Notes under the pieces: model-generated
Seen by the model: only the letters and a program-made list of their open reading frames with translations
Database searches by the model: none
Told to the model about the DNA's origin: nothing
NCBI GenBank assembly: GCA_035498035.1
Contig: DATKAN010000044.1
Location: 1-45,886 of the forward strand
Source of the DNA: Nitrospiria bacterium
Lineage (GTDB): Bacteria; Nitrospirota; Nitrospiria; JACQBZ01
Reading direction: 5' to 3'
Length of the DNA: 45,886 bases
Shown: positions 1 to 45,886 of the stretch, piece after piece
Layout: each line of letters begins with the position of its first letter
How positions within the stretch are numbered: the stretch's first letter is position 1
Made by a program: the position numbers and the translations under genes

Positions 1-288
1 CCCGTACCGATCATTAAACTCTTCCTGGCTCAGGAAATGCTGAAAATTCGGCGAGGCGGGGTTGGAAACATCCGCAATGAAGGCCTCCAGGGCCGCTTTA
101 TGGCGCAGCTCGAGGCCGACCACGATCCCGAGGGGAAGGTCTACGGGCGCGCGGCCGAGGTCGGTGGCTTGCGCCGCCAGGGGCGACCGGGAGCCCGGTT
201 GCAGCGGCTGGGCCATCGCCGGCGGGAACGGCAGGCCCAGAAGCCCGATCGCCATGACAGTCCAAACCAAATGTACGGAAGTTCTCAT
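1..288 (-). CDS. Kumamolisin/sedolisin-type (S53) protease precursor, N-terminal part only
   Basis: The gene runs off the left edge, so only the first 96 residues are present. They start with a hydrophobic signal peptide ending near PAMA-QP. The segment that follows matches the start of the Pro-kumamolisin activation domain, including LRHKAALEAFIADVSNP, ASPNFQHFLSQEEF and NDRYG. Family members are secreted acid serine carboxyl peptidases activated by removal of this propeptide. The ATG at 288 has a strong AGGAGGAGG ribosome site just upstream. The catalytic domain (Ser-Glu-Asp) lies outside the window, so activity cannot be judged. It is transcribed divergently from the DUF192 gene. Confidence 0.8.
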   Translation of the reverse strand, partial: MRTSVHLVWTVMAIGLLGLPFPPAMAQPLQPGSRSPLAAQATDLGRAPVDLPLGIVVGLELRHKAALEAFIADVSNPASPNFQHFLSQEEFNDRYG

Positions 289-341
289 CGTGGGGCCTCC
301 TCCTCTTTGACCTATCCCTTTGACAGATACGCCGACGATTT

Positions 342-371
342 CTAGTACCACGCCGCCGTTGCGATTGTCAA
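342..371 (-). promoter_or_regulatory. Sigma70-type promoter for the protease gene
   Basis: On the minus strand TTGACA (366-371) and TACTAG (342-347) are separated by 18 bp. It points at the protease start at 288, leaving a leader of about 45 nt. Confidence 0.5.
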
Positions 372-385
372 GAAAGAAGCGTCGG

Positions 386-414
386 TTGACATTTCAGAAT
401 CGGTATCGCATACT
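386..414 (+). promoter_or_regulatory. Sigma70-type promoter for the DUF192 gene, probably leaderless
   Basis: TTGACA (386-391), a 17 bp spacer and CATACT (409-414). The ATG at 421 begins only seven bases after the -10 box, where transcription should start. No Shine-Dalgarno sequence precedes the ATG. Confidence 0.6.
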
Positions 415-420
415 CCGGGA

Positions 421-855
421 ATGAGGAAATTTCTTTCCGTCATCTTCCTCCTGGCGGCGGTGGCCGCGGCCCGGGCCCAGGAGCCCGCGCCTTCCACGGT
501 CCCCCTGACCCTCCCCGACGGAAAGGCCCTTCGGGTCGAGGTCGCGCGAACGGAGGAGACGCGGGCCCTCGGCTTGATGTTTCGCGCCGCCCTGCCGGAG
601 GACCGCGGGATGCTGTTCGTATTCGATCGGCCCGGGCTCTACCGCTTCTGGATGAAGAACACCCTGATCCCGCTGGACATGGTCTGGATGGACGAACGGA
701 AGCGGATCATCCATATCGAATATCAGGTCCCGCCCTGCAAGCTGGATCCCTGCCCGGTCTATGGGCCGGCGGCTGAATGCCTCTACGTGCTGGAGGTGAT
801 TTCCGGCGTGGCCTCGCGGGAGCACCTCCGGGTGGGCCAGACGGTCGCGTTTTAA
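421..855 (+). CDS. DUF192 family secreted protein
   Basis: 144 residues with a signal peptide (about 1-19, ending AARAQ) followed by a single DUF192 domain. Recognisable signatures are the VEVARTEETRALGLMFR segment, GMLFVFD, the FWMKNTLIPLDMVW core and a YVLEV strand near the C terminus. The family is a small beta-barrel often found as a secreted protein; its biochemical role is not settled. Start choice is supported by the signal peptide. The 3' end overlaps the 3' end of the convergent rel gene by four bases (852-855). Confidence 0.85.
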   Translation: MRKFLSVIFLLAAVAAARAQEPAPSTVPLTLPDGKALRVEVARTEETRALGLMFRAALPEDRGMLFVFDRPGLYRFWMKNTLIPLDMVWMDERKRIIHIEYQVPPCKLDPCPVYGPAAECLYVLEVISGVASREHLRVGQTVAF

Positions 856-3029
856 CCCGCGGGCCCTCCGCCCCGGACCCGCTTGGCCTGGACGACGCCG
901 TCGACCTTCTCGATGCCCTTCAAGACCTTTTCGAGATGGGCGGCGTTCAGGATCTCCACCACGAAGTTCAGGATCGCCCGCCGGTCCGCGGTGGTCGTGA
1001 TGTCGGCATGGCTGATGTTCGCCTTCGCCGAGGTGATCGCGGCCGAGACCGAGGCCAGCATGCCCGGCCGGTCGACCGTCACCACGCCGATCTTCACGGA
1101 ATAGGACGCGGCCTCCTTCGTGTCCCACGCCACCTCCACGATCCGGTCCTTGTCGTAGTCCAGCTCGTCGATGTTGGGACAGTCCAACGTGTGCACCGAC
1201 AGCCCGCGGCCCCGCGTGACGAAACCGATGATCGGGTCGCCCGGAACCGGGTTGCAGCACTTTGAGAGATGGACCAGCAGGTCGCCGATCCCCTTGATCT
1301 TCACCCCGCTCGGACGGCCCCCGATCCTCCGGATGATTTTGTCGGCCAGGCCTTCCTTCACGGTCGCCGCGGGCTGAAGGCGGCGGATCACCTGCTCGGT
1401 CGTGATCCGTCCGTACCCGATCGCGACCAGCAGATCCTCGGGGGTCGCGATCCCGAAGTCCTTGGTCAGCGCGTTCAGATGTTCCGGCTTGAAGGGCTCG
1501 GTGGAGCTCAGGTGGTGGCGTTGCAGGGCCCGCTCGAGCAGTTTCTTTCCCACTTCCAGGCTCCGGATCCGCTCCTCGGTCTTGATCCAGTGCTTGATCT
1601 TGGCCTTGGCCCGCGCCGTCCGGACCCACTTCAGCCAATCCTTGCTGGGGGTTTGATTCGGGGAGGTCGTGACCTCGACGGAGTCCCCGCTGTGCAGGAC
1701 GAAGCGAAGCGGGACCAGCTTGCCGTTGACCTTGGCTCCGGTGCAGTGGTTTCCGACCTCGGTATGGACGCTGTAGGCGAAGTCGAGCGGACAGGCCCCC
1801 TTCGCCAGCTCCTTGACATCCCCCTTGGGCGTGAAGACGTAGATGACATCGGGAAAAAGGTCCATCTTGACCGAATCCATGAACTGCCGGTTGTCGGCCA
1901 GGTCCTGCTGCCACTCGACCAGTTGACGCAACCACCCGAAGACCCGGTCGGTCTTCTGATCGATCTGGCCCTTTTCCTTGTATTTCCAGTGAGCCGCGAT
2001 GCCCTCCTCCGCCACCTTGTGCATCTCCTCGGTCCGGATCTGAAATTCGACATGAAACCCCTTCGGACCGACCACCGTCGTGTGGAGGGATTGATATCCG
2101 TTGGATTTCGGCACCCCGATGTAATCCTTGAACCGTCCCGGCACGGGCCGCCAGAGGGAATGGATCATTCCGAGGATGGCGTAACAGTTCATCTTGGTGT
2201 CGGTGATGATCCGGACCGCGGCCAGGTCGTACACTTCCTCGAACGGGATGCCCTGGCGCTCCATCTTCTGGTAGATCCCGAACAGATGCTTGGAGCGGCC
2301 CAGCACCTGGCCCTTGAAACCGTATTCGGTCAGGCTTTTTTGGATGATCTTGATGATGTCCTGGATGTAGGCGTCGCGCACCTCCTGCCGCTGCGCCACC
2401 TTCTTGGTCAGGTTGTCGAACACCTCGGGCTTGAGGTAGCGGAGGCAGAGATCCTCCAGCTCCGTCCGCATCCAGCCGATTCCGAGCCGGTTGGCCAGCG
2501 GGGCGTAGATGTCGAGCGTTTCCTGCGCGATACGCTTCCGTTTTTCCTCGGGTAGATAATGAAGCGTCCGCATGTTGTGGAGGCGGTCGGCCAACTTGAT
2601 CAGGATGACCCGGATGTCCTCCGACATCGACAGCAACATCTTGCGGAAGTTCTCGGCCTGCTTCTCCTCGTGGGTCTTGAACTGGATCTTCCCGATTTTG
2701 GTGACGCCGTCGACCAGGTAGGCCACTTCTTTTCCGAAGCGTTGCTCCAGCTCGGCCGGCGGGATCCCGGTGTCTTCGATGGTGTCGTGGAGCAGAGCGG
2801 CCACGATCGAGGGAACGTCCAGTTTGAGATCGACGATGATCCGGGCCGTCTGGAGCGGATGCTGGAGAAAGGGTTCGCCCGACTCCCGCTTCTGGCCGGA
2901 ATGGGCCTTGGCCGAAAAATCATACGCCTCCTGGATCGGCTGGACGTCGGCCTGGGGATTATACTGCCGCAGCGATTGAATGATGGAATGCACGGAAACC
3001 AGTTCCGTCTGCCGGAGCCGAAACGCCAT
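852..3029 (-). CDS. rel: Bifunctional (p)ppGpp synthetase/hydrolase (Rel/SpoT)
   Basis: 725 residues, normal length for a long RelA/SpoT homologue. Domains in order: HD hydrolase with HDTIEDT at about 81-87; nucleotidyl synthetase with RFKDYIGVPKSNGYQSLH at about 299-316; TGS domain around 394-455; C-terminal ACT domain from about 650. The RFKD form of the synthetase loop is the version typical of bifunctional enzymes, and the HD metal residues are intact, so both synthesis and breakdown of the stringent-response alarmone are expected. The ATG lies one base after the recJ stop codon (TGA-C-ATG), with GGGAGG nine bases upstream, so the two are co-transcribed. Confidence 0.95.
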   Translation of the reverse strand: MAFRLRQTELVSVHSIIQSLRQYNPQADVQPIQEAYDFSAKAHSGQKRESGEPFLQHPLQTARIIVDLKLDVPSIVAALLHDTIEDTGIPPAELEQRFGKEVAYLVDGVTKIGKIQFKTHEEKQAENFRKMLLSMSEDIRVILIKLADRLHNMRTLHYLPEEKRKRIAQETLDIYAPLANRLGIGWMRTELEDLCLRYLKPEVFDNLTKKVAQRQEVRDAYIQDIIKIIQKSLTEYGFKGQVLGRSKHLFGIYQKMERQGIPFEEVYDLAAVRIITDTKMNCYAILGMIHSLWRPVPGRFKDYIGVPKSNGYQSLHTTVVGPKGFHVEFQIRTEEMHKVAEEGIAAHWKYKEKGQIDQKTDRVFGWLRQLVEWQQDLADNRQFMDSVKMDLFPDVIYVFTPKGDVKELAKGACPLDFAYSVHTEVGNHCTGAKVNGKLVPLRFVLHSGDSVEVTTSPNQTPSKDWLKWVRTARAKAKIKHWIKTEERIRSLEVGKKLLERALQRHHLSSTEPFKPEHLNALTKDFGIATPEDLLVAIGYGRITTEQVIRRLQPAATVKEGLADKIIRRIGGRPSGVKIKGIGDLLVHLSKCCNPVPGDPIIGFVTRGRGLSVHTLDCPNIDELDYDKDRIVEVAWDTKEAASYSVKIGVVTVDRPGMLASVSAAITSAKANISHADITTTADRRAILNFVVEILNAAHLEKVLKGIEKVDGVVQAKRVRGGGPAG

Positions 3030-3030
3030 G

Positions 3031-4800
3031 TCAGGCGCCTCCCGCGAGCCGGAGGTCTTTGACGCGCAGCTGGAGCCGCTCCCGACCCTGCCATATATTC
3101 CGTTCCGGGGTGAAGGCCAGGTCCAGCGCGGCGCCGTTCCGGAACAGGCCCATCCGATCGCCCATCCGAAACCCGATGGCGTCGACCAAGGCGCCGGACG
3201 GGGATCCGGATCCCCCCGGTCGTTTGCGAACGGAGAATTTCAGGTGGTTGGCGCCGACGATCCGTGGGCCGACCGGGATCAGGCCCCGGAGGAGCAGCGT
3301 CGGCTCCGGATTGGCCGGCCCGAAGGGGGCCAGGCTTTCCAGTTCGCCCACCAGCCCCGGGGTCAGCTCCTCCCATTCGACCGATGCGTCGATGTATTGC
3401 TTCGGCAGGAGGTCGTCGGGCTTGAGCGATTCGCGCGCGACGGAGGACAGGCGTTCCCGCAAGGCCGGGATCCGTTCCTCCCGAAGGGTCAAACCCGCGG
3501 CGGAATAGTGCCCGCCGAAGCGGATCAGGACCTCCCCGCAGCGCCTCAACCCATCGACCAGATGAAACCCCGCGATGCTCCGGGCCGATCCCTTCGCCAG
3601 GCCGTCGGAGTCGATCGCGAGGAGGACGGCCGGACGGTAATACCGTTCCACCAACCGGGCCGCCACGATCCCGACCACGCCCGGATGCCACCCACGCGAG
3701 GCGAGAACGATGCAGCCGTCATTCTGAAAATCAACCTCCGAGTCCACGCGGGCGCAGGCCTCCGCCAGGATCTTTTCCTCGATCTCCTGCCGCTGCCGGT
3801 TTTGAAGATTCAGGGACTGGGCGATCCGGCGGGCCTCATCCGGCGACGGCGTGGTGAGGAGACGGACCGCCTCCCCCGCGTCCGTCAGCCGTCCCGAGGC
3901 GTTGATCCGGGGGGCGAGGGTGAAACCGACCGTCCCGGCCTTGACCGGCGCTTCGGGAAGCCCGGCCGCCTCCTTCAACGCCCGAATGCCGGGCCGGCGG
4001 CCCTCCGTCAGTTGTTTCAAGCCTTCCTTGACCAGGTAGCGGTTCTCGCCCGTCATGGGAGAGACATCCGCGATGGTTCCCAGGGCGACCAGGTCCAGTC
4101 CGTCGGAGGGAACGCTTCCCGTCAGGGCCTGGATCACCTTGTAGGTCAGCCCGGCCGTGCACAGACCCTTCTCGGGATACCCGGCGTCCTCCCGCTTCGG
4201 GTTGAGAAGCGCCGTGGCGGGCGGAAGCTCGTCCGGAACCTCGTGGTGGTCCGTCACGATCACGTCCATTCCCAAGGAACGGGCCCGGCGGATCTCTTCG
4301 ACCGACGTGGTGCCGCAATCGGCGGTAATCAACAGCGTCGTCCCCCTGTCATGGAGGGCGCGTATCGCCGCTTCGTTTAGCCCGTAACCCTCCCTCAGGC
4401 GATCGGGGATGTAGAAACCGGCCTCCAGGCCCTGCCGTTTGAAGTGATCGAGGTAGAGAGTGGTCGCGGTCACGCCGTCCACGTCATAGTCCCCGTAAAT
4501 CACCACGCGCTCCGACCGCCGGATCGCCGCGCGAATCCGTGATACCGCCCGATCCATCGCGTTCAAGCGCAAGGGATCGATCAGGTCCGAGACCGACGGG
4601 TCGAGAAACGATCGCGCCGCCTCCGGCGTGCGTATGCCCCGGTTGATGAGGACGGAAGCCGTGGCGGGTTGAAGCCCAAGCGCCCCCATCAGCCGCGAAT
4701 GCGCCTCTCCGTCCCCCGGCCGCTCGACCCATTGTTTGGAATTGAAGAACCCCGGCTTTCCAGCCGGGGATTCTTCGATCCGAGTTGAAAAAATATCCAT
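3031..4800 (-). CDS. recJ: Single-stranded-DNA exonuclease RecJ
   Basis: 589 residues. The DHH phosphoesterase core shows DYDVDG (104-109), DCGTT (161-165) and TDHHEVPDELPP (from 183), followed by DHHA1 and OB-type regions. RecJ degrades single-stranded DNA 5' to 3' in recombination and mismatch repair. The first about 20 residues are unusual: residues 10-19 are encoded by one arm-loop-arm of a GC-rich palindrome (4744-4776), and a second palindrome lies in the leader. Normal RecJ sequence begins only at about residue 22 (KQWVERP). No in-frame ATG, GTG or TTG lies between, so the ATG at 4800 is used although no clear ribosome site precedes it. First gene of a recJ-rel operon. Confidence 0.93.
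   Translation of the reverse strand: MDIFSTRIEESPAGKPGFFNSKQWVERPGDGEAHSRLMGALGLQPATASVLINRGIRTPEAARSFLDPSVSDLIDPLRLNAMDRAVSRIRAAIRRSERVVIYGDYDVDGVTATTLYLDHFKRQGLEAGFYIPDRLREGYGLNEAAIRALHDRGTTLLITADCGTTSVEEIRRARSLGMDVIVTDHHEVPDELPPATALLNPKREDAGYPEKGLCTAGLTYKVIQALTGSVPSDGLDLVALGTIADVSPMTGENRYLVKEGLKQLTEGRRPGIRALKEAAGLPEAPVKAGTVGFTLAPRINASGRLTDAGEAVRLLTTPSPDEARRIAQSLNLQNRQRQEIEEKILAEACARVDSEVDFQNDGCIVLASRGWHPGVVGIVAARLVERYYRPAVLLAIDSDGLAKGSARSIAGFHLVDGLRRCGEVLIRFGGHYSAAGLTLREERIPALRERLSSVARESLKPDDLLPKQYIDASVEWEELTPGLVGELESLAPFGPANPEPTLLLRGLIPVGPRIVGANHLKFSVRKRPGGSGSPSGALVDAIGFRMGDRMGLFRNGAALDLAFTPERNIWQGRERLQLRVKDLRLAGGA
4744..4776. repeat. GC-rich palindrome inside the 5' end of recJ
   Basis: GAAGAACCCCGGCT and AGCCGGGGATTCTTC form a stem around TTCC. 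It is translated as RecJ residues 9-19 and resembles a REP-type element. Confidence 0.7.
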
Positions 4801-4805
4801 TTTTT

Positions 4806-4845
4806 GCTCGCTAACCCCGCCCTTCCAGGCGGGGATTGCGCTCGC
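4806..4845. repeat. REP-like palindrome in the recJ leader
   Basis: GCTCGCTAACCCCGCC and GGCGGGGATTGCGCTCGC flank CTTCCA as an imperfect palindrome. The outer AGCGAGC motif is shared with other intergenic repeats here (24231, 42087, 43806). Confidence 0.65.
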
Positions 4846-4876
4846 TTTACGGATTTACCGTCGACATAACAGCCCT

Positions 4877-4906
4877 ATCATAGGGCCAACGGCCCCGGTT
4901 TGTCAA
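4877..4906 (-). promoter_or_regulatory. Sigma70-type promoter for recJ-rel
   Basis: Minus-strand TTGACA (4901-4906), 18 bp spacer, TATGAT (4877-4882). The roughly 70-nt leader that follows contains the 4806-4845 palindrome. Confidence 0.65.
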
Positions 4907-4973
4907 ACCGCGACGGACTCCGGGATGGGAGGGGAAAATACCGGATCTGGAAGGAAATCGGAAGGGAACGGAC

Positions 4974-6581
4974 CTACCTGGAGAGTTGCCGGAGCTCTTC
5001 CTTCGCCGTCTTGTTCTCCGGGTCCCAGATCAGGGCTTCTTCGAACTGGCGCTGGGCCCGCTGGGTCATACCGCTCTTTTTATACAGCAGACCCAGCCCG
5101 AGATAATGATCGACCCCGGATGGATCGAGCTCGATCGCCTTCTTGAAATGGGTTTCGGCGTCGCGCTGACGGCCCGGGACCTGGGCCAGGGTTTTGGCCA
5201 ACAGCGCGTGATAACTGGCCTGCGCCGGCGCGGCCTTGACGGCGGCCTCAAAAAAATAAGCGGCCGTCTTGAAATCGCCTTTCCGGAGGGCCTGCTGTCC
5301 GGACAGGGCCTGCGCATCATGCGACGCGCCGGCGGCCTCCTCCCGCCCCTTCGCTTTTTTCATCGCCAAATTCGTGTCGTAATCCTGCCGCCTTCGGTCC
5401 ATCAGCAGCGTGTCGTACGCCTCCTTAATGGCCCGGAAGAGCGCCTCGAGCTGGGGGGTGAGCTCTTCCAGTCCGGCCTGGAAATGCCGGTCGGGGTGGT
5501 ACTCCTTGGCCAGGTGAAAATAGGCCCGTTTGATCTGATCCCCCGTCGCCGTTTTCTCCAAGCCCAACACTTGATAAAAATCCTGGTGCTGGAGGGATTC
5601 GTAGGCCTGTCTGATCTTCTGTTTGGTCTTCTGAGCCTCCCGGGTGTCCGTCGAAGTCTCCTCCGATTTGAAAATCTGTTCGCGACCCTCCACAACCGCT
5701 TCCTGCTGCTCCTGTTTAACTTCTTCCAAGAGTTGTTCTTCGAGTCCAGGCCCTGATTTTACGGCTCCGTGGAGATCGGGGGATGGGGAAGAAGGGGCCT
5801 CCCTCCGGGGTTCCCGCGCGGGCTCCGGGGCCGCCTGAACGGAGGGCTTCTCCGCAGGATGGGTGGCGACGACTTCGGCCAGACCGATCGAAAGAAAATA
5901 GGCGAGAAGTTTCAGGGTCTCAAACGCCGGGAGTTCGGAGGCGGCGAAGATCTCGTGAATGGTGTTTTTACCGTCGATCTGCATTAAAAGCCTCCGCTCC
6001 CTTTCCTTCAGATCGATGTCCTGAAAAAGAACGAGGGGATCCGTGGTGATCTGCAATACCGTGCTCAAAGGCGGGAGCTCGTTGCGAAGACGGACAAAGT
6101 CATTGATCCGGCGGATGCCGTCCAGGATGAGGTTCCCCGTGCTCATTTTAAGGGTAATGATCTCCTGGGTCGGCAGCGGGCCCTCTTCGAACCGATACTC
6201 CCCGTCCAGCCAGGTGAAAAGGCTCAATATGATATCTTTCACCTGAGAGCTGACCGCGGTGAAGAGGTCCTTGGCGGTGAGCACACCCTGCTCGACCAGG
6301 ACCGTCCCGAAGCGCTTCCGGGTCCTGCCCGTCACTTCGGCAGCGACCTCGTACTGATTAAAGGAGATCCGGCCGGCTTTGAGCAGCGCCTCTCCCAGCC
6401 AGTCGTCCCGGTATTTGGAGGTCGCGAAAATAATGTCGCCGTCTTTGATGAAGAGCGATTTGTGCTGATCGTTCCGCCAGACGAGAAGCACCCCGGTCTT
6501 CTTTTGCCGTTGCAGGTCCGTCAGTATCTTCGGCAGTCGTTGATCCCGCAGTCTCCCCGACACGGGCACGCCGTCCGTCAT
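4974..6581 (-). CDS. DUF4388 (PATAN)-DnaJ-TPR fusion protein
   Basis: 535 residues, apparently cytoplasmic. Residues 1-160 form a DUF4388/PATAN-type domain with the repeated 'GRxSxxQYxxA...FGTVLVEQGVLT' pattern. Residues 335-390 are a J domain with FYQVLGLEKTATGDQIKRAY and the Hsp70-contacting HPD at 362-364. A Pro/Glu-rich linker and charged helix separate them, and residues about 425-530 hold tetratricopeptide repeats. The J domain suggests it recruits DnaK; PATAN domains occur in signalling proteins of delta-proteobacteria and Nitrospirota. The ATG at 6581 is preferred over the adjacent upstream TTG because GAGGAGG is well spaced from it. Last gene of the yajC-secD-secF block, 11 bases after secF. 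Confidence 0.85.
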   Translation of the reverse strand: MTDGVPVSGRLRDQRLPKILTDLQRQKKTGVLLVWRNDQHKSLFIKDGDIIFATSKYRDDWLGEALLKAGRISFNQYEVAAEVTGRTRKRFGTVLVEQGVLTAKDLFTAVSSQVKDIILSLFTWLDGEYRFEEGPLPTQEIITLKMSTGNLILDGIRRINDFVRLRNELPPLSTVLQITTDPLVLFQDIDLKERERRLLMQIDGKNTIHEIFAASELPAFETLKLLAYFLSIGLAEVVATHPAEKPSVQAAPEPAREPRREAPSSPSPDLHGAVKSGPGLEEQLLEEVKQEQQEAVVEGREQIFKSEETSTDTREAQKTKQKIRQAYESLQHQDFYQVLGLEKTATGDQIKRAYFHLAKEYHPDRHFQAGLEELTPQLEALFRAIKEAYDTLLMDRRRQDYDTNLAMKKAKGREEAAGASHDAQALSGQQALRKGDFKTAAYFFEAAVKAAPAQASYHALLAKTLAQVPGRQRDAETHFKKAIELDPSGVDHYLGLGLLYKKSGMTQRAQRQFEEALIWDPENKTAKEELRQLSR

Positions 6582-6592
6582 CAAGGCCCTCC

Positions 6593-7510
6593 TCAGGCGC
6601 GTTTGAGCAGTCTTCCCCCGCTTCCTTTCCAGACCACCAGGATCGAACTGGCCACAAAGATGGAGGAGTAGTTCCCGACAATGACGCCCACCAGGAGCGC
6701 GAAGGAAAAATCATGGATGACCTCTCCCCCGAAGAAGAACAGCGCGACCAGCACGAGGACGACGGTCAACGAAACCACAATGGTCCGGCTGAGCACCTGG
6801 TTGATCCCGCCGTTGATCACCTGCTCCAACGACTCCCGGCGGCGAAACTTCAGATTTTCACGGATCCGGTCGAAAACCACGACCTTGTCCGTCAAGGAGT
6901 AACCGGCCAGCGTCAGCAGGGCCGTCACGATGAGCAGGGTGATTTCCTTGTTGACGAGAAAGAGCACGCCCAGGACGGCCAGGACGTCGTGAAACGTCGC
7001 GATCGCGGCCGCGATCCCGAAACGGAACTCGAAACGCACCGCGATGTACAGGATGATGCCGATCATCGAGAAGAGGACGGCGACGATGGCCTTTTTCTGA
7101 AGTTCCTGTCCGATCGTGGGACCGATGGCCGTGCTGCTGTCCACCACGAACTTGTTCGTCGAGAACTCTTTTTCAAACACCTGGACGATCCGGTTGGCCG
7201 CATCCTCCTGAATCGTGTTCTGCTGCTTCACCCGGACCAGCAGCCTGTTTCCGTTCGTGAACTGCTGAAGCTCGGCGTCCGGAAAACCGTTCGTCGACAG
7301 CACCCGGCGGGCGTCGTCGATCTGGATCGGCTGCTCGAATTTGAGTTGGACCGCGGTGCCGCCCGCAAAGTCGATGCCGAGGTTTGCCCGACCGCGACCG
7401 ATCTGCACGACGGTAAAAAGCCCGAGCACGACGAGGATGCCGGAAAAGATAAACGCATAATTCCGTTTGCCGATGAAATCGATATTCGTTTTTCCCAAGA
7501 TTTCGAACAT
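6593..7510 (-). CDS. secF: Protein translocase subunit SecF
   Basis: 305 residues with six predicted membrane helices and the large periplasmic loop after helix 1. Family signatures include GIDFAGGTAVQLKF after helix 1, the ARFEFRFGIAAAIATFHD-like segment around helix 4 and VVFDRIRENL. SecF pairs with SecD to pull exported proteins across the inner membrane using the proton gradient. It follows secD, with a repeat-containing spacer of about 105 bp between them. Confidence 0.96.
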   Translation of the reverse strand: MFEILGKTNIDFIGKRNYAFIFSGILVVLGLFTVVQIGRGRANLGIDFAGGTAVQLKFEQPIQIDDARRVLSTNGFPDAELQQFTNGNRLLVRVKQQNTIQEDAANRIVQVFEKEFSTNKFVVDSSTAIGPTIGQELQKKAIVAVLFSMIGIILYIAVRFEFRFGIAAAIATFHDVLAVLGVLFLVNKEITLLIVTALLTLAGYSLTDKVVVFDRIRENLKFRRRESLEQVINGGINQVLSRTIVVSLTVVLVLVALFFFGGEVIHDFSFALLVGVIVGNYSSIFVASSILVVWKGSGGRLLKRA

Positions 7511-7527
7511 GCAGGCTCCTATTTATC

Positions 7528-7614
7528 AGCGGGGGCCGTGCGGCGACACATAAAGCCGGTCCTCCGATGCCCCCAAACCCCGCGCTCGGACAGGCCAAGC
7601 CTGATCCTCGCTTA
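7528..7614 (-). repeat. Dispersed intergenic repeat, type A (copy 1)
   Basis: Sits in the secD-secF spacer. It matches the element at 10981-11061 over most of its length: both carry GCGGGGGCC, CCTCCGATGCCCC, CCCCGCGCTCGG and GATCCTCGCTT in the same order and spacing. Read on the minus strand both begin AAGCGAGGATC. Confidence 0.75.
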
Positions 7615-7616
7615 GT

Positions 7617-9266
7617 TTAAATGCTCAGCCGTGCTAGCTTCCAGCGGCTGTTCACAAAGTCAAAGACCACCTTGGTTCCCACCAGGGCCGTGAACAGGTT
7701 GATCGCGATGCCCAGGCTGAGGCTGACCGCAAACCCCTTAATCGGGCCCGTGCCGAACAGGAAGAGCACCGTCGCGGTGATCAGGGTCGTGACGTGGGAA
7801 TCCACGATCGTGAGGAAGGCCTTGTCGTAGCCGCCGTCCACGGCCAGACGGACCGGCTTGCCCTGCCGGAGCTCCTCGCGGATCCGCTCAAAGATCAGGA
7901 CATTCGAATCCACGCCCATTCCGATGGTGAGAATAATGCCAGCAATGCCCGGAAGAGTCAAGGTGGCGTTGAGCGCCGCCAGGGCGCCGATCAAGACGAT
8001 CAGGTTCAGGATCAGGGCCATATCCGCGACGACGCCCGCGAGACGGTAATAAACCATCATAAACAAGACGACCATCACTCCCGCCAGGACGGTGGCCTGA
8101 ATTCCCATCCGGATCGAGTCCTGGCCCAGCGAAGGACCCACCGTGAGGTCCTCGAGCGTGCGGACGGGAGCCAGAAGCGCCCCGGCCCTCAGGACGATGG
8201 CCAGGTCGTTCGCCTCCTGGGTGGTGAAGCTCCCGGTGATCTGCGCGCTTCCGCCGGCGATTCGATCCTGAATCACGGGGGCCGAATAGACGTTGTCGTC
8301 CAGGATGATCGCCAGACGTTTCTTCACGTTCTCGGCCGTGATCTTCTCGAATTGCTGGGCGCCGACGCCGTTAAAGGTGATCGAGACGTAGGGCTCGTTG
8401 AACTGCCCGATGCTCACGCGCGCGTCGGTCAACACGTCCCCGGTCATCAATGTTCGTTTCTTGATCAGATAGGGTCGCTTCCGGACCTCGCCGGTTTGTT
8501 TGTCGACGTTCCGCTCGAACAACAGCTCGTCGCCTTCCGGAACCTTGCCGGCGTATTCGGCCATGAAGGTTTCTTCATTCTGCGGGGTGATGGAGACCGG
8601 AAGGGTGCGGCCGACCGGGCTGTCTTCGTCCAAAAGCTTAAATTCCAGCAAGGCCGTCTTTCCGATCAGCTCCTTCGCCCGCTTGGAGTCCTTCACCCCC
8701 GGAAGCTGGATCACGATCTGCTTGGGCCCCTGTCGCTGAATCAACGGCTCGGTCACGCCGAACTGATCGATCCGGTTGCGGATCGTCTCGAGCGCCTGGG
8801 TGGTCGCGGTATCCTTGATCCGCGTCACCTCGCCCTCCCGAAGCGAGTAAACCAGGTCGTTTCCGGGGGTCTCCCGTGAAACGAAGTTCGGGAAGTTGGC
8901 CTCGATTTTTTTCGCGACGTCGGCCTTCTTGTCCGGCCCGGGAAGGGTCACGGTCAGCTCCGAAGGCCCGGTCCTCTTGACCGAATCCGCCGGAAGCTTG
9001 CTTTCGTTCAGAAGATCTTTAATGGACGAAGCGGTCCTTTCCACCAGGTTTTCGACCGCCTTGTCCTCCTCCACCTCCAGCACCATGTGGATCCCTCCCT
9101 GGAGGTCGAGCCCCAGCGTGACCCCGCGGCTGGGCAGATATTTTTTCCACCAGTCCGGCATTTGTTGAAAGACGGGGGTGGAGGGCAAAAAGTATACGAT
9201 CGAAATCAAAACGGTCAAGCTCAACAGCAACAGTCGTCCTCGAATTCCTCGTTTCACGTCAGGCAT
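7617..9266 (-). CDS. secD: Protein translocase subunit SecD
   Basis: 549 residues from the ATG at 9266, which has AAGGAGAGG directly upstream; the open frame continues further 5' but that part reads as basic nonsense overlapping yajC. Helix 1 (about 10-30) is followed by GVTLGLDLQGGIHMVLEV, the P1/P3 periplasmic regions, and five C-terminal helices with GVDSNVLIFERIREELRQG. It works with SecF and YajC as the accessory complex of SecYEG. Confidence 0.96.
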   Translation of the reverse strand: MPDVKRGIRGRLLLLSLTVLISIVYFLPSTPVFQQMPDWWKKYLPSRGVTLGLDLQGGIHMVLEVEEDKAVENLVERTASSIKDLLNESKLPADSVKRTGPSELTVTLPGPDKKADVAKKIEANFPNFVSRETPGNDLVYSLREGEVTRIKDTATTQALETIRNRIDQFGVTEPLIQRQGPKQIVIQLPGVKDSKRAKELIGKTALLEFKLLDEDSPVGRTLPVSITPQNEETFMAEYAGKVPEGDELLFERNVDKQTGEVRKRPYLIKKRTLMTGDVLTDARVSIGQFNEPYVSITFNGVGAQQFEKITAENVKKRLAIILDDNVYSAPVIQDRIAGGSAQITGSFTTQEANDLAIVLRAGALLAPVRTLEDLTVGPSLGQDSIRMGIQATVLAGVMVVLFMMVYYRLAGVVADMALILNLIVLIGALAALNATLTLPGIAGIILTIGMGVDSNVLIFERIREELRQGKPVRLAVDGGYDKAFLTIVDSHVTTLITATVLFLFGTGPIKGFAVSLSLGIAINLFTALVGTKVVFDFVNSRWKLARLSI

Positions 9267-9351
9267 CCTCTCCTTGTGAATGAATCGGTCTCGCGCCGCC
9301 TGCGATCTCCCAGACTTCCCTCCCCGGTATCTCCTTCGCGGGAGGCGGATA

Positions 9352-9702
9352 TCAGGAAGCCTCTTCCGGCTCCTCCTGAAGTTCCGCGATGTACTCCCGC
9401 CGGATTTTGACCCGGACATTGTCCGCGATCTGGATCGTGACGACGTTTTTATTCAGGGCGGCCACGGTTCCCAGCAGGCCCCCGGTGGTCAACACCCGAT
9501 CGCCCTTCTTCAGCGCCTCCAGCAAGGCCTTGTGTTTTTTCTGCTTGCGTTGCTGGGGAAGGATCAAAAGAAAATAGAACACGACGAAAATCAGGACAAA
9601 CGGCAGGAAAGAGACCACCATCCCTCCGGGTCCGGCCGACGGAACCGCCGCGGGGGCCCCTCCCGGATCTTGCGCCCACGCCAACGTTGAGAAGATATCC
9701 AT
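9352..9702 (-). CDS. yajC: Preprotein translocase subunit YajC
   Basis: 116 residues: a short N terminus rich in Ala/Gly/Pro, one membrane helix (about 29-48), then the conserved LPQQRKQKKHKALLEALKKG and GDRVLTTGGLLGTVAAL segments and an acidic tail. It is the small subunit of the SecDF-YajC complex. Placed between tgt and secD, as in many bacteria. Confidence 0.95.
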   Translation of the reverse strand: MDIFSTLAWAQDPGGAPAAVPSAGPGGMVVSFLPFVLIFVVFYFLLILPQQRKQKKHKALLEALKKGDRVLTTGGLLGTVAALNKNVVTIQIADNVRVKIRREYIAELQEEPEEAS

Positions 9703-9741
9703 TCGTTCATCCCTCCTTTTAATCCGATTATTTCGATTCCC

Positions 9742-9785
9742 ACAGCGCGGAGCTTGTCTCCGCGCGGAGATGAACTCCGCGCTGT
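9742..9785. repeat. Nested palindrome between tgt and yajC
   Basis: ACAGCGCGGAG and CTCCGCGCTGT flank a central CTCCGCGCGGAG palindrome, so the GCGCGGAG unit appears four times in alternating orientation. It can form one long cruciform or several short hairpins within the tgt-yajC transcript. Confidence 0.7.
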
Positions 9786-9826
9786 ATATTTTCGATAAGA
9801 CGTCGCCGTAATTATGAATCAGCGCA

Positions 9827-10933
<1,107 letters not shown>

Positions 10934-10980
10934 CTATTTCGTCCGCTCATATTTTTAGGGGCTCACGTCGCCACCGTTCC

Positions 10981-11061
10981 TAAGCGGGGGCCCGTGCGGG
11001 CTACGCTCCTCCGATGCCCCCGCGCCCCGCGCTCGGCCGGTCCAAGCCCGATCCTCGCTTT
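10981..11061 (-). repeat. Dispersed intergenic repeat, type A (copy 2)
   Basis: Same element as at 7528-7614, lying between argS and tgt. Differences between the copies are scattered substitutions and a few short indels; the GC-rich arms (GCGGGGGCCC ... GGGGGC on the other strand) allow hairpin formation. Confidence 0.75.
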
Positions 11062-11125
11062 CACCAGACAAACCGGATGGAGCCTTCCCCTCCCGCCCGC
11101 CGTGCCCGCTGAGTAAATCCCCGGT

Positions 11126-12802
11126 CTACATCCGCTCCGGGGCCGTGACGCCGAGGATCGCCAGGGCGTTGGCCATCACCGTCCGAACCGCGCCGACCAT
11201 CAACAGGCGGGCCTGGGTGAGCTCCTCGTTCGCCGAGATGATCCGGTGTTTGAAATAATAATTGTGCAGAAGGCCGGCCAGATCGAGGAGATAGAACGTC
11301 AGGCGATGCGGTTCCAGGGCGCGCGCGCCCTCCTCGATCAGCTTCGGAAAAGCATCTAGACGCTTCATGAGTTTCAACTCCTCCGGCTCCGTTAAAAGAT
11401 CGAGGCGGACCTGTTTTGGATCTTTCAGGCGAATGCCCTGTTCCGCGGCCTGCCGTCCGACGCTGCACAAACGGGCGTGGGCATACTGGACATAATAAAC
11501 CGGGTTTTCGTTGGACTGGCGCTTGGCCAGTTCCAGGTCGAAATCCATCGGGCTGTCGAGGCGCCGCATCAGGAAAAAGAAAAGGGCGGCGTCCTTGCCC
11601 ACCTCGTCGACCACATCGCGAAGGGTCACGAATTCCCCGGCCCGCTTCGACATCGGAACCGGCTGGCCGTTCCGGACCAGCTTGACCAGCTGCCCGATCA
11701 GGATCCGGAGCCGCGTCTTGGGATAGCCCAGCGCCTGGACCGCCGCCTCCATCCTCGCCGTGTAGCCGTGGTGGTCGGCGCCCCAGATGTCGATCAACAG
11801 ATCGAACCCGCGCGCGAGCTTGTCCCGATGATAGGCGATATCGGAGGCCAGGTAGGTGAACTCCCCGTCCTCCTTCCGGACCACGCGGTCCTTGTCATCG
11901 CCGAAATGGGTCGATCGAAACCAAAGGGCGCCGTCCTTTTCGTAGAGAAAATCTTTTTCCCGGAGCTCGTCCAACGCGTTTTGGACGGCGCCGCTTTGAT
12001 AGAGTGACGCCTCGCTGAACCAGTCGTCAAACGTGATCCCGAAGGCCGAGAGGTCCTCCCGGATTACGCCCGTCATCTCCTCCAGCGCATGCCGCGTGAA
12101 GAACTCAAGACACTCCTCGGCGCCTCGGCCCCGATATTGATCCCCGTAGCGGTCGGCCAGGCCTTGGGCGATCCCGGCAACGTATCCGCCCCGGTAGCCG
12201 TCCTCGGGATCGGGCACCGGATGACCCAGAATCTGCTGGTATCGCGCATAGACCGACAAACCCAACAATTTCACCTGGCGGCCGGAATCGTTATTGTAAT
12301 ATTCCCGATGGACCCGATCCCCCGCCGCCTCCAGAAGGTTGGCCAGGGCGTTTCCCACGGCGGCCCACCGCCCGTGACCGACATGCAGCGGGCCGGTCGG
12401 GTTGGCGCTGACAAACTCGACCTGAACCCATTGCCCCTTCCCCGAGTCGACGCGGCCGAACCGTTTCCCCTGCTCCTCGATCTCGGGCAAGACCCGGCGC
12501 CACTGATCCTGCTTTAAGGTGAGATTGATATAACCCGGACCCGCGAGTTGGACATCCTCCAGAATCTTCTGCGTCTCATTCCGGAGGCAATCTTGAAGCA
12601 CCTGAGCGATCTCGCGTGGGGGCCGCCTCTCGATCGGGGCCAGCATCATCGCCACGGTCGTCGCAAAATCGGCCGGAACCGTCTCCTTCGGAATCTCGAC
12701 GACCACTTTATCCGGATCGGGCCGGGAACGGATCTTCCCCTCCTCGCAGGCCCTCTCCCAGGCCTTCAGGATCATCTCCTTGATCAGACGATCTTTGGTC
12801 AT
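11126..12802 (-). CDS. argS: Arginyl-tRNA synthetase
   Basis: 558 residues. Class I signatures: HVGH (140-143, the HIGH box, within EFVSANPTGPLHVGHGRW) and a degenerate KMSKS region reading VPMSKRAGEFVTL. The N-terminal Arg-tRNA-synthetase domain and C-terminal DALR anticodon-binding domain are both present. It charges tRNA-Arg. Starts 21 bases after the moeA stop and is probably co-transcribed with it. Confidence 0.97.
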   Translation of the reverse strand: MTKDRLIKEMILKAWERACEEGKIRSRPDPDKVVVEIPKETVPADFATTVAMMLAPIERRPPREIAQVLQDCLRNETQKILEDVQLAGPGYINLTLKQDQWRRVLPEIEEQGKRFGRVDSGKGQWVQVEFVSANPTGPLHVGHGRWAAVGNALANLLEAAGDRVHREYYNNDSGRQVKLLGLSVYARYQQILGHPVPDPEDGYRGGYVAGIAQGLADRYGDQYRGRGAEECLEFFTRHALEEMTGVIREDLSAFGITFDDWFSEASLYQSGAVQNALDELREKDFLYEKDGALWFRSTHFGDDKDRVVRKEDGEFTYLASDIAYHRDKLARGFDLLIDIWGADHHGYTARMEAAVQALGYPKTRLRILIGQLVKLVRNGQPVPMSKRAGEFVTLRDVVDEVGKDAALFFFLMRRLDSPMDFDLELAKRQSNENPVYYVQYAHARLCSVGRQAAEQGIRLKDPKQVRLDLLTEPEELKLMKRLDAFPKLIEEGARALEPHRLTFYLLDLAGLLHNYYFKHRIISANEELTQARLLMVGAVRTVMANALAILGVTAPERM

Positions 12803-12823
12803 GGCGCGGTCATCCCCCCGGTC

Positions 12824-14062
12824 TCAGTATCCCGGGACGGATTGCCCAGAAGACCCTTTATCAAGCCACTGCACCTTTACCGTCTGCCCCTTCTCCATCT
12901 CAGCGGCTTCCGACGGGAAAATCAACAGGCCGTCGGCCTTGACCATGGAGGTCAGCACCCCGGAACTCTGGTTCCCCGTGGTCCAGACTTCGTGCCGGTC
13001 TCCCGCCTTTCTCAGCACCGCCCTTACGAAATGCGTTTTCCCGGGCTTCTTGGTGATCCGCTCCATCAGGACCGCCTCGATGACCGGACGGAACAAACTT
13101 GTGTGCCCCTGCATCTTCCGAAGCGCCGGGCGGACAAATTGCTCAAAGGTCACCATCGTCGAAACGGGGTTTCCGGGAAGCCCGAAGACGGGTTTGGCTT
13201 GAAGGCTGCCGAAGGCCAGGGGCTCGCCCGGTTTCATCGCGACCTTCCAGAAGGCCATCCGGATGCCCAATTGTTCCAGGACATCCTTCACGAAATCGTA
13301 CAGCCCAACCGAAACGCCGCCCGAAATCAACAGAAGATCGGCGCCCAGCCCCTGCGTCAGGCGGCCGAGCAGATCCTCCCGGGTATCCTTCGCAATCCCC
13401 AAAATGACCGGCACGCCCCCCGCTTCGAGCACTTGAGCCGCCAGGGCATACCCGTTGCTGTTCATGATTTTATTCGGGGTCAATTCCTCGTCGAAATCCG
13501 CCAGCTCATTTCCCGTCGCCAATATCGCCACGCGCGGGCGCTGATAAACAAGGACCTGTGACCGGCCCAGGGAGGCCAGCAGTCCCACCTCCGCCGGCCC
13601 CACCACACTGTTTTGGGCCAGCATCACATGACCGGCCTGAATATCCTCCCCGCGAAGGCGGACATTTTCTCCTTGTTCGGCGGGACACAGGATTTGGATG
13701 GAGTCCCCTTCCAAGCGGGTATCCTCGACTCGAATCACGGCGTCCGCGCCTTCGGGCACGGGCGCCCCGGTCATGATCCGGCTGGCCTGGCCCGGTCCGA
13801 TGCTCTTGGTCGGGAGGAAACCCGCCGCGATCTCCTCGATCACCCCGAGGCGAACCGGTTTTTTTTCGGACGCTCCGAAAACATCCGCATGTCGGACGGC
13901 ATACCCGTCCATCGCGGAACTGTTCCACGGCGGATGATCGCGTCCCGAGAGCACCGCTTCGGCCATCACGCGTCCCATGGAATGGAGAAGGTCCAGTTTC
14001 TCGGTCCCCATCCGCTGGATCTGGTCGAGTATCAACGACCGCGCTTTTTCAACCGGGATCAT
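12824..14062 (-). CDS. moeA: Molybdopterin molybdenumtransferase MoeA
   Basis: 412 residues covering MoeA N-terminal, MoCF-biosynthesis and C-terminal domains. Visible motifs: SAMDGYAVR near residue 50, MTGAPVPEGADAVIRVED, LATGNEL, the catalytic loop ISGGVSVG..DF and GLPGNPVSTMVTFEQFV. It inserts molybdate into adenylated molybdopterin. The window itself encodes no molybdoenzyme catalytic subunit, so the client enzymes lie elsewhere. Confidence 0.96.
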   Translation of the reverse strand: MIPVEKARSLILDQIQRMGTEKLDLLHSMGRVMAEAVLSGRDHPPWNSSAMDGYAVRHADVFGASEKKPVRLGVIEEIAAGFLPTKSIGPGQASRIMTGAPVPEGADAVIRVEDTRLEGDSIQILCPAEQGENVRLRGEDIQAGHVMLAQNSVVGPAEVGLLASLGRSQVLVYQRPRVAILATGNELADFDEELTPNKIMNSNGYALAAQVLEAGGVPVILGIAKDTREDLLGRLTQGLGADLLLISGGVSVGLYDFVKDVLEQLGIRMAFWKVAMKPGEPLAFGSLQAKPVFGLPGNPVSTMVTFEQFVRPALRKMQGHTSLFRPVIEAVLMERITKKPGKTHFVRAVLRKAGDRHEVWTTGNQSSGVLTSMVKADGLLIFPSEAAEMEKGQTVKVQWLDKGSSGQSVPGY

Positions 14063-14089
14063 CCCGACACCATCCCATTAAAATGGTGT

Positions 14090-14118
14090 ATTATAACCCA
14101 AGGACACCGACGTGTAAA
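14090..14118 (-). promoter_or_regulatory. Sigma70-type promoter for moeA-argS
   Basis: Minus-strand TTTACA (14113-14118), 17 bp spacer, perfect TATAAT (14090-14095), about 28 bp before the moeA ATG. Confidence 0.7.
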
Positions 14119-14199
14119 GGCGCGCGATTGTAGGTCGGGAAAATAATCCCACCAAAAATCGGAGATCCGGATCGCCGCCGGTATCGATTCACCCGAAAT

Positions 14200-14233
14200 G
14201 CAAAAAGGGGGTGACGCGCGTCACCCCCTTTGC
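14200..14233 (-). terminator. Intrinsic terminator of the cytochrome/oxidase operon
   Basis: GCAAAGGGGGTGACG and CGTCACCCCCTTTTTGC form a very stable stem 23 bp after the last cytochrome gene, with Ts on the minus-strand 3' side. It also insulates the moeA promoter. Confidence 0.8.
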
Positions 14234-14255
14234 AAGTAAAGCCAACAAACGGCTC

Positions 14256-15947
14256 TTATTTTCGCTTCTGCTTGGACTCGTTGGCCTTTCGGATGATCCA
14301 GCCCTCGATTCCAAAGACCACAATCACCGCGATAAAGGGATAGATATACGCCGTCGTCGGCGTCGGCGGCTCGAGGATCGTGTAATACCAGGTTGAAATG
14401 GATGTTTTCAAACCATGGTCGCCGTTGTTTCCGTCCCAGACAAAGAACGCGGTCGGGATGTACTGGCCTTTCTCAAACTGGACCCCGTTATCCTTGTCGT
14501 CCGTTGTCAGGGCCCGCGTCAGAATCACCCGCCACCGGCCGTCTTTATACTCGGAGAATATGGCCTTGACGTTCTGGGTTGGGCGGGCATCCAGTTTTAG
14601 ATCGCCTCCCATGGAGCCGTGTCCGGTGTATTCCTTCACCGTCCCGTCGGCTTCCCATTTCCAGACATCGACGGCATTTTTGGTGTCCCCAAAGATAAAT
14701 CGCGGTTTCTCCGGTGGAACAAGGGATTGCCACTTGGCCGGGAACTGGATTGCGACCGCATCGTTAAACATCGGGTATTCCCTCAATGCAATCGGCTGTC
14801 CCGACGGCGGGGTTTCCTGGAAACTGGCAGCCTGAGCCAGCGCCTCCGGCGTGGCCACGCTCTTGATCCGATCGTCCCATTCAAAATACCAGGCGATTTC
14901 CTTGTCGTTAAAAACGGACTTTACCCAGACATCATCGACCAAGCGCACGAAATTCCGCGGTTTGTGGGTAATCTGTCCGGCCAGCGCGATATATTGGTTC
15001 GGAATTTTCTGCCAGATCGGGTCATCCGGATTGCTCGGAAGGTTGCCTTTGATAATGTGAGACCTCACCACCACATTCATGGCCGGATGCACGGTCTGGG
15101 GATCGATTTTTTCCTTCGGACAGAGGGATATCACAAAATTCGCCACGTCCCAACGCTGCTCGGGGGTGAGAGTATCGGCAAAGGATGGCATCGGTGTGCC
15201 GTTCAACCCGGTCGAAACTTCCCGGAAAACGTTCCGGGGATTATAAGGATCTTCACGGTTCCCGCGGAAGTTCCAGCATTTGTGCAAATCGGCCGGAAAG
15301 ATCGGGAAGCCCCATTCATCCTTCTGGGTTTTATTTCCGTCTCCCCGCTCGTCGTTTCCGTGGCATTCCACACATTTTCCCTTATTCATAAACACATCTT
15401 GACCGCGTTTAATACTTTCGGCCGATGTGGGGGTCTGCTTGCCATAGTCAATTACATGAAAATCTTCATTTTCGGTGTCCTGAAAATTTCGATCCTTGAC
15501 AAGATTGGTCATGACGAACGAAACCACTTGATGGCGCTGCTGGTCGGTCAATATCCCTTCCCACGGAGGCATCGCGGAACCCGGCAATCCATGGGTCACG
15601 GTCAGGAAGAGGTCGTTCTCGGTCGGAAGCTCGCCGCTCGCGGTATGCCGGATCTTAAATGTTCCCGCGTTAAAATTCCGGGGCCTGGGCCATAGACGAT
15701 CGGCCGAGGGTCCATCCCCGGCGCCCTCGGGGCCGTGGCACCAGACGCATTTCTTAAAATAGATCTGCTTTCCGGCCTCGACGTCGGCCGGAGACGGCTT
15801 CGCCGGGCGGCCGGCGTTTGCGGCGGCCTTTTCGTCCTTGGTTTCGGCCATTGTGAGGACGACGCTTCCGGCCGCAACGAGTGCCACCGTGACGGCCCCC
15901 ATCACGACCGCTTTCTTATAGCTCAAGAGAGATAAAATCCTGTTCAT
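14256..15947 (-). CDS. Membrane-anchored diheme cytochrome c with ethylbenzene-dehydrogenase-type heme b domain
   Basis: 563 residues from the ATG at 15947 (AAAGGGG upstream; a GTG six codons earlier is less likely). Order: signal/anchor helix 13-33; cytochrome c domain with CVWCH (67-71) and Met126 in SAMPPW; second c domain with CVECH (192-196) and Met253 in TPMPSF; then about 295-530 resembling the heme-b-binding domain of the ethylbenzene dehydrogenase/DMSO reductase gamma family; a C-terminal helix about 532-552 and a basic tail. Gamma subunits of periplasmic molybdoenzymes, including nitrite oxidoreductase candidates, carry such domains. Here it is the last gene of the oxidase operon, with no molybdoenzyme beside it, suggesting electron delivery to the oxidase. 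The role is inferred. Confidence 0.82.
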   Translation of the reverse strand: MNRILSLLSYKKAVVMGAVTVALVAAGSVVLTMAETKDEKAAANAGRPAKPSPADVEAGKQIYFKKCVWCHGPEGAGDGPSADRLWPRPRNFNAGTFKIRHTASGELPTENDLFLTVTHGLPGSAMPPWEGILTDQQRHQVVSFVMTNLVKDRNFQDTENEDFHVIDYGKQTPTSAESIKRGQDVFMNKGKCVECHGNDERGDGNKTQKDEWGFPIFPADLHKCWNFRGNREDPYNPRNVFREVSTGLNGTPMPSFADTLTPEQRWDVANFVISLCPKEKIDPQTVHPAMNVVVRSHIIKGNLPSNPDDPIWQKIPNQYIALAGQITHKPRNFVRLVDDVWVKSVFNDKEIAWYFEWDDRIKSVATPEALAQAASFQETPPSGQPIALREYPMFNDAVAIQFPAKWQSLVPPEKPRFIFGDTKNAVDVWKWEADGTVKEYTGHGSMGGDLKLDARPTQNVKAIFSEYKDGRWRVILTRALTTDDKDNGVQFEKGQYIPTAFFVWDGNNGDHGLKTSISTWYYTILEPPTPTTAYIYPFIAVIVVFGIEGWIIRKANESKQKRK

Positions 15948-15989
15948 CGCTCGTGCCCCTTTCACGTCAACGGATGATTAAACCCAAGC

Positions 15990-16901
15990 CTAATCCCATG
16001 TCCTGGGGAAGAACTCCGTATGCCAATACTCAAACATGTTCACTTTCCAGATCTCGTCCGTGGTCAGATGCTCTTCCCACGGCGGCATGGCGGAGGCCCA
16101 TGGAGCACCCTCGGTCGGCAGTCCCGGCCCCCCCTTGGCAATTCTCCAGAACACAAAGGTTTCCTGCAACTGTGCAATTGTGCCCGGATCCGAAAAGTTC
16201 GCCGGGATCGGGACAAATGCATACGCAAACATCCCGCGGCCGTTCAGGTTATCCCCGTGACAAAAGTGACAGTTTTGGAAGAATATGGCTCCGCCGTCTC
16301 TCACATTCTTCATATAAGGCGGCGCATTGGGGTCAAACGGATTCATTTTGAAATATTTTGCTTCCTGTCCCACCGGAAGATATTTGCCGTTTTCGTCCAC
16401 CCTGAATGGATTTTGAGCGGTCTGCAATGTAAAGTTTTGCCCGCGCACCGTGACAGAGGCCGGCGGGGCCGGATGAACCGTCCTTAAGTCGATCGGCTCG
16501 TCATACTTAGGGACGTTGAAATCGTACGTCCCGTACCCGATGAGCAAAGGGAGAGCCACAAAGCTCACGGTTCGGATCCCTTTGTAAATCGGATTGACTG
16601 CCAGGACGGTGTTCAGGATGGGTCTTTTAAACTCGGTCCATGCCTTCTCCGTGGAAGAAATAAAGAGGAAAACGACCAGGGTCACCAACCCCATATAGGT
16701 ATAAAGAAGGGCGACCGGTATAGGGGGGAACAACACAAACTTGAAGATCGAGTACGCTCCGAGCCACATAAGGATGGCTTGGGGGAAGGCCGGTATCCGT
16801 TTGCCCATCTTCGTCAAAGCATAGTTTACGCCGACGTAGATGAACGCCACCGCCGTGATGATCAGAAGTAATTCTATTGGCATTGCACCCGGAATCCACA
16901 T
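15990..16901 (-). CDS. Membrane-bound monoheme cytochrome c
   Basis: 303 residues. Four hydrophobic helices fill residues about 8-125, followed by a periplasmic cytochrome c domain with CHFCH (211-215) and a likely axial Met272 in SAMPPWEEHLTTDEIW. The second of two adjacent ATGs (16901) is preferred because GGAGG is six bases upstream of it. The C-terminal domain resembles the first c domain of the downstream 563-residue protein (same SAMPPWE motif). It probably passes electrons between periplasmic carriers and the membrane complex. Confidence 0.82.
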   Translation of the reverse strand: MWIPGAMPIELLLIITAVAFIYVGVNYALTKMGKRIPAFPQAILMWLGAYSIFKFVLFPPIPVALLYTYMGLVTLVVFLFISSTEKAWTEFKRPILNTVLAVNPIYKGIRTVSFVALPLLIGYGTYDFNVPKYDEPIDLRTVHPAPPASVTVRGQNFTLQTAQNPFRVDENGKYLPVGQEAKYFKMNPFDPNAPPYMKNVRDGGAIFFQNCHFCHGDNLNGRGMFAYAFVPIPANFSDPGTIAQLQETFVFWRIAKGGPGLPTEGAPWASAMPPWEEHLTTDEIWKVNMFEYWHTEFFPRTWD

Positions 16902-16976
16902 CATTGACCTCCGAAATGATCAAATCATTCGAACCATGTAATGTTCACTGAACTTGATGGAATTGTTCCGCCCCGA

Positions 16977-18200
16977 TTACTTTGAGGCCGATTTTCCACC
17001 GCCACCGCCGCACACCGTCGCAAACGACTCCTGCGGGGGTCCGTTCAAACCGTCTTTTTTAGCTTGATCGCAATTCTGAGCCAATAAGTAATCGGCCATC
17101 TTTTCCAATGCCCCGTAAGTGAATTTCTGGGCAAAATCCTGAATCATCGGCGAAACGGCCGGTGTGGCTTTTTGAACAAACTGAGGAACGATGAACGCAT
17201 TCGGATTTACGATGGATTCCATGATATATTCTTTGGGCGTTTTGGCATGGGCCTTCCCGGCCTTGACCTGGGCCTGGTACTCCGGAGAGGCGATGCGCCT
17301 CGCCGCATTGTGACCCTCGATCAGCAGTGGCCCGATCACACCGAATTTCGCGGTGGCGATCCCCGGAATCTGGTGACAGGCGAAACAGCCCATTTTCGTT
17401 ACAATCTGTTCCGGCGTATCGGAGGCCAAGGCCACAGGCGGTCCGGCAGGGGCGGCTGCCTGAGCCGCTGCCGGGGCACCCGCTTTGGGCCGTTCGGATT
17501 CCGGGATAAACTTTTCATAGGCCGCGCGAATCTCTTTCGCGGAGGGCGGTGTATTCCCTTCCCTGAAAAACAGCCAGGTATCCACCGCGATCAGCTGGTC
17601 GATCGTTAAACTGATCGGGGGCTTATGGATGGCCGGCATCGGGCTCTCTCTGTCGTTGGTGCCTTTTGTGCCAAAACCGGACACCACATAACAGGAGGGA
17701 CACACGTGAGATTCGGCGATATATTCCTCGGCGGTTGTGGCCCGCCCGCTTCCTTTAAAGGACTCGGTTTGGATCGTATCGGGCTTAAGATACTTTGGAT
17801 CCTTGATCCGCTCCGCGGACCGTTCGGCAATCCCAATCAGGTTCGGGGCACGGTCACCGATATCACCTTTCTTAAAGGTATGGCAAAGCGGACATTGCCC
17901 CGGACCGATGCCGCGCTCGGCAAACCCGCCGACCTTTCCGAAAATAATGCTTTCACCCATATCGGCCAATTTATCCACGGGCATGGAGTCCACCGCACCG
18001 GCCTCCATCTTTGGCGGGGGCAGGGGAACCTTACCTTCGACCTGGGGAAGCCAGTTTGAATAGGTGTCAAAGATTCCGGTCATGACCATGTAGAAACCGA
18101 TGGCCATCATGATACCCCGGAGTCTTGGAAGGAAGTAACCTATCAAAAACAAAACAACAGAGGATAGCAAAATTGTGACGGACAAAACCCCTTGAGTCAC
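16977..18200 (-). CDS. Membrane-anchored diheme cytochrome c
   Basis: 407 residues, GTG start with GGAG eight bases upstream. Two N-terminal hydrophobic stretches (about 5-24 and 28-46), then two cytochrome c domains: CPLCH (103-107) with Met188 in SPMPAI, and CFACH (272-276) with Met352 in SPMIQDF. An Ala/Pro-rich linker (238-258) separates them. The domains are internal repeats: EEYIAES..CPSCYVV in the first aligns with KEYIMES..NPNAFIV in the second. It directly follows the oxidase gene and is its best candidate electron-donating subunit. Confidence 0.85.
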   Translation of the reverse strand: MTQGVLSVTILLSSVVLFLIGYFLPRLRGIMMAIGFYMVMTGIFDTYSNWLPQVEGKVPLPPPKMEAGAVDSMPVDKLADMGESIIFGKVGGFAERGIGPGQCPLCHTFKKGDIGDRAPNLIGIAERSAERIKDPKYLKPDTIQTESFKGSGRATTAEEYIAESHVCPSCYVVSGFGTKGTNDRESPMPAIHKPPISLTIDQLIAVDTWLFFREGNTPPSAKEIRAAYEKFIPESERPKAGAPAAAQAAAPAGPPVALASDTPEQIVTKMGCFACHQIPGIATAKFGVIGPLLIEGHNAARRIASPEYQAQVKAGKAHAKTPKEYIMESIVNPNAFIVPQFVQKATPAVSPMIQDFAQKFTYGALEKMADYLLAQNCDQAKKDGLNGPPQESFATVCGGGGGKSASK

Positions 18201-18273
18201 GGTCGATCTCCTGTGGGTAAGAGTTGGGGGCCGGATGGAACCGGCCCCCAGAGATTAGTAATGAGGTTGACGG

Positions 18274-20199
18274 TTACTCCGAACCCCCGGCCATTGCGGG
18301 TTTCTTGGCGATTTCCTTCCTCGCCTCGGCAACAGCATGTTTTGAGGTCAGTTCGCCCAGCCAGAACACAAACAGCACAAACAACCAGAAGGCCATTACA
18401 TTCAATGACATCATGTTGGCCGCAAACCCGATCGTGTGAGTAAAGGCCCACGGGGAGTTATCCCGAAACACCTCCATCACATGCCAGAACAAGCGCACCG
18501 AGGATCGAATATATCCCATCAAGGCCATCAACCATGTGAAGGAGACAGCCAGAGAGAACAACGCGTATTGAGAGCGGACCGATATTTTGCCCCACTCGAT
18601 CGGACCGGTCAACTTGGACCCCCTCATCATCGCGATGTTGATCGCGCTACCCACAAACAAGGTGGTCAAGGTTCCGACCACTTGTGGCACCGAAAGGCCG
18701 ACACGCACGTTTGCGGGAATAAAATATCCATAGATCGCGACCCACCAGTTGTTTACTAGGGCCACCGCAAACATCATCACCAGGGCCGCGTTGCCCCAAG
18801 TCTCCCATTTTACCGTTATAATTTTATTGCTCCGTTGATACATCAGGAAGGAAATGATCGTGGTCATGATCATGGTGTTCACGGCCCCGTTCTTGGCCGA
18901 CATCACGCCGAAGTTTCCGATCACGGGATGCTGCTGGCCGCCGATGGCTTTCAACTCGGCCGGGCGCATCACCAAGGTATGGGGTGTCAACCAGACCAGG
19001 AAGGCCGCCGTCGTGAGGAAAAGGATATACTTGATATATTTTTGGTACCGCTCCGCGCCCCTCATCCGTTCCATGCCGTTGAACAGATAATAGTTGGTCG
19101 AAAAGAACAGCGCGCCGATCAGCACGGCCTGGATGATGAACAACCAGGCCAGCAAACCGCCCATCAACGTGATGCCCATCTGTTGACGGAAGCCGTACAC
19201 TTCGCGCATAAGCCAGTAACCGGCGAAAGGCAGGGGAATCAACGCCCCGACCGCCATGAACATCGCGATGTACCCCATCCAATCGTAATAAGCCTTTTCT
19301 TCCTGGTTTTTGGCTGAAAGGAATTTGTAGGCCGCGTAGGCCGCGACGATTCCGCCGCCGAACACCATATTTCCGATGATCCGGTGGACATTGAGGGGGT
19401 TCCACAGCGCATTGTGCAGAACCGCCCAGAGATTTCCCAAATACCGACCCTTTTCATCCACTCCCGCCGGAGACATCATGAAGCTTGCCCATGAATTGGC
19501 CAGCATCATCAGGACCGATCCAAATACGTTGAGCAACACGCCCATGCTGGCATGCACCCATTTTGCGAAACCGCTGGCCATCCGGTCCCATCCGTAGTAA
19601 TAGAGGTACAGGGTGCCGCTCTCGGCCAGGAACAAAAGGGCATAGATGTGCATCACGGGCTTGAAAAGGGAGGAAAGATATTTAAAGAAATCAGGATAGA
19701 GGGTTATAAAACTGAAGATGAGTAATCCACCGAGTATCGCTGTGACGGAATACGCGGTGAGGCTGATTTTGACCATCAGATGGGCCAGATCATCATATTT
19801 CTTGGCCATCACAGGGTCCTTCACCATCAACCCGACCAGCTCGATGATCATGCAGAAGATCGGAACCGCCAGGACAAAGCTCCCGAAATAGAGGTGCTGT
19901 TGTGCGACCGACCAGATGATGACTCTATTTTCGCTGAGGGGATAAGGGAGGTTATAACTCGGATAATCGGAGGCTTTCAATTCGGGAGCGGGCTGGCCGG
20001 ATACGGGACCTTCTTTCTTGTAATATATATCCTTGGCCATCTCGACCTTCGGCGCGGTATCGGTCACGGCTTTGGTCGCGTCATCAGCCATCACAGGAGT
20101 TGAAAGAAGTGGCATAACAAGTGAGACCAACAACATCATCGCCACGGCCCCCAGCGAGATCAGGGACCAGACCCGGACTCTTCTGCTCATTGCCTTCAT
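18274..20199 (-). CDS. Cytochrome bd-like terminal oxidase, subunit I type
   Basis: 641 residues from the ATG at 20199 (GAGGGAG upstream). An N-terminal helix ending STPVMA looks like a signal peptide, then a periplasmic stretch of about 55 residues and many membrane helices (roughly 13-14). Similarity to CydA: WSVAQQHLYFGSFVLAVP with His102 (b595-ligand position), FLAESGTLYLYYYGWDRM with Glu193 and GWDR, ANSWASFMMSPAG, and NPLNVHRIIGNMVFGG with His272 (the CydA His186 position). The quinol-binding Q-loop is not recognisable and the protein is longer than CydA; no CydB gene follows. This fits the bd-like oxidases reported in Nitrospirota. Donor (cytochrome c versus quinol) and oxygen reduction are inferred. 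Confidence 0.85.
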   Translation of the reverse strand: MKAMSRRVRVWSLISLGAVAMMLLVSLVMPLLSTPVMADDATKAVTDTAPKVEMAKDIYYKKEGPVSGQPAPELKASDYPSYNLPYPLSENRVIIWSVAQQHLYFGSFVLAVPIFCMIIELVGLMVKDPVMAKKYDDLAHLMVKISLTAYSVTAILGGLLIFSFITLYPDFFKYLSSLFKPVMHIYALLFLAESGTLYLYYYGWDRMASGFAKWVHASMGVLLNVFGSVLMMLANSWASFMMSPAGVDEKGRYLGNLWAVLHNALWNPLNVHRIIGNMVFGGGIVAAYAAYKFLSAKNQEEKAYYDWMGYIAMFMAVGALIPLPFAGYWLMREVYGFRQQMGITLMGGLLAWLFIIQAVLIGALFFSTNYYLFNGMERMRGAERYQKYIKYILFLTTAAFLVWLTPHTLVMRPAELKAIGGQQHPVIGNFGVMSAKNGAVNTMIMTTIISFLMYQRSNKIITVKWETWGNAALVMMFAVALVNNWWVAIYGYFIPANVRVGLSVPQVVGTLTTLFVGSAINIAMMRGSKLTGPIEWGKISVRSQYALFSLAVSFTWLMALMGYIRSSVRLFWHVMEVFRDNSPWAFTHTIGFAANMMSLNVMAFWLFVLFVFWLGELTSKHAVAEARKEIAKKPAMAGGSE

Positions 20200-20316
20200 G
20201 GCTAATCTCCCTCTACGTAAAAACCCTTGTGCCGCCCCACCCCGAGGTTTTTTTAATTTTTCTATGCTCGCACACCAGCCCGGGTTTTCATTAAAAACCC
20301 GTAGTTTTCTAGGCCC

Positions 20317-20345
20317 TATGTAGCACCAAAGGACAATTTTGTCAA
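20317..20345 (-). promoter_or_regulatory. Sigma70-type promoter just upstream of the oxidase gene
   Basis: Minus-strand TTGACA (20340-20345), 17 bp spacer, TACATA (20317-20322). It would give the oxidase its own start with a leader of about 110 nt, in addition to read-through from 20686-20714. Confidence 0.5.
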
Positions 20346-20375
20346 GGAAAAAATAAAGGGCCAACTTTTCCGCAT

Positions 20376-20492
20376 TTAGCGCAAAATAAAGAAGTAATCA
20401 AGCCCTTGAATTTTCATGAAAAACCAGTCCTCCAGCTGAAAATATGCTATCCAAACCACAAGCATCACGACAAAAGCGATCACCGTCTTCAT
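20376..20492 (-). CDS. 38-residue single-helix membrane microprotein of the oxidase operon
   Basis: ATG at 20492 with AAAGGTGA upstream; 38 codons, then TAA. It begins MKTVIAFVVMLVVWIAYF, a strong membrane helix, followed by an amphipathic stretch rich in aromatic residues (QLEDWFFMKIQG, LDYFFILR). Size and topology resemble small accessory subunits such as CydX, CcoQ or CtaJ-type peptides. It lies between a strong promoter and the oxidase gene in the same orientation. Homology to any named family is not established here. Confidence 0.7.
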   Translation of the reverse strand: MKTVIAFVVMLVVWIAYFQLEDWFFMKIQGLDYFFILR

Positions 20493-20537
20493 GTCAATCA
20501 CCTTTCTTCAAATAAACCGGGAAAATCGTACCCAGTT

Positions 20538-20639
20538 TTAATTATGGTAAACCGCTCCGAACCAATAGAAGAACCAGATCGAGATAATACAGACGATGAT
20601 ATACAAAATCGGTCCTGCGTTCTTACGGATTTTATCCAT
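20538..20639 (-). CDS. 33-residue single-helix membrane microprotein of the oxidase operon
   Basis: ATG at 20639 with AAGGAG five bases upstream; 33 codons, then TAA. A short basic N terminus (MDKIRKNAGP) leads into the helix ILYIIVCIISIWFFYWFGAV. It sits directly downstream of a near-consensus promoter and 45 bp before the second microprotein gene. Probably a small oxidase-associated subunit, inferred from position and topology. Confidence 0.7.
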   Translation of the reverse strand: MDKIRKNAGPILYIIVCIISIWFFYWFGAVYHN

Positions 20640-20685
20640 TTCTTTCTCCTTAGGACGGACGCCCATTCGGCTTAACAACGGCAGG

Positions 20686-20714
20686 ATTTTAGTGAATTAA
20701 AAAAAGTTTGTCAA
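20686..20714 (-). promoter_or_regulatory. Strong sigma70-type promoter for the microprotein-oxidase operon
   Basis: Minus-strand TTGACA (20709-20714), 17 bp A/T-rich spacer, TAAAAT (20686-20691). The first downstream start codon is the microprotein ATG at 20639. Confidence 0.75.
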
Positions 20715-20767
20715 GAAAAAAAGAATTAAAAAGGGATTGAATAATGACCGAATCGTCTTCAGGCTTA

Positions 20768-21688
20768 TTAGGGAGGAGATCCCGACTTCGCACACCGGAA
20801 CCCGATCGTCACATCGCGGTATTCCGGGGACATCTTAAAACGGATCGAGGTTTGTGCACGCTTGATCGAATCGTTCCAGGACGCTCCGCGGATGACCCGG
20901 CTCTCCCCCGACGAGACTCCCAGAGGGTTACTCACCGGAAGAATGCGATATGAATCCTGGTTAAACCAATCCGCCACCCATTCCATCGCATTGCCCGCCA
21001 GATCATAAACTCCGTACGGGCTGACGTCCTTCCTGAATTGATTTACCGGAGCTGTATATGGCGCGCCGTCGTCCCCCAATAAATTGGCATATTCGGATCG
21101 TTCCTCGTTGCCCCAAGGCCATTTTCGTTTGTCGGTCCCCTTGGCCGCCTTCTCCCATTCCGCCTCGCTCGGAAGGCGCTTTCCCTTCCATTGACAATAC
21201 TCGACCGCGTCATCCCAGGAAACTCCCACAACCGGGTTCATGGCCCGGATGAAGAGCGGGATATCCTCTGTCACGCTCGCCGAAAGATACCCGGCCAGCC
21301 GGGGTTTCCGGTGCCCGGTCAGTCCGATGAATTGATAAAACTGCGCAAAGGTAACCTCGTACTTATCGATAGAAAATCCGTCGAGATAGACCATCCTTAC
21401 GGGCTTCGCGTCATAGGATCCGTCGTTGCTGCCCATGAAAAACTCGCCCGCGGGGATGAAAACCATGGATTCGAAATCCTCGCCGATCTTGGCCTGTTTT
21501 ACTTCAAGCTCGGCTTTCCGAGACTCCTCCTCCACCTTGGCCAGTTTGGTCGCCAGAGGCGTGTATCCCTGTTCGGTTTCCTGCCTCTCCGGCTCGTGCG
21601 GTCCGGATTTCTGGCGGATTCCGATCTGAATAATAACCAGGATCGCAATGACCAACGCCAAATAAATGCCGATCAAATATTTGCTCAT
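20768..21688 (-). CDS. Membrane-anchored SUMF1-fold (formylglycine-generating-enzyme-like) protein 1
   Basis: 306 residues: N-terminal helix (about 4-24), a charged probably coiled segment (45-72), then a SUMF1/FGE-sulfatase domain to the end. Signatures: FIPAGEFFMGSNDG, YEVTFAQFYQFI, NPVVGVSWDDAVEYCQWKGK, LPSEAEWEKAAKG, PYGVYDLAGNAMEWVADW and IGFRCAKSG. The two active-site cysteines of true formylglycine-generating enzymes (the CxxxxC near RYR) are missing; the region reads IRGASWNDSIKRAQTSIRFK. A catalytic FGE role is therefore unlikely; a binding or assembly role outside the inner membrane is more plausible. Its stop is just upstream of the oxidase-operon promoter. Confidence 0.85.
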   Translation of the reverse strand: MSKYLIGIYLALVIAILVIIQIGIRQKSGPHEPERQETEQGYTPLATKLAKVEEESRKAELEVKQAKIGEDFESMVFIPAGEFFMGSNDGSYDAKPVRMVYLDGFSIDKYEVTFAQFYQFIGLTGHRKPRLAGYLSASVTEDIPLFIRAMNPVVGVSWDDAVEYCQWKGKRLPSEAEWEKAAKGTDKRKWPWGNEERSEYANLLGDDGAPYTAPVNQFRKDVSPYGVYDLAGNAMEWVADWFNQDSYRILPVSNPLGVSSGESRVIRGASWNDSIKRAQTSIRFKMSPEYRDVTIGFRCAKSGSPP

Positions 21689-21909
21689 GAAATATCTCGA
21701 ACTCCGGACGGGTTTCAGTCTTTATTTTTGTAACGATCCCAGATGACGAACAGCCGATTCCTCCCATCCGGCAATAATGCGATGAGGCATCGATAATCGA
21801 GAGGGGGACGATCTGAAATGAATACCAAAAAAGGGAGGCCTGGAGAGCAACAGGAGCCAGAAACCGGAAAAAGGGGGAAGGATAGACGATTCTCAGATGC
21901 CCGAATTTT

Positions 21910-22116
21910 TCACCGTCGACGACCCGTCACGGCCACCTTGGGGTCCGCCATACCCACTTCCCCGTTCGAACCTTCACGGGATGACCAGGCGATCGTCTCG
22001 TCTCTTTTCTGTCGGGTGACCCGGGATCGGTACAGCATCTGACCGACAAAAATTCCGGCCATGAACACGGCACCCGTATAAAACAGAACATAGACCGCAT
22101 AAAAGAAATGCTTCAC
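21910..22116 (-). CDS. Small membrane protein, YTGAVFMAG family, copy 1
   Basis: 68 residues from the GTG at 22116, which has GAGGGGG eight bases upstream and aligns with the start of the 22563-22682 paralogue; a GTG seven codons earlier overlaps the ribosome site. It contains one helix, with core FYTGAVFMAGIFVGQML, then a basic stretch (YRSRVTRQKRDE) and a polar tail. It shares the core with the next two genes. Function unknown. Confidence 0.7.
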   Translation of the reverse strand: MKHFFYAVYVLFYTGAVFMAGIFVGQMLYRSRVTRQKRDETIAWSSREGSNGEVGMADPKVAVTGRRR

Positions 22117-22210
22117 TCTGTTCACCCCCTCAACCACTGCGGCTCGTTTATAACGAGCCGATTAAAATCGAAAGATCCGCCCCCGACCATCCGGCACTCT
22201 TGAGCCGGGC

Positions 22211-22459
22211 TCATCTTTTTAAGGTCAGTTCATCCGATTCGCGAACCTCCGTCAGTTCGGACTCCGACCCGTCCACCGAAGGGGCCGCTTTCGCGGAGAA
22301 CCTCTCCTCCAGCTTTTCGCCGATGTACACGCCGATCATAAATACGGCCCCCGTATACACCAGCACATAGAGGGCATAAAGCTGTCCCACCAGCATGCCC
22401 GCCATGAAAACGGCGGCCGTGTAGACGCCAATCGAGACCAGAGAAAAAATACGCCGCAT
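22211..22459 (-). CDS. Small membrane protein, YTGAVFMAG family, internally duplicated copy
   Basis: 82 residues. The helix core appears twice in a row: VYTAAVFMAGMLVGQL and then VYTGAVFMIGVYIGEKL, so it is a tandem duplication giving two helices in one protein. An acidic/polar C-terminal tail follows. Same orientation as its neighbours, 94 bp from copy 1. Function unknown. Confidence 0.72.
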   Translation of the reverse strand: MRRIFSLVSIGVYTAAVFMAGMLVGQLYALYVLVYTGAVFMIGVYIGEKLEERFSAKAAPSVDGSESELTEVRESDELTLKR

Positions 22460-22562
22460 GAACTGAATGACCTTTCTCAGCGCTGACTTTAAACCCGCTT
22501 AAAATAGGATCGCGGAGAGGAGGCGTTGACGATGTTCCAGGCGAATCGCCGCCGCCCGGCGT

Positions 22563-22682
22563 TCATGGCCCTCGACGATTTCCCCAGGCGCGTTCCAACT
22601 TTTCTCCCACATACATCCCGGCCACAAAAACGGCGGCGGAGTAGATGGAAACGGAAAGGGCGTAAAAAAAGAAATGGACCAT
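22563..22682 (-). CDS. Small membrane protein, YTGAVFMAG family, shortest copy
   Basis: 39 residues, ATG at 22682. After MVHFFFYALSV comes the family core IYSAAVFVAGMYVGEKL and a short basic tail. The longer open frame covering the same bases (22499-22690) is out of frame and has unlikely composition. A near-perfect promoter at 22724-22753 drives it, making it the first gene of the three-paralogue run. Function unknown. Confidence 0.7.
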   Translation of the reverse strand: MVHFFFYALSVSIYSAAVFVAGMYVGEKLERAWGNRRGP

Positions 22683-22723
22683 CCGAACACTCGCTCGCAA
22701 GCTCCCCAAGCCTTAGGGCATTA

Positions 22724-22753
22724 ATTATAAAAGTATTACAATAGACCTGTCAA
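22724..22753 (-). promoter_or_regulatory. Near-consensus sigma70 promoter for the small-membrane-protein cluster
   Basis: Minus-strand TTGACA (22748-22753), 18 bp spacer, TATAAT (22724-22729), both boxes perfect. The start is expected near 22717, about 35 nt before the 39-residue gene. Confidence 0.8.
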
Positions 22754-22821
22754 GCTTATCTCGAGAGCTCCCGTCCGTTCCTTGGGTTCGTTTCCCCAGC
22801 AAGAGGCCGTGTAGAAATCGC

Positions 22822-22849
22822 TTGACATTTGACGGATCCTTGATAGAAT
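22822..22849 (+). promoter_or_regulatory. Divergent sigma70-type promoter
   Basis: TTGACA (22822-22827), 16 bp spacer, TAGAAT (22844-22849), directed at the small gene starting at 22863/22884. Confidence 0.65.
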
Positions 22850-22883
22850 GGGGTGCTGTTTAATGGCCATTCGGATTCGCACC

Positions 22884-23015
22884 ATGGATACACCGGAAAC
22901 ACCCGAACAGAGAAAGAGAAATACCCCCACCTTTGACTTTATCGTCCTGCTGGGTATGGTGGCAAACCTCATACTGGCCGTTTTCCTGATCCTCTATTAC
23001 TTCGGTTTTTTCTAA
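22884..23015 (+). CDS. Small single-helix membrane protein
   Basis: 43 residues from ATG 22884 (50 if the in-frame ATG at 22863, almost at the expected transcription start, is used). A hydrophilic N terminus (MDTPETPEQRKRNTPTFDF) precedes a C-terminal helix (IVLLGMVANLILAVFLILYY) and ends GFF. This is a tail-anchor-like layout, unlike the neighbouring YTGAVFMAG family. It is read divergently from that cluster and convergently with the second SUMF1 gene. No homology recognised. Confidence 0.6.
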   Translation: MDTPETPEQRKRNTPTFDFIVLLGMVANLILAVFLILYYFGFF

Positions 23016-23067
23016 ACAGTCGTTACGCACAAAAGCGGATGGGATCGTTTCGCGGAGCCGATTTTCA

Positions 23068-23970
23068 TCACCCGCCCGGGGGGACACCCTTCGCGCACCG
23101 AAACCCGATGACCGCGCTGGTTTGGTGCGGGGCCGCCATAAAACGCTTGGCCACTCTTGCATTAACCGAAGAATCATCCCAGGAGCCACCCCGATAGACC
23201 CTGAATTTTCCCTTTTCGGGCCCTTTGGGAACCTTGAAAGGAGCGTTTTTGTAATAGTCCGCATCATACCAATCGGCCACCCACTCCGCGACATTACCGG
23301 CCATATCGTATAGCCCATAGGGACTTCGTCCAGATTCAAAACGCCCTGGGGGGGCCAGAAATTTATAGCCGTCCTCTTCCCCCGCAAGGTTGGCCGCTTT
23401 TTCGACAAAATCATTTCCCCACGGCCATCGGAAGCTTTGGTCGCCCCCCGCCGCTTTCTCCCACTCGGCTTCGGTAGGCAACCGTTTCTCGGCCCACTGA
23501 CAATAATCTTGCGCGGTATTCCACGATACACCCACCACGGGCAGTTCGGGCTTGGTGATCAAGGACAGATCCTCCTGAAAAACGGGGACCACCGGCTTGG
23601 GATATTGGGTGGCCACCGAGAATTTCGAGAATTGCGCTTGGGTGACCTCCTTCTGGTCGATATAAAAGGCCGGAAGGTAAACCGGATGCTGCGGCATTTC
23701 ATCCAGATCCCCGCCCGAAGCCGGACTGCCCATTTGGAAAGGTCCCTCCGGGATCAAGACCATTTCCGAACCATCCTCCGTCGGGATTGTTTTGTACCGG
23801 CTGAAGTCCTGGAAACCGCTTTTTCCTTTTTGGGTTTGGTCTACTGGAATGCCTTGATTTTTGGAATCCGACCGGCTGGTTTTCCACGCTTCATAGATAA
23901 AGATAACGATCATGAGAATAAAAGCAGCGAAGGCGATGAGCGATCCGTAATAAAACGCATCCTTCTTCAT
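23068..23970 (-). CDS. Membrane-anchored SUMF1-fold protein 2
   Basis: 300 residues: N-terminal helix (about 7-27), polar linker, then a complete SUMF1 domain (LIPEGPFQMGSPASGGDLDE, KEVTQAQFSKF, LPVVGVSWNTAQDYCQWAEK, LPTEAEWEKAAGG, GLYDMAGNVAEWVADWYD, YRGGSWDD, VIGFRCAKG). It is a clear paralogue of 20768-21688 and likewise lacks the catalytic cysteine pair. AAAGGA precedes the ATG at 23970. The two copies bracket the small-membrane-protein genes. Confidence 0.86.
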   Translation of the reverse strand: MKKDAFYYGSLIAFAAFILMIVIFIYEAWKTSRSDSKNQGIPVDQTQKGKSGFQDFSRYKTIPTEDGSEMVLIPEGPFQMGSPASGGDLDEMPQHPVYLPAFYIDQKEVTQAQFSKFSVATQYPKPVVPVFQEDLSLITKPELPVVGVSWNTAQDYCQWAEKRLPTEAEWEKAAGGDQSFRWPWGNDFVEKAANLAGEEDGYKFLAPPGRFESGRSPYGLYDMAGNVAEWVADWYDADYYKNAPFKVPKGPEKGKFRVYRGGSWDDSSVNARVAKRFMAAPHQTSAVIGFRCAKGVPPGG

Positions 23971-24107
23971 GCCCTATCCTTTCTCAATTCCAGGATTCAA
24001 ACCCGACCTGCGCGAACCTTCAAGCCGTTTGCATGAACGAAACGGCCGGCCCGTCGGCGTACCGGAAAACGCGGTCCGGCGGTCGTAATCCCGACAAAAA
24101 AATAAAG

Positions 24108-24185
24108 TGGTGTCCCCAAGGGGATTCGAACCCCTGTTACCGCCGTGAAAGGGCGATGTCCTAGGCCGGGCTAGACGATGGGGAC
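24108..24185 (-). tRNA. tRNA-Glu (TTC)
   Basis: Minus strand, 78 nt including encoded CCA. Acceptor GTCCCCA/TGGGGAC, T-arm with GTTCGAATC, and anticodon loop CTTTCAC with anticodon TTC. Confidence 0.97.
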
Positions 24186-24230
24186 ACAAAAAATAAAATT
24201 ACAATCTCCACTCCCACCGCTGCGCGGGTA

Positions 24231-24300
24231 GAGCCCTGCCAAGCGAGGGGGGATGCTCCATCCGGCTTGGCCGGTGGAGCGGGCGGCGCGAGCCCATAAA
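24231..24300 (+). repeat. Dispersed intergenic repeat, type B (copy 1)
   Basis: Between the two tRNA genes. CCAAGCGAG, TCCATCCGGCTT and GGTGGAG...GGGCG.CGC.AGCCC occur in the same order as in 42087-42163. The paired GGCTTGGCC-like arms can fold. Confidence 0.6.
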
Positions 24301-24303
24301 ATA

Positions 24304-24379
24304 TGGTGAGCCGCCCGGGATTCGAACCCGGGACACCCGCCTTAAAAGGGCGGTGCTCTACCAACTGAGCTAGCGGCTC
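24304..24379 (-). tRNA. tRNA-Lys (TTT)
   Basis: Minus strand, 76 nt including encoded CCA. Acceptor GAGCCGC/GCGGCTC, D-arm TAGCTCAGTTGGTAGAGCA, anticodon loop CTTTTAA with TTT, and T-arm GGTTCGAATCC. Confidence 0.97.
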
Positions 24380-24427
24380 TTATCTTATCAACAAAAAAGA
24401 GATACTAACAGACGGGTCGAATTCTTG

Positions 24428-25780
<1,353 letters not shown>

Positions 25781-25872
25781 TCAAACGAGCGGTTCGCTGT
25801 GAAATCGTATCCCTTGTAAGCAGGAATATCGTAGGCTCTTAGAACAGATTTGTCAAGAAAGGCGTTGAATCA

Positions 25873-25948
25873 TGGTGGAGCTGGGGGGGATCGAACCCCC
25901 GACCTCCAGACTGCCAGTCTGGCACTCTCCCAACTGAGCTACAGCCCC
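25873..25948 (-). tRNA. tRNA-Ala (GGC)
   Basis: Minus strand, 76 nt including encoded CCA. Acceptor GGGGCTG/CAGCTCC (one G-T pair), anticodon loop CTGGCAG with GGC, and T-arm GGTTCGATCC. Confidence 0.97.
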
Positions 25949-26068
25949 ACTCAATTAAAGCTACTTGACTGACTTCTTCCGGAATAAATGACGGAATATA
26001 CGGCTTCCCCTCAGCCCGCTGGGCGGGTGTGAACCTAAACAAGTGCCGTGGCGCATGCAACAAGTCTC

Positions 26069-26097
26069 ATCGTATCATCGTCACAGGTGACTGTCAA
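26069..26097 (-). promoter_or_regulatory. Sigma70-type promoter for tRNA-Ala
   Basis: Minus-strand TTGACA (26092-26097), 17 bp spacer, TACGAT (26069-26074). The only gene before the terminator at 25751 is tRNA-Ala, so the primary transcript would carry a 5' leader of about 110 nt. Confidence 0.65.
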
Positions 26098-26109
26098 GGC
26101 GGATCAACC

Positions 26110-26147
26110 AAAAAAAACGGCCGCATCGCGTCGGCGATGCGACCGTT
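26110..26147 (-). terminator. Intrinsic terminator of the secreted copper-site protein gene
   Basis: Minus-strand AACGGTCGCATCGC CGAC GCGATGCGGCCGTT followed by a run of eight Ts, 34 bp after the stop codon. Confidence 0.9.
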
Positions 26148-26181
26148 GATTTTCCGCGTGTTGGAATTATTGGAATCCGTG

Positions 26182-26991
26182 TTACTTTGCGGCAAACGTA
26201 AAATCGGCCGTCGCTTTGCCCTTGGCCGGAACGGTCACTTTAACTTCCTGCGTACCCAAAATCGGATGGTACGCATGAAGTTCATACGTGCCCGGAGGAA
26301 CGTCGTCAATGGCAAAGGTTCCATCCTCGTTGTCGATGGCATAATACGGATTCGTCACAGGCTGGAAATAGACTTCCATGTAGTTATGCTGGTCACACTG
26401 GATCTTCACATCGCTTTCCTTTTTACGGAGAATCATGGGCTTCTTGATGACCTGCCCCTTTTCAGGAAGCGGAAGATTGAAGATGGTTGAGCTACTGGCA
26501 CCCACCATTTCATAGGCATGGGGGTTATGCAGCACACCCGTGGCGGCTTTCGGGTCATTCGGATCCGCATCGGTGTTTAGGATCCGGATCTCTGCTTTCT
26601 TCACCACGACCCCCGTCAAGGTCGATGGACCCCCTTGAACTTGAAACCGACAGATGTTTGTTTTGACATCCGTCCCGTTAAATTTAAACGGCTTGCCCTT
26701 CTCGATCTCTTCGATGAAGACCACCACATCCGCAAGGGCCCCGTTCTTGACGTTGACCTGCTGGACAAGCCGATGGCCCTTCCCGTCCGAATCGGCCTGT
26801 TCACAGAACTTTGGATTGGGGAATTTTGCAAAATCAAACTCCTTGGGCGCCGGTACCGCCCCTTTGAAGGAAATTTTCCCTGTAATGGTTCCGCCGTCAG
26901 GCACCGGGGCCTCATCATAGGCCGATACCATAGAGGCGCTCATCAAACCGACCACCCCTGCCATCACAATCGCAATGATAAACCCTTTCAT
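26182..26991 (-). CDS. Secreted cupredoxin-like protein with carboxypeptidase-regulatory-type domain
   Basis: 269 residues with a signal peptide (about 1-24, ending SASMVSA). The N-terminal half has GTITGKISFKGAVPAPKEF and a Cys63/Cys114 pair. His155/His158 (LHNPHAYE) together with Cys199, His202 and Met205 (QCDQHNYM) have the spacing of a type 1 copper site. The last about 60 residues (YYAIDNEDGTFAIDDVPPGT onward) match a carboxypeptidase-regulatory-like beta-sandwich. Periplasmic; electron transfer is a reasonable inference but copper binding is unproven. It has its own promoter, a leader of about 240 nt, and a strong terminator, so it is a single-gene unit. Confidence 0.8.
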   Translation of the reverse strand: MKGFIIAIVMAGVVGLMSASMVSAYDEAPVPDGGTITGKISFKGAVPAPKEFDFAKFPNPKFCEQADSDGKGHRLVQQVNVKNGALADVVVFIEEIEKGKPFKFNGTDVKTNICRFQVQGGPSTLTGVVVKKAEIRILNTDADPNDPKAATGVLHNPHAYEMVGASSSTIFNLPLPEKGQVIKKPMILRKKESDVKIQCDQHNYMEVYFQPVTNPYYAIDNEDGTFAIDDVPPGTYELHAYHPILGTQEVKVTVPAKGKATADFTFAAK

Positions 26992-27239
26992 CTTCTGATC
27001 TCCTTTCCTTGTAAAGGGAAGAGGGAAACGCCCCTCAACCCGAACTTGTTTAAATAAACTTAGCTGATTACTCTCCGCCGCTGTTCTGCCAAAGACATGC
27101 CTTTTTGGTTTATGATTTTAGAGGGTCTTAATCCACTTGATTTATGGCAGTCGTGCCTTTGAGAGGACTAAAAGAACTCCAATGAGGAAGACCCTTTGAT
27201 CGTTCTACCTTCCGATGCACCTGTAAAAAACGGTATCGA
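26992..27239 (-). other. Long untranslated leader of the 26182-26991 gene
   Basis: If the promoter at 27240-27268 is used, this whole interval is 5' UTR. It ends with GGAAAGGAG before the ATG. I find no convincing coding sequence, known riboswitch core or tRNA in it; only short imperfect inverted segments are visible. Confidence 0.4.
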
Positions 27240-27268
27240 AGTCTACGCCACAAATTAAACCCTGTCAA
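27240..27268 (-). promoter_or_regulatory. Sigma70-type promoter for the secreted copper-site protein
   Basis: Minus-strand TTGACA (27263-27268), 17 bp spacer, TAGACT (27240-27245). Confidence 0.6.
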
Positions 27269-27337
27269 GAAAAAAATTTTACGCCCTATTAGGTGGAGTG
27301 TCAAGCTATTAAACCGACCGGTCCAACTCGTCCGGGC

Positions 27338-27366
27338 TTGCAAAGCGGAACGGAATCGATTATAAA
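27338..27366 (+). promoter_or_regulatory. Sigma70-type promoter for marC
   Basis: TTGCAA (27338-27343), 17 bp spacer, TATAAA (27361-27366), about 30 bp before the marC ATG. Confidence 0.6.
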
Positions 27367-27397
27367 AGGAATTCAAACTCGAGATCAATCCGGCCCC

Positions 27398-28033
27398 ATG
27401 ACTTCCGTCTTTCCTTTTTTCATCACAGCGTTCGTTTCGCTGTTCGCGATCATCGATGCGATCGGAAACGCGCCTATGTTTCTTTCCATCACCCCGCACA
27501 ATACGCACGCCGACCGGGTCAAGATGGCCGGAAAAGCCGCGGTCGCGGTATTCATCATCCTGACGGTGTTTGCCCTCTTGGGAAATCGGATTTTTTATTT
27601 CTTCGGTATCACCATCGACGCGTTCCGCATCGCCGGCGGGCTCATTCTGCTGAAGATTTCGCTGGACATGGTGGAGGCGAAGAGTCTCCGGACGCGTCAT
27701 ACACCCGAAGAAGATCAGGAAGGTCTGGCCAAAGATGACGTCGCGATCATTCCGCTGGCCATGCCGATGCTGAGCGGCCCGGGGGCGATTTCAACCGTGA
27801 TCGTCCTCACGGCCCAGGCCACCTCGGCCGGTTTGTGGGGGGCTCTACTTATGGCGATCGGACTTAACGCCGGTGTGGTATACATGATACTGAGTAGCTC
27901 AACCCGGGTCGTTGCCCTCTTCAAGGAGACCGGAATGCGGATATTGACGCGGATCCTTGGCATCGTCTTGGCTTCCATCGCCATCCAATTTATCCTGACC
28001 GGACTCCGGTCTTATATGACCGCCGCTCGGTAG
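27398..28033 (+). CDS. MarC family integral membrane protein
   Basis: 211 residues from the ATG at 27398, the normal MarC length; the frame extends 35 codons upstream but those overlap the promoter. Six predicted helices. Signatures: FAIIDAIGNAPMFLSIT in helix 1, FRIAGGLILLKISLDM, and IPLAMPMLSGPGAISTVIVL. The family was once linked to multiple antibiotic resistance but its transport function is unproven. It converges on folE with a 58 bp gap. Confidence 0.92.
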   Translation: MTSVFPFFITAFVSLFAIIDAIGNAPMFLSITPHNTHADRVKMAGKAAVAVFIILTVFALLGNRIFYFFGITIDAFRIAGGLILLKISLDMVEAKSLRTRHTPEEDQEGLAKDDVAIIPLAMPMLSGPGAISTVIVLTAQATSAGLWGALLMAIGLNAGVVYMILSSSTRVVALFKETGMRILTRILGIVLASIAIQFILTGLRSYMTAAR

Positions 28034-28091
28034 GCAGCAAACGGGGGTCCAAAACGCCCAATTTTGTCTACCCAACGGCTGTACGTTTCCC

Positions 28092-28724
28092 TCATTCATG
28101 AACGTCGCGATTCCAAAGCAAAGGATCCTTTTGGACCGAACCCCGCCTGATTAGCTCCAGAAATTCTTCACGGGTTTCTCGGCGCGTTCGGAACCCTCCC
28201 AACATCGCACTGGTAATCGCCGTCGCATTCTGTTTTTCCACTCCCCGCATCATCATGCAAAGGTGCTGGGCCTCCATCACAACCGCAACTCCCTGCGGCT
28301 TGATTTTCTCCTGGATGATTTCGGCAATCTGCTGCGTCAAACGCTCTTGAACTTGGAGCCTTCGGCTGAAAACTTCGACGATCCTCGGCAGTTTGCTCAA
28401 GCCGATAACCTTTTTATCCGGAAGATATGCAATATGACACCTGCCGAAGAAAGGAACGAGATGGTGTTCGCAAAGACTGAAGAAATCGATGTCCTTGACG
28501 ATCACCATTTCATCGTATTTGATGGGAAAGAGCGCGCCGTTTAAAACCCCATCAATGTCCTGGGTATATCCCTTGGTTAAAAATTGGAACATCTTGGCCA
28601 CCCGTTCCGGGGTTTTGGTGAGCCCTCCGCGCGTCGGGTCCTCACCCACCAGCACCAGTACCTTCTCAATGGCTTCCTGAAGCTCTTGCGTCTTCTCTTC
28701 GGTCTTCATTGCGATTTCTTTCAT
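28092..28724 (-). CDS. folE: GTP cyclohydrolase I
   Basis: 210 residues. Zinc and catalytic residues are visible: Cys85 and His87/88 in [12 protein letters not shown], and Cys156 in [11 protein letters not shown], with the [20 protein letters not shown] core. It converts GTP to dihydroneopterin triphosphate, the first step of folate (and possibly queuosine) synthesis. It lies 68 bp after the ferredoxin gene on the same strand and may share its transcript. Confidence 0.97.
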
Positions 28725-28792
28725 GGTTTATGCCTTGCCCAAAGAACAGGCGTTATGAATGACAGACCTCCCGTTAAGGTCGGGAAGACCTC

Positions 28793-29098
28793 TCACGGCT
28801 CGACGGGCCTGGACTCGCTCGGAATTTGAACGGTCACATCCCCCAAGATCTTGGCCTGGCACGCCAGGCGATGGGGCGGAAGCAAGGCCGCCAAATCCAT
28901 CATATCCTCTTCTTCAAATTCGATCCCGGTAAGATTCTCGTGTCCCTCGATCACCACCACCCGACACGTGCTGCAGGAGGCAAATCCGCCGCATTCATGA
29001 GCCAATGGAATCCCCAGGAGCTGGGCCGCTTCAAGCAGCGATTTTTTTTCGGGAACCTCCCCGCTCATTCCCGATGGATAAAAGGTAACCTTGGGCAT
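28793..29098 (-). CDS. [2Fe-2S] ferredoxin
   Basis: 101 residues, plant/adrenodoxin-type fold. Cluster ligands Cys36, Cys42, Cys45 and Cys80 occur in HECGGFASCSTCRVVV and HRLACQAKI. Residues EFEEEDMMDLA between the third and fourth cysteines match the adrenodoxin-like subgroup. The gene starts 27 bp after the NuoF-like gene, so the ferredoxin is the probable electron partner of that flavoprotein. Confidence 0.93.
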   Translation of the reverse strand: MPKVTFYPSGMSGEVPEKKSLLEAAQLLGIPLAHECGGFASCSTCRVVVIEGHENLTGIEFEEEDMMDLAALLPPHRLACQAKILGDVTVQIPSESRPVEP

Positions 29099-29125
29099 AG
29101 GATCATTCCAGCCGCGGCCGCCGTC

Positions 29126-30400
29126 TTAGGACGCGACCTTCACGGTGCAGCGATGGGCTTTGATGTGGGATTCAAATTCCTCCGGAAAGTGCCGCAGGCT
29201 ACATTCAACCGCCACGGCGGCTCCGGTAATGACGGTACAATCGCCGCGACCCTTGACGAAACCGCTGAGTTGTTGAAGCGCCCGGAGGTCTTCCGGTTTT
29301 CCGTGTCCCGTCTCAATTTTCTCAAGGATCTGATGAAGATAATGCGTCCCCATCTTACACGGAGGACACTGACCGCAGCTTTCATCCCTGAAGAAATTAC
29401 AAAACTTCATGGTTTGTTCAACCATGCAATGGGTGTCATCCAGTACAATCACCCCGGCTGAACCCAGACCGGATCCGATTGCCTTGAGGGAATCAAAATC
29501 CATCGAGACGTCGATGTCCTTTGGGGTCAGAAAAGCTTGGGAAGGGCCTCCCGGATAAACCGCTTTCAGCGCTCGTCCTTCTTTTATTCCGCCGCCGAAT
29601 TCCTCGATCAGTTTCCTGAGGGAAACGCCGAGTGGGAGCTCGTATACACCGGGCCGGTTAACATCGCCGCTGATTGAAAAGAGCATGGTCCCGGGACATG
29701 TTTTAGTTCCAAACGATCGAAACCAGTCGGCACCGTTGGAAACAATGGGCGGAACGTTCGACAGCGTTTCGACATTGTTGACCACGGTGGGCTTGCCGTA
29801 TAATCCATAGACGGTCGGATAATAGGGCGGTTTGTGCTTGGGTTTGGCCTCGCGTCCCTGCATGCATTCGAGCATGGCAGTCTCTTCGCCAGCCACATAA
29901 GTGTCCGGACCCAAAAAAATCTGGATGTCGCACGAAAACCCCGTTCCCAAAATATTGTGCCCCAATAGTCCGTGTTTTTGAGCATCCTCGATCGCCTGTC
30001 TTACAAGCGCGACCTCTTCGGTAAAGGCCCCGTTTATAAACAGATGGGATTCTTTTGCCCCCACGGCAAACGTCGCGATCGCGATTCCTTCAAGCAGTAG
30101 ATGGGGATTTAACCGAAGCAGAAGACGATCTTTGTAGGTTCCCGGTTCGTGTTCGCCGGCATTACAAGCCAGATAGCGTTCCAATTCCCGGTGGGTGGCG
30201 ACCATTTCCCACTTCTTCCCGGTGGGGAAACCGGCCCCTCCCCGGCCCCGCAGCCCGGAACGTTTGATGGTTTCAATCACCTCGAGCGGCTGAGAATGTC
30301 GGAGAACGTTTTCCAAGGCCTGGTAACCGCCCTTTTTCTGGTAGGCCTCAAGGTCAACCGTTCCCTTTGTTGTATCTTTCAGCAGAATCTGCTGTGTCAC
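29126..30400 (-). CDS. NuoF-like NADH-binding flavoprotein
   Basis: 424 residues, GTG start with GGGAG six bases upstream. Same layout as complex I NuoF: FMN/NADH region with GLRGRGGAGFPTGKKW, CNAGEHEPGTYKDR, YVAGEETAMLE and GKPTVVNNVETLSN, SLBB-like region, and the N3 cluster motif SCGQCPPCKMGT with a later Cys. Where NuoF has NADE, this protein has NAGE, changing an Asp near the NADH site. No nuoE or other complex I gene is adjacent; instead a [2Fe-2S] ferredoxin follows. It may be an NAD(P)H:ferredoxin oxidoreductase, or complex I's NuoF in a split arrangement. Confidence 0.88.
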   Translation of the reverse strand: MTQQILLKDTTKGTVDLEAYQKKGGYQALENVLRHSQPLEVIETIKRSGLRGRGGAGFPTGKKWEMVATHRELERYLACNAGEHEPGTYKDRLLLRLNPHLLLEGIAIATFAVGAKESHLFINGAFTEEVALVRQAIEDAQKHGLLGHNILGTGFSCDIQIFLGPDTYVAGEETAMLECMQGREAKPKHKPPYYPTVYGLYGKPTVVNNVETLSNVPPIVSNGADWFRSFGTKTCPGTMLFSISGDVNRPGVYELPLGVSLRKLIEEFGGGIKEGRALKAVYPGGPSQAFLTPKDIDVSMDFDSLKAIGSGLGSAGVIVLDDTHCMVEQTMKFCNFFRDESCGQCPPCKMGTHYLHQILEKIETGHGKPEDLRALQQLSGFVKGRGDCTVITGAAVAVECSLRHFPEEFESHIKAHRCTVKVAS

Positions 30401-30498
30401 CCTCGTCTCCCAATCTCATTCGCAAAGACCCAACTTGGTCCGCCTGAAATTAGCGGTTATGTTCCAACCGGGTACCACACGAGATCATCTCGGCTAAA

Positions 30499-30993
30499 TT
30501 AAAGGTAGTGGCTTAACGCCATAAAAAAGAGCATTGGAATAGAAAGATAAAAGTTGGTACGAGATGCCAGGTAGGCTTTTCGAGCCATGGCCGCCATCTC
30601 GGCCGGCGGAGACTGTTGCTTGGCGGCGGCCTCAGCCGTCATCTGAATGATTCGCTTTTGATTCGGCCAAATGATCACCCAGACATTAAATAGCATGATG
30701 ATCCCCAGTGCTCCACCGATGCTGATGGACACCTCCCAGGCCCCGCTGCCACCTCCCCATTTCCTCATGAGAATCAAAAGCCCGGCCAGAACCGTGACCA
30801 ACGCGCTCCATCGAAACCACCATAACGCGGGCGGCATCAATAGAGGCACGACTTTCCCCTTGGTCCCCGCATCAAGACCTTTCATAAAATTGACATTCAC
30901 CAAGTTAAAGAAATAAAGAATACCAATCCAGGTTATTCCGGCTAAGAAGTGAATCCACCGGAACAGCAACTCGAACGGATCGACGCCAGGCAT
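30499..30993 (-). CDS. PuuD-like (urate hydroxylase family) membrane protein
   Basis: 164 residues with four predicted helices. It starts around FRWIHFLAGITWIGILYFFNLVN, contains PPALWWFRWSALVTVLAGLLIL, FNVWVIIWPNQKRI and ends SIPMLFFMALSHYL. These match the membrane part of the urate hydroxylase PuuD family, whose His residues in the first and last helices could bind heme. No cytochrome c domain is attached here. GGAGG lies four bases before the ATG. The substrate is unknown; urate oxidation is not implied by context. Confidence 0.75.
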   Translation of the reverse strand: MPGVDPFELLFRWIHFLAGITWIGILYFFNLVNVNFMKGLDAGTKGKVVPLLMPPALWWFRWSALVTVLAGLLILMRKWGGGSGAWEVSISIGGALGIIMLFNVWVIIWPNQKRIIQMTAEAAAKQQSPPAEMAAMARKAYLASRTNFYLSIPMLFFMALSHYL

Positions 30994-31086
30994 GGTTCCT
31001 CCTTCGTTATGATTATTCTAACTGCAAGAATTGAATCAACTTTTCATTCAATTACACCACGGAATTAAAGAGCGTAAATCGCTTCT

Positions 31087-31116
31087 AAAATACACCTCCT
31101 TATTTTATATTGTCAA
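31087..31116 (-). promoter_or_regulatory. Possible promoter for the PuuD-like gene
   Basis: Minus-strand TTGACA (31111-31116), 18 bp spacer, TATTTT (31087-31092). The spacer carries an unused AAGGAGGTG. The leader would be about 85 nt. Confidence 0.4.
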
Positions 31117-31222
31117 CTCAATAATCAGAATGAATCCCGACTGGATTTGGTGAATTTTGAACCGCCTAGGTCTCTGATAGGTTGGTTCACAGGGATAATG
31201 ATGGAGACAATCGGGGGAGACG

Positions 31223-31420
31223 TCAACGAAATACCAATCGTTTACGCGTCTTGCTCCCCATGGGCGCAGGCCGATTCTTGCGATTGGCCAGGATTACAGG
31301 ATCAATGATTTCACCGCAACCAAGACAACGCCAACCGAAAAAGAATATCGCCCCTGTGTCGTCCCGAAGGTCTTCAAAGGGTTCGTGAACCATATAGCTT
31401 TCGCAACGCGGACATTTCAC
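31223..31420 (-). CDS. Zinc-ribbon mini-protein, copy 1
   Basis: 65 residues from the GTG at 31420, which has GAGGG eight bases upstream and gives the same start as its paralogue at 41867; a GTG at 31429 overlaps the ribosome site. CPRC (3-6) and CLGC near residue 34 form a likely zinc ribbon, joined by the conserved segment FEDLRDDTGAIFF. IDPVILANR follows, then a basic tail. Similar small proteins are commonly single-gene units; function unknown. A strong promoter and a palindrome precede it. Confidence 0.75.
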   Translation of the reverse strand: MKCPRCESYMVHEPFEDLRDDTGAIFFFGWRCLGCGEIIDPVILANRKNRPAPMGSKTRKRLVFR

Positions 31421-31442
31421 GACCGGCACCCTCTACTGCAAT

Positions 31443-31463
31443 AATGAAACATCGTGTTTCATT
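31443..31463. promoter_or_regulatory. Palindromic operator candidate
   Basis: AATGAAACA TCG TGTTTCATT has two perfect 9-bp arms. It lies just after the expected transcription start of the zinc-ribbon gene, a typical repressor position. Confidence 0.6.
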
Positions 31464-31469
31464 TTTGAA

Positions 31470-31499
31470 ATTATACCGGCCATGAGCAGCGGTTGTCAA
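31470..31499 (-). promoter_or_regulatory. Near-consensus sigma70 promoter for the zinc-ribbon gene
   Basis: Minus-strand TTGACA (31494-31499), 18 bp spacer, TATAAT (31470-31475). Confidence 0.75.
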
Positions 31500-31619
31500 G
31501 GCCAAATTGATCCGACCCTCTTTTCCGATGAATCCTTCACCCCGATTGATAAGAAATGGGCCGAATTTGAATGGGCCGACGGAAAATTTTTAAAAGGATT
31601 ATTTGACGGGATTTATTGA
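31482..31619 (+). CDS. Possible 45-residue protein
   Basis: ATG to TGA without rare-looking composition: it starts MSSGCQGQIDPTLFSDES and ends FLKGLFDGIY, soluble and acidic/aromatic. There is no Shine-Dalgarno sequence, and the start overlaps the promoter of the opposite gene. I recognise no homologue. It is listed because it fills an otherwise empty gap, but it may be chance. Confidence 0.25.
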   Translation: MSSGCQGQIDPTLFSDESFTPIDKKWAEFEWADGKFLKGLFDGIY

Positions 31620-31626
31620 CAGGAGA

Positions 31627-32994
31627 TTATTGTTCACTCGAGGATTTAACAAAAGAATAACTTATGCCATGTTCTTTGATTTTCCTCCATAATGTTGTTC
31701 GACTGATCTTGAGCCTTTCTGCCGCCTCACCGTAGTTCCAGTCGGTCTGGGAAAGGGCTTTTAATACTAATTGTCGTTCCACAATCTTAAAAGGATCCTC
31801 GTGTTTAATAGCCACATCCATGAAATCGTCCTTAACATAAAACATGTCTTTGGGTAAATGGGACGGCAAGATTGTACTGCCTGTACAGAGGACAACGGCA
31901 TGTTCGATAATATTCTCAAGCCTTTGTATGTTTTCCGGATAATCGTAGTTAAGCAAGATCTCCATTGCGGCCGGCGCAACGGACTTTATTTTTTTACCCA
32001 TCGATGTATTGAACCGCTTTAAAAAATGTTGGACGAGAAGGGGAATGTCGTCACGCCGTTCACGAAGGGGGGGAAGGACAATGGAAACCGTCCGAAGTTG
32101 ATCAAAAAGTTCTCTGAGAAACTCGCCGTGCTCAACCGCCGAGGCGAGATCCCGATGCGTGGCTGCAAGAACTCGAACATTGGCCCTAATCTTCCGGCCG
32201 TCCCCGACCCGCTCAAACTCCTTCTCTTTTAAAAAATGAAGCAATTTGAGCTGAGCGGCAGAACTGATATAACCAACCTCGTCAAGGAAGAGCGTACCCC
32301 CATCCGCCAAATCCAAACGACCGACCCGATTCGAGACCGCACCAGGAAATGCCCCCTTGATAAATCCGAATAACTCACAGGTCACCCTCTCATCGGTCAA
32401 GCCGCCGCAGTTGACTGTCACAAACGGTTTTTCATTGCGAGGACCGTTTTCATGGATGGCATGGGCCAATAGCTCCTTGCCGGTGCCCAGTTCACCCTCG
32501 ATCAGGACACTGGACTCACTTCGAGCCATCTCGGGTAACAGGGCGCAGACCCTCTGCATCCTGTGATTCTTTCCAATGATGTTCTCAAAGGAGTACTTTC
32601 CCCTCAAGGCCTCGTTTAAGGCTTCAATCTGCGAACGATCCCGGATGATCTCTACCCCTCCGATCACCCGACCGTTTTTATTTTTTAGAAGAACCGTATT
32701 GGTGCTGATGGTCACCACCTTCCCGAACTTATTTTTTAAGACAGTCTCGTAATCATGGATGTTCCTGCTGGTGGATAAGGTCTGCTCAAGAAGGCATTCG
32801 TTATCACAAGCCGCGCACCGAACCACTTGCGCGCAGGACATCTCCTTCGCCTCTTTCTTTGAGTAGCCCAGCAAACGTTCGGCGGCTTTGTTCAGGTATT
32901 TGATTTTTTTATCTAACCCGATGGTGACAACGCTGTCGTTCAAAGAATCGAGAATCACCTCGGTGTCGACTTGTTTGGTATTCAGAGATTTCAT
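31627..32994 (-). CDS. PAS-AAA+ (NtrC-type) transcriptional regulator with altered GAFTGA loop
   Basis: 455 residues. PAS domain (about 10-120) with a cysteine group C54, C60, C63 and C67 that could bind metal or sense redox state; AAA+ domain with Walker A GELGTGKE (167-174) and Walker B GGTLFLDEVG (232-241); C-terminal Fis-type helix-turn-helix (DWNYGEAAERLKISRTTLWR). The sigma54-contacting loop reads GAFPGA (214-219) instead of GAFTGA. That Thr is usually essential for sigma54 activation, so it may act differently from a classical enhancer-binding protein. It follows mdh on the same strand. Confidence 0.88.
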   Translation of the reverse strand: MKSLNTKQVDTEVILDSLNDSVVTIGLDKKIKYLNKAAERLLGYSKKEAKEMSCAQVVRCAACDNECLLEQTLSTSRNIHDYETVLKNKFGKVVTISTNTVLLKNKNGRVIGGVEIIRDRSQIEALNEALRGKYSFENIIGKNHRMQRVCALLPEMARSESSVLIEGELGTGKELLAHAIHENGPRNEKPFVTVNCGGLTDERVTCELFGFIKGAFPGAVSNRVGRLDLADGGTLFLDEVGYISSAAQLKLLHFLKEKEFERVGDGRKIRANVRVLAATHRDLASAVEHGEFLRELFDQLRTVSIVLPPLRERRDDIPLLVQHFLKRFNTSMGKKIKSVAPAAMEILLNYDYPENIQRLENIIEHAVVLCTGSTILPSHLPKDMFYVKDDFMDVAIKHEDPFKIVERQLVLKALSQTDWNYGEAAERLKISRTTLWRKIKEHGISYSFVKSSSEQ

Positions 32995-33048
32995 GGCTAG
33001 AAATTATTCTAGACCCGCATTCTCGCTTAGTCAACATCGAACTTCCTC

Positions 33049-33990
33049 TCATCCGATCATGCGGTCCACAACCGTACAGAGTTCTTTGACTCCTTCGGCC
33101 GACTTCCGGAGCCCTGCGGTTTCCTCCGAAGTCAGTTCGAACTCCACGATCGCTTCAATGCCACCGTGACCCAGCTTAGCCGGTACCCCCACGAACAGGT
33201 TCTGGACACTGTATTCTCCTTTGCAAAGGGCCGCGCACGGCAGGATCTTCTTCTTGTCTTTGACAATCGACTCAACCATCTCGACAATGGCGGCGGAAGG
33301 GGCAAAATAGGCGCTTCCAGTCTTCAGAAGTTTGACAATCTCGGCCCCTCCGTCCCGGGTTCGCTGAACAATCGCATCCAGTCGGTTTTTGGGAATCAAT
33401 TCCGTCACGGACACCCCGCCCACTGTTGTGTAACGGGGGAGAGGAATCATGCTGTCGCCGTGTCCGCCCATCACGATGGCCCGGACGGTCTCGGCGGAGA
33501 CCCGAAGCTCTTGGGCGATGAAGGTCGCCATGCGGGCCGAATCCAGTACACCGGCCATGCCGATGATCCGCTCCCGAGGAAACTGAGTCGTCTTGTAGGT
33601 AACATAGGTCATGGCATCCAATGGATTGGAAACCACAATGATCACGGCTTCCGGAGAATGAACAGCCACTTGCTGGGCCACGGTCTTGACGATCTTGGCA
33701 TTGGTGGACAGAAGATCGTCCCGGCTCATTCCCGGTTTCCGGGGAACCCCGGAAGTGATGATAACCAGATCGGATCCCTCCGAATCGGCGTAATTGTCCG
33801 TCCCGCGGATTTGTGTGTCGTAGCCGTAAATCGGAGCCGATTCGGCAAGGTCCAGAGCCTTTCCTAATGCCACATCCTTGTTGATGTCGATCAGGACCAG
33901 TTCTTCCGCAAGTTCTTTTTCAACCAGCCGCTGCGCCGTCGTTCCTCCGACGTTTCCAGCGCCAATGACCGTGACCTTTCTCCGTTTCAT
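33049..33990 (-). CDS. mdh: Malate dehydrogenase (LDH-like family)
   Basis: 313 residues. NAD-binding GAGNVG (10-15) and Asp35; substrate Arg84, Arg90 and Arg153; catalytic His177 in GGHGDSM paired with Asp150. Arg84 in VPRKPGMSR fits malate rather than lactate specificity. It interconverts malate and oxaloacetate in the TCA or reductive TCA cycle. GGAGGAG lies before the ATG. It has its own promoter at 34047-34075. Confidence 0.95.
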
Positions 33991-34046
33991 TTCGGATGGC
34001 TCCTCCGCGTTTTACCGACTCCTTTTTTCATCAACAAACCCAAGAT

Positions 34047-34075
34047 ACGATAGCACACGCTGGAAACGAGGTCAA
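34047..34075 (-). promoter_or_regulatory. Sigma70-type promoter for mdh
   Basis: Minus-strand TTGACC (34070-34075), 17 bp spacer, TATCGT (34047-34052). Confidence 0.5.
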
Positions 34076-34202
34076 GAAAGGTCGAGCAACGATCGAAAGA
34101 CCCTCGCCTCACAATCAAAGCACGGGTCGAATGGAGCCTTACCCAATATGTCCGTCGTGATCGCAACAATTTGAACGAAACAAAAAGACACATCGCCTCC
34201 CG

Positions 34203-34609
34203 TTACTCATGCCTCTTCTCGGACAGGACCAGTCCATGGACCAAACCTTTTGGGTTAAGAGACCGGCCTAGATGTTCGCCGGCGTCGAAGCTGTCCTGTA
34301 TTTTAGGAATGGCGACATGGGCACTTTGAAGTCGGGAATAATCAAACTTCACGGCTGTGGATACCAATAAACCATCCGACACCTTGGTGCCGCGAATTTC
34401 CCCGGCCGTTGAACGGCCGAAGATATACGCCCCGGGGTAAGTGCGCTTCAATTCGTCATACCAGTTTTTTCTTTCAAATGGATGTGCCCCTGAACAACAA
34501 GACAAGATCGGCTGTTGGAATAGATCGCCTCATTGCACCCGATTCCCACCCCACCGCCTGTGTCCAAAGATCCTGTACAATTGCCGTCGTTTTTCCCCTT
34601 TTGGGCCAT
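34203..34609 (-). pseudogene. Broken FIST-domain sensor gene
   Basis: Pieces of a FIST N-terminal domain occur in different frames: a start MAQKGKND (ATG 34609), then, after a shift, IPTADLVLLF, then, after a second shift, WYDELKRTYPGAYIFGRSTA-GEI, and AVKFDYSRLQSAHVAI...LVHGLVLSE before TAA at 34203. The expected VNG segment is only recovered with another shift (KGMSNG), and the FIST C-terminal domain is missing. Intact FIST proteins are small-ligand sensors next to signalling genes. At least two frameshifts and a truncation point to a decayed gene rather than a sequencing slip. Confidence 0.7.
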
Positions 34610-34857
34610 CAAATCTGCAGCATGATTTCAATTCAAATAAAAGAACCCGGGAACTGACTCAAATTGGAATCAGCGCTCGGGTTTCTCAAAAGTCCATGTG
34701 GAACCGGCAAACATTACTGTCTTTTTCATCCAAGAAAAGAACGGGCGGATTGGAAACGTCAGCCTGTAATTTGAATGATCATTATTACTCCAGTTATGAT
34801 GACCTAATTTATCAATAATATCACAAAAAAACGGGATTACCGGTCTCCAAATTACCT

Positions 34858-35526
34858 TTATTTCAAAGAATGATCCCGCTTCTTCCTCCGTTTGTAAAAA
34901 ATCGGAATCAGGCTCAACAAAATCAACAGGCCGATGGCCAGGGTAAATCCCCATGATCGGATGTGTGTCAGCGTGCTGCCCAGATAGACGTAGGCAAAGG
35001 TCCCCGGAATGATGCCCAGAAAGGTCCCCAGTATATAGTCCCTCGTCCCGATCTTGGAGATTCCGGCCATATAGTCCAGCGCATTGAACGGAATCAGCGG
35101 GATCAGTCGCAGGAAAAAAATGACCTCAAAACCGCGCGAAGCGGCCCGCTCATCGAGTAACCCTATGGTTTTAAACTTTTCCTTAAGCAGGCGCGTGACG
35201 AAATCGCGACCCAAGTAACGTCCCACAAGGAAGGCAAGGGTTGCACCGATCGTTGCCCCCATCACTGTAAGAATCGTTCCCCATAGGGGCCCGAAGGCCA
35301 GTCCGCCGCCGATAGTAATGATCCAACCAGGAACGAAAAAGACCGGCGCGACGCTGTAAATCAAAACATAGAGGAGAGGGGCAAGATATCCGACGGATTG
35401 GATCGAGTCCCGGATCTGCTCGGGATGGAGATATCGACCCAGATCGGTCCACCGAAATAGCACAAGGCAGATGACGATAAATATCAGGAGACCCGCAAAC
35501 TTCACGGTCTGCCGGGAAAGCCCCAT
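34858..35526 (-). CDS. TVP38/TMEM64 family (VTT domain) membrane protein
   Basis: About 222 residues from ATG 35526 (an ATG two codons upstream is also possible). Helix 1 is followed by the VTT core: PGWIITIGGGLAFGPLWGTI, TIGATLAFLVGRYLGRDFV, FFLRLIPLIPFNALDYMAGI and FLGIIPGTFAYVYLGS. The GGGLAFG and RLIPLIPFN motifs are the re-entrant loops of the family, which in bacteria includes DedA-like lipid or ion transporters. Starts 42 bp after the cupredoxin gene and may be co-transcribed with it. Confidence 0.88.
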   Translation of the reverse strand: MGLSRQTVKFAGLLIFIVICLVLFRWTDLGRYLHPEQIRDSIQSVGYLAPLLYVLIYSVAPVFFVPGWIITIGGGLAFGPLWGTILTVMGATIGATLAFLVGRYLGRDFVTRLLKEKFKTIGLLDERAASRGFEVIFFLRLIPLIPFNALDYMAGISKIGTRDYILGTFLGIIPGTFAYVYLGSTLTHIRSWGFTLAIGLLILLSLIPIFYKRRKKRDHSLK

Positions 35527-35567
35527 GGTCATCCCCGTCTTGCCAGTGGACTGTTTTTCCCGCCGGA

Positions 35568-35993
35568 TTACGGCACAACTATGATTTTGCCCGACATGTG
35601 GTGGAAAGGGAGATGGCACATGTACAGATATTCCCCGGGCTTCGCAAAGGTCTTTCGGTATTCCTTCCGAGGAGGCAATTGCCCAACGTCGATCACACGA
35701 ACATCCGGTGAAAGCTCTTTCGGATTGCAGGGGTCACCACCCCCACTGCTGATCAGGGTGTGGGTTTCATAATCCTGATTAATCCATTCCACCGTTGTCC
35801 CGGCCTTCACGTTAATGACCGCCGGATCATATGCCTTGTCACACCGACTTTGTGCATCCACCACGATCTTGATCATGACCACCGGAGGCGGTGGGGGCTG
35901 AGCCGGTTTCAAAGGAAGGGTCTCGGCCGATCTTCCGACTCCCGATCCGAGCAGGACGAAAAGAATCACTGCCGTAAGAACACCCATTTTCAT
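35568..35993 (-). CDS. Periplasmic cupredoxin (plastocyanin-like)
   Basis: 141 residues from ATG 35993 (GAGGGG nine bases upstream); the frame runs 14 codons further into a palindromic repeat and is not needed. Signal peptide 1-22, Pro-rich spacer, then a cupredoxin fold with copper ligands His78 (YETHTL), Cys126, His131 or 132 and Met133 (YMCHLPFHHMSG). The short Cys-to-Met spacing differs from plastocyanin but keeps C-x4-H. Cys51 and Cys89 may form a disulfide. A soluble one-electron carrier is expected. Confidence 0.87.
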   Translation of the reverse strand: MKMGVLTAVILFVLLGSGVGRSAETLPLKPAQPPPPPVVMIKIVVDAQSRCDKAYDPAVINVKAGTTVEWINQDYETHTLISSGGGDPCNPKELSPDVRVIDVGQLPPRKEYRKTFAKPGEYLYMCHLPFHHMSGKIIVVP

Positions 35994-36026
35994 TCCGATG
36001 GTCCCCTCTTGGGTCCTGATCATATT

Positions 36027-36070
36027 AAAACTCATGTAGGGGCGTAAACCTATGCCCCTACATGAGTTTT
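36027..36070. repeat. Perfect inverted repeat (17-bp arms)
   Basis: AAAACTCATGTAGGGGC and GCCCCTACATGAGTTTT flank a 10-base loop. The A/T ends could give bidirectional termination, and the TGTAGGGGC...GCCCCTACA form resembles a widespread class of small intergenic palindromes. Confidence 0.8.
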
Positions 36071-36117
36071 GCGTTCACAAGCACAATGTTCTCTATTCGA
36101 ACATGACGCCGGGGAAT

Positions 36118-36405
36118 CTAGGAGCGGATGTCTACCGCAACCATCCGGCCTTTCTCTTCTTTGTAACCGACCATCACACGATCCTTAACATTGAGCTCGT
36201 CGAGAATCGTGCCGGTGGCAACAAAGGTCACCGGTTGATTCGTTTCGGCGTCCTGGATCGTGAAAGTCTTGGCCTTCGCATCAATCGTCGTGACACGACC
36301 GACATGCGTGTTCGGTCCAGCCGATTTGCAGGCCCAGCCCGTTGTTACAGATCCGAGCAAAAAAACGGTCAAGAGTGCCACCACAACCAGATATTGATTC
36401 TTCAT
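36118..36405 (-). CDS. Small secreted protein of unknown function
   Basis: 95 residues with a signal peptide (1-25, ending TTGWA-C, where Cys26 could be a lipidation site). The mature part is a short beta-rich segment (GRVTTIDAKAKTFTIQDAET, VKDRVMVGYKEEKGRMVAVD), as in DUF5666-like or OB-type periplasmic proteins. GGAGGG lies eight bases before the ATG. No specific family is assigned. Confidence 0.75.
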   Translation of the reverse strand: MKNQYLVVVALLTVFLLGSVTTGWACKSAGPNTHVGRVTTIDAKAKTFTIQDAETNQPVTFVATGTILDELNVKDRVMVGYKEEKGRMVAVDIRS

Positions 36406-36438
36406 AATGCATCCCTCCTATTTGGTCATTTAAGGAAT

Positions 36439-36468
36439 ATTATGCCTCAAATCATTCGGGTATTGCAA
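36439..36468 (-). promoter_or_regulatory. Sigma70-type promoter for the small secreted protein
   Basis: Minus-strand TTGCAA (36463-36468), 18 bp spacer, CATAAT (36439-36444). Confidence 0.5.
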
Positions 36469-36519
36469 TACCGTATACGCCGAGCCATCCGGTCCGAAAC
36501 ATTAATAAAGTATTGAGAC

Positions 36520-36548
36520 TTGACGCCTAGAGTTTGAAATGCTATATT
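36520..36548 (+). promoter_or_regulatory. Sigma70-type promoter for the desaturase
   Basis: TTGACG (36520-36525), 17 bp spacer, TATATT (36543-36548). Confidence 0.65.
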
Positions 36549-36565
36549 GTATCTGGAAATAACGG

Positions 36566-36606
36566 AAACCGCCCTTCATGACGTTTCGGTTATGGAGGGC
36601 GGTTTT
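36566..36606 (+). promoter_or_regulatory. Leader hairpin of the desaturase, attenuator-like
   Basis: AAACCGCCCTTCAT and ATGGAGGGCGGTTT form a 14-bp stem with one T-G pair around a 12-base loop, followed by TTTTGTGTG. It starts about 12 nt into the transcript and ends before the GAAAGGAG ribosome site, so it could act as a terminator or RNA thermosensor. Confidence 0.6.
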
Positions 36607-36635
36607 GTGTGTCTGGATAGAGAAAGGAGTCTCGA

Positions 36636-37496
36636 ATGAATCAGGCGTTTGCCGAAACAGAAACACTTGTAAGGCCCACCGACTATCTCGCGATTGTGAT
36701 GTTTTCCATCACCGTCCTCGCGGCCTTGGTCGGTGTTCCGATTTTCGGTTTCACATTTGGTTACTCAAAACTAGATTGGATCTTATTCGGGATCCTGTAT
36801 GCCGTTACCGGGTTGGGCATTACAGTTGGATACCATCGCCTGATTTCACATCGGAGCTTTACCTGTTCGGATCCTATAAAGATCCTTCTCCTCATTGCCG
36901 GTGGATGGGCGTTTCAAAATTCGGCCTTGAAGTGGTCAGCCGACCATGTGCGACATCATGCCAAAGTGGACCAAGAAGAGGACCCTTACAACGCCACTAA
37001 GGGCTTCTGGCATAGCCATGTCTTTTGGTTATTTTTAAAGGACCCATTCGCCGATGATAAATATACAACCCAATTTAAAAAAGATCGGCTGGTGGTCTGG
37101 CAGGACGATTATTATATTCCTATCCTCATCTCAGGTTTCGCCCTGCCCTTCATAGTGGGATTTCTGAATGGCGGATGGGTGGGTGGATTGGGTTGTTTCC
37201 TTCTGGCCGGAGTTGGTCGGGCCTTTCTGGTGCTTAATTCAACATTCTGCATTAATTCGATCTGCCACCTGTGGGGCGACCAGCCCAACGGAACGGACAA
37301 CAGCAGCCGGGACAGCTGGTGGATTTCTCTGATTACGTTCGGAGAAGGCTATCACAATTACCACCATGCCTATCCGAAGGATTATCGTAACGGTCCCAAG
37401 TGGTATAACTTCGATCCTTCAAAATGGCTAATTTTTGGTCTGCAAACCGTCGGTCTGGCAGGAAACCTATACCGGGCCTGTCCTAAAACAAAATAA
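36636..37496 (+). CDS. Membrane fatty-acid (acyl-CoA/acyl-lipid) desaturase
   Basis: 286 residues with about four helices and the three diiron histidine boxes: HRLISH (67-72), HVRHH (104-108) and HNYHH (240-244), plus HLWGDQP contributing another His. This is the delta-9 stearoyl-CoA desaturase-type arrangement. It introduces a double bond into membrane acyl chains using oxygen, so it needs an electron donor such as a ferredoxin or cytochrome b5-like protein; none is fused. GAAAGGAG precedes the ATG. It has its own promoter, a structured leader and a terminator. Confidence 0.93.
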   Translation: MNQAFAETETLVRPTDYLAIVMFSITVLAALVGVPIFGFTFGYSKLDWILFGILYAVTGLGITVGYHRLISHRSFTCSDPIKILLLIAGGWAFQNSALKWSADHVRHHAKVDQEEDPYNATKGFWHSHVFWLFLKDPFADDKYTTQFKKDRLVVWQDDYYIPILISGFALPFIVGFLNGGWVGGLGCFLLAGVGRAFLVLNSTFCINSICHLWGDQPNGTDNSSRDSWWISLITFGEGYHNYHHAYPKDYRNGPKWYNFDPSKWLIFGLQTVGLAGNLYRACPKTK

Positions 37497-37505
37497 TCCA
37501 TTCCC

Positions 37506-37549
37506 ATGTAAAAAGGGCATCTCCAATATCTGGGATGCCCTTTTTACAT
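37506..37549. terminator. Bidirectional intrinsic terminator
   Basis: ATGTAAAAAGGGCATC and GGATGCCCTTTTTACAT pair around TCCAATATCT-G, with T-runs on both strands. It separates the convergent desaturase and DUF1844 genes. Confidence 0.88.
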
Positions 37550-37568
37550 CTTCTTTTGACCTTTTCGA

Positions 37569-38213
37569 TTATGTTTTCTTTGAAATGTCAACGAATTTCA
37601 GGCGAAGGCTGTAGAGAGTCTGCTGAAGTAGCTCCGATTCACTTTTGGTCAGATTTCCCTTGGTCTTCTCTTCCAGCAAGCCTAATAGATCGATCAGTTC
37701 CCGGGCTTGCACGAGATCAACTGGCGGCGGCGAACCCGCCACCGTTGGTACACCGGGCACCCGAGCCTGGCCGATGGCCACAAGCGCCGAAGCTCCAACG
37801 GAGAGAATAAATGAGGAAAAATCCAGACGACTACCGCTATGGGAGCCGTTTCGGGGATCCATTGCAGGTCCGGACCCGGATTTCGAATTCCCTTCCTCAC
37901 GAACCTCGGCAATTTCAATCTTTTTTTGCCGATCTGAACTTGCTGAAGGGGCGTCCATTTTACCTTTTTCTTTCTGCGATTTAGGCGGCTCGAGATGTTG
38001 AATTTCCAACTCGGGAAGGGTTAAGTCCAAGTCATGCAAGGGACGAGGACGGTGCTTCCCTTCTTTTGGCGGTACCGAGGTTGGTTTGGCAGGTTGCTTT
38101 GGGGGGACGGAGATTGAAGGAGCCGATCCTCCTTCCTTTCCCGGCATAGGCGTAGCGCACTGTGAACAGACGTCGCCGATACTTTCCTCATGCCCGCACG
38201 CCGGACAGCGCAT
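37569..38213 (-). CDS. Zinc-ribbon/DUF1844 protein
   Basis: 214 residues. An N-terminal zinc ribbon (CPAC 3-6, CSQC 16-19) is followed by a long Pro/Ser/Lys-rich disordered linker (about 25-125). The C-terminal DUF1844 domain has DFSSFILSVGASALVAIGQ, VDLVQARELIDLLGLLEEKT and LLQQTLYSLRLKFVDI. DUF1844 proteins are usually about 90-150 residues; the zinc-ribbon-plus-linker form is an extended variant. GAGGAATT precedes the ATG. The function of the family is unknown. Confidence 0.83.
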   Translation of the reverse strand: MRCPACGHEESIGDVCSQCATPMPGKEGGSAPSISVPPKQPAKPTSVPPKEGKHRPRPLHDLDLTLPELEIQHLEPPKSQKEKGKMDAPSASSDRQKKIEIAEVREEGNSKSGSGPAMDPRNGSHSGSRLDFSSFILSVGASALVAIGQARVPGVPTVAGSPPPVDLVQARELIDLLGLLEEKTKGNLTKSESELLQQTLYSLRLKFVDISKKT

Positions 38214-38255
38214 AATTCCTCACATTTCCAGTCCAAAGAACGCTATTTTTTATTA

Positions 38256-38284
38256 ATTATACATCCTTCCTTTTTTTAGCGCAA
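38256..38284 (-). promoter_or_regulatory. Sigma70-type promoter for the DUF1844 gene
   Basis: Minus-strand TTGCGC (38279-38284), 17 bp spacer, perfect TATAAT (38256-38261). Confidence 0.6.
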
Positions 38285-38313
38285 TTGTCCTAACCTCAAC
38301 CAGGGAAACATTC

Positions 38314-38342
38314 TTGACAGGCCGATAACTGACCGGTATTAT
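38314..38342 (+). promoter_or_regulatory. Sigma70-type promoter for the monoheme cytochrome
   Basis: TTGACA (38314-38319), 17 bp spacer, TATTAT (38337-38342). Its -10 box covers the ATG at 38341, which rules that codon out as the start. Confidence 0.7.
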
Positions 38343-38382
38343 GATGATCCAAAATATTGGAAATAGTATCTTTATTTATTCC

Positions 38383-38796
38383 ATGAATGACAAATCGAAA
38401 TTCCCTCGGATTGTCCGGTGGATGCCGATAGCCATCCTGACCGGCGTCTGGTTTTTACCGGGCTGCAATACGGACAAGGGCGGGAACTCCCCGGCCACCT
38501 TAACTTCCAATGTGCCAGAAGAACACGCAAAAGGAGAGGAGGCTTTTAACCGATACTGCGCAGCGTGCCATGGAAGTGCAGGGACTGGAACGGATCACGG
38601 TCCAAGCTTTATCGATCGAATTTATGAACCCAATCACCACGGCGACTCATCCTTTTTCCTTGCGCCGCGGAGGGGTGTCCGGGCTCATCACTGGAACTTC
38701 GGCGATATGCCGAAGATCGAGGGATTATCGGACGATGACCTCAAACAGATCGTCGGCTACATCCGCTGGCTGCAACGGCAAGCTGGAATCCAGTAA
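38383..38796 (+). CDS. Monoheme cytochrome c, probable lipoprotein
   Basis: 137 residues from ATG 38383, chosen because the upstream in-frame ATG overlaps the promoter. Signal region VRWMPIAILTGVWFLPGC gives a possible lipobox with Cys28. The cytochrome domain has CAACH (59-63) and a probable axial Met109 (NFGDMPKI), with the usual C-terminal helix (DDDLKQIVGYIRWLQ). It fits class I cytochromes of the cbb3-CcoP/cytochrome c6 type. Starts a run of plus-strand genes; 18 bp before the ThyX-like gene. Confidence 0.87.
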   Translation: MNDKSKFPRIVRWMPIAILTGVWFLPGCNTDKGGNSPATLTSNVPEEHAKGEEAFNRYCAACHGSAGTGTDHGPSFIDRIYEPNHHGDSSFFLAPRRGVRAHHWNFGDMPKIEGLSDDDLKQIVGYIRWLQRQAGIQ

Positions 38797-38814
38797 TGAA
38801 AAAGGATCCACTCC

Positions 38815-40482
38815 ATGTCGGATGAAACTTTAACAGCCCAAGATCGCGAAAATCTCGCCCCGTTTTTCACTAACCTAGACAGGGGCGTCTTCGGGCTTAA
38901 ACTGCCCCAGGAAGTCGCGGGGGCGCTATTCTCCCGGTACAGCCGTTCGGCGAAGGATCTTCGTCGGATTTTCTTGGATGAATTTCTGGGCGAGATGGGA
39001 GCATTCCACGCGCCGACAGCCTCAGACAATACCGACGCGTTGAAAAAAGCCCGCGCTTTTTACGACCGTGTGCTGGTGGGTTACGGGGACGATTCTGTCG
39101 CCCAATTGGGAGGAGCCCATATCGCCTGCGAGGGGATCTCCAACGTCGCGGCCAATCTGATCGAAGATGCGAGGATCGGGCTCGCGCCGCTGGAAAAATC
39201 CACGCGGTACGTTCGCTTCGACAAAAAAGGTCCCAATGGCGAATACTTGTTTTACAAAGAACCCCGCATCATGGCTTCAAAACATGCCCCAAAATACTTG
39301 AACGTCATGAATCTACTTTTTCAAACTTACGCTAGCCAAATGGATCCCCTGATCAATTTCATCGCCCGGCGCCTGCCCATCACCGATATGCCATTCAAAC
39401 ATCCTCAAACCGGCGAGGCCTTGGCCTATGCGGATCTGGGACGAAATTCCGAATTGAAAAAATGGGCCCAGACCGCCTACCGAGCCACGATACGAGCCCA
39501 CGCCTGCGACCTTCTCCGGGGCTACCTGCCGGCTTCGACAAAGACCAATGTCGGTCTGTTCGGCGTAGGCCAGGCTTTCGAATATCTATTAACTAAACTC
39601 TACTCCCATCCCTTAACTGAAATGCGCCAAATGGCCAAACAGATGCAAGAGGAATTAAATGCGTTGATTCCTTCTTTTGTCAAACGGGCCGGGTCCAACA
39701 GCTATCTCACCGAAACGTACCTAAACACCCGTGCATTCGTACAAAAGGAGACGGCCGGCATGAACCGTGCGCCGTCGGAAGCGGTCGCCCTGGTGGATTA
39801 CGACGGCGATGCGGAAGAAAAAGTCCTGTCGGCCATCCTCTATCCCCACACACGGCTTCCGTTGACCCAGCTCCGGGCCGAGGTCAAGTCCTGGAATTCG
39901 GAGCGCCGGGCCCGATTGATTAGCGAATACCTGGAACGTCGAAAACACCGACGGGACAAACCGGGACGGGCCTTCGAACAGGTTTATTACACCTTCGACC
40001 TTTTGGGCAATCTCGGAATGTACCGGGATCTTCACCGTCATCGGATCCTTTCCCAGGAGCGTCAGGATTTTGATGTGGCGTACGGTTATGACACCCCCAA
40101 CGAATTGGCCGAGATTGGGTTTAAGGAAAATTTCGACCGGTGCATGGCCCAAGCGGCCGATCTCTATAAACGTATCTACGCCGAGCTTCCTCATGAAGCA
40201 CAATATGTCGTTCCCTTCGCCTACCGGGTTCGCTGGTATATGAAGATGAATCTTCGGGAGCTGGTCCATATCGGCGAGCTTCGCACGATGCCCCAAGGGC
40301 ATTCCGATTACCGGTCCATGGTCCAGGAGATGTGCCGGAAAGCGGATACCGTGCATCCAACGCTGTTTCGGTATGCCAAGTTCGTAGATTGGAAGGAGTA
40401 CCACCTGGGACGCCTTCAGTCCGAGATGCGAACGGAGTATAAAAAATCCATCCTGGATCCAAACTCCGACCGTAAGGCCTGA
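38815..40482 (+). CDS. Long ThyX-like protein (FAD-dependent thymidylate synthase family)
   Basis: 555 residues, about twice a normal ThyX. Two ThyX-like halves are visible: GYGDDSVAQLGGAHIACEGIS...STRYVRF (about 88-135) and FDLLGNLGMYRDLHRHRILS-QERQDF (about 395-420), where RHRILSQERQ replaces the standard RHRxxSxNExSxR signature. True ThyX makes dTMP from dUMP with FAD, NADPH and methylene-folate. The altered signature makes catalytic equivalence uncertain; the second half may be a degenerate or specialised copy. AAAAGGAT precedes the ATG. Confidence 0.75.
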   Translation: MSDETLTAQDRENLAPFFTNLDRGVFGLKLPQEVAGALFSRYSRSAKDLRRIFLDEFLGEMGAFHAPTASDNTDALKKARAFYDRVLVGYGDDSVAQLGGAHIACEGISNVAANLIEDARIGLAPLEKSTRYVRFDKKGPNGEYLFYKEPRIMASKHAPKYLNVMNLLFQTYASQMDPLINFIARRLPITDMPFKHPQTGEALAYADLGRNSELKKWAQTAYRATIRAHACDLLRGYLPASTKTNVGLFGVGQAFEYLLTKLYSHPLTEMRQMAKQMQEELNALIPSFVKRAGSNSYLTETYLNTRAFVQKETAGMNRAPSEAVALVDYDGDAEEKVLSAILYPHTRLPLTQLRAEVKSWNSERRARLISEYLERRKHRRDKPGRAFEQVYYTFDLLGNLGMYRDLHRHRILSQERQDFDVAYGYDTPNELAEIGFKENFDRCMAQAADLYKRIYAELPHEAQYVVPFAYRVRWYMKMNLRELVHIGELRTMPQGHSDYRSMVQEMCRKADTVHPTLFRYAKFVDWKEYHLGRLQSEMRTEYKKSILDPNSDRKA

Positions 40483-40496
40483 TCGAAGAAAAATCC

Positions 40497-41084
40497 ATGC
40501 AACGCAATAACCGCTTTGCGCTGAAAGAATGGGCCATCATCCTCAGGGCGTTGGCGGAAGGACGACAAGTCCTGCTGCTGCGCAAGGGCGGTCTCATTGA
40601 AAACACTGCTCGATTCAAGGTCGAGCATACCGAATTCTTTATCTATCCGACCTACCTTCATCAACAGCGTAGAGGAATTATTCCGGCTTGGAGGAAGTAT
40701 TTAGACCAAATCCTAGCGGCCCCACCGCCGAAAGGGGAGGTTCACCTGACCCACTATGCCGTCGTGCAGCAGATGTTCAAGATCACCGAACCGGAACGAA
40801 TTAAAACGCTGTCCGCCTTCCATGTGCTCAACGAGCATGAAGTCCGAAAGCGGTTTTTCTACGGCCAGGCCCCGGGACTTAATCTCGTTCTCCTGCGTGT
40901 CTTTCAACTGGCCGAGTCATTCCGGATACCGGTCCAACCCTCTTACGCCGGCTGTCGGTCGTGGGTCGATCTCGGGCAGGAAATTCCCACGTCCCGATGC
41001 CGCCCCGTTCTCGGTGATGACACTTTTGCCATGAAAGCCCGCCGCATTGCCGCGCGCCTCAACCCATCCCACCAGCCTTCCTGA
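40497..41084 (+). CDS. DUF1802 family protein
   Basis: 195 residues, soluble. Family signatures: FALKEWAIILRALAEGRQVL-LLRKGG near the N terminus, HTEFFIYPTYLHQQ, and HYAVVQQMFKI in the middle. DUF1802 has no assigned activity; its N-terminal region resembles nucleic-acid-associated folds only loosely. It lies 14 bp after the ThyX-like gene and is likely co-transcribed with it. Confidence 0.85.
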   Translation: MQRNNRFALKEWAIILRALAEGRQVLLLRKGGLIENTARFKVEHTEFFIYPTYLHQQRRGIIPAWRKYLDQILAAPPPKGEVHLTHYAVVQQMFKITEPERIKTLSAFHVLNEHEVRKRFFYGQAPGLNLVLLRVFQLAESFRIPVQPSYAGCRSWVDLGQEIPTSRCRPVLGDDTFAMKARRIAARLNPSHQPS

Positions 41085-41100
41085 TCAATTGAGAAAGGAC

Positions 41101-41129
41101 TTGACACGGTACCGGACCGATGGTATGAT
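41101..41129 (+). promoter_or_regulatory. Sigma70-type promoter for the TetR regulator
   Basis: TTGACA (41101-41106), 17 bp spacer, TATGAT (41124-41129). Confidence 0.75.
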
Positions 41130-41142
41130 GTTTCTCGAAATA

Positions 41143-41160
41143 GACTAACCGGTCGGTTTC
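41143..41160. promoter_or_regulatory. TetR operator 1 (autoregulation)
   Basis: GACTAACCGGTCGGTTTC matches 41824-41843 at most positions (GAC-n-n-A-C-n-GGTCGGT). It lies just after the transcription start of the tetR gene. Confidence 0.7.
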
Positions 41161-41170
41161 TTTCTACACT

Positions 41171-41806
41171 ATGGCGAACAAAGGCGAGGTCACAAAACAA
41201 AAGGTCCTCAAAACTGCCCGGGAGTTGTTCTACCTCAATGGGTACAACAACACCAGTATCGACGATATTTTAAAGGCCAGCAAGATCAAGAAAGGGAATT
41301 TGTATTTCCATTTCAGCAGCAAGGAAGCGCTCGGATACGCGGTGATCGATAGTTACCTGGCCGAAGAGGCCGAATTGATTGACCGGATCCTGGCCGGACC
41401 GGGCCGCCCGATGGAACGGATTTACCGGCTGTTCGATTCATCCAGGCAGCATCTGAGCAAACAAGGCTGCCGCGGCGGCTGCCCTATTGGGAATTTTGCA
41501 CTCGAAATGTCGGATATCCACAACGGCTTTCGGAAGAAGATCAATGAGGTCTTCGACGCCTGGTGCGATCGCCTCGAGCGACTCCTCCGGGAAGCAAAAC
41601 AGAACGGCGAACTGCCCCCGTCCATCGATCCGAAGGCTTTGGCGTGTTTTATGGTCGCCGTTTGGGAAGGCGGCGTTATGCTGGTGAAGACTCGAAAAGA
41701 CCCGCGAATCTTGGGCGACTGCATTAAAAGTTTGAAGGCCATCGTCGAGGCCTGTGTGCCCGGACCCGTCCGACAGGCGGGGGACCGGCAGGTTTACCGG
41801 GTCTGA
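41171..41806 (+). CDS. TetR/AcrR family transcriptional repressor
   Basis: 211 residues. Helix-turn-helix: TKQKVLKTARELFYLNGYNN and TSIDDILKASKIKKGNLYFH (residues about 8-47). The ligand domain has GCRGGCPIGNFALEMSD, with cysteines, as in a common TetR subgroup (TetR_C with CxxGC) whose ligands may be electrophiles. Nearly identical palindromes flank the gene at 41143 and 41824, so it probably represses itself and the downstream zinc-ribbon gene. Confidence 0.93.
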   Translation: MANKGEVTKQKVLKTARELFYLNGYNNTSIDDILKASKIKKGNLYFHFSSKEALGYAVIDSYLAEEAELIDRILAGPGRPMERIYRLFDSSRQHLSKQGCRGGCPIGNFALEMSDIHNGFRKKINEVFDAWCDRLERLLREAKQNGELPPSIDPKALACFMVAVWEGGVMLVKTRKDPRILGDCIKSLKAIVEACVPGPVRQAGDRQVYRV

Positions 41807-41823
41807 TTTTTTTACCCGCTTGA

Positions 41824-41843
41824 TTGACCGACTGGTCGGTCAA
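41824..41843. promoter_or_regulatory. TetR operator 2, before the zinc-ribbon gene
   Basis: TTGACCGAC TG GTCGGTCAA is a perfect palindrome. A weak promoter (TTGATT at 41820-41825, AAAAAT near 41842-41847) would have this operator in its spacer. Confidence 0.75.
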
Positions 41844-41866
41844 AAATTAATGAAAGGAGGTGTCCG

Positions 41867-42073
41867 ATGCGTTGTCCGCGTTGCAATGGATTAATGGTCG
41901 ATGATTGGTTTCAAGATATTCGGGATGATACAGGGCGAATAAACTTTGAGGGACTGCGCTGTCTGATTTGCGGTGAAGTGGTGGATCCCGTCATTCTCCG
42001 CAACCGTCAAATCGGGCCTGAAGGGATTCCCGGCCGTCGTCGCCGGCGGTTAAGCCCGGCCGGGGTCTCCTAA
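41867..42073 (+). CDS. Zinc-ribbon mini-protein, copy 2
   Basis: 68 residues, strong AAAGGAGGTG ribosome site. CPRC (3-6) and CLIC (about 32-35) plus the shared DIRDDTGRINFEGLRCLICG and VDPVILRNRQ motifs make it a paralogue of 31223-31420. Basic Arg-rich tail. Its position directly behind a TetR operator suggests ligand-controlled expression. Function unknown. Confidence 0.78.
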   Translation: MRCPRCNGLMVDDWFQDIRDDTGRINFEGLRCLICGEVVDPVILRNRQIGPEGIPGRRRRRLSPAGVS

Positions 42074-42086
42074 TGGAAGGGAAAAC

Positions 42087-42163
42087 CAAGCGAGCAAAGT
42101 GAACGGGAGGGTTAGCGTCCATCCGGCTTTGCAGGTGGAGGGGGGCGACGCAAGCCCCAATAA
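42087..42163 (+). repeat. Dispersed intergenic repeat, type B (copy 2)
   Basis: CCAAGCGAGC...GGTTAGCGTCCATCCGGCTT and GGTGGAG.GGGCGACGCAAGCCCC resemble 24231-24300, with an extra insert near the start. It separates the zinc-ribbon and small membrane protein genes. Confidence 0.6.
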
Positions 42164-42177
42164 ATGGAAGGATGATC

Positions 42178-42369
42178 ATGAACATAGAAGGTTATCATTC
42201 ACTGATCGCAGTTAGCGTTATCGTATTTTATACGGCCGTCGTGCTGTTCTTTATCATATTTGCCCTTATGATCCGGCTGGTTCCCGCGCCGATCATGGTA
42301 CCGACTGTACACCGTCCGCGTCAAGGAACCATTTTACGGCCAGGGGGAAGAAGCGGTCGAGGCGGTTGA
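42178..42369 (+). CDS. Small single-helix membrane protein
   Basis: 63 residues from the ATG at 42178; GGAAGG is six bases upstream, so the ATG at 42172 is less likely. MNIEGYHSLIAV starts a helix (VSVIVFYTAVVLFFIIFALM), then a Pro/Arg-rich tail (APIMVPTVHRPRQG, GGRSGRGG). Its FYTAVVLF stretch loosely recalls the YTGAVF family at 21910-22682. Function unknown; it may belong to the TetR-controlled unit. Confidence 0.6.
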   Translation: MNIEGYHSLIAVSVIVFYTAVVLFFIIFALMIRLVPAPIMVPTVHRPRQGTILRPGGRSGRGG

Positions 42370-42425
42370 ACGGGGTTGATGTCCCGGACCGCCCCGACCT
42401 CGTCTGATCCCTTAAGACCCTCGGA

Positions 42426-42454
42426 TTGATTTTCGGAACCGAACCCATTATATT
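42426..42454 (+). promoter_or_regulatory. Sigma70-type promoter for the monooxygenase
   Basis: TTGATT (42426-42431), 17 bp spacer, TATATT (42449-42454). Confidence 0.5.
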
Positions 42455-42523
42455 GACGGTCGTCCATGCCGTTTTGATGGCAAGCTAGCCTTCAAACGAT
42501 GACCCGAATAAAAAGACGGTTTC

Positions 42524-43777
42524 ATGAATCAACGCTCTCGGACGTCCGATCCAATCGAAACAGCCGATGTCGTCATTGTCGGCGGAGGAACGGGCGGTCT
42601 TCTGTTGGCCCTGATTCTCGGTCGCGGGGGTCGACGCGTGACCATCGTCGAACGCCAACCCAAGCTCCAATCGATTGCGCGGGGGGAACTGCTTCAGCCA
42701 AACGGCCTTCGTATCCTGGATCGGCTCGGACTGTTGGATAGCCTCAAAATCCTTCCGTCCCATGTGGCCCACCAATTTAACTTCTTCCGCATCGGCGGTC
42801 GGAAGCTCTGCACCGTTGATTACCGGTCCCTCCCTCCCCCCTGGAATTTTACCCTGATCACACAGCCGCACCACTTGCTCGGCCTTCTTTTAGAACAACT
42901 CGAACAGACCGGTCGTGTCCGTCTCTTGACCGGAACCGACTTCGAAACGCTGTTGTTTCAGAATAAGACGATCATTGGAATCCGGGCCATTCAGAACGGC
43001 CGCCCCATTGAACTCCGCACATCGTTCGTCGTGGGCTCCGACGGCTCCTATTCCAAGGTTCGACAGGCGATGGGGGTCCGATTCCGTCTGCATGCGTATC
43101 GAGAAGGTTACCTCACCCTGGTTGTTCCGCGCCCGCCGGGATTTTCGAACGATGCACGGTACTATGTCGGTCGCGGCGAGATCCTGGGGATGTTTCCTGT
43201 TTCGGATACCGAGTTGTACCTTTTCTACATGATCCCGGCCGCTGCCAGGGAAACGATAAGGCAGCGCGGGCTTGACTCATTGATCTCGGCGATCTCAATG
43301 ATCGATCTTGCGCTCACCCCGTCCCTCCGGTCCGTCACGTCTTGGGATCAGGTGGGGTACATGCCCTGCGTCCGGGTCCGGGCGGAGCGCTGGACCGCCG
43401 ATGGCGTGGCCCTCATAGGGGACGCTGCTCACGCCATGAATCCTCACGTGGCCCAGGGTCGCAATCAGGCCATGGAGGATGCGGTTGTCCTCGCCGAGGT
43501 CATCCAGAACGGCTTTGCTTCCGGAGCATACCGGGAACCACGATTGGACCGTTATGAACTGGAACGACGGCCCCCTGTCGAGCGACTTCAGCGCATGGGG
43601 GATGAGCTGACCCTGTTGTGGAACACCGCCCTGCCCCCGCTCGCCTGGTTCCGGGATCGGATCTTCGAGGGGATGGCGCGCCATTCAGAGGTGCGGGAAA
43701 GGGTGGTAAAGTCGATCTCGGGCCTGGAGATCCGGCCGATGGGAATCTTCGACCGCCTGCGCGTTTTTTTGCCGTAA
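42524..43777 (+). CDS. FAD-dependent monooxygenase (PHBH/UbiH type)
   Basis: 417 residues. Rossmann motif DVVIVGGGTGGLLLAL (about 15-30), the ERQP ribose-binding segment, the mid-chain VVGSDGSYSKVRQAMG (DG motif) and VALIGDAAHAMNPHVAQGRN (GD motif). This is the class A flavin hydroxylase arrangement (FAD_binding_3) seen in ubiquinone, salicylate and geranylgeranyl-reductase relatives. Substrate cannot be told from sequence; no quinone-biosynthesis genes are adjacent. Own promoter. Confidence 0.88.
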   Translation: MNQRSRTSDPIETADVVIVGGGTGGLLLALILGRGGRRVTIVERQPKLQSIARGELLQPNGLRILDRLGLLDSLKILPSHVAHQFNFFRIGGRKLCTVDYRSLPPPWNFTLITQPHHLLGLLLEQLEQTGRVRLLTGTDFETLLFQNKTIIGIRAIQNGRPIELRTSFVVGSDGSYSKVRQAMGVRFRLHAYREGYLTLVVPRPPGFSNDARYYVGRGEILGMFPVSDTELYLFYMIPAAARETIRQRGLDSLISAISMIDLALTPSLRSVTSWDQVGYMPCVRVRAERWTADGVALIGDAAHAMNPHVAQGRNQAMEDAVVLAEVIQNGFASGAYREPRLDRYELERRPPVERLQRMGDELTLLWNTALPPLAWFRDRIFEGMARHSEVRERVVKSISGLEIRPMGIFDRLRVFLP

Positions 43778-43805
43778 TATCGCGTGGATTTTACCGACAT
43801 GCACT

Positions 43806-43890
43806 ACGAGCGAGGAGGGGAGGCTCCGCCAGCGGATGGGACCAGGCGAGCCGGTGCAAAATAGACCGGTTGCTTTTTACCGGTCTTGCG
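43806..43890. repeat. Repeat-like spacer and hairpin before citrate synthase
   Basis: GAGCGAGGAGGGGAGGCTCCGCC (43809 onward) resembles the start of the other AGCGAGG elements. AGACCGGT and ACCGGTCT (43863-43886) then form a hairpin in the leader of the citrate synthase gene. Confidence 0.45.
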
Positions 43891-43918
43891 GATAAAATTA
43901 TCCAAAAAGGAGATGCGG

Positions 43919-45052
43919 ATGTCCGATTACTCCCCCGGTTTAGCAGGAATTCCCGCTGCAAAATCCAAGATCAGCTATCTGGACGGACAGAAGGGCATTC
44001 TGGAATACCGGGGATTTCGGATTGAGGTCCTGGCCGAAAAGAGCCACTTTATCGAAACCGCCTATCTTCTCCTCTTCGGTCACCTTCCCAACGCTTTCGA
44101 GCTCGATCGCTTCACCACGGATCTCCGTTCCCACCGACGGATCAAATACCGGATAACGGACCTGATGAAATGCCTTCCGGACCATGGGCACCCCATGGAT
44201 GCCCTGCAGGCCGCGGTGGCGGCCCTCGGGATGTTCTACCCCGCCAAGAACGTACAGGACCCGGAGGTTCAATACCACTCAGCCGTACGGCTCGTCGCCA
44301 AGCTCCCGACGATCGTCGCGGCCCATGCGCGGATGCGTCACGGCGACGAGCCGATTCCGCCCCGTCTTGACTTGAATCATGGGGCCAATTTTTTATATAT
44401 GTTGACCGGGAAGGAACCGGATCCGATGCTGGCCGAAGTCCTGGACATTGCCCTGATCCTGCATGCCGAACACACGATGAACGCCTCGACCTTCAGCGGC
44501 CTGGTTGCGGCTTCGACGCTGGCCGATGCTTACACCGTCGTGTCGTCCGCCATCGGAACGCTTTCGGGTCCGCTACACGGGGGAGCGAGCGAGCAGGTGG
44601 TGGAAATGTTTCGCGAAATCGGTTCCGTGGCTAATGTCCGGCCATATATCGAAAGGAAACTGGCCGCAAAACAGAAGATCATGGGCCTGGGACATCGAGA
44701 GTATAAGGTGAAGGATCCCCGGGCCATCATCCTGCAGAAACTGGTTCAGAAAATATTTGACCACTCCGGCAAGTCGCCCCTCTACGAGATCGCCCTGGAG
44801 ACCGAGCGGGTGGGAACGGAACGACTCGCCAGCAAGGGCATTCACCCCAATGTTGACTTCTATTCCGGAATTGTGTATGAGAAGATGGGGATCGACCGAG
44901 ACCTTTTTACACCGGTCTTTGCACTGGCGCGTGTCGTAGGCTGGTTGGCTCACTGGATCGAGCAGTTGAAGGACAACCATATTTTTCGCCCGACCGAAAT
45001 TTACGAGGGCGAACGTGACCAGGCATATCTTCCACTGGATCAGCGATCATAA
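43919..45052 (+). CDS. gltA: Citrate synthase (type I/short form)
   Basis: 377 residues from ATG 43919, which has AAGGAG six bases upstream (an ATG two codons earlier abuts the ribosome site). Active-site residues: His220 in GPLHGGASE, His259 in GLGHREYK and Asp313 in NVDFYSG, with His185 in HAEHTMNASTF. The short form, lacking the N-terminal domain of E. coli GltA, is typical of thermophile-like and some methylcitrate synthases. It condenses oxaloacetate and acetyl-CoA, or may be a 2-methylcitrate synthase; citrate is more likely without prp genes nearby. Confidence 0.93.
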   Translation: MSDYSPGLAGIPAAKSKISYLDGQKGILEYRGFRIEVLAEKSHFIETAYLLLFGHLPNAFELDRFTTDLRSHRRIKYRITDLMKCLPDHGHPMDALQAAVAALGMFYPAKNVQDPEVQYHSAVRLVAKLPTIVAAHARMRHGDEPIPPRLDLNHGANFLYMLTGKEPDPMLAEVLDIALILHAEHTMNASTFSGLVAASTLADAYTVVSSAIGTLSGPLHGGASEQVVEMFREIGSVANVRPYIERKLAAKQKIMGLGHREYKVKDPRAIILQKLVQKIFDHSGKSPLYEIALETERVGTERLASKGIHPNVDFYSGIVYEKMGIDRDLFTPVFALARVVGWLAHWIEQLKDNHIFRPTEIYEGERDQAYLPLDQRS

Positions 45053-45078
45053 TAAAACATCTGGCAAAGGAGGAATTC

Positions 45079-45561
45079 ATGCCGAAAAAAAACCGGAAGT
45101 CCAAACCCAAAAAAAACAAAAAGATCACCCGTAAACCACCCAAGAAATCCGCAAGGAAACCGGCTAGGAGGACGACGGCTAAAAAGAAAACGGCCCGAAA
45201 AACGGTCCGGCCGACCCGTCGTCCGGCCGCAGTCAAGTCGGTCGGGCGCGTCAAGACGGCACCGCCGCCGATGAAACCGAAGGCCCCTCCGGCCGGTCCG
45301 ATGATCGCGGAACAGCGCGTGGGCATCGTGACGCATTACTATTCCCATTTGAGCGTGGCGGTCGTTAAGCTGGATCAAGGGGCCCTTCAGGTGGGGGACA
45401 CCATCCACATCAAGGGGCACACGACGGACTTTCAACAACGGGTGGGATCCATGCAGGTTGAACACCAATCCATCCAGAGCGCCCAAGTGGGCGAGGAATT
45501 TGGGTTGAAGGTCACGGAACACGTCCGTGAACACGACATCGTCCATAAGGTAATCGGGTAG
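45079..45561 (+). CDS. EF-Tu-domain-2-like protein with Lys/Arg-rich tail
   Basis: 160 residues. The first about 65 are almost all Lys, Arg, Pro, Ala and Thr (MPKKNRKSKPKKNKK ..., RKPARRTTAKKKTARKTVR), like a histone H1 or AlgP tail. The C-terminal about 80 form a translation-factor beta-barrel: RVGIVTHYYSHLSVAVVKLD, LQVGDTIHIKGHTTDFQQRV, MQVEHQSIQSAQVGEEFGLK and REHDIVHKV. The barrel resembles EF-Tu domain 2, which contacts tRNA or the ribosome. There is no GTPase domain. GGAGG is upstream. An RNA- or DNA-binding role is inferred. Confidence 0.82.
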   Translation: MPKKNRKSKPKKNKKITRKPPKKSARKPARRTTAKKKTARKTVRPTRRPAAVKSVGRVKTAPPPMKPKAPPAGPMIAEQRVGIVTHYYSHLSVAVVKLDQGALQVGDTIHIKGHTTDFQQRVGSMQVEHQSIQSAQVGEEFGLKVTEHVREHDIVHKVIG

Positions 45562-45621
45562 GCCGCATCAAACAACCGTTGGAACGCCGGGGTGTCACCC
45601 CTGCGCCGCATTTTTAAAACA

Positions 45622-45659
45622 AAAAGCCCCCCGCCTATTGAGGCAGGGGGCTTTTTTTA
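45622..45659. terminator. Bidirectional intrinsic terminator
   Basis: AAAAAGCCCCCCGCCT ATTG AGGCAGGGGGCTTTTTTT, with runs of Ts on both strands. It ends the 45079 gene and the convergent cold-shock gene. Confidence 0.92.
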
Positions 45660-45669
45660 CAGGCTTATC

Positions 45670-45885
45670 TTATCTCGATTGAGACGACAGCCGAACGACG
45701 TTCGACGCCTGCGGGCCTTTGGGACCCTGGGTCACTTCAAACTCAACCGCTTCACCTTCGTCAAGCGACTTGTATCCGTCACCCTGAATCGCGGAAAAAT
45801 GTACAAAGACATCCTTACCGTCTTCCTGGGACAGGAATCCATAACCCTTGCTGGCATTAAACCACTTCACAGTGCCTTTTGCCAT
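45670..45885 (-). CDS. Cold-shock protein (CspA family)
   Basis: 71 residues, complete: the ATG lies one base from the window edge. [20 protein letters not shown] contains RNP1 (KGYGF), and DVFVHFSAI is RNP2. It is a single cold-shock domain that binds single-stranded RNA or DNA as a chaperone. Its promoter and leader, often the cold-regulated part, lie outside the window. Confidence 0.97.
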
Positions 45886-45886
45886 T

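Follow-up and report, generated by a model that had tools for sequence, protein, structure and literature searches.

The window analyzed here, a 45,886-nucleotide stretch of DNA from a Nitrospiria bacterium, holds an array of three tiny genes, C, B and A, which are real, paralogous and co-conserved and which sit inside a conserved cluster of genes for a bd-like oxidase and c-type cytochromes. The best explanation, to which we assign a probability of roughly 0.55, is that their products are lineage-specific accessory subunits or assembly/stability factors of a membrane complex comprising the bd-like oxidase and three c-type cytochromes. We favor this explanation because the array is co-inherited with one oxidase clade, lies within the cluster and is under strong constraint. 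What is new is the duplicated helix array as a set of putative small accessory membrane proteins of a respiratory oxidase; the OR-N CydAA' oxidases as such have already been published. In Nitrospirota, bd-like oxidases are presumed to act as the terminal oxidases of major nitrifiers and of organisms related to them, and the subunit composition of these enzymes is unconfirmed. Undescribed, conserved tiny membrane proteins that are mutually exclusive with an adjacent second oxidase gene provide a concrete list of candidates for the missing subunits, as well as a case of helix duplication yielding putative accessory parts of a respiratory complex.

Three small coding genes and their promoter

As the initial annotation had claimed, three adjacent genes carry four copies of one helix motif (YSAAVFVAGMYVG, YTAAVFMAGMLVG, YTGAVFMIGVYIG and YTGAVFMAGIFVG), all on the minus strand, and a perfect-consensus promoter lies ahead of the set:

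22724..22753, minus strand: array promoter, sigma-70-type TTGACA-18 bp-TATAAT; conserved in genomes G000-G005, with diverging flanks
22563..22682, minus strand: protein C, 39 aa, one transmembrane (TM) helix, HxxxY...F-x-x-G-x-x-x-G-E-x-x-E-R; dN/dS 0.137
22211..22459, minus strand: protein B, 82 aa, with two helical hydrophobic stretches, of which the second bears the family motif; dN/dS 0.080
21910..22116, minus strand: protein A, 68 aa, GTG start at 22116, MKHxFYxxYVxFYxGAxFxxGxFxGQ with invariant K2 and H3; dN/dS 0.126

For the dN/dS values (Nei-Gojobori method), the window was pooled with five relatives from its own family, and in the +1 and +2 frames of the same DNA from these six genomes the pattern was reversed. 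C, B and A are thus genuine coding genes under purifying selection. A 63-aa frame (22690-22499) overlies gene C and must be spurious, since the C frame shows coding dN/dS and the +1 and +2 frames show the opposite; the 39-residue gene had indeed been hidden beneath a false longer frame. In the relatives, the aligned start codon of A is GTG, TTG or ATG. Both the -35 and the -10 box of the promoter (22753-22724) are kept in all six family genomes, while the neighboring bases drift.

Paralogy and predicted topology

An invariant F-x-x-G-x-x-x-G core, mostly followed by Q/E/R/K-x-x-E-R, is present in 38 of the 38 members of the A, B and C families. Profiles built from the orthologues of each protein detect the other two with median scores of 20-43 bits, as compared to maxima of 7-14 bits for shuffled sequences; in the window's family, the A profile matches B at about 1e-15 and C at about 1e-11. 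Since the profiles find one another well above shuffled controls, we regard C, B and A as paralogues, as had been proposed. A harsher control, in which residues were shuffled within hydrophobicity classes, gave scores with medians of around 0-2 bits that reached 29 bits at most, so that a few divergent C and B members are individually inseparable from it. Outside the shared core, a histidine near the N-terminus is conserved in C, as are K2 and H3 in A.

The tandem duplication proposed for one of the genes is only partly borne out. In the window's family both helices of B carry the motif clearly. In the other families the second helix still does so, whereas the first retains G-x-[LI]-Y but has lost most of the motif; a tandem duplication within gene B is therefore plausible but unproven. 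A single AlphaFold2 model of B, calculated from 13 sequences, shows an unbroken helix from residue 2 to 57 rather than a hairpin, with high local confidence and a low pTM of 0.45.

The conserved small-xxx-small (GxxxG) face suggests helix packing, and it is this face only that prompts the reading of the array as an oligomeric element. The positive charges following the motif suggest that the C-terminus is cytoplasmic.

Pfam and NCBIfam scans and sequence searches of the PDB returned nothing beyond chance-level matches for A, B and C, in keeping with the earlier impression that the array belongs to no described family. Matches to Oxidored_q3 (E 0.015) and XapX (E 0.031) were discarded as lying below the curated cut-offs. 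A literature search combining small membrane proteins, Nitrospirota and terminal oxidases, limited to open-licence papers, yielded no description of these tiny proteins.

Distribution of the array

Using the B profile, we found the trio in 14 of 270 Nitrospiria genomes, distributed over five families (f1, f3, f5, f6 and f7); the helix proteins thus have homologues elsewhere, a point that the initial annotation had left to a profile search of related genomes. A fifteenth match, in G100 (E 6e-4), covers one helix in an interrupted frame and is probably due to chance. Searching 396 genomes of the phylum with the A profile added no further family. The order C-B-A is identical in distant families. 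Within family f1, the trio is present in five of six relatives of the window genome, the exception being G006, which is 69% complete. Carriers of the array are uncultured lineages, mostly groundwater Nitrospirota metagenome-assembled genomes (MAGs) as judged from the visible record titles; among the 270 genomes of the class, the array was not found in Nitrospiraceae such as N. defluvii.

The gene cluster around the array

The array is flanked on either side by a gene for a protein with an FGE-type domain, followed downstream by the oxidase and cytochrome genes:

23068..23970, minus strand: FGE2, SUMF1/FGE-sulfatase-domain protein with N-terminal TM anchor (PF03781, 1.6e-58); upstream border of the array
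22848..23015, plus strand: small protein of 55 aa with C-terminal TM helix and probable start at 22884; oriented divergently to the array, with a promoter-like site of its own at 22822-22849; array-less clusters conserve it as well
20768..21688, minus strand: FGE1, second SUMF1/FGE-sulfatase-domain protein with N-terminal TM anchor (PF03781, 6.6e-57); downstream border of the array
20538..20678, minus strand: sm46, small single-TM protein next to the oxidase
20376..20501, minus strand: sm41, small single-TM protein next to the oxidase
18274..20199, minus strand: cytochrome bd-like oxidase subunit, CydA-related, 641 aa (PF01654, 9.5e-14)
16977..18200, minus strand: membrane-anchored c-type cytochrome, 407 aa
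15990..16904, minus strand: c-type cytochrome, 304 aa
14256..15965, minus strand: c-type cytochrome fused to an ethylbenzene-dehydrogenase-type heme-b (DMSO reductase II gamma-like) domain, 569 aa

The order FGE2-C-B-A-FGE1-sm46-sm41-bd-like gene-three cytochromes c is common to families whose oxidases are 71-95% identical. In the main clusters the array always lies between FGE2 and FGE1; in G008 the cluster is split between contigs, and in G012 FGE2 was not found beside the trio. Being embedded in a conserved bd-like oxidase/c-type cytochrome cluster and present in five families, the array is not a stand-alone element.

The small genes sm46 and sm41 (20376-20678), which have no NCBIfam match, are conserved in Nitrospiraceae too and are candidates for universal small subunits of these bd-like oxidases. 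The opposite-strand TM protein of the 22848-23015 type is found in most clusters, between FGE2 and the array or, in array-less clusters, between FGE1 and sm46; in locus L038 it lies on the same strand and outside. Elsewhere in the window, positions 38815-40482 encode a 555-aa protein with two Thy1 (ThyX) stretches.

That FGE-domain genes directly border the array on both sides raises the possibility that the tiny proteins are not oxidase subunits, and that they serve instead as scaffolds in the membrane or as helpers in maturation on the periplasmic side, acting on the TM-anchored FGE-domain proteins and the cytochromes c. A-type paralogues outside the cluster point in the same direction, being found beside other redox or envelope genes. 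In G004 (C85) and G003 (C93), at loci L158:1169-1411 and L159:264-485, such a paralogue lies next to a porin-like gene; this paralogue, MKQFFLGFYAVSFSAAVFMAG, overlaps the start region of the gene for the porin-like outer membrane protein. In G008 (C28, L160:5314-5499), the gene for an A-type helix protein has as neighbors three CarboxypepD-type genes, a radical SAM/SPASM-like gene and a gene for a 1636-aa multicopper-oxidase-like protein. The names of these neighbors were read from their sequences rather than from a family scan, those of the CarboxypepD type by tblastn. These outlying paralogues count against an exclusive role with the oxidase. However, FGE2 and FGE1 also occur, mutually adjacent, in the array-less clusters of Nitrospiraceae and of family f13, so the FGE proteins do not need the array, and we consider a scaffolding or maturation role improbable, if by no means negligible.

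The oxidase and the clusters without the array

The product of 18274-20199 matches the CydA domain PF01654 over profile positions 10-238 of 418 only, with 75.9 bits in the genome scan; a phmmer search against the PDB gave no hit at E 0.01. In a local tree with relatives from Nitrospirota, the array-bearing oxidases form a single clade (98/100 support), indicating that array and oxidase were inherited together.

In families f2 and f12 (Nitrospiraceae-type) and f13, the same cluster lacks the array; FGE2 adjoins FGE1, and upstream lie a second bd-like gene and a gene for a membrane protein with a glycine zipper. The glycine-zipper protein has about 110-130 residues and is encoded upstream of FGE2 (for instance L047:9247-9579 and L046:9437-9817). 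We compared 80 named loci, counting only those with at least 8.5 kb of upstream sequence. Each of the six complete array loci has one bd-like gene and no glycine-zipper gene, and thus lacks the paired second CydA-like subunit that marks the OR-N CydAA' type; in the 57 complete oxidase loci without the array, there are always two or three bd-like genes, and the glycine-zipper gene is always present. As the array oxidases make up one clade, only a small number of evolutionary events underlie this contrast. Families f8-f11 do not clearly follow either pattern, having neither the array nor a second bd-like gene adjacent on the same strand.

Another locus, L074, has the cytochrome only and no oxidase. 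It contains a second version, 55% identical, of the 407-aa cytochrome c, belongs to the same MAG as L070, and has neither a bd-like nor an FGE gene in the available flanking sequence.

Beyond the cluster, a different contig of the window genome carries two additional bd-like genes, and the genome gives one COX1 match; most array genomes likewise carry further bd-like genes elsewhere. Family f5 does not: in each of its three genomes, the cluster's own gene is the single CydA homologue, and CydB was not found. No heme-copper oxidase was found in G010 (96% complete), whose cluster, given its sole CydA homologue and the lack of a CydB hit, therefore holds the only recognized bd or heme-copper oxygen reductase. 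For COX1, G015 gave only a short, sub-threshold match and G019 gave clear matches. The array as a marker of nitrite oxidation was ruled out: array genomes match TIGR03479 (type II DMSO reductase alpha) with at most about 75 bits, as compared to 200-215 bits at the nitrite-oxidoreductase-like genes of N. defluvii.

In complete loci, the array and the second bd-like gene strictly exclude each other. This exclusion, as well as the f5 genomes with their single CydA homologue and no CydB, would fit a bd-like cytochrome c oxidase that consists of a single CydA-type subunit and tiny paralogous helices, with the four helices structurally replacing the second bd-like subunit (CydA'). We regard such a replacement as quite unlikely, because the exclusion traces back to one array clade, the genomes of the other array families contain additional bd-like genes at other places, the one CydA could serve just as well as a homodimer, and f8-f11 do with neither the array nor an adjacent same-strand second bd-like gene.

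A proposed role in the oxidase complex

For C, B and A as accessory subunits or assembly/stability factors, we infer topology, helix packing, physical association and effect on activity as follows. Each motif helix would span the membrane, its charged C-terminus lying on the cytoplasmic side, and the invariant F-x-x-G-x-x-x-G face would pack against the paralogues, the oxidase core or both. Such packing may stabilize the complex, much as in canonical bd oxidases, where CydX/CydS and CydH have this effect. The presumed association with the oxidase is favored by the mutual exclusion of the array and the upstream pair of second bd-like gene and glycine-zipper gene. Against it stand the array's own promoter, the position of FGE1 between the array and the oxidase genes, the fact that Nitrospiraceae run the same cluster without the array, and the single continuous helix that AlphaFold2 gives for B. 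Small membrane regulators or stress peptides (type I toxin-like and holin-like ones included) that have ended up in the cluster by happenstance would match the size, hydrophobicity and strong promoter of their own, but are very hard to reconcile with an ordered trio in five families, inside a respiratory cluster and under purifying selection, and with the fact that, at the thresholds applied, neither Pfam nor NCBIfam gave a match to peptides of this kind.

Comparison with known systems

In bd oxidases, the single-helix subunit CydX/CydS is needed for assembly and activity (PMC8951039). Like protein C, CydX/CydS/AppX and CydH (CydY) have a single TM helix and fewer than 50 residues and are tied to a bd-type oxidase gene cluster. 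By hydropathy and length, C (39 aa) and the core of A fall within the CydX/CydS size range (a single TM helix, about 30-50 aa), and B has two hydrophobic stretches. No match of A, B or C to a CydX/CydS family model was obtained in Pfam, NCBIfam or among PDB chains, and the role of CydX/CydS and CydH in assembly and stability is an analogy for the role proposed here, no sequence relationship having been found. The array differs from these subunits in having no Pfam or NCBIfam match and in consisting of three paralogous GxxxG genes, one of them with two helices, under a promoter of their own. It is, moreover, encoded upstream between FGE-domain genes, its oxidase is bd-like, and sm46 and sm41 lie nearer to the oxidase gene.

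Terminal oxidase (TO) complexes of Candidatus Manganitrophaceae likewise combine bd-like proteins with multi-cytochrome clusters, and TO_1 is described as having a periplasmic cytochrome b (PMC9040806); in the searched passages on these complexes, tiny helix proteins were not found to be mentioned.

Close counterparts are also the OR-N-type CydAA' oxidases of Nitrospirota and Nitrospinota, which have been proposed to be cytochrome c oxidases and whose subunit composition is unconfirmed (PMC10839748, PMC12342949). The window's oxidase is about 64-69% identical to its Nitrospiraceae counterparts, and in both, cytochrome c genes follow downstream. In contrast to the OR-N CydAA' clusters, however, the array clusters do not have the second bd-like gene and the glycine-zipper gene upstream; they carry the C-B-A trio instead.
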